Assembly (NCBI RefSeq): GCF_000189635.1
Contig: NW_002476004.1
Location: 2,936 to 66,935 of the forward strand
Direction: 5' to 3'
DNA length: 64,000 bases
From: Tetrahymena thermophila SB210
Taxonomy: Eukaryota; Ciliophora; Oligohymenophorea; Hymenostomatida; Tetrahymenidae
Positions 1 through 64,000 of the stretch are shown here, in pieces; the stretch's first letter is position 1, and each line of letters starts with the position of its first letter. A program made the position numbers and the translations under genes. The notes beneath the pieces are model-generated. The model had not been told where the DNA came from and searched no databases. It saw nothing but the letters and a program-made list of their open reading frames with translations.

Positions 1-10
1 TAAGGTTTAC

Positions 11-2463
11 CAACCCCTAGATTTTCTATATGGTTGATGGCTTAAAAAATTCAAACTCTTGAAAACCTAAGTAGTGGTTTTAAAAGTGAGAAGCCTTAAT
101 TAATGATGATTGAAAATAATATATATATATATGAATTGAAAATTAAAAAATTGTTTATCAAATAAAAAGAAATTAATAAAAAATCAATGAGAGATTTTGA
201 CCTTTCAAAAATAATAAACCATTAAGTAAGCAAACATAAATGAATGTATTATTTATAATTTCTACATAAACCAAAGATGTAAACAAATTATTTTTACGCA
301 AGTAATAGTGTCAAATTTGAGAGATTTATGCAGCTTAGAAAAGCAACACTTAAAGCTTTTGTACCTTCATCTCCAATTTATACATTACTTTTATTAATTT
401 TTATAAAATACATTCAAGAAAAAAACGTAATATTTTAATTATTTTTTCAAAAGATCCCATAAATAATAATATTATTTATACTAGAGGTAAAGTGAAAGAA
501 CAGAAATATTTTGGCAGCTTACTATAGCACTGCTTAAAGCTTATGCACCTTATACACCAATTTGATTATCACTTAATAAATTTTATAAAAAAAATTATAG
601 TAGAAAGAAAGCACAAAAAAAAAAATCTTTTTTAATGATTCTTTCTTGATTTTTCAATAAAAAAAATAAAATTATTTAAAAAACTAATTTTACGTTAACT
701 AGAGTGTTAAATTTGAGAGATTTTTGCAATTTTTTAGATATGAGCATAGAGTTGATACACCTTATTCATTAATTTAATTCTAACTTTATATTTAATTTAA
801 ATATTTTTATTAAGTGAAGAAAAATTGTTAACAATGACTAAAAAAGCATGGTTGATTTATTTCATAATTTTTTCGTGAATAAAATACATAAAAAAAGGTA
901 TTCAATATTTAAAAAAAAATATTTTATTAATTTTATTTTATAATCTACTATAATTGAAATCATTAAAGCTGCTATTACTAAAGATAGAGCCCCAAAGTTG
1001 AGAGATTAACACAATTTAACAAAATAGATCCTAAAGATGAAGAACCTTCTTCTCCTATTTAATTGTAGCTTTTATGGTTTAAAGAGTGCATTTATTTATT
1101 TATTTATTTTAAAAATAAAAGAATAAATAAACAAATAGAAAAAATGGTTATTAAAATTAAAATCTATATTTATGCTTAAAGGCTAAGAAGTCAAAAAATG
1201 AGTGAAATTATTTCATATCTGATTGCTATAATAAAAATATTGAACTCACAAAACACATTGGTAAATTTATCATTGAGCCCCACAAGCTAGGGATAAATAT
1301 TACATTCATGTATATTTTACATAGAAAGCTAACGATATTCATAAATATCCCTTCCGTTTTATATTGTTTTTTGACATTGTAAGTAGCTAAATCAACTAAG
1401 AAAGCCAAAAAAAAAACAAAATTATATGATATGTAAATATGTTTTTTAGCTTCTATTAATAAGTTTTATACAAATAGGAGCTATTAAATGGAATATACCT
1501 TAGGTCTAATGTCAAAATTTAGAGATTGACACATTTTGCCAATGAATAACTTAATGATTTAATCCCTTTTGGACCTATTTCGTTATTTCTTTCAAGATTT
1601 TTAATTCAAAAATTTATTTTATATTATTAAAATGGGCAATTACAATAAAAAAGAAAGTTGAAAAATCGATTTTAAAATTTATTAATTTAATAATAATAAT
1701 TAAAATTAGGAAGGAATTCCTTATGTAATAGACAAATAAACCCAAGTTAAATAAATAAATAAATTATTACCCAAGAAAAAGTTTCAAAGTTTAAAGATTG
1801 ACACATTTTTCTAAAGCACAACCTAAAACTATTATACCCTAAGCACCCAATTTATTGTGTCTTTTGATATTTTTAATCAAAATAAGTAGAAAAAAAGAGT
1901 TCGTTTGATTTATTTATATGTAAGGTCAAGAAAAATTTTTACATTAGATCTAATTCTAAAGTTAAGAGATTAGTACATTTTTAGAGGAGAGCTAAACATA
2001 ATTTTGACATATTCTCAGTATTAATTTAACTATAACTATTTATATTGAAAATAAATATATTTATCTTTTTAAGATTAAAAAACTTAACAAAAAACTAAAA
2101 CATTGATTAGTTTTAATTGTTAAATTTAATTTAAAATAAATTTGGATTTTAATCTAATTAAATTAATATACAATATTTATTTTTTAAAATAAGAAAAGAA
2201 AAAAAAATAATATTTCTAATATTTACCAATGTCTAATTTTAGCATGTGTCTGAATTGGTTGAGAAGAATTAATAAACTATTTTTTGTTTTATTAATAAAT
2301 AATTATAATAATAAATATTATTAAAATAATTATTTACTTCTTCAATATTATTAAAGTTTTATTTCTATTATTATATCATTTTTTTAAATTTAATTTTTAA
2401 ATTAAAATTGAAAAATTAATTAAAAATAAAAGTTATTATTTTGTCTTTAGCTTTATTAATCAT
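11..2463 (-). CDS. Partial, partly decayed LRR gene built from one-repeat exons
   Basis: Seven clean exons, each encoding one RI-type leucine-rich repeat of 30-31 codons, are seen on the minus strand at 1943-2035, 1771-1860, 1499-1588, 979-1068, 694-783, 482-571 and 298-387. Six are exactly 90 nt and one is 93 nt. All begin after AG and end before GTAA/GTAT in phase 2. Typical repeat pattern: IGDEGTKALSVAFLSCINL then SNLTL. Candidate outer exons are 11-94 (84 nt, phase-compatible, weak repeat) and a 5' open frame with ATG at 2463 and donor after 2227, but the latter is phase 0 and does not join the next exon. Diverged repeat remnants without usable splice sites lie at about 180-240 and 1290-1400, so this may be a pseudogene or a gene losing repeats. 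The gene runs off the left edge. LRR proteins are usually binding scaffolds; the partner is unknown. Confidence 0.7.
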
Positions 2464-3027
2464 AATTTTAAATTATAAATTTAGATCAAATCAAAGGCGC
2501 TTAAAATAAAGATCTTTTCTTCAGAAAATAAAAATGTTCAAACTGCTATACTTTGAAGTTTTTAAATTATAAAATTAAATCAATAAATCTAAGATATGAT
2601 AATTTTTAATGTATGTTTTTATAGTTTGTATTTAAAAAATTTTAAAATAAACAACTTCTTCTATACAATAAATCTTGGTGGATTAAGACGTTTTTTAAAT
2701 TGCAGAAAAAATTATGTTTAAAGATGAAAACACAATATTATTATTATTAATACTTGACGCAGAAAAATATAAGCTATGCATAAATTATACATTTTATAAT
2801 ATAAATATATATATTTTAATTAATTAAATTATAACTCACATTACACTCTTAAAAACTTATAAGATTTCATCTAATGTGGTAGTTTAAATGTCTATTGTCT
2901 TATCAATTTGGGAAAGATGTAAGTGATAATAGCAAAGCTTTAAGATTTGTAACCTAAACATTTTGAAGTCTTCAAAAAGCAATGGGTTTTTGGCCTTGTC
3001 ATACCAATATGATAATGCGACACAATA
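2464..3027. other. AT-rich spacer
   Basis: No gene can be supported here. Short ATG-led frames at 2888 and 2917 stop quickly. The stretch separates the minus-strand LRR array from the plus-strand membrane-protein gene and presumably holds the 5' regions of both. Confidence 0.5.
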
Positions 3028-5222
3028 ATGAGGGACTACTTTGCCATAGAGAGATCAAATAAGATTGAGCTCATCTTGAGACTCTACATGGAGAAGTTAA
3101 TTCCTAGCTAGAAGTTCATATTTGAAATATTCTTAATTTAGCCTACAAATAAGTAAAAATATTTCAGGATAGGGCTATAGCAACGAGAAAAGGATGTTAG
3201 TAATCTTGCTAAGCTAATTGTAGCAGTCAAAAGTACTTTCTGAGATTGATGATTAAGGGTTACTGCAAGACATCAAATTTTATTTTTGTTTATTTATCAA
3301 TTTAATTAATTACCTCATTTAGGACGATGAAATTCAATATTATAGACCCTAGATTTGGAAATTTTTTTCTAAAATCATTGGTTTTTTGAGTTCCCTCAGT
3401 ATTTGGTAGTGGCAAGTTATGAAATAATAAGGTTATTGAATATTGAGTGATTGAATGCTTATTATTTTATCACTTGATAATAATATAATTGAAAACTTTA
3501 TTTGATCTATTTGATTAAATAAATATTCTTTTCTATTTATAAGCAGCTTATGGATATTTTAATTGCTTGAATGCTTTCTTATTTAATTATTCGATCTTTA
3601 TGATTTTGATTGAAAAAATTCAAATAATAATTTATTTTTTTTTCTCAAATTATTTTCAAATAATAATTCAAAAAAAAATGAAAGATAAAAATATTAGGTA
3701 TGATCGTCTGAATAACTTTTTATTTCGTAGCTATATATATTATAAAACAAAAACTGAAAAGATTTAGCTAAGCATTGGAGTAATTTATTCCTACCTAAAT
3801 ATTGCTTTGATTTTACTATATTAAATAAATGGGTATAAGAGCTAATTTTATATTCTACTGTCCTTCATCCTTCTTGATAAAATTCAATTCTTGATTCCAG
3901 TCTTTTAAGCTTTATAGTACAGCGGCTTAAAAAAATTCCTAATTGAGATAGTAACATTTATATTTATACAGGGTTATGGTGATCAGTTTTGGGATTTTTA
4001 CTAAAATGATATTAAAAAATATGTAAATTTAAACCAAAGGATGAATATCATTAGTATACTGATAGTTATTTTAAATTGCTGGACTCTATTAAATTTGTAA
4101 TCGTGGGATAGTTTCATAGCTATTTTTTCTATTGTAAACTTTTTTGGTATAATTCTGAGCGACATAATTGACTTTATTAAAGTAAAATATGGTAATTCAA
4201 TTATTATTCATTCCTATAGTTTTATAATTTTAATTTGTAGGAAAGCCTGCTTTTATTTAATTTTAGTTTAACTTATCTCTTACCATATTTCATTTATATC
4301 TATTTATGGATTATTTATTATCTGCGTGATCCTCTAATACAAATTAGATATAAGTGAAGTTGTTGACTCTACACTACTTATATTTATTTACACCAGCATT
4401 GAGTTAACAAAAACTAAGGATTACTGGATCTTAGAAGAATCATTAGCACTCTTCATAAATAACATAATGATACTATTGTTATTTATTCTTAAATTAGTAT
4501 TTTTAAATTCAACATAAATCTATGATTTGATAATTTATATTGCTTTTGGATTATATCTTACTGAAATTTTTTCAAATTTTTACTTGATTATGTTCACCTT
4601 AAAAAACTCAATCTTCATAAAATATGTATATTATGGATGTCATGGTACTATTTAAATTCCTTATTAAAGAACTGTATAAAAATTTTTTGAAGCAAGAATA
4701 AGGACCAAAGTAATTGTATAATTTTTTCCAGATGAACGACAATTAGAAAAAATTTTGATGAGATTAATAAATAAAAAAAATCAAATAATAAAAATAAAAT
4801 TTAACGATTCCATAATAATCAAAATGATTGATATGAAACTTAATTTAGTTTGGTTAATAAAAGATGTAGAATAATAATAATATTGGTATGAATAGTATGA
4901 AAAAAAAAACTATCATAGTATGAAAACTATTTACTTAATTTAGAAAAAATTATTAGATTAGGATTAATTGTCATTAAACATTTATATTGTTTCTTAATCT
5001 GTGGAATTTAGCTTTTGTGGTTTATTATTTCCGTCAAATTATTTAGATTCTCAAAATAGCAATAAATAAACCAATTTAATAGTATTTGATAGTATACTAG
5101 AAATAAACTAAAAAATATTTGCCAATTTTATTTCATTAAGGCTTATACAAATAATTGCATCAGAATATATACCCATTAATACAAATTTTCTTTTATATGA
5201 TTTATATGAAGATTTTGTATGA
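3028..5222 (+). CDS. Multi-pass membrane protein of unknown family
   Basis: Proposed exons are 3028-3219, 3323-3431 and 3544-5222 (660 codons, 659 aa), with TAA/TAG read as Gln and a TGA stop. The last exon, an open frame of 559 codons, is secure. The first junction is the weakest: donor GTAGCA at 3220 joins in frame, but a longer second exon is possible, and an upstream TGA in frame supports the ATG at 3028. The middle of the protein has several hydrophobic segments typical of membrane helices (near IGVIYSYLNIALILLYQ, FIAIFSIVNFFGIIL and ISFISIYGLFIICVIL). After the last helix comes a soluble tail of about 220 residues beginning near YYGCHGTIQIPYQRTV, with a mix of basic and amphipathic stretches. 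I do not recognise the family. It sits between two LRR loci but no functional link is visible. Confidence 0.75.
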
Positions 5223-5812
5223 ATTATTTATATCATCAGATTAATTTGTTATTTATTTCAAAGATTCTATTTAATTATTTTCCACTTTAAATTATTAATT
5301 TCTTGTAGGTGTTTACACGCTTAATTTAATTCCTTTAAAAATTTTGTTGTAAAACATCTTTTTTCCCTACCGAAAAACTTAAAAAATAAAAATAATTGAT
5401 ATTAATTACACCATTTTTATTTCATATATTATTCTGTTCATGATTGATCATTACCTTAAAATTCTCTGTTTTTAGGGATAATGGATAAATAAATTTATTT
5501 TCTTCATCATTTTTTATAATTCCATATATCTCCAATTATCTTAAATTTAAAATATCTATCAACTAATTATTTATCTATATCTATCAATCTATCTGTTATC
5601 ATAGCCATTTCATAGATCTATATTAGATAATTGTTTTTTAATAACTTTCCTTTTAGTTTGGTTGAAGCCTTTCGTTTAGATTTATTATTTGATCTCAAAA
5701 GTTTTAATTTTAAAAAAATTAGTCACACATTTTTATTTGATCATACATATAATTTATCAATTAATAGCTCATTTGTTAGGAAAACAAATTATTATTGTTA
5801 AGAAATAATAAA
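5223..5812. other. Spacer between membrane-protein gene and LRR gene
   Basis: The stretch is AT-rich. It includes an imperfect TATC repeat around 5570-5600. An ATG-led frame of 111 codons (5481-5816, Gln code) exists but has no recognisable feature and overlaps the start of the downstream LRR gene, so I do not call it. Confidence 0.5.
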
Positions 5813-8800
5813 ATGATAAAAAATAAAGCATATTTTGATAACCTTAAAAAAGTAATTGTTTTTCAAATAATTATTATTTAAAAAAAAAAAATTTTATTTA
5901 AAAAGCTTGAAAATTCTTGTTTATAAAATCACACTTGTCTAGAAATAGATTTAAGGTAAAAAAGGTTAAATTTTGAGCAGATACTTACTTAATTTTATTT
6001 CGTCATTAAATTGAAAAATAATCTTAATCTAAATAGGTTTATTTCAAATATTTAGCTTTTAAAATACTTTAAAATTTATTTTTAATTTTAAGTAAGTTGG
6101 TAATATATATATTTATCAAATATTAAATAGGAGAAAAATTGGATCTAAATCATAAAGATTTTTTAATCAAAATTCTGGATAAAATTTAAGTTCTGCTTTA
6201 TAAAAATGCATTAATCTTACAAATTTAATACTCCAAGCCAAGTAAATACTTTTTATATTTTAATTTTATTAACAGATAAATAATTTTAATTAATTAAAAA
6301 TAATAAAGCTTTATTTTCTTTTCATAGTTTTAATTAAAAGTTCTATTAAATTTTTTATACTTTTTTATAAATTAACTAACTAATATTTAAAATACAATAA
6401 GTGGAACATAAATTGATGATAAAAATGCTATATATTTAGGTTCTGCTTTAGGAGTGAACACAAATCTACAAATTTTGACTCTAAACTTAGGGTAATATAG
6501 TTTATATTTTAATTTTGGTTATAAGTATTTTTTAATTTTAAATTTAGTGTATTAATTAATATTAATTTATAAATCCTTTAATAATTGAAAATTAATTTTT
6601 AATTTGCTTGTTTTTTTTAACTTAATTCATTTTAAATATATTATTTTTTGTATTTCACTATCTTCTACTATTTTATTTAATTTTAATGCTTTCCAATAAA
6701 CTAACTAAAAATTTATATTTAAATATAAAGTTATAATGAAATTGGACCATAAGGTGTATAAGATTTAGTTCCTTCATTTTCTAACTGTGCCAATCTCTCT
6801 AACTTAGATTTAGACCTCACGTATAACTAATTTCTTAAACTTTTTTTTATATCTATAAATTAAGATATTTTTTAATCAAAAATGAAACTAACATACTTTA
6901 ATTAATTTATTTACCATAAATCCTCATAAATTCTCACCAGCATAAATTTTCACCATATTTTCTGAATATTTATAAATAATTACTTAATAGAAGTCATACA
7001 TTTTTTTTAATTTATAAATCATTTTAAAAGAAAGTGCAGTAATTATTTTCTTAATTTAAAAAATAACAGCACTTAAAATAATCAAATAAACTGTTTAAAT
7101 TATGAAAATAAAAAAAACTATTATAAAAAAGTGGAAATTTTATTTAATTTTGAAATAATTATTATAATGTAAAAATAAAATCTTATTATTTTAAAAATTT
7201 TAAAAAGAAGAAATATAATTGGAGAAAAAGGTCTATAATTTTTAGGTGCAGCTTTAACAATCTTATAAAACCTTTCATCTCTAAAACTATAACTAGAGTA
7301 AAAACATCTAAAATATCGTTTTATAAATACCCTGTTGAATTTTAACTTTCATCTTTGAAAAAAATTAACTATCTAGTTGGATTTTTTCTTTTTTTAAATG
7401 TTTAAATACTAAAAAAAATATAATACATACATCCATACACATTTCATCAAATAAATTATAAAATAGTGGGAATCAAGTTAAAGATATAGGATTGTAAAGC
7501 TTAGGCTCTGCTTTATCAAATTGTAAATATCTTACAAATTTGGCTCTTGGATTACAGTATGATAATTTATTTTTAAAATTTAAACGATTATCATAAGAAG
7601 CAAGTAAATATTTAATAGATGTGAGTGTCTGTCTGTCTTATTTTTGGTTAATTAATGCTATTAAATATTAATTACTAAAATTTTTAATTGCAAATTATAA
7701 AATAATAAAATTGCTTGCTTATCTATTTAATTCTTTTTGTTTTTTTTTGAGCTTAAATTTTTTTAATAGTAACATTTAATTAATTTTATAATATTTTTAC
7801 TATTTTTTAATAGGAAAAATGAAATAAGTTGTAAAGGTATTTCAAATTTTGGCTCTGCTTTAGTAGATTGTTAAAATCTCTCAACTATATAACTCAAATT
7901 ATAGTAAATATGATTTGTTTGTTTTGAAAGTTATTTACTTACATGGATTTAAATTAATTAAGAGAAACTCATTTAAAAATTTTAGAGAAAATAAATAAAA
8001 ATTATAAAATATTTTTTATTTTTAATGAATTAAATAATAAATAAATAAATTAATTAATATTTTTGACTAATTCTATATTAATTTTTTATTCAATTTTTTT
8101 AATTAATTTATATTAAAAATTTATTTTTATTACTTGATCTAAGAGATTTTTTCATAATTAAAAGTGGTAACTAAATTAAATCAATTGGTGCTTCAGCTTT
8201 ATGTACTGCCTTATAAAAATGTCCCAAACTTTAAAATTTTGAACTCAACCTAGACAGGTAATATATTTTATTTGTTCTCCTATTTTTTTTATTTATTATC
8301 ACTGAAATTTCTGTTAATAAATTATGATAAAAAATTAAAATATATTGATATCATTTCTTCATGTGATTATTTAAGAAAGTAATCAATTTAAAAATGAAAT
8401 TGAAAATCATAATTTTATTTTTCTAAATTATCCTTAATTCAATTATTATTAAAATAAATTTTCATTATTTAAAAGTTAAAAAGTTTTAAATAAATCAAAT
8501 GCTGTTTAGAGATTTAGCTCTTCTTTATAAAACTTCAGCAATCTATAAAAATTAGACCTTAGTCTTTGGTAGTTTTTTAATCATTATTATAATTTGTTAA
8601 TTATTTTAATTTTGAATTACTTTTGAAAAAGAAAAAAAAAAGAAAACTTAGAAAATAATTTTATTTCAAAAAAGCAATAAGGATCTTAAAAAATTAATTA
8701 GCTATTTAAAAAAATTTTAATTTTTCTAATATTTATCTATCTGTTTATGCTTATTTTTTTTAAAACATAATCTAATTCTAATTAATAATTTTAAAAGCGA

Positions 8801-10143
8801 TTGTGATATTAAACCTAAAAGTGCATCAGTTATAGGCAGTGCTTTAGCAAAGTGTTCCAATCTCTAAACACTGAAACTTTTTCTTATGTAAAAATACAAA
8901 CATTTATCTTTTAATTGTTTTTAAAAAAATATGGTTAAATATTTAAAAAAAGTTAATTCATTTATTAAAAAACTACCTAATTTTTTGATAATATGTTTGT
9001 TTTAATAATAATTTTACTTTTTGTATTTTTAATAGAAATAATAACTTATTTATTTTAATATTATTATATTTATTTTATTTCAAATTTTTTTATTAATATT
9101 ATCATTATATTTCTATCATTTCTTTTAAAATAAATAATTTTTTTAATGCAATATTTTTGAATCAAATAACAAATCTATGCCAAAATTTAAAAAGATAAAA
9201 CTTTATAGGACCAGAAGATGCATCAGAATTAGGTTTTACGTTAGTTAATTGTGCTAATCTCTAAAACCTTAAGTTAGACTTAGGGTAAAAGTTTATTCTA
9301 ATAAAATTTATTATTTTATTTTAGTTTAATTTTTAAATAAGAATAAAATTATATAGTTCTTTTTATGATTTTTTTTATAAGCTCATTCTAACTAAAAGAT
9401 TTTTTTTTGATATTTGGCAATTAATTCTTAAATTTAAAAAAAGTTTTTAAACAAAATAAACAATTTGTTACTAATTTGATTTAATTTTATTTTTAAAAAT
9501 TATTTTAAATATTAAAAGGAAAAATGAAATTGGAGACTAGGGTATTCTAAATTTAGGATAAGCTTTAATAAATTGCCCTAAATTAATTTCTTTGAACCTT
9601 GATCTATAGTAAATACTATTTATTATTTTATATAAATAAATAAAAATATGTATTATTCAAAATTTAAGAAATTACTACTATTCCATTTTTATTAAAATAT
9701 TTAATTAAATAAAATGTATTATTTTTCTATTGGCATTTTATTAGTTAATTATAATATATCAAACATTTTACTTAATATAAAAAGAAGTAACAATATTTTT
9801 GATTCAGGTGCTTTAAATTTTGGATCCGCTTTACTAAAATGTACAAACCTCTTGAGTTTGGAGCTTATTCTTTAGTAAATATGGATTTTATAATTAAATA
9901 TTAAACTAAAGATTTTATTATTATTTTACAAATTTTGCACTAACTTAAATATTTGGTTTTAATTTAATTTAATTTAATTTTATTTTAATTTTTATAAATA
10001 ACCCTAAGATTATACATATAAATAATAAAATTTTACATAATATTAAAAGTTATAATGAAATTAAAGAATCTTCACTTTTAAAAATTTAAATCAAACTACT
10101 TAAGATTAAGAAACTAGTAAATAGTTACATCTATTTTTATTGA
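5813..10143 (+). CDS. LRR protein, one leucine-rich repeat per exon
   Basis: Fourteen exons join without a frame break: 5813-5955, 6131-6241, 6402-6491, 6731-6820, 7208-7297, 7467-7556, 7814-7903, 8165-8257, 8476-8568, 8798-8887, 9195-9284, 9519-9608, 9785-9874, 10050-10143. They total 1344 nt, 447 aa. Nine internal exons are exactly 90 nt, two are 93 and one is 111. Every intron is phase 2, with GTAA/GTAT-type donors. Each internal exon encodes one repeat of the form NEIGxxGxxxLGxALxxCxNLxxLxLxL, resembling ribonuclease-inhibitor-type LRRs. Exon 1 carries the ATG and a partial repeat. The last exon ends in a Lys/Leu-rich helix and TGA at 10141. No kinase or membrane domain is present in this model. 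LRR arrays normally bind proteins; the ligand is unknown. The start is the only in-frame ATG giving the required phase. Confidence 0.85.
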
Positions 10144-10603
10144 TAAATTTAATAATTATTTTTTATAAAATCTACTTAAAACAAATTTAAATGTTTTCAA
10201 AAAAGAAGGAATGTAAGCTGCATATTTTATATTTTTAAGTATTTGAATTATTTATTTAAACTTGATTTTTTTAAATAAACTAACTAATTTTTTTCTTTAA
10301 TTAATATAATCTTTATCACAATTATATATATCACTATATTTTTTAATTAATTTATATTAAAAAATTTTTTTAAATGGAAAATCGTTCAAATCTTATAAAT
10401 ATAAACTTTTATATTGTATGCAAATGTATAGAATAATCAATCTAAAATTAATATGGTGTTTAAAAAAATAAGTTAATAATTATTGAATAAAAATATTTAA
10501 ATTTTAATAATTTTCTGCATAAATATTTATATTTTAATTTTTAATTGGTTAAAATTAAAAACCCTAAAAAAATGTAAATAGATATAAATTTTAATACAAA
10601 GGA
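10144..10603. other. Convergent 3' spacer
   Basis: This is the AT-rich 460 bp between the stop of the plus-strand LRR gene and the stop of the minus-strand ZMYND10 gene. It must hold the 3' ends of both transcripts. No distinct signal was recognised. Confidence 0.5.
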
Positions 10604-12820
10604 TCAATCTAATTCATCCAAGTTCTAATTTTATTGTTATTATTATTACTATTCTAATTGAGCATCATTTTATTTGAATTAAGGTTTTTATTCAATTTCA
10701 GTTACTAAAATTTGCTTTTCAGTATTATTATTTAATAAATTATCAACTGGTACATTTTCTTTTCCTAAATCACTTATCATTTCTTTTTTTCTTTATTCTT
10801 TTTCTTTATTTTCTTCAACAATTTTTTTGCAAGCAATCTTGTGATCCTTCCAATGAGCTACCTGTTTTTTTTCATTATATTTTGTTTAAAAAAGAGTAAA
10901 AATATGATGATTTAATATTTACTTGACATTCTCTTGTGCAGTACCAAACAGTCTTACATTAAGAACATCTTTTAGTTGCTTCTTTTTTACAAAGTTCACA
11001 TTTAAATCCTTCCATTAATCCATCAATAATATTCTAACCATATAAATCAGCTAATCTCTACATATCTTACTTAGCTGTCTCTTTATCATTTACAAAGTAC
11101 TCATTTTTTTATTTTTCTGCTATATCATTCCAATTCTTGCCTTTGATAATATTTTCCCTAATTTCAGGAATTTACTGCACTATAAAAGGGTTAGACTTTG
11201 GAACACTCTATACATTCATAATTGAAAGCTCTTCAAGTGTTCTGAGCATATGAGATAAATTGGGAATCTAATCTAACAAAATTTCATTCATGTATTTTCT
11301 TAACTATTTTTTAAATAAAATAAAATAAATTTATTTTGAGCAAAGAAATATTTCAAAAATATGAAAATTTATTTATTTAATTACTCTTAATAAGTTAGAT
11401 TTTCTAAACTCATTTAATTCGTATTTTTTGCGACATTCAGGATCCATAAATAAATTATAAATTGTAATCCAAACATTAGCTTCAAGCTTTACAATTTTGC
11501 TGTATTCAGATTTTTCAACTATTTACCATTTGCTATTTTCATATTTTTCTCTTTCACCTTTATTAAAAAACAAAAAATAAAATGAGCTTTTAAATAATTT
11601 TCTATGAATTAGATTTCTAATAACTTTTTTATCAAGCAATAAATTAATCAAAAGATTAAATAATTAATTACCTTCTGATGTTTAACGTAGCCAAGGTTTA
11701 TCTTCAATTAATGGAACTAAAATGCAAAGGATATCATTGACTTCAAGTAAATGATGAACAACACTAACTGGCAAATGCTTTACATAGTCAGAAATAAATC
11801 TAATAATAGAAACACACATCATACAGATTTTAAATTCAATATCATCTATTTATTCCTAATACTCTTCAATTCTTGTCTTTTTTAAGACGTCTTCGACTGT
11901 CTTTTTGGTTACTTTCTTTGTTTAAGGGCTAAGAAATGTAAAGAATTTAATATATTTATTTAGTTTATTAAATATAATACAATTTTGTTAAATGCACAAG
12001 CTTTCTATAGCAGTAATCAATTAATTCTATAAGGAATTCATCAGCTGAGTCGACAGCGGTTCTATGGAACATAATGACTTCTAGCAAATTACAGACTACA
12101 GCTTCGTGATAAACAGCAATATAGCTTCTATATGTGTTTATTTTAAGCATGTGATTTTTTAGTAAAGGCAATACCTTCTATTTCCAAATTTCTGTTTCTA
12201 TTAAATCGTAAATCAAAATCTTCACTTTATCAAAAGTCACTAAAGAATCCATAATGAACTCATCACTTTTTACCATTGCATTGACATGTGCCTAAAATAT
12301 TTTTGAAATATAAAAATATCTTTAAATTTAATTTCTTAAGCATTTTGATTGATAAAATGTTAATTGAAAAAACATAATATTAAATTATTTTTAAGTTAAA
12401 GTAAAGCAAATAACTTCAAAACTCATTACTTCATATTAATTCTTTTTTCTAATCTAAAATAAATGTATAATAATAATAAAAGTTTTTGATAAATCTTTAA
12501 TGCATATATTAGTAAAATGAGTTTTTGAAATAAAATTTAGATCTTTTGCTGAAATAGTTTCTTAATAAAATTGATTAATGGCAAAATAAATACTTGCATA
12601 TTGAGTCTTTGAAGAATTTCGTCTTGCTTGAACCAGCTATTTATAAATAATTGATAATTTTTAAGTGAGTGCGATGATATGACTAACAATGTCTAAAAAA
12701 CTAAATAGCATTTTACATTTAACTACCATATTCTTCTATGTTAACGATTTATAACTTTTCTATTAAATGCTCAGCTTCGTAATGAGTTAATAAATCTCCG
12801 ATTTGTTGCTAACTATCCAT
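10604..12820 (-). CDS. ZMYND10: ZMYND10-type MYND zinc-finger protein (dynein-arm assembly)
   Basis: Seven exons (12717-12820, 12594-12636, 11981-12291, 11672-11928, 11385-11557, 10923-11303, 10604-10861) join in phase to 508 aa plus TGA. The body follows animal ZMYND10 along its length: EYGSQIW near the N-terminus, then EIWKQKVLPLL, AVYHEAVVCNLLEVIMFHRT, IDYCYRKL, PWLRQTSE and VWITIYNLF. The C-terminal MYND finger has Cys398, 401, 409, 412, 418 and 422, His426 and 430, and Cys434. ZMYND10 is known as a cytoplasmic co-chaperone factor needed to assemble axonemal outer and inner dynein arms before transport into cilia, which suits a ciliate. After the finger there is a 74-residue Lys/Gln/Asn-rich tail ending in a Gln run, longer than in animal proteins. 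Exon 1 ends in a GTAAAATG donor chosen because it restores the conserved GSxxW. Confidence 0.95.
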
Positions 12821-13678
12821 ATTTTGTAACTAACTAACTAATTAATTATATTTTTTTTAAGACTTTGATATTTTAAAAAAGATATTAATTATTAATATCA
12901 ATCACTTCTACTATTCAATATCAAAAATAAGCATAATAGAAAGAAAGAAAAAATAAGTTTTAAATTAAAAATATCAAAAATTTTAAAAATTAATAAATAT
13001 TTATTTATTTAAAATCCAATTAATTCAAAAATATTGTATATTTTAAAGAAATTATACTACTATTTATTAAAGGCTCTTTTTATTCAGCGAAAAGCATACT
13101 AATTGAGATGTGATTAAAATATAATATTCATATACTATTTATTTGTTTAATATCATAACATTTTACTAATTTAATTATTAATTATAATTTCTACTTAAAT
13201 GAATTAGATTTATACAAATAAATACCAATTTAAGAGGGAATTAATTTATTTAAATTACATTTGTCTTATTTTAACAAATAAAAATTCTTAGTAAAATCGA
13301 TTCATCAAAAAAGTTTTGCATTAATTTTTAGATGCTAAATAATTATAAGTGATAATGGATAACTTAAATTTGTTTATTAATGCAATATAAATTTAGAAAA
13401 AAGATTGATTACTCACAAAAGCAAAAATAAAAAACTCATTGAATAATTTAATATGTCAAAATTATGAATTTTGATATTGAAGAAAATGCTGAAAATAATT
13501 TTAAACTTAAAATATTGATAAACCAATAAATGCGATTTTTAAAATTAATAATTAAAATTTTTGTGTATTAATAAATTCATAAAAAATGAAATTAAATTTA
13601 TTTATTTATTATTTTATGAAAAAATAACTTAAAAAAATACAAATAAATTTAAAATGTAAAATACAGTTTATTGAATTT
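12821..13678. other. AT-rich spacer upstream of ZMYND10
   Basis: The stretch lies between the ATG of ZMYND10 and the stop of THC1, both on the minus strand, so it holds the ZMYND10 promoter and the THC1 3' end. No coding frame or repeat of note was seen. Confidence 0.5.
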
Positions 13679-16045
13679 TCAAATATTTTATTTTTATACA
13701 GGTTCTCCATTACCATTGTACAAATTTTTGGAGAAGTGATATTAACCTTGAGATATTTTTTAGTATCTATTTAAAGCTACTAATGGGAATGATTGTGCAT
13801 ATGAGGGGTACTATAAATAGAGTAATCCTCTGTGACCTGTTCCTATTGTGGAGTGATCATAGAAGGTATTATCGTCTCTTTTGAATTAATCTAATAAATA
13901 CTAAGCAGCTCTATCTGCAGCATGCTTAATTTGTTCATTTTAATTATAAACTTCTAAAAGAGCTAATAGTCCCCATGAGGTTTGAGTGACAGTAGATTTA
14001 CCTATACCATTCCACTTTTCAGGATCATTATAAGAAAGGACACATTCACCAAAGCCACCATCTTTATTTTATTTATTAAGCAAATAATTTATACTATTTT
14101 GTACCCACTGTTCATTTAAGTCGTAATTGACTCTTGCTAAACCTGGTACAACAGCTCCAACAGCCATAATGTAATTTACACCCCATCTAGCTTACCAAGA
14201 TCCCCACTTGTTCTAAGTCTTTCTTTGATATTTAATCATATTTTAAATCTAAGGATGATTAGCTTGATATCCAAACTCACCCAATCCTTCCATGATGTGA
14301 CCAGTAATATCAGGACATGAGGGATCGAAGATTTCAGCTGAGTTAGCAATACCAGCCATATTGAAGGCAAACTTGAACAATAAATTGTCTTCATTTTTAC
14401 CTATTTTAAAATAAAGTAGAAGTGTTAATAATATTATATTTATTTTAAGTACATTTGTAATTTTATTTAAATGTATCTTTCAATTGAAATAATTAAAAGA
14501 TTTATTTTTATTAAATAAAGAAATGGAATAAATTATCAATATTAAATTACCTTTGTCAAAAGCTGGATAGCCACCATCGTCATTTTGCATAGAGAAAAGC
14601 CATTCAATAGTTTCAGGGATTTACTTTTAGAAGGCTTCTTTGTAGTAACTCATAACAACGAGAAGTAATCCAGTGTCATCAGTGTCAGGAGCATATTCGA
14701 AATCATATCCATAACCTATACCTTTTTTAGGTTAAAGACCTTCTTTGACCATATTTTATACGATAGGGAAGATTCTTTCTTTATCTTAGCCACTTTCAAG
14801 CATAGCCCAACTAATAAGAATGGTATCCCACCATCTACCATCATCCAAAGAGCCGTGATAAGCTTCTCTAAAGTTAAAGTAGTTAAACTCAACGAAATAG
14901 TATCCGTCTTCGTAAGCCTTTTGTATTTCGTTTTGGTATAGATGAGGGTGCTTTGACTAAAAGTCTTTGAAGGACATTAAAGTCAAGAGGGTTGAAATAG
15001 TGTAGGCACCGAAACTTCCAAGAGGTTGTTTAAGTTTGAAGATTTCGTCCATTAAGATCAAGAGATCGCTATCAGGATTAAGTGTAGAGTATTCTCTTGG
15101 ACTGATTTTAATACCGTTCTTAGGGTAATTGATCCAGAGCTCTCTCAAATCAGCAACAGGAACATTGAAAACAGTTCTTTAGTAACGCAAATAAGCTAAG
15201 GCAGTTAAATGTGGATAGACCCATTATGCAACAATATCCTTAACGTAGGTATATTTGAAAATTCCATTCTACTTGAAGATGAACAATGGGACATACCATA
15301 AATCTTCCCAACTATTTAATTATTTAAAATAAAATAAGCTATTGAGTCAAAATGGCTTTTAAATATTAACAGAATAATAAGCTAATTAAATTAGTATATT
15401 TGCTTATATTTACTGCTTTTATTTATAATAAATTAATTCATTTTTATATTTGCAGTTGAAGCTAATTATTTAAGTAGAAATTATTATTTGAGCAAAATAT
15501 GGGAGAATAATTTAAAATTGATTGTTTATTTCTAAAATATTGATGAAAAAGAAACTTTACCTGTATTAACCGAAGGCTGCTAACTTAAACTTGGTCATTG
15601 TTTGAGTTGCTTCAATACCACCCTAAGCAACTATCCATTTTCTAGCCTTTTATAGAGCAGCTTCAATTTTAGGATTGTTGTTAATAGACTTTAAGTACCA
15701 GTAGTTAAAGACAGTAGCATCTAACTAACCAGTTTCAAGATTTTGTTCTCTGACTTGCTCCCATGAACCATCTTCGAATTAAGTCTAGAGGAGACGTTCT
15801 GTAAAGTATGTAGCGTTGAAAGCAGATTTATGAGTCCAATTCAAGACGAGTAACTCGAAGTAGTATTCACTGATAAACATTTCGCCTAAGTAAGGAGGAT
15901 AGTACCAAGTATTGTTGTGTACTTCTGCCCAATTAATGCCTTGCTAGATAGAGATGGCATTTTAGACTTCAGTGAGATTAACGCTGGCATTAACGCTTGA
16001 GAATAAAAAGAGACCTATAATTAAGCCTATGAGTATCTTCTTCAT
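13679..16045 (-). CDS. THC1: Tetrahymanol synthase (squalene-tetrahymanol cyclase)
   Basis: Three exons (15561-16045, 14551-15311, 13679-14400) total 1968 nt and give 655 aa, the length I recall for Tetrahymena thermophila THC1. The protein shows the squalene-hopene cyclase fold markers: the protonating DxDD motif as D371-T-D373-D374-T in the second exon, QW-type motifs (DGSWEQ, SLDDGRWW, MQNDDGGYPAFD, NKDGGFGE) and the conserved DPSCPDITGHIMEGLG and GSWQARWG segments. Family members cyclise squalene without epoxidation. In Tetrahymena the product is tetrahymanol, a sterol substitute in membranes. The N-terminus is a hydrophobic stretch (residues about 4-20) that looks like a signal peptide or membrane anchor. 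Upstream lies a cluster of palindromes described separately. Base composition and codon use are richer in C than the neighbours, consistent with high expression. Confidence 0.95.
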
Positions 16046-16093
16046 GTATGAAAGAGTTTTAGCTTTTTTCTTATTTACTAATTTATGAGTTGA

Positions 16094-16458
16094 TTAATAA
16101 TATTATTAAAACCTTGAAGTTAGAGTTGGTTTTTAAAGCTAAGGTTGACTATACAATCAATTAATTGCTAACAATATTAAGCCAAATTTGAATTTAACTT
16201 GAAACGAATTTAATATAATAAATTCCTTACATATATAATATTATTAAAGTCCCAGTATTCATGTCATTTTTCTTAACTTTTTCAAATCTAACACGCACTT
16301 AAAACTCTTTACGTCAATTTTTATTTTAGCTCAGTCAATTTTTCCATTGATTTGTTCATGATAATATGTAATTTCGTCATGACATCACCTCAAACATATC
16401 AATTTTTCTTTAATAATATTATTAAAAGAACTTTCTATTCCTTTAATAATATTATTAA
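16094..16458. promoter_or_regulatory. Cluster of TTAATAATATTATTAA palindromes upstream of THC1
   Basis: Perfect 16-bp palindromes lie at 16094-16109, 16410-16425 (an 18-bp perfect palindrome TTTAATAATATTATTAAA if extended to 16409-16426) and 16443-16458. A partial copy lies at about 16235-16248. All sit within about 415 bp upstream of the THC1 start at 16045. Tetrahymanol synthesis is known to be switched off when cells are given sterols, so a dimeric-regulator binding site is a reasonable inference, but AT-richness makes chance palindromes likelier than in balanced DNA. Confidence 0.45.
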
Positions 16459-17344
16459 TTCTTAACTTACAACATAATATTACAAATAATTCTTATCAAT
16501 AACTTTTAATTTTTCATCGTTTTCCCCCCTCCTATTAACTTAATGCTTCTCTAAATACATATAAATTGAAATTAGCTTTCACTAAATAGATTTAGAAACA
16601 AGCCATACTCATATTTAAATTTTACTTTGTTTTTTTAGATTTATAAAAAGATCATACGATTTAGCAAACAGTGACTAAAAAAATAATAATATTTTCGTAA
16701 TAATGAGGTTATGTTAAAAAGATTAGTTGGTACTTAGGATTTTAACTTCATTTTTGAATACTATTTCTAGAAATTAATTTTGCATATGAATGCTATCTTG
16801 TTTATATTTTCTTATAATGATTTACTAATATTTCTTATATTGCTATTGTAACATTATTAATCACACATTAATTTTAATCAATAAAAGCTAATCATTTACT
16901 TTGAAAAATATATATAATAAAATACTTCTGTATTTTATAATGTAGAAAATTAATTTTATAAAAGTAAAGTGCCTTAATATATGCAGTCTTAATTTTTAAT
17001 TATTATTAAATTATGAGGGAATGATTAAAAAATTAAATTAAAATAATTATTTTCTGAACTTCAAAAATGTATGAATTCATTAAATAAATTTTATAAATAA
17101 TTAGTTAAACCCTATCCTATTTTTTAAATGATAAATATTCAGATAAATAATTAAAAATAATAATCATTTGAATAATGATTGAATGAGTGAATGTTTGCAA
17201 AAAAAGAAGAATTAATTTTTAACTATATTTTCTAAAAAACGAACTAATTTATGTATGTATTAATTAATATATAAGATGAAATATATAATTATAATTGATT
17301 TAATATTTCTTTAATTTATTTATTTATCTATTTTATATTTTTAA
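16459..17344. other. Spacer upstream of THC1 and downstream of the Asn-rich gene
   Basis: AT-rich with no supported gene. An isolated C-run (CCCCCCTCCT, 16524-16533) stands out against the composition. The 3' region of the Asn-rich gene must lie near 17345. Confidence 0.5.
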
Positions 17345-18097
17345 TCATGGAATAATTACATTACCAGTTTTGTTGCCATTATTATTATGGTCATTATTTC
17401 CATTACCGTTGTTGTCTTTACTTCCATTGCCATTGTCGTTTTCATTATTGTCTTAGCTACCATTTCCATTGTGACTTAAATTACCATCGTTATTTCCATT
17501 TCCGTTACCATCATTAGAGTGATTTCCATCATTGTTATTATCACCGTTTCCATTGTTTTTATTGCTGTTGTTACCATTGCCGTTGTTATTATTGTTGTTA
17601 TCGTTACTGAAATTATTATTGTTGTTGTTGCTATTGTTGTTATCGTTGTTATTGTTGTTATTGTTGTTATTATCATTGGAATTTAATTGAACGTTATTGT
17701 TGCTTAAGTAGTTTAAACCATTGTTATTATCACTATTAATAGCATTAAAACTGTCGTTATTATCATTATATTTACCAACATTATTTTGGTTACCTTTGTT
17801 ATTGCTGCTGCCATTACCATTGTTACCCAAACCGTTTCCGTTATTATTATCTTATGGTTTACTATCAAGTACACGTTGATGACGAGCCAAATTCATAAGC
17901 TTTAGTAAATTTTCGGGGTCAATATCATTTTCATAGGCAAACAAGAAAACTTCAAGTTAAGCTTAAGTTCTAGGAAGTTAGGTGACTCTTTCTCTCAATT
18001 CAATTATGCTTTCAATCAAAGTATTAGTTTAAGTTCTCTAGCAAAGAATTAAACTAGAACTAAGCAAAATACTTACTAGCAAGAGTTGCTTATACAT
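17345..18097 (-). CDS. Small secreted Asn/Gly-rich low-complexity protein
   Basis: A single open frame of 251 codons from ATG at 18097 to TGA at 17345 gives 250 aa, with several in-frame TAA/TAG read as Gln. Residues 1-20 form a clear signal peptide (MYKQLLLVSILLSSSLILCQ). Residues about 25-85 form a short helical segment with Leu/Glu repeats. From about residue 90 to the end the protein is almost only Asn, Gly, Asp, Ser and Lys, with Asn runs written as mixed AAT/AAC codons. No catalytic or binding motif is seen. It could be a secreted coat, mucocyst or matrix component, but that is only inference from the signal peptide and composition. No intron is needed, although a GTAAGT occurs near the 5' end. 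Confidence 0.85.
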
Positions 18098-20780
18098 TTT
18101 CAGAGATTTAACTTGAAATATTTTTTTTATTTTTTTATTTGTTTTTTATTTTTTTCTTAATTAAATTATTTATTGACTGTATAAAATTGAGTTTTTAAAT
18201 ATTTTGGAGATTCAATTTTCTAATTATAAAATTTTCTAAGAACCAAATATTGACTTTTGAGTAAAAAATATCGAATCAGGTAGATTAATATCAAAATAAA
18301 TTCCACTAATCTTTTAAAAGATATTATTTAATTAAACAATTAATATTTTGCTGTTGTTTCGATCAATCTTGTTTATCAAAGCTTTAAACAAACTTTAACA
18401 ATAAAATAGTTATTATTAACTTTGAATTATTGAAATACATATAAATGAAAAGAATAATTTATTTTATAAAGGAGTTCATCACACATATTAAAATATCTAA
18501 TAAAAAATCAAAACATTAAAATAAATTTGTTTACAAATATTTAGAAAAAATAAAAATTAATTTTTCTATTTATTTATATAATAAATATTTTATTTACTAA
18601 AAAATCCTACTAAATAAATATTACCATGCTTAATTATTTTAAATTACAAATTAACATTTTTAAGTATATTCCTAAAAGAAAATTGAAAGGTAAAATAAAC
18701 GTTAATTATGAATGAGTTAATTTAAAAGAAATTCAATTCTTCTAAGGAAAAATATCCTAATTTATATTTTTATTTGCAATTGACAAAAAAAATCATACAA
18801 AGAAACAATCAATCAACACTATTTATTTTATTTTTTAAATAGTATAATTTATATAAATTTTACAAGTAGAATATTATAAAATTAAATAAGTTATTTCTTA
18901 GGAATTCTTATTTATAATAAATTAAATTATTTTCCAATAAATAATCATAAATAGAATAAAATTAAAAATGAATTCATTAATTTATTTAAGAGGTAAATTC
19001 GTGCTTTCAGGTTTTAAAAATATATTTTAAATTATATTTAAACATTCTAAACTTTTTGAATTAAAGTAAATTTTTAAAATTGATTATTGTTAATTATAAA
19101 AAAAATAATGAGAAATATAAAAACACAGAATATATTTGATTATTTGGTCATCAAATAGTGGCTATAATAAAAATAAGTATTAAAATTGCTTATCATAGTT
19201 TTTTTGACATATTATTTGGAGATAAAAGTATATTTTTTAGATAATATGACTAAAAATCGGTTAATTTGATATTTAAGTAAAGTAAAAAGACGCATTTTAA
19301 ATGTATCTGATTTATGAGTATTATCTTAATACAGTTATCAAAAAAATACTATTAATTAGAATTCATAAGAAAAGAAATAAAAATTAATAAATTCTTAATT
19401 AATTATAATTTTAGTAATTATCTTTGCTTATTTTTTATCACTTGTACTTATTCATTATTGATATTTAGAGTGTAAAATATATAGAAGTTTCATTAATAGT
19501 ATGTTAAATTTAATTATTTTACAATTTTCTTTATTTTTAATCTATAAAATAATTATCCTTAATTTTAATAAAATTATTTAAGTTCTTGTAAAAGAATTAT
19601 AATTTATAGTTTATTAAATTGAAATTTAATCATTATTAAATCACTACCTATTTTTATCTCCATATTTATTAAAAAATAATAATAATAAATTTTTTATGGA
19701 GTAATTTGATTAAATCTTTATTCTTAGTTATTAATAACATGCACATGTTTATATTATTATCTTAAAAATCCAATAAAATTATATTTATTTCTTCTTTGTT
19801 TCAAAACAACTTGAATTTTAAATAAAGAAAACGTTAAAAAAAAAATTTTAAATTTGCTTACATAATCATAAACTGAAATTTTAATGTCATAAAAATGAAA
19901 ATGAATGCTTGTTTATTTATTATTTTATAATAGACAATTTATTTCCAATCTTCGTAGAAAAGTTCTAAATTATCATTTTTGTGTTGATTAATATTTATAT
20001 TTTACTTATGAAATAGCAATGTCAAAAATAAGTTTTATTTATTATCTTACTTAATATATTCAATAAAAACTCATTTATTTTTAATTCAATTTTAAAAGCA
20101 TTTTAATTTTAATTTTAGAAACATATTAATTTTAATAATAATTCAGAATATTCAAAAATATAAATTAATTTTAATCTTGATGAATTTACAAATAAATAAA
20201 TTTAAATTTAAAAAATATCAATATGAAACATTAATTTTAATTACTATATTAATGGGGGAGAGAATGAGGCAGATCGAATTTTTAGTTGTCAATATAATTG
20301 TTGCTATTAAGTAATTTAAAAAGGGTTTAATTAATAAATACTGAGTATTTCTTAATTTTTAAGTCATATTAATTTAATTTTTGAAGATAAATTGTATTAA
20401 AAAAATTTTTAATTGTATTTTGAAAACTAATAAATTATTTTTTAAATATATTAAGAATTATGATAAATATTTCATGCAAAATATATAGTGTGAAACATTC
20501 AAATTAGAAATTTGATTCATTATATAAAAAAAAATATTCTAGTTTAATTTTATAATTAAATTAATTTAAATATTATTTATGAATTGATTAATTGATCGAT
20601 TTATTTACTTATTTATAAGTTTTATTTACAGAAAAAATGAAAAATATATAAATTTGTATATAATTTGTATGATTCATAAAATAATGCAAAAGCCATTTAT
20701 AAATATATTTTATTGAAATTAATTTATTTTTATAATGAAATGAGAAGGCTAAAAACATTTTAGTATCTGATTGATAAGTA
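18098..20780. other. Long AT-rich spacer, 2.7 kb
   Basis: I found no coding frame, RNA gene or repeat here. It must include the promoter of the Asn-rich gene (just above 18097) and the 3' end of the kinase gene (just below 20781). A G-rich patch near 20255-20275 is the only compositional break. Confidence 0.5.
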
Positions 20781-23700
20781 TCATGCATGAGGCCACCAGC
20801 CTTTGAACATGTCTCTTAGACAATAATCGTCTTTAGAGATCTAAATAAGACTGTCTATGCCTTCTTCAGTTGATTTAAAGTTAGTCATTTTAATTCTATT
20901 CTTAATTTGATTGCATAGCTGGTTAAAGTTTGTTTTTTTACATCCCTCTAGTTCGTTGGTAAAGCAATCCCAAAAGCCAATGATATCATCCAAATGTTTT
21001 GAGAAACACATACAAATGTCTATCATGGCTTTTCTAAAGAGACCATAAGACTTGAAAGAACCCAAAGCAAATTCCATATTTTTTGTTAATCTAAATGGAA
21101 TAGTTTCTGGAACATTAAGCTATTTACCTGAACCAAAGATAAGAGCGTAGTCAATATGGACTATTTCACCATTAATTTTTTTAATTAATATATTATCAGT
21201 GTGTCTATCTCCAAGTCCAATAAGATAGCCTAATATGCACCATGATGCATAAGTCCTCAAGTAGTTTTCTTTTGCTGTGTACCATTATTAAGAATCAAGG
21301 AATCGTTAGTTGAAGAAGTCTTAAAATACAGAAGGAAGGCTCTTTTGTTTATTCCATTCTTCTCTGCTTAATTTATCTGAGTCTAGTTTTAATTAATAGA
21401 ACTAGCTCTTTTGCTTCTTCTCTTACCACAGCTAATCTAAAATCGTCTTTAAAGTTAGTGTATCATCAACCCATTCTACAATGCAGCTGTGAAGTATTTT
21501 TTAAGTAATATTAATAATTTATAGTAATGAATTTTTCAATTTAATAATAAAATTATAAAAATATGAATTGAAATGTATTAATTAATTAATTAATTATTAC
21601 CTTTAGCTGTTTAATCTTAGAATTGTATAAGAAGGCATTTCATAAAATCCAAGTTATTCTTTGTAAAGAATAAGGTTCAAGAATGAAATCAACTCACTTG
21701 TTCTCTGCTCGTAGACATTTTCACTTTGAGTTTGAGATTTGATTAAAAATTTCTTTTTAGTTCCATCAGAACATTAAACAGTTAAGAGTTTTGGTTTTTG
21801 TTTGGAGCTCATAATTCTGACAACATCATCAAACTTTTCCATGTATACTGGATTATTATGGTAAGGATTATAATTAGGTTCTACATTTCTGCTTTATGGC
21901 ATCTTTGGGAAAATGTATTCCTTTTTGGGAAGAATCAGTCTCAGGTTAGCCAGTGATTTTACCAAGTAGTTTTCGATTTTCATAGTAGTACTAGATCCCT
22001 ATATTTAAAGTAGATTAGTTGGTTAGGCATTAAAAATAATATTTAATTTCAAGATATAAAAAAAGAATAATTTATCAGAGAGAAATTGAATATTTACGTC
22101 TGGCGCTTTAATTGCAAAATTTAATAAATTGTAGTAGAAGTTAGAAACTCTATTTATTTGTTCATAACTTGATGGATTTATTTCATTAATCTTTTTAAGA
22201 ATAGCAGAAGCTCTTTATTCAGTATATTCATCCTTTTGCACAGAGCTTTAATTGCTAATCATTTAGTACATGTATTTAAGAGGTAATAACCACCAGACAC
22301 TTTAGTCAGGATATTCAGCACCTAATTAATTATTTTGATTTTAAATATAAAAGTTAGTTAAAGAATATTAAAAGCTATAATTTAATGTCTATTTATGGTA
22401 ATATTTAAATATATTCTTTTAGTTATTTGTTTATTTGAAAGCATTCATTACCTACTTTTGCCAGGAGATCAATAAATAAATTAGCACACTACTAATAAGG
22501 TATTGTGATATGCGAGGTTAGCTGATTGACAACACTGGTTAATTTGAAGGTTTCTATTTTATTGCAAGTTTCGGATATTTATAAGAAATTCTTAATTTTA
22601 TTATTTAAAAATATTTTAATTATTTTTATAAAGATAAAATGAAAAATGAATTTTACTTTGTCAAATTTTTGCTTGACAAGCTGAGCTTTTTTAGTTTACA
22701 AATTTGCCACATCCTAAAAAAGTTCTACTAGCAAGCGTATTGCTCTTGGAAGAGACTGATGAATGTATTAATGTCCATTTGATGCTGCTAAGAGATAGAG
22801 CTAAATAGCTTTTATTTTTTGGTCAATCTCTTTGTCATTAGGGTTGTCTGATATTAATTCATTTTCATCTATAAACTTTGCATACTTGAAACACAATTTC
22901 TCACTTTCAGAATTTTACTGAACTAACTTAATAAACTCGCTGTGGATTAAAGACTCAGAGAAAATCTAGAAATTATGTTGATATTTATAAGTAACTTTCT
23001 TTATTTTAAAATCAATTCCATCAAATTTTTATAGCTTATGAATAGCTTTCTTTATATTTCCCAGTTTCTTTTCAATCTTTGCCTAAAGAGTGTATATTTC
23101 CTAAGAAGAAAATGAATCTTTTTTTTCCTTCCAAACCTATTTAGCTCTCTTCAAAATAGTTAAAGCATCAGAGTATTTTTCTTTTTAAGGTTTTAAATAT
23201 TTTAGTTAAATTAATTTTATTTCATGTTTAAAACTTTATTATCATATCTTAATTATTTTTCTATAATATTTAATATCTATAACTGACAAATAATTAATTT
23301 GCTAAAATTAAAATTTCATAAAAAATTTAAATTATTTGTAAATTAATTTTTTATTGACAATAAGTATTTTTTGTTTTAAATTTTACTTTATTTTTAATTT
23401 TATTTATTTTTTATTGAATTAAAAATATTTGCTTTAAATTAAAAAATTATAATAATTTTTTGTAAATATTTATTTTTACCTTTTTTATAGTAGTATTTGG
23501 AGAGTCTAAACAAAGAATTTATGTAAATTTTTCTGTATTCTTTGCATTAGTTGTATAGGACGCATATTAAATAATTGTAAACTATTCTTAAATAGCACTC
23601 TTAATCATAACTGAGTAACAACTTAGAAGTCTATTACAGAGCTTGAATTAAGTTAAAAACAGAATACTAGTTTATTATTTAGTTGTATGTAATACGACTA

Positions 23701-26700
23701 CCACCTAAAGAGGAAGTATTATTGTTTGGAAATCCTTGGGAATTAGATTTAACAGTTAATTTGAGAAGATAATCTGGTTAAGATTCATCAAAAGAGAAAG
23801 AAGTCTAATCGAAAATAATATCTCCATTTTTAGCCAACTTTGAGTAGTCTTTTTAAAATTTTTATATTTTTAGCATTGTTTCAACATTTAAAAGCACCTA
23901 AATCTTTACTAATACCGAAAATTTACTGTCATAACAACATTTTGCGTTAACTAATTGTAAACTGAAAGCATATTTCAATTTTTGAATTGCAGATTTTAAT
24001 TACTAAAACATATTGTCAAAGCTGTTATTTTTTTCATAGTTCAATATCTTTTAAAATCCCCAGCAGATGCTTCTCAAATATTTCTAAAATGCAAAATCTT
24101 AATTCTAAGATGCAAAATCTGGAATGCTTTTGGAAAGCAAATTAATTAATTTTTATTAGGATTCTTCATCTCTAAAATTTCTATCCACAATATCTTCGTA
24201 TATTTCTGGGCATAAACCATCATTTTTCTGCTTTAAATTAATATCTTGGTATTTCTTGATTTCTGTTTCATCTATTTTATAAGAAAGGATTTATTTATTT
24301 GTAAAAGTATTTAATAGAAATTTTTAATTATTTACCTAAATCTAATTTTCTCATCATTTCAACTACATCAATATTTTTATAATCTTCATTCACTTCTTTA
24401 TAAATATTATATAATTGATAAATGTAATGTGTTCTAAGCTTTTTTATATTCTTGATCTCCTAAGCGTCAGTGAGGTTCAATAATTATATATCTTATTATT
24501 CTAGTTCTTATTCAAGCAGTTAAATAGCACCTTTATGCTCACTCATTTCAACTAACGTTTTGCAATACACCTATGTAGAAATACCTCTCTAAATTTATTT
24601 TTAAAACACAATTAATAATTTGCAAATTTTTCCTCTAAAAAGGCAAAAATAATTAATATATTAATATAAATTAGAATAAATACCTTTATGAATGCAAAAT
24701 TTCTTATAAATCTATTTTTTGGAGATTCTGAATGCATAATACTTTGTGGTCTGAAAGGGTCATAATTTTATTATTTTTCCTATTTGAGCTCTTACCTGAA
24801 CCAAGTGTCTAAGTTGATGAGTGTTTTGGTTATAATTAACTTGTGATTGTGATGGCCTTCTTCTAATATCTTGTTTATAACTGGGATAATTTCTAAATGA
24901 CTATTTTCTGTGCTATTGATATATTTGAAGATTATATAAGGAGTTAAAAACTCTCCTAAGTCACTGTTTGCCATTAGTTCCATGCATCCCTCAATAATTT
25001 TAATGGTTTCATCCTACTTTTTCATCTTCATAATCAGCTCTGCTAGCCATTGCATAAGATTAAACTATTGCTTTTATTGGTGAATAATACTGTGATCTAA
25101 ATTAGTAGCATTTCCATTTGTATTTTCATTTATTCCTCTTGAGCTAAAAGATGCATTCAGCATGTTAGATCTTTCTTCCATATCATCTTGAGATTTACTT
25201 GCTTCGTTTGCACTCAAAAAGCTATTTTAAATTCTCTCATTTAGTTTTTTTCTTTTGCCCTTTTTATAATTAATTAATTAACAAAATTAATTTCAATTCA
25301 ATTCATTTTTTTCAAATTTAATTTTTTTTTACTGTGAATTTATTTTCTACGTACTCTTTGCAAATACAGAGAGAAACTAGAGGTATGTCTGTGTTAAAGA
25401 TATTGACATTTAAAAATGATTTTATTTTTTCTTTTAGATCAGCAGGTGTGAGGTTGATTGGGAGGATATCTTAGTAATTCTCCTGAAAGTCATGCTGTTA
25501 TACTGGCCCAATTAAGCCAAGACAATCCACTAATAGCTCCTACTTTATTTTTACAAGAGCATTCATTGAGTGACTATTCTTTGCAAGAATCTTTTTATTA
25601 TCAGAAAGCTTTGGCAAATTGAGCAACTGTAAATAAATTGCATTTTTCTTTTCTTTAATCTTTTACAAGTGAATCAATGAAAGCTTTTCTTTTTCTTTTT
25701 TCAATTGTATCTCATTTAAGTTTTTACTTTTTAGTTCTTCTTACATACTTTTTGAAATTTTAATTTGAGTAAAATCTTAAGGCTCCTGCAGCAAATTCTT
25801 TAAATACGATAAGATTAAAATAACTTATTCATCGATAAGTGGTTATTCTTGGATTTATTTAAGTTCTTTTTCTATATAATTATATTTGCTATAAATGTCT
25901 TTTTGTGAAATGTAAGCGAAATATTTCTAAAACTTTTCCTAATTTTATTCATGATAAAATATTTAAAATTATTTTTTTATATGTAAATTTACATCCAAAC
26001 TATGATAGTTGTAATTTAAAAACCAGTAGTCTTTCATTTGATGACTTTAGTCTAGATCAGAGTTATTAGTAGAATTGCTGCTGCTTTTAGACGAAGTTTG
26101 AATATTTATTTTCTTTCTGGATGAAGACAAAGAAGAGGAGTCACCTGAACTGTTATAATTTATCTTTTTAATTAGTTTCATTATGATCCTTGTAGCAACT
26201 TACTACGAATATTTGAACAAAGCATCCTCTCTGTTTCTATATACATGCAAAAATGCGAGTAGAAGATGTAAGAATCTCTCATGCTCTTAATTCAAAAGAC
26301 TTCTTTCACTGAAAAGTAGTTCAAAACAAAAAATAAGAAATACCAAAGCAACATATGAAATGCTTCCATCATGAACAAACAAAATAAATCTAACAATTCT
26401 CCAACATGCAGCTTTAATCAAGTATTTATTTGTGGCAGATTAATTAAATTATGAAGAAAATGTCTCCAAAAAAGGAGTTAAAAACCTTATTAAAGCAATT
26501 GCATTTCTTAAAGCGCATATTTTATGCTAGCTAGTTTGAAGAGCTCTACAGTAATTTTCCAAATTTGCTGATATTCTAAATACAGTATCATCCATTCCAT
26601 TAGAAAGGGAAGCTTCTGCAGGTGTGATGAATCTCTTGTAATAATCCAAAAATATCTCCTTTTTCTTGAAGTCAAAAATACAGTTTCCAGCATACTTGGT

Positions 26701-28119
26701 TAGAATTTATTTGTCTTACAGGTAGTTAAATAGTAATTTTTTAGTACCACTCATAGCTAATCTGTAAAGTACAATTCTATCTCTTTTTAAATCTTCATAG
26801 CTAAAAAGTGTTTAATCTAGCTCATAGTCTCTTTCGTTCTAAATTCAAAAAAAAAAGAATTTTATCATTAATTATTTTAAATGAATTATCAAAATAAAAC
26901 AATTAAATTTATACTAAATTTGTCACTACTTTTTCTGTTTTTAAAATAAATTTGTTGGATTTTAAAAGAAATTGCTTACTTTGCATATTTTTTACAAGTA
27001 AGATAAAACATATTGAGCTTTATCATTGTTTTTTCTATATATTTTCTCCATGAAAAACTTCAATGATCTATAAAACTCTCTTAGATTTGTTATATAAACT
27101 TTTTGGATGAAAAGATTTTAAGATGCATTTGAGTTTTGAGAGAGACTGCCACCCGAATCTTATGTGTTTATGTTTTATGCACTCCCAAGTTATGCTTGAG
27201 ATTGTTGCATGCCATAGATATCTTCTAGTCTACCTAGAATGCTGCTCATTTGGATCGAAGGATCTTGCTTAAAATCAATCAGCTAGTGTAAAACAAGCGG
27301 AATTATATATCTACTAAAGAAAATTCTTGTTTTAATTTAAGGAGTCAGCTCTTCTAATTCTTCGTCGTCCTCAAGCGATTACTGCTCTTACTCATCTTAA
27401 TTCAAACAGTCCTCATAATTTTAACAGTGTGCTTTGAGATATTAATTTTCGTAATCGAATTTATCACCTAAATCAATTTTTATATCTTCGAATATTTTAT
27501 TTGGCTAAGATAATCCACTAACAGATGCTAAAATGATGTTCACCATCACATTCTCTTATTGCTTATAATCTTAAAACAATTACGCAAGGTACTTGCTTGG
27601 AAGCAAATTCAGCAAGTCAAAGAGACTAATCTACAGTCTGTTACTTATCATTGTTAAATAATCAATTTTTTATTACAAAAATCCCAAATTATTTTTGTCT
27701 CCACTCCCTTTTATCACATCAAGCAGCTTCTAATACTTAAAATCTAAGTGTTCATCAACTGGCTCTTCAGTAATTTGTTCTACTCTCTCTTTTATGTTTG
27801 AAGGTTGAGCATTCATTTTTAAATAATTAGTTTCACTATTATATGAAATAGAACTTTTGCTTGATTTTGCACTATTAGAATCCTACTTCTAAATATGTAT
27901 TTATGCAGTCTAATCCATCAAATTATTGCTAGAACTAGGTCTATTTACACTTAAACTTTATTGAACTTATAGAAATCCAGAACCTTATATTCCTTCCTAC
28001 TTAGCTTAAACTCTGTTCTTCTAATTCGACTATTCTATACTGTTTAATCTATTGGCTTGTTCGAAGTTTTACTAAGATGCCTTAGCCTCCTTGCTTTTTA
28101 ATCTTTTAATTATATCCAT
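20781..28119 (-). CDS. PI3K-related protein kinase, ATR/Mec1-like
   Basis: Twelve exons join in phase: 26980-28119, 25993-26838, 25333-25938, 24796-25259, 24684-24779, 24336-24586, 23480-24271, 22657-23180, 22452-22590, 22098-22321, 21601-21998, 20781-21486. They give 2061 aa and a TGA stop. Order seen: a Gln/Ser-rich N-terminus, helical repeats, a UME-like segment (DCLGLIGPVQ), a FAT region (GHQYIHQSLPRAIRLL), the kinase domain with CSDGTKKKFLIK, IVEWVDD, catalytic loop GLGDRHTDN (D1920, N1925) and HIDY (D1939 of the DFG-equivalent, with Tyr for Phe), VPETIPFRLTKNM, and a C-terminal FATC-like tail ending GWWPHA. PIKKs phosphorylate S/TQ sites; ATR signals DNA-replication stress. The UME-like piece, RLTKNM and the FATC spacing favour ATR; SMG1 (also GDRHxDN and HIDY) is the main alternative. 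It is shorter than animal ATR. Exon 6 acceptor choice (24586) is set by phase. Confidence 0.88.
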
Positions 28120-29000
28120 AGCAAATTTAAATCAAGCAAATTAAATAAATAAGTGTATTTATTTACAAATCTTTTGATAAACCAATAACAATCTTTTAAT
28201 TAATCCTATTTTACTATGAAGAAAATATACGAATTAAATGATTGAATAATCCTTGTTATTAATAATTTTTGTTTGCATCTAATTTATTATCACTCAATCC
28301 CCTTTGTTTTTATTAATTAAAATTGATTGATACCTTTTCCTCTTATTTAATGTTTTAATTCAACATTAAAAAGCGCGGAATTAAAGAATAAGCTAGCATC
28401 TCATCAGATTTACTAATCACCCCAAAAAAAAAATAGTCAATTTTTATTTTAAAATCTATACTAAATTTGAATTTATTTATTTTTCAGCCAAAATTCAAAA
28501 ATGACTTTACTATTCGTTAATTATTTTGTATTTATTAAATGAATCTAATCTAATATAATAATAATTTTTTGATTGACAAATATATATTAAATACACATCT
28601 AAAATATATACAATCATTTATCTGATTATTCTAAAAGTATACTGTAGTTTCTCCTATATTATCATTAAAAATTGTTGCTTCTAAGTATATCAACATTTAA
28701 AATTAATCAAACATTAAAAATTTTTTAGAACAAGCAGGTTCAATTCCTCCTGTTGCCATTTTTATAGTTTATAAAGTAGCTTATTTATGAAATAAAGATT
28801 ATTTAAATTTGAATTAAAAATTATGTCAAAAATTTTTTGTGCAATTAGCTATAGAATTTATTGAGAATAAAAACATAATTTTTCATAATTTACATGAAAA
28901 CAAATAGCATCATGTACAATTAAATAATATAATTAAGAATTTATTGACAAACATTAAAAATAGATATACTTTATCATAAATACTATCAAAAAAATTAATA
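28120..29000. other. Spacer upstream of the kinase gene
   Basis: AT-rich 880 bp between the kinase start and the protease stop. No gene is supported. The region should contain the kinase promoter. Confidence 0.5.
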
Positions 29001-30008
<1,008 letters not shown>

Positions 30009-31278
30009 ACTTTTAAAGAAACTATTTCTATCAATTTTTTATTTAACTTCAAAATTATTAAAATCAATCAAAATACAATCTTTTTTTATATAAAATCTGT
30101 AAAAAACAAGTTCATACTTAATTACTCAATTTATGAGTACTTCTAATTAATTATACTTATTTGGTAATAGATACTTTCATGAGTTAAAATTATCTAAATA
30201 ACATAACACTATTACTAAATGAGAAAAAAATTAATCAATGATAACTAATATGCTTGAAACTAAATAAATTTTGAATATAACCATGATAATAATTATCCAT
30301 TTAAAATACAAGAAATATTATTCAAATTCAAGTTAATTACATACAAAAATTTAGAAGATTACAACATAAAACTAAAAAACTTTTGCGCTGGCTTTTCATA
30401 AATTTTATAGTTTAAAAAAAACGAATTATTTCATCATTAAGTAAATATAAACAAATTTGTTTAAAAAAACAAAATAAATTCAAAATAATTTAGTATTTTT
30501 TATAATATAAATATAAATTTTTTTATTCAAAAAGTAATTCTGTTTCATACAATCAGCAATAATTATAATTTTACCACATTTTTAAAAATAAAGTTAATTA
30601 AAGTATTACTAAGCACGATTAGCTGCTCCACTAATTTTTAAATATCTTATAAAAATACTACTTATAAAACATTAAATTAAATGAATTTACTTTTTCATTA
30701 ATGCTTTTATAAATTATAGAACAAAAGTTAGATTTTCAATTAAAAATTTTCCTTATTTTAAATTATTTTCAAAACTTTTATGGTTTCAAGGTTCATAGTA
30801 AAGCTTAAACACCATATGAAATCTATTTCATCATTTAATAATTTATCAAATATAATTTTATATTTCCAGATTTAATAATATTTATTTTATTAATTTTTTT
30901 AGAACCCAGATTTTCAAAAATATCAAACCATTAAAATTTAAAGTCTTGTTTATCACCACAAATAGGTATAAGATGTTAGTAAAACTTTAAGATATTAGTC
31001 GATATACTTTAATTATTAATTATGATTGATTTTATGCTCATTTAAACTCTATTTTTATTTAGACTAACTTATAGATTTTCTCAAATATTATGAATTAGTT
31101 TTTAAAAATTAAAATTCATTTCATATTAAAATTCGTTAGTAAATAAAAAAATACTATTTTTATCTTTTTAAAAATAATAAAGCATAAAAAAGAAGATAGA
31201 GAAATATTTAATTAAAATAAATTATTAAAAATGTATTAGGACTAAAATTTATAAAAAATATATAAAAACAAATAAATT
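30009..31278. other. Spacer upstream of the protease gene
   Basis: AT-rich 1.27 kb with no supported gene. It holds the protease 5' region and the 3' end of the giant surface-protein gene to the right. Confidence 0.5.
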
Positions 31279-33068
31279 TCAAAAATTTTGCTTTACTTTA
31301 TTTTAAAAACTATTGAGTCTTATTTGATCAGGATGTTTTAAGATTTTATTTTTTTAATAAAATGTTCTCATCAATCCAAAATTTTAACTATAAAGATATT
31401 TATAAAAATATTAAAACTGAATTTTATCTTTAGAATCAAGAAAATTTCTCAATTTTTTCCAATTATCTAAGCTTTTAATATGTTTTTTCACAAGATTACT
31501 TAAGAATAGCATTTTAATAGCGTAGTTGAATACTTTTGATTTCATTTACAAATAATTTAAAAAAGATAGCAAGTTGATTTTTAAATTTATGTTGATTTCT
31601 ATGAGAATGTGATAGAGAATAATCAACACTATGCAAGTATATGATACATTTGTTAATACCTAAAAAAAACTATCTTTCAACTAAGAAGTAAGTAAATTTA
31701 AACTAAAGCATAGAGCTATTTTGTACTGTAATTTAAAGTCAACATCATTTAACTTATTTTCTTTATATGGTTTACCTAAATGTTAAATATTAATTAAAAA
31801 ATTTACTTTAAATATTTATTTTACAATATTTTAAACTTTAATTTATGTTATTAATTAATTAAGAAGTAAATAAAGATGATAAAAATCATCTAATAAATTT
31901 TAAAGATAAAATGAATATACATGCAAAGATTAGAAGGCAATAAGTTAAAGATAGCAAAATAGAAAATATAGTCTATAGGTTAGTTGTCTAATAAGAGCTG
32001 TATAATATTATGCTAAGTATTTACTTAAAGATTAACTTTATAAAATCCCAAAAAAAGTATTTATACTTGTATTCATTTGTAAAAAACCCATAACGCATTT
32101 AATATTTGTACTAATGCAAATAAAATCTATTATTTTGCATCTTTAAAATTAGGAATAACATAGGCACCAGAAAAACCACCGAATAAAGAGGCAAATAAAA
32201 GTAATGATATAAATTTAGCTAATAATTATCACAATAACTTGATAAATACTCTGTTACAAACAAGACACCACCAAAATTTTAGCAAATAATCTATTTAAAA
32301 TTTAATTGGTAAATAAATTATTAATGATAAATAAAACATAAAGATTTTAATTTAAAATTTTAATTAATATTAAATATGGAAGGAAAAGTATTTACCAATT
32401 TATAAAGCTTTGTTAAAACAGCAGTCTAAGTGTAGTAAATGAAGATCTGACTAGCAATAAAAACTTTTACAAAAATATTTTTCTCATTAAAGTAAAATTT
32501 TTTAATTAAAAAAAAAGATATAAGAAACAGATAACTCATAAACCAGATCAAAAGCAAAAAGAGAATACCCTTTACTAAGATATCAGCATTAGATACCCTC
32601 TCTAAAAAGCACTCAAAAGCCCTCAATTATAAGCTAAAGAGATTTCCTAAATCTAAAAACATATTGGAGAAAAAGTAAGAAAAGTTTGTTTCATAGCTCA
32701 ATACTATACCAATTATGTATATTTCTATTAAAAAAAATTTCAGGACAGGATATGTCTTAAAGTTTTATTATACTCTCTATAAGAATATTATATATAAAAC
32801 TTTAGTTATGAGTTTATTTTATAAATTATTCTAATAATTTTAGACCATTTTAATTATTATCCAAATACAAATAATCATAAATAAAAATGGGTATATTATC
32901 TCTAGTACAGAGATTTCTGAACACCTTTTATTAATTTAAAATAAATATTAAATATAATTTTCATATATTAATATTACTTAATGCATTTGTTTTTAAAGTT
33001 CTTTGCATATGAATATCCCCAAAATATACCTCTTCTATCACAATCTTCACACAAAGCTCCAATATATC
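31279..33068 (-). other. Conserved membrane C-terminus of giant protein 1 (exons)
   Basis: Four exons: 32978-33068 (91 nt, GYIGALCEDCDRRG...WGYSYAKN), 32396-32924 (529 nt), 31921-32290 (370 nt) and 31279-31775 (497 nt). They encode several hydrophobic helices (YPFLFMIICIWIIIKM, ILFLLLIWFMSYLFLISFFL and others), the segment YGFFTNEYKYKYFFWDFIKL and a basic cytosolic tail with DNWKKL. The same exon lengths, phases and motifs recur in the second giant gene. Confidence 0.88.
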
Positions 33069-36000
33069 CTATTGAAAATTAATTAGAATTGTATTTACAA
33101 ATATTAATATAGCTTGAAATTAAAAAATTTATAAAAAAACTATTTAAAAATTTAATTCAACAATAAAAATCTTCAAAAAATTAAAATTTTCAATTTCAAT
33201 TTCAAAATTTAAAGTTCAATTATTTTGAAAATATCAATAAATAATAATTTATGAATTGAAAATATTTAAAAAATAAGAATATTTATTATATTTTAAATTT
33301 TTAAATCATTATATTTTTTTAAATTTAATAAGTTCTCCATAAAATAAAAATAAATGGTTGGATACCTTCATCGCAATAGTAATTTTAATCAGATACTTAA
33401 ATTCTTTTTTGATAAATTTTTTATTAAGCTTCACTAATGTTTTAATCGCCAATACAGTTAGAGCATTGATAGATATCAGATGAGTTTTTATTAACTCTCC
33501 AATATTAAGAACTCAAATAAATATTATTTCCTTAGCAAGTTATATCATTATTTGGACATTAAAAACAAGAATCAGTAATAATAAAGCTATATGAATCTTT
33601 ACATTAAAAGCAATAATCATAGTATTCGTATATCTTTTTTACTATTTTGCCAACTTAACATTATTTTGCTAATTAAATATTTAATATCAATTTATACTCT
33701 TAATTGTATCCTATTACATTTTAACCTGAGTCATAAATAGGTATTTTAATTTAGTTACTAGTTATTTTTACTTGAAGCTAATCACCCATGAGTCCATATA
33801 TTAATAGTTAATCAGTCACATTAAATATTCCTTACTCATTTGTCAGGCTTTTTGTATTTATGTAACCATATCCAGATTAAATGCTTACTTATAAATTAAT
33901 ATTGCTTTCGCTCAACTTTTCAAAGTTTTTGCTTGATAAAATCAAAATTATATCATCCTTATTAAAATAAATAATTTAATTAATTACAAAATAATGTTAT
34001 TTTCAAGATTAATTAATTAATTTATTTATTTTTAATTTTATTATTAAACAATTAAATATATGTTTAAGGGTTAAAAAATAAATTTATTAAAATAAAAATT
34101 GTAAAGTTTTATGATCAAGATGTTTTATATTAAAAATTGTTTTATAAATAATAAAATAAATACCCTCATTTTGAATTTAAAAATATTAATTAAAAAAATT
34201 TAATTACATTCAATTAGCCACCTTCATGATTAAGCACATCTATTTAAGGAATGTTATTGTAAGCATTGAATTATTTATTGTTAATATAGATGTCAAAATG
34301 AATTGGAGATTACTTAATTATTTAACCATATTTTTATGCAGTGTTATTTTTATATGTATTGTTGAAATATTAGTTTACACTTTAACCTGTGTTTGAAGAT
34401 ATAGCTCCTCCATATTGTGCATAATTAGAATCAAAATAGCAATCATTAAGTTATACAATATTTGAAAGAATTTAGGAATACTCATTGTTAAGATAGATAG
34501 CACCACCTTCTGATAATGCATTATTATTATCGAAAATGCATTTTTAAATTAGAATTGAAGAATAATTAAGATAAATACCACCTCCATTTTCATATGCCTT
34601 GTTATTCTAAAATTATGAATTTTAAATATTTATCTAATTTTTTTGGTTTTATTGTTATAGAATCCTTGAAGATCCTTAACTTGGTATCTAAATTTGTTAA
34701 ACATACAATCCTGAGCCATGAAGTGCAGTATTTGAGTCAAAGCGGGATTAGTAGATATTTAGAAATATTGCTGCTATTTAAATTATTCCTTGACTACATT
34801 ACTTGCAGAAATTGTTATTTGAATTTAAGAGTTGAATTTAACAATAAGTGCTATTATATAATGCCACATTTTAAATAGGTAAATTAGGATTAGTTAATTA
34901 CTAAAATGCATAAATATTAGCATTATCCTATAACGTGCAATTATAGATATACAATTAATAGATTTGATCAAAATTTATTAGATTATCTAGGAAAAGACTT
35001 GATTCGTATATGTTGTTAAAGTCAAGTAGAGTTTATGTATTGGTTACTAGTAAAATCTTTTAAAAAATAAGAGTATTTATAAATTATTGATCTAAAAATT
35101 TGCTTTTATTTGAAAATATTTTAAATTTTGAATTTTAAATGAAAACATAATTAGCTCTGTTAATGTAAAAAATTGAGCTAATTATATTTTCTTAAGCAAC
35201 AACTTAGATATTTAAAAATTGAATATTATCAGTAATCTTTTCTATTTAGTTAGTTGAAATTATTTGCTTTAGTATGACTATTGTTTTGGCTGATATTTAA
35301 TTGTTTAAATAAAGGTTGCTGCCTAAAATAGAGAAATTATTTTCAAAAATACTGCTTTCAATTTGAACAAAAGATCTAGGTAAATTCGAAGTTTGAAGTG
35401 ATATAGCTCCTCCTCCATATTATGCAAAATTAGATAAAAATAAACAATTTTTAATGTTAATGTCTTGGCTATTTGAAAACTATTAATCAATCAAAATAGC
35501 ACCTCCTTTAGATTCCAAGCTGTCTTCGCTATAGGCATAATTACCAATAAAGGTAGAATTTTAAAATGACATGCTCCCCTCACTTTTAGGACTCCAAAAT
35601 ATGGCTCCACCAAATAAAGCTAAACCATTTGCAAACAAAGAATTAAATATAGTAAACGCTACACTTGTTATCATTATAAATCCGCCATTTTTTATTGATT
35701 TTAATTCTTTGTAGTTATTTTAACCAAGACTAACTGAGTTTGTAAAATTTGAATTTATAATATTTATTGTTTTTACTTATCCATTGATCCAATTAAATGG
35801 GTTATCAATGTTACAGTCAGTAAATTTGGAATTGTCTATTATTACTGATATAGTTGGTGATTTAAAATAAAATCCTAAAGAAATAGAGCCAAGGGTGATC
35901 TAATTTAAAATTTAAAAATTATTTAAATATTTTTAAATAATTAAAATAAAAAAAATGTAACAATGCTGTGATTTCTCAATTTCAAAGTTTAAATGTTAAA

Positions 36001-39000
36001 AATGAAAATTTTTTGATTTTTTCTATTATTTTTTTAAATTGATTGCAATTTTATGGCTCCTCATTAATTTGTGCAAAGAGGGATTACAATAGTTTATCAA
36101 AAATATTTAAAGAGAATTCGAAAGAAAATAAAATTTACCCCTTTAACTAGCAATTAAGATTAGAATTATTAAAATACTATATTTTTTATTTAAATTGTAG
36201 TGTCCTAAACTGTATTTATTGAGATCAGCCCACAATCCTCTAAATTATCTTAAATGACAATAGTAATATTGTTGCATACAATATTATTTATAATTATTCC
36301 AGCTGGAGTAGCAAGTTAATTATTTGAATAACTTTTATTATTTGATTATAATTAATCATTTTTTATTTAGATGAAATTATTAGATATTCTGATATCATTT
36401 AGATAAAAGCTATCTATACTTATGAAATTTAATGATTAACTTATCTAGCAGAATATTGGAGATATTAAATTTATTAAAGTCTGAGATTATGATACTTGTT
36501 AAATATATACACTAGAAACTGAGTCTGTTTTTAAAAATAAGAATTAGTTGTTATTTATCAATGTAATATTTTAGATTTAAACTTTTTTTAAATTAGTAAA
36601 AGATATCAGCTATTAGAGATTTTTAGATTAAAAATTATTTCTTTACAAATTAAATCTTAATATTTATGAGCTTGTGTTTTAGTCTGTAGAATAGTCCAAA
36701 AATAAGCTATTGATACTTTCTGAAAATATTTAATTTTCTAGGAAAAATACATCTTAAAATACGGAATTTTGATTTACATTTTTTAAGTTCGATAAGCTAT
36801 CTTATTATTATAAAAAACCATAGTTTTAAATAATTGTATTTGAGATATAAAAATTAGAAACACTAAAAGTGTTTGAAGCTATTAGAGGTATATTTTGGAT
36901 AGAATTTTATTTCAAGTTGGATAAACTAAATTTAATATCTGTAATATTTAGATCATTTAGAAATTGAGAATTTAAAATGCAGGATCCATTAGAAAATTCA
37001 CATTAAGAGAAGCTAACGTTATTAAACAATACTTTAATTTATTGGTTTTAAATATAGATTGGTTAGATATCAAACATTTCTGTACCATCATTAAATTAGC
37101 ATTAATAAAAAGAGATATTAGTTAAATTAATGTATGCTTCAAATATATTCAATGATAATAGTGATGCTTTACTCATTACTACCTATTATTTAAAAAATAT
37201 TTTAAATTAAATATAAATTTTCTTAAAATTATAAAAAATATTTTCAATTGTTTTTAGAAATGTTAGGTTTAAGATAAAAAATATTACATTTATAAATTAT
37301 GCTTGATCGATAGTTAAATATATTTAGGCATCTTTAAGTTTTGTTAAAATATTAATTAGTTTATTACTATTATAAACTTAAACGTTTTAAAATTAAACAT
37401 ATTAAAGAGTTACAGTTGAATTTTACAACGTTGATAAATTAAATGCTAAGTATTACTGTTAGTTATTTTAGCTTTAGTTAAATCTACAATTAAGCATTTT
37501 AAATGTTATTAATTAACTATCCTAGACAATAATTCCATAAAAGCTACTATTAAATTGTTATTAAAAATTAATATTTTATACAAAGACTTGGTTAAAGCCA
37601 ACAACAGTAAAGGGCTATAATTATAAAAAATTTAAATAAATATTAGGGTTTGAAGTTTAAGATGTAACATTTAAACTTATTAGTTATAAAGATCTAATCT
37701 AATTCTATAATTTAGTAGAGAAAACCTAATTTCTTTATTCCACACATTAATCCCCATAAAAAATTAGCAATACTTCTAACTCTTTAACTTGTAATTCATT
37801 GTAATATACAACAGCCTAATCATATTACAATTCACTTAATATCAGCTAATCAATATCCACTTCATTAATTCTGTTATAATTTAAAGGATTTTGTTAAGAT
37901 CCATCACCTATTTAATTATTTTAATCTAAGCATTTAGTATAAATTGTTCTCTATTTTTTGTAATAACAGCCTTATTCGGTGTTTTGACACAGATAACATT
38001 TTCTTCTCTCTTTGTCATTGGTTATGCTGTAGTTTTAAAGAATCAAATTCAAGTTTTGCTTGCACGACAAACACTATGAATCATATAAAAACAGTGGATT
38101 TTAACTTATATCGCTTTCATTAGTGCAAGTTTAACACCTTATATAAAATAAAGCATACTTTTTAGATAAAAATAATAAAGTAAGTAATTACATTAATGGA
38201 CATATTTAGCAATCATCTCCTTTTGAAGTAAGGCTTACCATGCTTTATATATTAGGGATAGCATTTTAATTATAATAAAGTTTTCCTATGAAATACTATA
38301 TGGGACTAATTAACGAGAAAAGCATTTATTAATTACATTTAATACATTAAGGTTAGTTGTTAATTAGTATACATTAAGAACAATATTTACCGCATGATAT
38401 AGCAAGACAAATTTTTTATTATTAATCGAAATAATAACCTTATTGGCATTCAGTACAGAATAATTGATAATTATTTGAAGTACTATTATAATTTAATCTT
38501 TGCTAAATGCTTAATTACTGTCTTTTATAAATCAACTAAGATGTAAAATTAAATGTCCTAGTGCCTATTTCAAAAAAAAAATTTAATATTTAAACAACAA
38601 ATTATAAATACCTTCATAGCATTTAGAACATCCTTAGGGACACTTAATACATCCATTTATTGAAGGGATACTGTATTAATCTAAGCAGCTGGTGCATTAG
38701 GATATAAGGTTGTTTGAATTGGGATCTTAGTAATAAAAGCATTAAGCGCATCCATAATTCTAAAATTATAATTAATCTTCATAAAATATTTTATTTAAAT
38801 AATATAAATACATTGTTTTAACAAACATCATCTTGGCATTTAGGAGGATTATAACTTAAATTTAGAATGCTTCCATTACTGCAAAACAAACATTATGTAT
38901 TAGATTGATTCTGCAAACAATTAGAACATTTTGTTTATGAAACAGTAGTTCGACATCCATAGTTACATTCTTGTTAGTTTTTTTAAATAATGTACCCATC

Positions 39001-42000
39001 ATTACATTGCTTACAAATGAAGGTTATCTGAGCTGCATTTTATTAAAATGCCCATAAATTTTCAGATAAATCTAAACTTTAAGCTCCCTAATTTACTAAG
39101 ACACTACTATGAATGCATTGAGAAATAAATTATTTGCATTAAATACCTATTTATATATAATTGAAGATAGTAAAAACTATTAATTTTTTTTTTTACCATC
39201 ATAAGACAAAAAATATCCATCATAGCATTAAAAGCATTTTTTAATGTATTATTTATTATTAAATTCTGCTTGTGATATCATTCTTAAGGCTTCTATGTTA
39301 TAATTTAAAACAGATTCCTAATTTTCTATTATAAAAATATATTTTTTTAAAAATATTCATAAAATAATATGATAAATATAAAATTTTCAAAATGTTTTTG
39401 ATTTAAATATCTATATTCAATATTACCATATTAACATTAGTTACAGTTTAAACCACATTTTTAGCATGATTGTAAGTCAAAAGATACTAAGTATCCTTAT
39501 TAACAACTCAAACAAATTAATTAAAAATTATATAAATATTTTTAGCTTGGATCGTAGTTAATTTTAGTCTTAAGTTAAGCATATCCTGTAATAAAAGTTG
39601 CAAATTGGCAAACTTTACAATTATCTGGGCAAGGTTAGCATATTCCATCTGTTAATACAAAACCGTAGCTGCAATCAACACAAACTGCTTGATTCAATTA
39701 ATTTTAAATACAAGAGGAGCATCCTTGGGGGCCTGCAAATTTTAAATATAAAATTTTATGGTGTATACAAATTAAAAACTTACATAAATTTGATGAATAG
39801 GAAATTAAGTCCAAGTTATTGTTAATTATAAAATTACTAGCTCCTAGTTTATTTAATAGTACTTAAGCATTTTAATCCAGCTAAGCTATATAATTTTAGC
39901 AAGTTTTATATTTATTACTGATATCATTCCTAATTTATAAATGATAATTAAATTTATTATTTATAAAAAAATAAATTCAAATTTACCATATGCCAAATTC
40001 TGAAGAGCAATCAAGGCAAGTATAAGTTGGTGAATTTGGATAATATTAAGCCATTTAAGCATATTAATATATTTAATTATCACATTTTAAGCAAAGCTGA
40101 TAAGTTGAAGAAAGCTAATATAAAAAATAGCCTTAGATGCATTATGTACAAAATATCTTGGAATCACATGAATAGCACCTACATTTTTAAAATAAATATT
40201 TTTAAAAAATATACACATTTATTATACCCTTATGGACACTTTTTGGTTTTGTCTGATAAGCAAAAATTTTAATCATAGCAATCTTCTTTTACATAAGTTA
40301 GCTGCATATTAAAATATAACTACTAAGGAATGATTTATAATTATGCTATTTCTTCAACACTGTAGCATATTTAATTACCTGGATTAGTGTAGTAGGTGGG
40401 GCATAATAAACACTCCTTACTATTAACTGATATATTTTAGCAAAAACCATATTTATTTGTACAATACATATAACCATTTGAGTCTGGGACATTTATATTT
40501 TAAAGCATGCACTAACTCTAATCATAAAATTAAATAAAGCATTAATTCCCAACTATTAAACTTAACAAATTTATTGAGGTGACGCATTAGCCATTATTAT
40601 TGAGAATGCAATAATTGTTTGGGCAAACACTACAGTTACTGCTTAATAAATCAGCACAAAATCCTAGAATTAAGAAATATAAAAGATTTTTATCTTGAAA
40701 AAAAAAATCATTAATTAGTACCATTAGAATCTGCACAATAAGTTATTTGCTGCTAAACAAGATTTTGGCATGTGTTTTACATAGTTGTTGATAAACATTA
40801 ACTATAATCACATTTTTTACAGTTACCATTAAGTGTGCAATAACCGTTTTAATCAACACACATTCCTTAGCTTGTTTAAATACTTTTGCAAGATAAAGTA
40901 TTTGGGTCTAAACAAAATTTTCCTGGTGCACATTATATCTTAGTTTAAAATATTTTTATAAATATCTAGATTATAAATTTAAATAAATACAGCTATTGGT
41001 TAGTTTTATTACAAGCATCGATTTGTATCTTTTTGTAATCCTTTATTATCAAATTATTAATTATTTAATTTTTATATCTATTTTACCAATTGTTTAAGGA
41101 TTTGATTAACTCAATTTGTAACACGAATATAGTCCTTATGATGTAGCAAGCAAACAATACCTTTTTAAAAATAACTTTTTAACAATAAATAAAGCTTTTT
41201 TTAAATTACCCGTTTGTAAAACAATTAGATGCACCATATGTTCCTATAGTTTATTATTGTAAGCATAAATGGGTATTTAGTTCTTTTCCTGGATACTTAT
41301 CAGAAAGAGGAACACATTCACCTTATGATATGCAGAATTACTATTAACATTTGCTTACGTATTTTACACCTTAAGGTAGACATATTTAAGTTAAGTAGTC
41401 TCTTCCTATTTTGTTTATTTCATTTGGTGAACTCATTGCTTCGCATTAATAATTATTATTTGTATTCAAACAATATAAACCATCCATACAACCAATACTA
41501 TTTTCTAATTTTATAAATTTTACTGAATATTTTGCTAAAAAATTATAAATAATTACAAGTATTCAAATCTTAGCATTGTTAGTTTGCATTTTTAGCTCTG
41601 TATATTAAATTTGGATAATTTGGATCATATAACTAAACTAATTGGCATTTTTGTTTTCCATTTCTATTTAAGTAAATCTAATTAAGCTTCTACAAAATTA
41701 AATATTTAATTTAATTAAATGAAGAAAAATTACCCTATATTAAGTATGCAATAAGTTATTCCAAGGCAAGTAACTATCTCTAATTAATTTAAGAACTTTT
41801 TAATATGTATTATTCTTACAAATAAATTTTACGTATTTAAGTTTCTTAGTCTTAAATCAAACACTATTGTTAAATATTGATACCTACAATAAAATCACCT
41901 TTAGCTAGAGTGCCTTCAGTAAAGCAAAAATCTTTCTTAGTTTATGAATAAGTATAGAGGCAAGAACCTTAAACACAAGTTTCTATATTGTCTCCATTTC

Positions 42001-45000
42001 CAAGTGGTTATTAATAGGGTAAGCAATAACCCGTTATTTTTTATCTTGCATAGCAATTTAAATTTTCTTTTAATAATAAATCAATGCATCTGAATCCATT
42101 TTAATAATCAAGACAAAATTAACCTGCCATACACCTAATGTTAAAATAAATTAGAATAAACTAAATCTTTTAAAATTCAAACCTAACAGCATTTTGTAAA
42201 TTCTTTTGTACACAGTATCCATTAGTATCTATGCCTATCCTTTATAAGTTTGCATCAAAAGGGAAACATCCTTCAATAGAATTTAAATTAGTTGGATCTT
42301 ACTTTAGCTTACAGTGATTAAAAGCACAAGCTAATATTTCTAAAATACATTTTATATTAAAATAAATCAACTTTTATAATTAAATTACTATCATAAAATT
42401 ATCCTCTAATGGCACATTAACCATTTTATTATCTTCCCTATTTTTGGTTAAACAAAAAAATATTAATTTTGAAGTAAAATTGTTTTAATTATGTATATAT
42501 AGTATAGTTATAATATTTACTGAGTGATTTTATTCTGAGTCATTTATTAAAAAACATGCTTATATGCTCTAATCAAAACATACTTAGTTATCTGAAGAAC
42601 ATTCTACACTAGTAGGCATGCCGTTAGTTAAACATTGATAATTTAAATTTCTACCTAAAAATGTTAAATCATATAACTAGCATTAGTTATTATTTATGCA
42701 GAACCTTTAATAATAAATCATAAGATGTTAATAAATTATAATATAATATTTTACCCGCTGAAGCACTAAATTACTTTTTATTTTGCTTACTAGTTTTAAT
42801 TAAGACACATATATTTAAACTAATCTACTCCTATATTAGCTGTATTATCTAAAGTTCTAATATAACCTAGACTATCTTGGCAATAGTTTTATCTTAAATT
42901 TACCAAATCTATAATTCAAAGTAGTTTGTTGGAAATAAAATAATTAAAAATTAAATTACTTGAAGGAGTCCCTAAAATATTTGTCAATTAATCTTAAACA
43001 GCACATTATTTTGTTTCAACTATATACCCAATATAAATAGTAGATTTTGGGTATATTACACAGAATTGTGTATCTTAAATAACCAAGCAAACATTATACT
43101 AATCATTAAAGCAGACATCAACTCCTCCTACAGACTTTTGCTTATCTAATAAACATTAATATTAATTAATATCTCTACCAACATAAAGACTTTGAGAAAG
43201 CTAATAGCATTAATTATTCAATGTACAACCATTTCCACTAGATCCATAATTAACAGTTTATAAGCATTTCTACATTTGAGGATCAAAGCAAATAGTATAC
43301 GAATTAACACCACAACTTTTTATACATTTAATTAAATTTGAATATTATTTTAGGATATAAAATAGAAAATAACTTTTTATTTGATTTCATATATTTATTT
43401 TAAAATATTAGTTAAAAATGCATATAAATTCTTTATAATCTTGATTGAATATTAAGACAATTTTATTCTTTAATAATTTAATTTTATTTTATCTACCTAA
43501 TATAGGGATAACTTTAAATAAATTATTTTATTTTATTAAATTTTATCTTCTAAAATTCATGTTTAAGAAAAAATTCAAAAAATAATATTAAAAATATACC
43601 TCACTGCAGGTGATTAACCAATTTATAAACAGTAACCATTAGCATCTATACCAACTCTTTATGCAACGATATTAAAAAGAAAACATCCTTCGTTTGAGTT
43701 TAATTTTTATATACAATAACTTGTTGAGCACTAGGTTATTTCTACAGTTAAAGGATATTTAGTATTTAATTAATTATTTTAAAAAATTACTAGGATAGTA
43801 AGTACTACTAGCTGCACAGTAACTATTTATTTATCTTCCCTATAATAAATATTTATACATATTTTTGAATTAATATTAAATAACTTACAGCATATGCAAC
43901 TTCTGTATTATTTATGTAAACACACATATTATTTATTATGTCTAAGCATACTTGTTTGTTTGATGAGCATTCAACACTATTTTATTATTTACTAACTAAA
44001 CAGTTATAATTTACATCTCTACCAATATAGGTGTTATCATATTGTTAGCACATATTTTTATTTATGCAGTATCTTTATTAAGATTTTTAAAAATATTATG
44101 AAGTGATTAATAAAATTTTATTACCCAATGTAGCACTAAATTATTGAATTTTAAGGTTATTGACTTTAATGTAAGCACATGTAATTAAATGAGTCTACTC
44201 CAATATATGTTTAACTATCAAGTGATCTTATGTATCCTGTAGAATCTTAGCAATAGTTTTGTTTAAAATTTATCAGATCTAAAAATAAAAATTAATTTCA
44301 TTTATTATTTTTTTAAAATATTGTTTTACTTGCTATTTTTCCTAATTAATAAGCTATGATGTTCACAATTGCACACTATTAATTCTAAACAACATATCCT
44401 AGATACTAAGGATTTTATGGGTATATAACACAGAATTAAGTAGTTCCTATAACTTTGCAAATATTTTGTTTATCATTAAAACAAATATCAACAGCAGTTG
44501 TTTATTGTAAATTAGTCAAACAGTTCTTACTTGAATCCCTGCCAATATAAAGATTATTGGATAATTCATAACATTGCTTATTTAAAATGCATCCATTTCC
44601 TTTCGAACCAAAGTCAATAGTTAATTTACACTATTTTGATTGAGGATCATAACAAATATCAGAATTTTATTGTGTGCAGCTATATGTAAAAAAAACATGA
44701 AAAGTTTTATACGCAATAATGAATTTACCTAACTGCTGTTGGCGAATTTAATTAAACGCAATAACCGTTATTATCAATACCCACTCTTTACAAGCTTATA
44801 TCAAAAGGAAAGCAACCTTCTTTTGAAGTTTAGTCAGTAGGATCTTATTTTATTTTACAATAGTTTGTTGAACACTATGCTATTTCTATTGTTAATAATA
44901 ATTAATATATATATTATCTATGTTCAAATTAATTTACAAGAATAGTATTGACTGCTTACTGCACATTAACCGTTTAGCTGTGTCCCCTATTTAAATATTT

Positions 45001-48000
45001 TATCAGCCAATAAATTATTATGAATTAAAAACTTACTGAATGATTAGGTTCAGTATTATTTATCAAAAAGCATGCATTATTGCTTTAGTCAAAGCAAACT
45101 TGTATATTTGAAGAACATTCAACTGAAATAGATTATCCATTATTTAAGCAATTATAGTTAACATCCCTTCCAATATTAATTAAGTTATATTGTTTGCATG
45201 CATTTCCATTTATGCAGAACCTTTGTTTTAGAAAAATAAAAATATTAATCAAACTAAATTTTTTATTTTATTTACCCTTTATAACACTGTATGATTTTAT
45301 TTTAAGCAATTTAATTTTATTTTAAGCACATAAAATTAAAAGAATCAACACCAATATTTGTTAAACCATCTAAAAGTCTTATGTATCCAGAGGAATCTTA
45401 ACAATAATTTTTTTTCAAATTTATTAAACCTAAATAAAGAAAATAAGTACTTAATAATTATTTATAAAATAATTGAGTTACCTGCTTACTATCCTACTTA
45501 ATAAGCAACTTAATTTAAAATTGCACAAAATCCATTTTAAATAACATATCCCAAATACTAAGAATTTTATGGATATACCACACAGAATTAAGTAGGTCCA
45601 TTTATTTTACAAATATTTTGTTAATCATTAAAGCAAATATCAATACCTTTTAATGCTTATTATAAATTTGTCAAACAGCTTAAATTTATATCTCTACCTA
45701 CATATAAACTGTTAGATAACTGATAGCATTAACTATTCAAAATACATCCATTACCTTAAGAACCATAGTCAATAGTTAATTTACATTAATTTTATAAAGG
45801 ATCATAACAAACTTTCTAAGTTTAAGATGTACAACTATATATAAAAAGCCTTATTTATTTGATAACTTTTCAAAAATATATTTACCTAACTGCAGATTAA
45901 TTTAATTGGACACAATAACCATTAATATCAAGACCTACTCTTGAAGAATTAATATCAAAAGCAAAGCATCCTTCTTATGAATTTTAATTCGTTGAATCTT
46001 ATTTAAGCTTACAAAAATTAGTACTGCAACTTGATATTTCTATTTTAATATGTAACTATCAAAAATATGTTATTTTTATCAGTTAATTTACTTGAATAAT
46101 ATTGACTACTTTGTGCACATAGCCCATTTAGCTACCTACCCTACATAAATAAAATTTTTTTAAATAAATCTTCTATAATATAAAAAAATACAGAATGATT
46201 AGTTGAAGTATTGCTTATGAAAAAGCATGCTTTTAAATTTTAATCCAGACAAATTTAGCTATTAGATGAGCATTCTACTGAATTAGATTATTCTATTTGT
46301 AAACAATTATAGTTAGTATCTCTTCCAACATATGTTGAATCATAAGGCTAGCACTGATTACCAATAACACAATATCTATTTTATTAAATTTTAATATTTT
46401 TATACAATTTACAATCAACTTTACCCTGAAAAGCATTAAATAATTTATGATGCTGCTTATTAACTTATTTGTAAGCATAAATAATTTGATGATTAAACTC
46501 CAATATTTATTGAGTTGTCAATTTATCTTATATACCCTTAGTTATCTTGGCAGTAGTTTTATTATAAGTTTATAAGACCTGTCATTATAAAATTTGATTA
46601 ATTGATTTATATTTAAAATAAATTACTTGAAATGGTTCCTTGTTGATAAGTTAATTGATTAAGTAAAGCACATTATTTATTTTCGCTAACAAAACCTAAA
46701 TACTACTAACTATTCGAATAGATAACACAACTTTGTGATGATCCATTAACTAAACATATATTTTACGAGTCATCAAAACATTTATCTACTCCTCTTTAAG
46801 CAATTTACATATTTGTAAGACATGAATATCCATCTAAATCTCTTCCTACATATAAATTATTAGACAATTAAAAGCATTAACTATTCAAAATACATCCATT
46901 TCCATTAGAACCAAAATTAATAGTTTAATAACAAGCTTTTGATTATTAATCATAGCATATGTTATTTTATTAATAGCAACTATAAAAATATATTGTAATA
47001 ATATTAATATTATTTTTTTAAATATAAAATGTATTAAAAAAATACCTTTTTGCTGGTGACTAATTAAAATCTAGGCAGTAATTATCTGAAGTAACTCCCA
47101 CTGCTCCTTACTAACCATTAAACAAAATACAAGCTACTTATGTCTAATCAGAAGATTTTGTTATGCAATGATGCTTTTCGCATTTACTTAAGTCTTAAAA
47201 ATGTATAATTAATATCTTAAAGCAATTTATAAATATTATTACTTGAAGTGAATTCTCCCCTATCTAAACAATTTCCTAATTAATCAATTCCCTATTTCAA
47301 TATTGATATATATTTATTAACAATATATAAACCATAATTTAGATTACAGAGGCATTTAAATTCTAATCTGATAACCAAACACATTATGATTAATATAAAC
47401 AAACTTCATAATTCTATGCGCACTAAATAGCTCCACTCTGTTATGCTTGGGCACAGAATCCATTTGAGAGTATTGCTATATTTAATCCATCAAATCCTAC
47501 TTACTAGCATTAATTTTAGTAATAGCAGTATCTTAAATAATTAAATTTTTAAGTTAGTAACTATTTTAAACTCAATTAAAAAATTACCCCTATTAACACT
47601 ATTATTTAATGCACTATTAATATGTTTGATTTCTATCAATATATGGAAATTATATTTAAACAATAGTAAATTGGTCATCTTAGCAGTAATTTTATTTTAA
47701 ATTAATTAAATCTATTATAATAATTTTTGTTAATTATAAAAATTTTAAGGATAAAATAAAGCTACTCTATAATTAATCTTAAGAAGTTTTTTTATTTAAT
47801 TCAGCGCAAAATCCTGTGCTGCTTATATACCCAAGATATGTCTAAGAATTTTGATATAGCACGCATTAACTTTTATCATCTTTTAAACATATATCAGTAG
47901 GGCTATTAAAACAACTATCTACAACTCCATTTTATGGTATTTATTAATCAGTTAAACATTAGTATTAGCTATCTCTACCAATATACATAGTAATAGACAT

Positions 48001-49590
48001 CTGATAACAGACTCCATTATATGCACATATATTTTAAAATGACTAATCAGATGTTATTAGAAGACACTAGTTTGTATTTGGGTCAACGCAATTTTATTAT
48101 TATGTCAAACAACTATAAATTAATAAAGTTATTTTAATTTTGTCTTTGTAGATATAAAAAATGTTCAATTTATATTTAATATCAAATTAAATGTAATATA
48201 TAGAATGTATTTGATTCATTATGCAGTTATTATTGTAAAGTAATAAATTTTGATTATAAGAATCTGATGTAAATCAAGTCAATACTTTCTTAATTTAACT
48301 TTTATTATAAATCACTCGTTTTAATTAAAAAATTGAATATTATTTACTTATCTAGTAGTCTATTAGAATCTGATTTGTATATTTGAGAGCTTACATTATT
48401 TTTTTATTTTATTTCTTAAATGTATTTTTTAAAATATAGTGAGGCTACACTGAAATTTTTAAAGTTACTAAGTTATTGATAATCTTATTTGCAATTTCTA
48501 TTTGAATAAATTCCCTAATATAAAAAAAAATAAATAGTTTAAAAAAAATAAATTTAAATACCTATTTATATTCGATATATTTTCCTTATTAGCTTAGACA
48601 AGTAGCTAATCTTCCTATTGAATATTTGCAATATTAATTTTTACATCGTATTTAATTATTTTGAAAATATTAATTAAATGTGACGCAATAATTTTAAATT
48701 GTTTCTCCCTACGTAAAATTTAGTATATTTGAGGATTAATTTTTAATATATTAAATAATTTACTGTAATCAAATTGGAATCTTTTAAAAAGCATGTAGAT
48801 TTTTAATTTTTTTGATGTGCACAATAGTTTTTATTGCAAATAATATTCTATAAATAGTAGCTGTCACTATTTATGCATAATCCATCTATTGTTTTACCCT
48901 TGAAAAAAATAAAAAAAATATATATATTATATAAAAAAAATTTACATTTACAACTTGGATTTCTATGCATTGATTTCGATTTTAATCATAGCAGCTACTA
49001 TATTATTAAAATTTAATAATATGAAAAAGTAATCAAGAATAAATATTTACTCTTAACCACATGACTTAGGATTAATATAATCCATTTTTTTACATATACT
49101 ATAATTATTACTGTCCTAAATAGGTATTCCGCTTAGTATAAGGCTATATTGATTCTAGCAAAAACCTTCTTTGATATAAGATAAAGCTAATTTTTGTTAA
49201 GATAGTTTCAATATACAAATTAATATGAAAGGTATTTTAATTTTTACATTAAATCTTCATTTACTAAGAGGCATATTAATTTAATCCAATACATTAACGA
49301 TTTTATTAAACAATAGCCACATAAATACCACTTTTTTTAATTTAAATGCATTTATTCGTGTATTTATCTAGGCATTCATCATTATTTTAACATGTGATGT
49401 CAATAAGATGATTATTAATTTGGTTAAACATACAAATTTAGTTTGTTATTTCTTTCCCAATATATAAAAAACCATCAATATCCATACAACTCATCAATAA
49501 TGGATTGTAACATTAGTTATTTTTTTCACAAAAAGAATAAACTAATGTAAATAATAGATGAATCAAAGATATTTATTTTGTATTTTTCAT
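31279..49590 (-). CDS. Giant cysteine-rich beta-helix membrane protein, copy 1
   Basis: A multi-exon gene of about 18.3 kb. It starts at ATG 49590 with a signal peptide (MKNTKQISLIHLLFTLVYSF); the first exon is about 49265-49590, and TGA is at 31279. From N to C: cysteine-rich modules repeated with a period near 1.15 kb (42.9-49.2 kb), furin-like CxxCPxGCxxC exons (about 38.1-42.3 kb), a right-handed beta-helix region with NNxALSEGGAIYL-like rungs (about 34.2-38.0 kb), then a Cys segment GYIGALCEDCD and a multi-helix membrane C-terminus. Resolved 3' exons are 34902-35056, 34208-34793, 33366-33957, 32978-33068, 32396-32924, 31921-32290 and 31279-31775, all phase-matched. Not every internal exon was traced, so the single-gene model is inferred from continuous module order and from the paralogue at 50171-64000. 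It is predicted to sit at the cell surface; ligand unknown. The family is recognisable as ciliate-type but I know no function. Confidence 0.75.
34208..38000 (-). other. Beta-helix region of giant protein 1
   Basis: Minus-strand exons encode repeated short strands punctuated by GGAI/GGGIY turns: NNKAYENGGGIYLN, FDNNNALSEGGAIYLNN, FDSNYAQYGGAIS, SNFAQYGGGAIS and NNSALY. This is the pattern of right-handed parallel beta-helix (pectin-lyase-like) proteins. The upstream end carries GDGSQQNPLNYNRINE, also found in the paralogue near 56.2-56.3 kb. Exons at 34208-34793 and 34902-35056 are resolved; introns are present further right (for example near 35.05-35.25 and 35.9-36.15 kb), and outer limits are approximate. 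Confidence 0.75.
38100..42300 (-). other. Furin/growth-factor-receptor-like Cys-rich exons, giant protein 1
   Basis: A series of short exons with regular cysteines, for example a segment around 38.6-38.76 kb reading CAQCFYYQD then CTSCLDQYSIPSINGCIKCP and GCSKCYEG. Spacing CxxC...CxxCPxGCxxCyeG is that of furin-like repeats in growth-factor-receptor domains. Introns of roughly 50-150 bp separate them. Limits are approximate. In such proteins these modules form rigid extracellular stalks; that role is inferred here. Confidence 0.65.
42960..43315 (-). repeat. Superrepeat exon A, copy 5 (giant gene 1)
   Basis: A 356-nt exon, phase 1 at both ends: ICFDPQMQKC, LYVGRDINQYQCL, GGVDVCFNDQYNVC, QFCVIY and IYIGYI. 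It is the last copy before the exons change to other Cys-rich types. Confidence 0.85.
44330..44679 (-). repeat. Superrepeat exon A, copy 4 (giant gene 1)
   Basis: A 350-nt exon, phase 1 at both ends. It has the same order: ICYDPQSKQCKLTIDFGS, LYIGRD, NCLTNLQ, VDICFNDKQNIC, QFCVIY and QYLGYV. It is closest by eye to copy 3. Confidence 0.87.
45482..45834 (-). repeat. Superrepeat exon A, copy 3 (giant gene 1)
   Basis: A 353-nt exon, phase 1 at both ends. Key motifs: KVCYDPLQNQCKLTIDYGS, YVGRDINLSCLTNLQ, GIDICFNDQQNIC, QFCVVY and QYLGYV. It is followed in the transcript by exon B (45276-45429, INLKKNYCQDSSGYIRLLDG) and exon C (near 45.04-45.23 kb), which itself has a GRDVNYNCLNN motif. Confidence 0.88.
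46627..46979 (-). repeat. Superrepeat exon A, copy 2 (giant gene 1)
   Basis: A 353-nt exon, phase 1 at both ends. It shows GNGCILNSQC, LYVGRDLDGYSCLTNMQ, GVDKCFDDSQNIC, SCVIY and QYLGFV in the same order as its sister copies. Confidence 0.85.
47766..48112 (-). repeat. Superrepeat exon A, copy 1 (giant gene 1)
   Basis: A 347-nt exon, phase 1 at both ends. It encodes the module with CYQM...YIGRDSQYQCLTDQQ, a later VDSCFN, QCVLY and TYLGYI. It is the most diverged of the five copies in this gene. Confidence 0.8.
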
Positions 49591-50170
49591 TTATGTTAAT
49601 TATTTTTTTCTTCTACTATATTTTACACCTTTATTAATAAATGAATAAATAAAGTATATCAAATTTTTTAATTAAATTAATTGTATTTATTTGCAAAGAT
49701 TTCATAGTTATTAATTTATCATTTGTAAGATGACTATCTCAAATCACGCATAAATAATTTTTATACGATTTTTCAATTTTTGTAATGCTAAAAACTTCTT
49801 ATTAAAATATGTAATTTAATCTGATTTAGTAATTAAAGATATTTATTTAGCAATTATGAAAAGAGGTAATTTTTATTTTAAAAATCTTATATATGAAGTA
49901 TTTTTTAATGATAATAAATTTATGAGTAAAAATATCAAAAAATATTTCATTATTTCAAAATTTTTTTCAAAAAGAGAGAAAAGTTTTTTTGGCTTTATTG
50001 AAATCTTATTGTTGTATATTATTTAATATTATTAAAATAAAATAAGTATAATAAATAAAAATCTGAATTCAATTATATAAATTACAAATATAAAATATGT
50101 AATTATTAAATTAAAACAAAATTTTTTTAAATACTTTTTTTAACATAGTTATGGTTTTGTACAATAAAAT
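49591..50170. other. Spacer between the two giant genes
   Basis: A 580-bp AT-rich gap between the stop of copy 2 (50171) and the start codon of copy 1 (49590). It must contain the promoter of copy 1. Nothing else is recognisable. Confidence 0.6.
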
Positions 50171-51858
50171 TCAAATAAATAACTTTTTTTGTGTTCTAAT
50201 TTATGTCTTACATGTAGTATCATGTTATGACTATTTTGTAACTGAAAGTTTATTATGAAAATAAAAATAATTTATAACCCTAAAGCTGTCACATTTTTAT
50301 AATTTAAATAGTTCATAAATATGTTTCTCTTTTCTTGATAAGATTAATTCTTTGATTTTTTTCCAGTTTTGCTGACATTTTTAGAATTTTAATAATGAGC
50401 TATTTAGTTTTAGTTTATTGATTATAAATTTACAAATTTTAGATTTTTATTATAAACTTTTAATAAAAAAGATATATTAGTATTTCAATCCAAAATTGCT
50501 TTCTATCAAAATTTTATACAAGATGTTTAAAATTAGTAAGCAATTAACTCCAGTTAATATGTATTTAAAGATTTGATAATCAATTTAGAATTATAGGCTG
50601 TTAAAACAAAATAAAATTGAAGTTAGATATTAAATCTTAAAATCAATTTAGTTGAGTTAATTCTTTTTGTAGGGCTAACCTAAATTTAAAAAATAAATAA
50701 AATTAGGAATTGAATAAAAAAATTATTAAATTAAAATAAAATAAATATTTACATATCAGCAGAAATAGACTATATGTGAGAGAAGCTATAATTGATAAAA
50801 CGGGTTATAGTTAATTAAACTAATAAGAAAACATAGCTATAATACCCAATATTGTTTTGTAAGTAAGTTTTACTTAGTCCCAAAAGAAAAACTTTTATTT
50901 ATATTCCTATGCAAAGAATCCATAGATAATTATATTTTTATAATTCTTTAAAAAATAGCGCCTTTGATGTAACTTGTATAGAAAGAGTGTTTGTGGAATT
51001 AAAAGTGATAAAATGTATAATGGAGCAAAAACATAATATGAGAGTTTAAGCTATGTAGCATCACAATACTAAGATAAATGATCAGTAACAAAAGACTAAG
51101 TATCAAAATTTTAGCATTTAATCTAAATTTAAATGATATTATAAATTAAAAAAAACTTTTATATTTAAATATTTAATAAATAAATTACTAATTTAAACAG
51201 TTTGCTAAGTATGGCATTTTGTGAATGATAAACAAAAACCCATATATTAAGAGTCATTAATTGTTTCAAAAATCTGAATTTAAAACATATTTTTTTAGAT
51301 AGGGTTATTAAAACAATACAGACTAAGGTAAGTAACCAGAGAGATAGATAAAATATTATATTCTTCACAAGAAAATGAGTTTTAGTTTATTATCCTAATA
51401 AGCAATCAGATAATCTGATTTAAGAAATAAATAAATTTCCTAAATCTATTAAAATTTATGATATAATATTTGGGGAATTTTAGTCATATTAGAAAACTGT
51501 TCCTATAACAAATGACTAAAATAAAAAGAGCTTAAGTATATTTACAGAGTTTTATTAAAAGTATAATATTTGTTTCTTAAAAAGGCTCTAACATGTTGTA
51601 TAAAGTAAGTTATTTCTAACTTATTCTTGATAGCCTTAAGTCATAGTAAATATCATAATCAGAGTTACCAAACAAAAGCATAATGGATATAATATTTATG
51701 ATAAGTTAATTTCTGAGCACCTAATTTTTATTAAATATTAATTTATTTTATTTAAATTAAAAAATACTTCTAGCATTTTTGATCTAAATTCATAAAATAC
51801 TGTTGTCCCCAATATTCTCCACTAATATCGCAATCTTCACACAGAGCACCAATGTATC
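50171..51858 (-). other. Conserved membrane C-terminus of giant protein 2 (exons)
   Basis: Four exons, 51768-51858 (91 nt), 51189-51720 (532 nt), 50753-51122 (370 nt) and 50171-50679 (509 nt), encode the Cys motif GYIGALCEDCD, multiple hydrophobic helices (YPLCFCLVTLIMIFTM, IFYLSLWLLTLVCIVLITL) and a long basic tail. They are collinear with 31279-33068 of copy 1. Confidence 0.88.
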
Positions 51859-54800
51859 CTTATGAAAAAATGTTAGATAAATTAAGAAATATTAATTAAT
51901 AAAGAAGTGATAAATTACCAATTTAACAATAATAGTTTTGATCACTATCTATTTTTTTTTATTTGCTCACTTATTAGACTAGATTTGGATTAAAAAATGA
52001 ATCTCCTATACAATTTTTGCAGTTAAAAAGCTATGAAGAATATTGATTAACCCTCCAATAATTTTAGGTTAAAAGAATCTCATTTCCAATACACTTAGCT
52101 TCTGTGCTTGGGCATTTTAGGCAAGTATCTGAATTAGTAAAACTGTAAGAATCTTAACAAGGAAAGCAATAATTAAATTATCCATATATATTTTTTTTTA
52201 CCAAACCTACTGGACATTACTAAGAAAATTTAATGATAAGAATTAACTCATAATTTTTATCATATCCAATAATAAAATTAGAGCTATTATACTATGGCCT
52301 TTAAATCAAATCACTTGTTATTGATAAAGTTATTTATTGCCCCATAATTCCATAAATTTAGATTTGCTTTGTTAAATTATATATACCACTTTATTACTGC
52401 AATATGTTCTTATTTAAATAACCTTAACCATTTAATACCTTTACATTCAATACTACATTTGATGATAAGTTTACTATCTCCTCATTTTATTCTGTCGAAA
52501 ATTTGAACACTATATTTTGCTTAATTAATTTTAATTATATTTAATCATTATTTTTAGAAATAAATTTTAAATTAATTGAAAGAATAAACTATATAATATC
52601 AATGTTAATAAAAAATATATGATTGGTAAAAAGTATGAGGGTAGTTAAATTAAATCTAAATGAAGACTAAAAAATTTTATTTTTAAATATAAAAATTTAA
52701 AATTGTATTGACAATAAAAATATTACCTTAATGTATCCTCCTTGGTGGTTGCTTATAATTATTTGCTAAATTTATTTTTATGTGAAATTTTATAGGATAC
52801 CATCTAAATACACATTTAATTAGTAAGGAGATGCTTGAATATTCTATCCATATATTTAAGCTTAATTTTATGAAAACGTATTGCTTTAGTAATTGTTTAC
52901 ACTTTAGCCAGTACTTGAACCTATAGCACCTCCTAATTAGGCCTAGTTTCTAACAAAACTAGAGTTTTAAAAATTCAAATTATTCTGTAAAATGCCTAAT
53001 TAATTGTTTTCAATATATACTGCTCCTCCTTAACTTGTTGCTAAATTATCGAGAAAGTTTGAAGACACGATAAGTAATGGAGCTTATTTTATAAAGATAG
53101 CTCCTCCTTTCATATTAGCATTATTTTTCAAAAATTAAGATTCTATGATTTATAAATTATAATTTTAAGAATCTTGATATGAAATGTATTCAAGTGTTTT
53201 TTCTATGTATAAAGCTGATCCATACTATGCTAAATTATTTTCAAAGTATGATTATAATACTAGCAAGGAATTAGATTATAAGTAAACTATTCCTTGATTA
53301 CAATATTTGCATTTATTATTTAAAGATTTAAATAAATAAAAATAGCATTTTCTACTATCGTAATTAATTGCATTTATCATCAAATTGGAATTAGATGCAT
53401 TCAAAAAGTCAAATATATTTTTATTGGATTATAAAGTGCTATTATATACATAAAGTTCTTATACTTTTGAAATAGTAACTAGATTGTCTAAATAATGACT
53501 AGAATGATAATTATTACTAGAATCTATAACTTTATTAGCATTTTTTATTATTAATATTCTTTAAAATAACAAAGTGTTAATAAATTGAGATTGTATTTAC
53601 AAAATGTTATTGGAGGAAATTTAAAATTAAGAATTGAAAATTTAAACATCATAAGGATTATTCATGTAGAAAATTGAGCTTTGCTAATATTAAGATTCTT
53701 ACCAAGAAAAACTAGTTATCAAAGGAACAATCAGTTATATTTTTTATAACATAAAATTGATTTCATTTTGAGATTTTATATTTTTCATAACAACTATTGT
53801 TTTAGAGGTTTTTGAATTCTCAATATTAAAATTACTGCCTTAAGAAGATAAATTATTTTCAAATTAAGTATCTAAGAAAAATACTGCGGTTCTAGGTAGT
53901 GAAGTTTGTATGAAATGGATAGCTCCTCCTTTGGATTAAGCAAAGTTTTAAAAGAAGAAAGATTTTTCTATTATGACTTCTATGCTTAAAGAAATTTAGT
54001 TATCTACAAATATAGCACCACCTTCTGATTCATAATCATCATAACTAAAAGCAGTATTGCTATCAAGAGTACAATTAAATATAAACATTTTACCAAAATT
54101 TTTTGCTGTCCAATAAATTGAACCTCCATTCAAAGCAAACCCATTTATAAATCTTGAATATTAAGCAGAGAACGTATCAGCTTAGAATTAGATATGTCCT
54201 CCTTTCTTTAATTACTTATTTTTGAAATAACTTGCTTGGTCAGCTTTAAAAGAGTTAGTAAAATTGCATTATATAAAATTAATTGACTTAGCTACTCCTT
54301 ATATCCAACTAAAAAGACTCTATACATCTGAATCCTTAAAGTTACTTCTTTTAAAAATTATTTCTACTGTAGGTGTTTTAAAGTAAAAACCCAAAGAAAT
54401 ATATCCTAATGTTGTCTATTTATTAAAAAATTTATTAATAATTTTAAATAATTTTTTTTTCTTTTAAATTAAAAAATGAAGAAATATCTAAAAAGCTTAA
54501 TCATTATCAATAGTATTATTTTAGTATTATTTATATTTGTTTATATTAATTTAAAATAATTATTTTACTTTGCTTGTCTTCATAATGGATTATGTTTACG
54601 AAAAACTTATGTCATCAATTGAAATAGTTGTGTCTTATTTTGAGTTAATAAAAATAGGAGAACTGTTTTAAATTGTGCTTAATACAAGAAGTGATAGTTA
54701 TATACTAGTTACTTTGCTGATAGAAATTCCACTAGGAATAGATTAATTATTATTAAATGAATTTATATTATTAAAAGAAATGCCACTACTAATTATTGAA

Positions 54801-57800
54801 ATGATATTTGTACTAATTATTATGTTTTACAAATTAATATCATATACGCTTATGTAGTTTAATATTTAGTTAAGCTAGCAAATTTGTGGTGCTATAAATT
54901 GTGTCTAAACTGAAGATACAAATACTGAAGTAATGTAAACATTTATTATTTTATCAGAATTCAAAAATATGAATTAATTATTATCTATCATTGTCACATT
55001 TTATATCCTTATTGTGTTAAGATTCTAATAATAAACAAATGCTTAATTATTTTCAGATACTAAGGTATTCCTTGCCAACATAAAACCATTTAAATTAGAG
55101 TTACTATTTTTATTGGTAGAAAAACCCAAAAAGCAGTAGCTGTTTACAATTATTTTGTTATCTAAAAAGCTAATGTTTTAAAATTAAGAACTTTAAACAA
55201 AATTTTAAGAAGTTGATTTGCTGTCTTACTATTCAATAAAATAGTAATTTTACACTGTACTTTAATTTATTTAAAATATATTTATTATGAAAGTATTTGA
55301 TGAAAATAGAGGCTTCATCTGATTTGACACCTATGAAATATTGCTTTGATAAATTGTAAAATTGTTGATGCTTAAGGTGTTCAAATAGTTATTATTGAGA
55401 ATCTAAGATCCTTCTAAAATTTACATCTATGAGAATTGAATATTTTGTAACTAAATATCTATCTTTTATTATGCAAAGTTATTTTGCTCTAAGTTTAAAA
55501 GTAAAGAGTTATGGTCCAATTTACTCTATTTAAAATATATATTTGTCAGTGAGATTGTGATATTTTGAGTACCTAGTGTTATAATTTTAGAGCCATCAAA
55601 AAGAACCTATTTTTAATAAAATAAATAAATTGTTATGTAAATAAATAAATTTGAAAAATACATTTTAAAACAAAATTGAGTCCATTGTTAAGTTAATCCA
55701 AGAATCTTAAATGTGATCTAATATTTGAACTAACTAATTATACTTTAAGATTCTAACATTATAAAATTAAATAGACTTTAAAGTTATATTTGTTTATTAT
55801 AAGGTAGATAGCTGAAGAATAAAGTATTAAACATTAAATTATGTCTATTAAAATTAAATAAATTAACAATTTAATAATTAGAAGGTATTTAAAATATCAT
55901 TATTAATTATTAAACCAATATTGCTGTTATTTTTTTATTGTTCGAAAATGATCTACTAAATATAAACTGAATCGAATCCAGATATATTGAAAGTGCTCAT
56001 TTAAAGGAACTAAATCGGATTAGGTGATTTATTAGTAATAGAAGTTACATTTAGACTAATTAATTACAGAGATCTTATTTATTTTTTAAGAGTAGTTATA
56101 AATGTTTGTGGTTTAGCTTCAACACATTAATCACCTAAAAAAACCAATTTTACTTCAAGCTGCTTTACCTGTAACTCATTATAATATACAATTGCTTAGT
56201 TATATTCTATTTCACTCAGTATGAGTTTATCAATATTTATTTCATTTAATCTATTAAAGTTAACAGGATTTTATAGAGAGCCATCACCAAGCTTGCTATT
56301 TAAATCTAAACATTAGGTATAAATTGTCTTTTACTTTTTGTAAAAACAGCCTTTTTCGCTATTTTAACATAAGTAACATTTTCTTCTAGATTTATCATTA
56401 ACTATTTAATAGTTCTTGAGATGTTGTTAACTTTATAGATAATTTTTTTTGCAAGATAAGCATTGAGCATCATATAAATACAAAGGATTTTAGCTTATGT
56501 CTTAATCATTAATGCATGTTTCACACCTTTATTAGTTAATTTACAAATTTTAAGAGTTTAAATAAAGTTAGTTAGTTAATTAATTAATTAATTAATTACA
56601 TAAGCGGGCAAAGCTGGCAATCATTACCTGATTAAGTTAAGGTCACCATATCTTAAATATTAGGTATTTAACTTTGCTTAAAGTAAAGAATTCCAATAAA
56701 ATAAGAAAATTAATTAACAAGTGACAGTAATTTATCATAATTGCATTTAATGCATTAAGGTTTATCATTAATAAGTGCACACAACAAACAATTTTAACCA
56801 CATTAAATTTGTTAACACTACTTTAATTACTAATCAAAGTAATATCCAGCTAAGCATTCTGTGCAAAGTAGATCATAATTAGTTGAAGTGTTATTATAAT
56901 TTAATCTTTCTAATATGTTATATTTTTTCCTCTAATAAATCAAATAAGAAGTAAAATTATAAGTTCTGGTGCCTAAAATATAAAAGAGAAAAAAAAAAGT
57001 TTTATTAATTTATGAAATTATTAATTATTCTACCTTCATAACACTTAGAGCATCCTTAAGGGCATTTTTTGCATCCGTTTATTGTAGGAACGCTATTCTA
57101 ATCAGCACATTTGGTGCACTAATAAATTTAAACATTTTATTAATCCAAGTAAGAATAGCATTCTTAACATCCATAAATCTATTTTTTTAATTTTTTATTT
57201 AAAATTTAAAATTAATTTTATCTTTAAATTACATTTTATTAGCATATTTCATCCTAGCACTTGGGTGGCTATTACGCTAAATTTAATACATTCCCATTAC
57301 TGCAAAATAAGCATTATTTATCATAATTAGCAATAGTTAAACAATTAGAACACTTTGATAAATATGAATTAGATCTACACCCATAACCACACGATAATTA
57401 ATTTTTTGAAATGATATATCCATCAATACACTATTTACAAATATACTTTAATTGTGAACTTGATTGAGATTATTAAAACTCCCACAAATTTTCTGTTAAA
57501 TCTACATTTTATGATCCTTGAGTAAGTAAAGTCGCACTATAAGAGCAGTATTAAAGATTTTACTGACAATTAACACCTAAACATTATTTTTTAACAATAA
57601 ACTAATAATTTAAAAATTAAAATATTACCATCAAAATTTAAAAAGTAACCATCAGTGCAAGCATAACACTTTTTAATATAACCTTTTTGCATCATATCAT
57701 TTTAGGAAAGTATTCTTGAAATTTTTATATCATAATTTAGAACCTCTTCTTTATTTTCTTTTTATAAATAAAATAAATGTAATTTATTGTATTTTTTCAA

Positions 57801-60800
57801 ATAAAGCTATCCATTTATTTAAAGTTTCTTTAAATTTTTTGGTAATTAGTTTTAAAGATATTTTGTTAAGATAGAATTAGAAAATAATTACCATATTAAC
57901 AAGAGTCACAGTTTATACCACAAGGTTAACAAGATTATAAATCATATGAAACTAAAAATTTAAACTGACACTTTAAGCATATTAAAATGAAATTGTAAAA
58001 TGATATCTAACTGGGATCAAAATTTATCTATGTTATTAGCTATGCATAACCAGTAATAAAACTAGCATATTAGCAAACATCACAATTTTTTGGGCATTAA
58101 ACACAATTTCCAAAGTACAAAACAAAACCGATTTTGCATTAAATGCAAGATGCAGAATTAGATGAGTTTTAAACACAAGAAAGGCATTCATCAGGACCTA
58201 TATAAATATAATTTTAGAGGAAAATTTACTAGAATATAAATTACATAGAGTAGATTTGTAGCTATTCAAAACAAAAGATGATGATTTGTAATTGACAATG
58301 AAATTATTTGATTATAGTTTGCTACCAACAATTTAAATGGCATTATCATAATGTACTAAATAATTTATACATGTTTTATATGCATTTGCAGTATTCTAGT
58401 TCCTATTGTAAAAAATAGTTAAATTTTTATTTAAAAATTATTTAAATAAAATACCATAAACCATATTCAGAAGAGCAATCTAAGCAAGAGTAAGTTGGAG
58501 GATTTTGAAAATAAGACGAATAATCAGTAATTTGATATTATTCTGAAGTGCATTATATACAAATTTGTGTGTTAATTGATTTTTGAAACAAAAAATAACC
58601 TTGTTAGCATTATGTACAGAAATCTAGTGAAGTACAAGAAAAACATCTTTAATTTATAATAAAAGTAAAGATAATTTAATATACTAATATATTTTAGTTT
58701 TATACCCTGGACTGCACTTTTTAGTTGAGTCTTATAGGCAATATTGTTAATCATAGCAATCCTACTTTACATAAGTTAATTACATATCAAAATATAATTG
58801 TTAAGGATTAGGTGAAAGGGCTGACTTCTGTTATAAGCTATAACAAATATCATTTCCAGGATTTGTATAATATCTAGGGCACAGTAAGCATTAACTATTA
58901 TTTATTGCAATAATTTAACAAAAGCTTTCATTATTTGTACAATACATATTCCCATTTGAATCTGGAATATCGATACTTTTCATTACACAAGAGCTATTAC
59001 TTTAATTTTATACGAAACAAGAGTTTCCTACAAGCAGTTTTAACAAATCAACGGAAGTTAAGCAAATTCCATTATTATTTATCATGCAGTAATTGTTTGG
59101 GCAAACAACACAATTTTTATTTGACACAGAGCTGCAGAAGCCTATTTTTATTTATAATGAAAATTAATATACAATATTTTTGATATAAATCTTTAAAAAT
59201 TTATTGGATTAAAATTACCCCCTATTAATATTGTTTTTCTAAAAATATCTTATTTTTCAAAAATTGGAATTGAGGGGGAGGAGGATAACAAATCAATTTA
59301 TATTTATTTTATTTAAAATTAAAATAGATCTGTAAAAATGTATTTAAATTTACCTTAATTATCAGTACAATAAGTAACTGATGGTTAAATAAGATCTTAG
59401 CAGGTATTTCTGATTGTTGTAGATAAACACTGATTAAACTTACAAGAATTGCAACTTCCGTTTGTTACACAGTAGCCATTGGGATCTACACACATATTTT
59501 TAGAAACATCTATGATTATACAGCTTTGTGTACTCCTATCTAAACAATATAATCCGCTTGCACACATTACCTTTTAACAAACAAAAATATTAAATTTAGA
59601 ATGTATAGAAACTTTATAAATCTACAGCTATAGTCTGTTTTTCCTTTAAACACTTTTAAGTATCCTTTTAAATACCTTTTTAAATAAATATAATTATTTA
59701 TTTATTTCTTAAAATTATTAGAATAAATTTGTTACCAATCAGATTTGGATCTGTAAAATCTAATTTATAGCATGAAGATTTACCAGTAGAATCAGTTAAT
59801 AAGCAATATCTTTTTTAATAAAGTTCCGAAATATTCATTAAATTAAATATCAGAAAATTAAATTATTAGTTTATTTATAATTACCCATTTTAATAACAAT
59901 TAGAAGCTCCTTATTTCCCAGTGATTTTTTCTGCCAAGCACATATGGGTTATCAATTCTTTTCCAGGAAATTTATTTTGTAACGGTATACAAACTCCTTA
60001 AGATATACAATATTCTTTTTAACATTTGCTAGGTTGTTAGATTCCTTAAGGTAAACAAATTTAAGTTTTAGCATCTCTCCCAATTTTATAGATATCGGTA
60101 GGTGATAGCATAGCTTCACATTATGAGTTATCTAGCGTATTTATGCAGTATAAACCATCCATACAACCGATGCTATTTGCTTATAAAATTATTAAACATT
60201 AAAAGTTAATTCTACAAAATTTAATTGAAAATAGCTCACCTGTATTTAAGTCTTAGCAATATTGATTGACATTTTTAGATTTATAAATAAGATTAGGATA
60301 GTCTGGATCAAAATCTGATACAAATTAACATTTCTATTACCCATCACTAAAATATAAGGTAAATAATTTTCAAATCAAAAATGTAGTAATCAAATTATCT
60401 TACTCAAGATTCAGTATACAGTAAGTTATTCCTAAGCAAGTCTATATTTCTTTATAATGGATTAAAGATTAAATTTTTCAAAATATCAAATAAATTAAAA
60501 TTTACATATTTTTGTCAACTAATCCTAAAGAACACAGTAGCCTAAAACATCAGTACCTACTAAAAAATCACCTTTAGCTAGAGTGCCTTCAATCATACAA
60601 TAATTTCTCATAGTTTTAAAATACGTATAAATGCATGTACCTGTTACACATGTTTCAATTAAATCACCATTCCCGTTAATGTCTAAATAAGCTAAGCAAA
60701 ATTAAGTATCTTTTTATCTAGCATATCTTTGTAAATCTTTTGAGAATACTAAAGATTTACAACGATAATCATTATTATTATCAAGGCAAAATTATCCTTT

Positions 60801-63800
60801 CATGCATCTAATATTTTAAATAAATTTAATTATAAATTATATAATTTTAATCAAATTACCTAACTGCTTTTGGCATATCTTATAAAACGCAATATCCATA
60901 AGCATCTATACCAACTCTTTATACATTTGCATCAAATGGAAAACATGCTTCAGGAGAGTTAGGATTAGTAGGATCTTACCTTATTTTGCAGTGGTTAAAA
61001 GCACATGATAATATTTCTTTTCAAAAAAAAGTAATAATTAATTTATTAAATTAACATTATAAAATAATTAATACGAGGATAGTATTGTGATCTGACAGAA
61101 CAATAACCATTTTAAGCCCTACCCTATCAATTTTAATTTTTTTATTTATTAATTAAAAATATAAATTAAGAAAGATTTTTGTTATTATTACTGATTGATT
61201 TGGGTTATCATCATTAATATAAAAACAGGCCTAAACAGCAGGATCAAAACACACTTATAAATCAAATGAACATTCAGTGCTAACTGTAGTCCCTTCTGTC
61301 AAACAATAGTAGTTAGCATTTCTCCCAATATTAATTTTATCATAGGCTTAGCATTTATTTGTGTCAATGCAAAAACTTTAAAAAATATTTTAAATGAACT
61401 TATTTTACAATAAAGAAATAAAAATACCCTGAGTAACATTAAATAATTTAAGTGGATGTAGTTTAATCTTACTTCAAACACATATACTTAAATGAATCAA
61501 CTCCAACATAGAGTGTGTTATCAAGTAATCTTATATATCCGCTTTAATCTTAACAGTAGCCAATTCTCAAATTAATTAAATCTAATATATAAAATATTTA
61601 AATTATTGTTTATTTATTATAAATTTAATATACTAGATGGCTAGCCAGATAAAGTTTTCTAATTTAGCTAGGCGCATTGCTTATTTTCAGATATATATCC
61701 AAGATATTAACTTGATTATGGATATATTACACAAAATTGACTTGGCCCATATACTAGACAAATATTATAAGGATCATTAAAGCAAATATCAATTCCAGAA
61801 GAAGATATCTAAGAATTAGTTAGGCAGTATAAATTTTTGTCCCTTCCAACATATTAGCTATTAGAAAGCTGATAGCAAAATTGATTTAAAGTACAGCCAT
61901 TATTTATCGATTAAAAATTGACAGTCTACTAGCATTGCATAGTACCTGAATCATAACAGATTGAGTTATTGTTTTAAACACATCTTAATAATTTAATTTT
62001 TTTAAAAAAATTCTAAGTATATTTTAAAGAATGAAAATATCAATCAGAAACCATTATTAATTTTAATTTTAATTCAATAAAAATAATTTAGAAAGGTACA
62101 AAATATCTTGAAAAAATTAAATTACCTTGTTGCTGGAGATTAATTTAAATCTAAACAAGCACCACTTGTACTAACACCAACTTACCCGTTTGACCCATCT
62201 AATAAATAACAAGCGTATTGAGTATTATCCTAAGATGGTTTTACGCAGTGATGGAATTCGCAAACACTTAAACCTAAATTTTTAAATTGAATTAATTAAA
62301 CATATTAATTAAGTTTATTTATTTAATTACTTGATGTAAACTGTTATCTAGATAAACAGCTTCCTTATGAATCTATTCCCTATAAATAATAATTAGATAT
62401 ATAATAACATTATGAGTGATTATTTATTTACAGAAGCTTGATAATTGTTAACATTCAACCATAAGCATACACTACCAGAGAGACAAACTTAATAACTAGG
62501 AAACGCACATTATACTGCACCACTTTAGAAAGCTTACCCACAATAACCATTACTTAATTTTGCTATAGAAACCCCATCAAATCCTAAAGGTTAACAAGCT
62601 TACTGATAAATGCAATATCTTATTTTTAAAAATTATATTGAATATGAAATAACATCCAAAAAATTGTAATTACCCTGAACTACAAGTAAATAAAACACAA
62701 TTTAACTAAGGACTACCATCTCTTCCTATGATAGGAAAAATAATTCTTCTGATTACAGAACTACTATCTTAGCAATAATTTGGGTTTAAATTTATCAAAC
62801 CTAAAATTATATTTGAAGTTCATAACAATTAAACAAAAAATTAAAAATACTTTAAGGTACAGAAGAAGAAGAAGTACTTGCATCCTATTGAGCACATACT
62901 CCTTAACCAGTAATATATCCAAGATATGTTTAAGTTGATGGATAGTAAATACATTGAGATAAATCTCCTTTAACGCAAATCTCTGAAGGGCTATTAAAAC
63001 ACATATTTATTCCATTTGAAGAACTTTGCATATTTTTGAGACATATATATCTATTATCTCTTCCAACATACAAAGAAGAAGACATTTATTAACAATATGA
63101 GTTTAAAATACATATATTAGGATAATCATTGGCATTAAAAATGAAGATACATTTATTTGTAGATTGATCAAAGCACCCAAACCAAACATTACATCTTTAT
63201 TATAAAAATAGAAAATAAAAATATAATTTTTAAATTTGTTATAGATAAGACTAATCAAAAGTATATCAATGATTATATTAGCCTAATCTAATTAAATCCT
63301 AGAGAGAATATTTATTTATTTGCTATATTATTCTTTTATCTAAAAAAATTTTGATCAGAATAAATCATACAAAAATAATGATCAGTTCAAATTTAAAAAG
63401 TAAATAAAAAATAAATTAAAATTATTAAATACATTCTTAATGTATTTGATATTTTTATTAAAATCAAATAATTTTAAGAATTTAATAAAATAATTTCTTT
63501 TCAAAAATTATTTAATTTTTCAATATTTCTATAAATTTGCAATAAATTGAAAACTGTATTGCTATAGTATATTTATCTAAACTAAATTAAAAATGCAAAA
63601 TTAAATTAAAAGACAAGTGTCTTGAATTGATAATTCTTTTATATAATTTTTGATTACTAACTAAGTAGTCTATTTTCACCTGGTAAATAGTTCATAAGTA
63701 TTTTATTTATAGAATGATTGCTGTCTTGCTTTATACACTTTTGGTAAAATTAAGTTTTTACTTTGCTATGTGATTTCACACAAGTTATAATGAGTGATTA

Positions 63801-64000
63801 ACTAATTTCTTATTCCTTTATTATACAATCTCCTTCTTGAGTAAAACCCTTTTTTCATAGCAAAAATTATAATTGTTGTTTTAAAAAATAATAATTATAT
63901 GATTACAGTAATAATTTGTTAAATTGAGGTTTCTATACTTATGCATTTTACTTTGAAATTGTTTATATATCTACAATAAGACTTTTTACATGTCATTTAA
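50171..64000 (-). CDS. Giant cysteine-rich beta-helix membrane protein, copy 2 (5' end beyond window)
   Basis: A tandem paralogue of the 31279-49590 gene with the same module order. Resolved 3' exons are 51919-52519, 51768-51858, 51189-51720, 50753-51122 and 50171-50679 (TGA at 50171). Their lengths, 601/91/532/370/509 nt, match 592/91/529/370/497 in copy 1, with identical phases. Motifs include GYIGALCEDCDISGEYWG, a run of membrane helices, YGFFAQEYKQKFFFWDQVKL and a basic tail with KCQQNWKKIKELILSRKEKH. Beta-helix exons lie near 52.7-56.3 kb, furin-like exons near 56.6-60 kb and superrepeat exons at 60.9-63.2 kb. Weakly homologous N-terminal sequence continues at 63.7-63.9 kb (a KGFYSRR segment), so the signal peptide is probably to the right of the window. 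It is predicted to be a cell-surface protein; function unknown. Confidence 0.75.
56575..56598. repeat. TTAA microsatellite in an intron of giant gene 2
   Basis: About six tandem ATTA/TTAA units lie in a presumed intron. A similar ATTAATTA run occurs at 21579-21597 inside a kinase-gene intron. These are simple AT tracts with no indicated function. Confidence 0.7.
61634..61983 (-). repeat. Superrepeat exon A, second visible copy (giant gene 2)
   Basis: A 350-nt exon, phase 1 at both ends, with the same cysteine order and a GIDICFNDPYN-type segment. It lies 1.21 kb from the first copy. After it the gene continues with exon types B, C and E and then leaves the superrepeat pattern near 60.8 kb. 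Confidence 0.83.
62851..63194 (-). repeat. Superrepeat exon A, first visible copy (giant gene 2)
   Basis: A 344-nt exon, phase 1 at both ends: WFGCFDQSTNKC, SLYVGRDNRYICLKNMQ, GINMCFNSPSEIC, QCIYY and TYLGYI. It ends in a Ser run. By eye it pairs best with copy 1 of giant gene 1 (47766-48112). Confidence 0.83.

Follow-up and report, generated by a model that had tools for sequence, protein, structure and literature searches.

The gene at 5813-10143 on the + strand of our window, the whole 64-kb stretch of Tetrahymena thermophila DNA that was analysed, is almost certainly a member of the Tetrahymena 90-bp-exon family, encoding a stand-alone RI-like leucine-rich repeat (LRR) protein of 447 residues. 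Its structure of one LRR per 90-base exon is already known, and the gene is one ordinary case among the many of this large family; since the architecture is described by Xiong et al. in 2019 (PMC6564038), what we observe here is an instance of published work. That account reports LRR-gene exons of exactly 90 bp, in the tens of thousands, from 10 Tetrahymena species, with more than 98% of the introns that precede them in phase 2, and it assigns at least one 90-bp exon to 1,500 of the 1,874 LRR genes of T. thermophila. In its terms an array is a run of at least three consecutive 90-bp exons, and RNA-seq support is given for one example gene of the family. The genes are argued there to have evolved once, in the Tetrahymena lineage, and the model put forward is germline exon shuffling via unequal crossing over, perhaps together with retrotransposition.

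Exon Architecture

Reconstruction of the joined frame from the sequence gives a gene of 14 exons and 13 introns (Table 1). All 13 introns begin with GT and end with AG, all 13 lie in phase 2, and all 12 internal exons have a length that is a multiple of three. Nine of these internal exons are of 90 nt, exons 8 and 9 are of 93 nt and exon 2 is of 111 nt. An earlier note on this DNA had claimed just these lengths, with every intron in phase 2; the exon table confirms it, and an independent position matrix recovers the nine 90-nt exons. Exons of exactly 90 nt follow one another in a run of five (exons 3-7) and a run of four (exons 10-13), flanked throughout by the phase-2 introns. The introns span 160-387 nt with a median of 229 nt, intron 4 being the longest. 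Read with ciliate code 6, the spliced sequence has an open frame in which 26 TAA and 2 TAG codons encode glutamine; each of its five remaining frames contains between 4 and 13 TGA codons. A 58-residue telomerase peptide of this genome is identical at all 57 aligned residues to PDB chain 6d6v_A, T. thermophila telomerase, and the genome size, the AT-richness and the requirement for code 6 are consistent with this. The genome is very probably that of T. thermophila, and the gene is, like the rest of its family, a Tetrahymena one, although a peptide of this length could also match a very close relative.

The note had further read each internal exon as one LRR, a modular reading that agrees with the family account (PMC6564038) but requires a correction. 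The 3' border of each exon lies immediately beyond the LxLxL strand, and one codon is split over every junction; as this junction codon is common to the neighboring exons, an exon corresponds to one permuted repeat. The matrix was applied to the internal exons, and the borders of exons 1 and 14 are less certain, being based on the frame, the splice sites and the residues of partial repeats. Three in-frame TGA codons lie within the 300 bases before the ATG of exon 1.

Table 1. Exons of the LRR gene at 5813-10143 and other repeat features of the window
Feature	Position	Strand	Length	Description	Matrix score
Exon 1	5813..5955	+	143 nt	Start codon and N-terminal region, plus the C-terminal half of a repeat (..HTCLEIDL); exit phase 2	
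Exon 2	6131..6241	+	111 nt	Divergent LRR	2.2 (ungapped)
Exon 3	6402..6491	+	90 nt	LRR	34.7 bits
Exon 4	6731..6820	+	90 nt	LRR	55.9 bits
Intron 4	6821..7207	+	387 nt	Holds one copy of the dispersed AT-rich repeat	
AT-rich dispersed repeat	~6912-6977			In intron 4; conserved core ~60 nt in a 10-copy alignment	
Exon 5	7208..7297	+	90 nt	LRR	33.4 bits
Exon 6	7467..7556	+	90 nt	LRR	44.9 bits
Exon 7	7814..7903	+	90 nt	LRR	29.5 bits
Exon 8	8165..8257	+	93 nt	LRR with one extra 3' residue	48.8 bits (hand-placed)
Exon 9	8476..8568	+	93 nt	Divergent LRR ending in TG	-7.7
Exon 10	8798..8887	+	90 nt	LRR	40.3 bits
Exon 11	9195..9284	+	90 nt	LRR	61.2 bits
Exon 12	9519..9608	+	90 nt	LRR	48.9 bits
Exon 13	9785..9874	+	90 nt	LRR	46.4 bits
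Exon 14	10050..10143	+	94 nt	Repeat start, C-terminal tail, TGA stop	
Second LRR gene, six exons (matrix scan)	298-387, 482-571, 694-783, 979-1068, 1499-1588, 1771-1860	-	90 nt each		
Second LRR gene, weaker candidate exon	1943-2035	-	93 nt		-11.9

It could be objected that this regularity is a product of chance, or of splice sites picked by hand in AT-rich DNA, as AG and GT are frequent, some exons admit several possible borders, and the first placing of exons 4, 9 and 14 (6732-6824, 8484-8573 and 10051-10143) was wrong and has been superseded by the exons listed in Table 1. The independent matrix speaks against this objection. A repeat-core pattern searched against the same genome (101.0 Mb in 445 contigs) gave 157 exact matches, versus 0 for a reversed control pattern, and 28 of the 30 other loci cut around such matches together yielded 107 distinct 29-residue peptides of 90-nt phase-2 exons, preselected by a motif filter, on which the matrix was trained. 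When it was scanned over every open 90-nt phase-2 interval between AG and GT in the window, nine matches on the + strand exceeded the threshold of 15 bits, and these were exactly the nine 90-nt exons, at 29.5 to 61.2 bits; all nine thus code for LRRs of the shared consensus, in line with the Pfam assignment to LRR_6. When the gene was shuffled 500 times with its dinucleotides preserved, the same scan returned 1,537 open candidates, none of them above 15 bits and the best at -41.9. The scan and the shuffles together rule out chance splice sites, and we attach practically no probability to chance or artefact as the source of the structure. For 13 introns to fall in one named phase, plain arithmetic gives 3^-13, or ~6e-7, if the phases are equally likely. 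The ungapped matrix is weak on the 111-nt exon 2 and the 93-nt exon 9, and a listing by rigid motif recovered 9 of the 12 internal exons, missing exons 3, 4 and 9.

Encoded Protein

Compared with Pfam at E up to 0.001, the 447-residue protein matches LRR_6 as its one family, with a whole-protein E of 4.6e-8 and a score of 33 bits where the cut-off is 23.4, no individual stretch passing alone. Comparison with the sequences of solved structures returned 14 distinct sequences, which include LRR proteins, radial spoke protein 15, DRC5 and RanGAP1, and the best LRR relative in the PDB gave 3.7e-11. The eleven 90/93-nt exons share the repeat consensus xxNxIxxxGxxxLGSALxxCxNLxxLxLxL. Neither NACHT nor NB-ARC was found upstream of the LRRs at this Pfam limit, and an NLR-type receptor is rejected, as Pfam shows LRR_6 only. 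The product would rather stand alone as an RI-like LRR protein; it is probably a protein-binding horseshoe of the cytosol that carries no effector domain.

A degenerate copy, in which the LRR array is decaying and expression has been lost, might be suspected from exons 2 and 9, which are divergent and depart from the 90-nt norm, and from the G+C content of the two terminal exons, only 15% in exon 1 and 17% in exon 14. We consider this improbable, given a frame that is open over 447 codons, splice-site pairs that are intact in all 13 introns, and variation at conserved residues that is mostly confined to the third codon position. In the conserved columns, the 469 comparisons between pairs of the same residue differ at codon position 3 in 45.6% of cases and at position 1 in 15.8%, with no difference at position 2, which is as expected if selection holds the protein sequence. 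This pattern is a sign, as distinct from a dN/dS test, that residues of the protein may be under constraint.

Origin and Age of the Array

The array would have grown in the germline nucleus as a symmetric exon/intron unit was duplicated and shuffled. Germline shuffling, the published origin, is most likely the origin of this array also, and unequal exchange, which the earlier note had offered as a route of change, accords with the 2019 family account (PMC6564038). No sign of recent exon exchange or duplication was seen within 5813-10143, where the eleven 90/93-nt exons (the 93-nt ones trimmed by one codon) have a mean DNA identity of 54%, with a range of 44-67%, and where 12 direct-repeat families, 26-58 nt in length, have copies 64-88% identical to their reference. 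Mean exon identity is higher, 58-93%, in 29 of the 30 comparison loci, namely those with at least three exons above 30 bits, some of which overlap each other, and which lean toward the young and alike because a conserved core and a minimum score governed their selection.

According to the family account, introns are mostly near 56 bp in group II genes and near 257 bp in group III genes (PMC6564038). Group III is further marked by exon/intron units that resemble one another at the nucleotide level and are masked by repeat consensus sequences, which do not mask the 90-bp exons of group II. Set against group II, the older of the two, the low exon identity of our gene fits and its introns of 160-387 nt do not; set against the young group III, its introns have a median of 229 nt and its exon identity is 0.54, compared with 0.58-0.93 in the comparison loci. 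From its sequence, then, the gene looks old by its exons and young by its introns.

Exon Skipping

From symmetric exons in a single phase, the earlier note had concluded that every exon is free to be lost or skipped with the frame intact. When single skips were computed for the 12 internal exons, this held for 11, the frame remaining open with no added stop, and failed for exon 10, the loss of which creates a TGA at the junction of exons 9 and 11; the conclusion is therefore slightly too broad. Exon 9 ends in TG, so that joining it to exon 11 or to exon 13 makes TGA, and these two pairs (9-11 and 9-13) are the only ones among 91 ordered exon pairs to give a junction stop.

If whole LRR exons were skipped in combination, many isoforms, and with them several binding surfaces, could come from one gene. 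Such a use would draw on the frame being kept in 11 of 12 single skips, on a report that T. thermophila is the sole non-animal with an animal-like bias toward frame-preserving skipped exons (p = 2.18e-5; PMC6142364), and on the alternative splicing of those human NLR genes whose LRR exons are modular (PMC6642158). Against it, besides the TGA produced by skipping exon 10, are the results of a 2012 RNA-seq study of T. thermophila (PMC3274533), which counts 139 cassette exons among 1,474 events of alternative splicing and suggests intron definition, and the main text of PMC6564038, where the terms "alternative splicing" and "exon skipping" have 0 occurrences. The open-licence literature searched yielded no report of skipping of these LRR exons. 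Combinatorial splicing of the exons of 5813-10143 is unsupported, and we regard it as very unlikely indeed; normally the exons would all be spliced in. An array that grew by duplicating symmetric units would carry its one-repeat, one-phase structure as a relic of that growth and not as a device for making isoforms.

Extended to the whole family, the symmetric 90-nt LRR exons might themselves be the source of the frame-preserving skipping bias of T. thermophila, giving it animal-like skipping and perhaps varied binding surfaces. We infer this by joining separate papers, and it is not a result of the present analysis; the words leucine and LRR have 0 occurrences in the main text of PMC6142364, and we regard the reading as unlikely. 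Many symmetric 90-nt exons could produce a frame-preserving bias with or without any function. Were it true, an LRR family would give a single-celled organism exon skipping of the animal kind, perhaps for varying binding surfaces.

Intron 4 and Neighboring Features

The 33-nt core of the AT-rich repeat in intron 4 is present in 23 copies at no more than 3 mismatches. The repeat accounts for 48 rows among the matches listed, for which 40 of 66 candidates were scored, and in 8 of these 48 a short match in reverse orientation sits next to a forward copy, an arrangement that suggests a putative fold-back element. Around other copies of the repeat, 90-nt LRR exons occur in 4 of 9 loci, a count that stands without an adequate control (the control pattern gave 3 loci and was unused). 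A retrotransposon tail of 54 bp is reported in 169 somatic copies (PMC6564038); with a core of ~60 nt and 23 copies of its 33-nt core, the intron-4 repeat was not identified with it. The 24-nt core of the repeat was not found in the text of the open-licence papers searched. The part of the gene from exon 2 to intron 4 has DNA matches at G000:C9:829553-830396.

A second LRR gene with 90-nt phase-2 exons lies near the left end of the 141,270-base contig, at 298-2035 on the - strand (Table 1). Between the two LRR genes, 3447-5219 (+) is a 591-aa stop-to-stop frame under code 6 for which Pfam gave nothing at E up to 0.001, the limit of a scan that covered 10 of the 99 open frames of the window. 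Elsewhere in the window, an open frame at 20784-23150 (-) matches PI3/PI4 kinase (E 3.3e-36) and one at 10875-12212 (-) matches the MYND finger (E 1.2e-7). A 729-aa open frame at 34169-36355 (-) matches the Chlamydia PMP repeat PF02415 with a whole-protein E of 7e-12, no individual stretch passing, and this match is probably due to short convergent repeats.

Relation to Known Systems

RI-like LRRs encoded on repeat-aligned, frame-preserving exons are also found in the LRR domains of vertebrate NLR proteins and ribonuclease inhibitor (PMC6642158), although the LRR exons of NLRP3 are of 171 bp with two LRRs each (PMC6642158), as opposed to 90 nt and one LRR in 5813-10143, in whose product Pfam, at E up to 0.001, recognizes LRR_6 but neither NACHT nor any further family. 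Within the same genome, the two adjoining LRR stretches at G000:C112:25424-28213, continuous frames of 314 and 313 aa that are group I-like, were the top-scoring rows of a protein search. The one at G000:C112:27311-28213 has the same type of repeat, with 33% identity over query residues 32-332, but is intronless, the matched stretch being a single uninterrupted open frame of 314 aa. The closest likeness is to the Tetrahymena 90-bp-exon family itself, with which the gene shares arrays of exactly 90-nt exons, phase-2 introns throughout and an LRR product, and from which it differs in having two exons of 93 nt and one of 111 nt and in combining diverged, old-looking exons with long introns.
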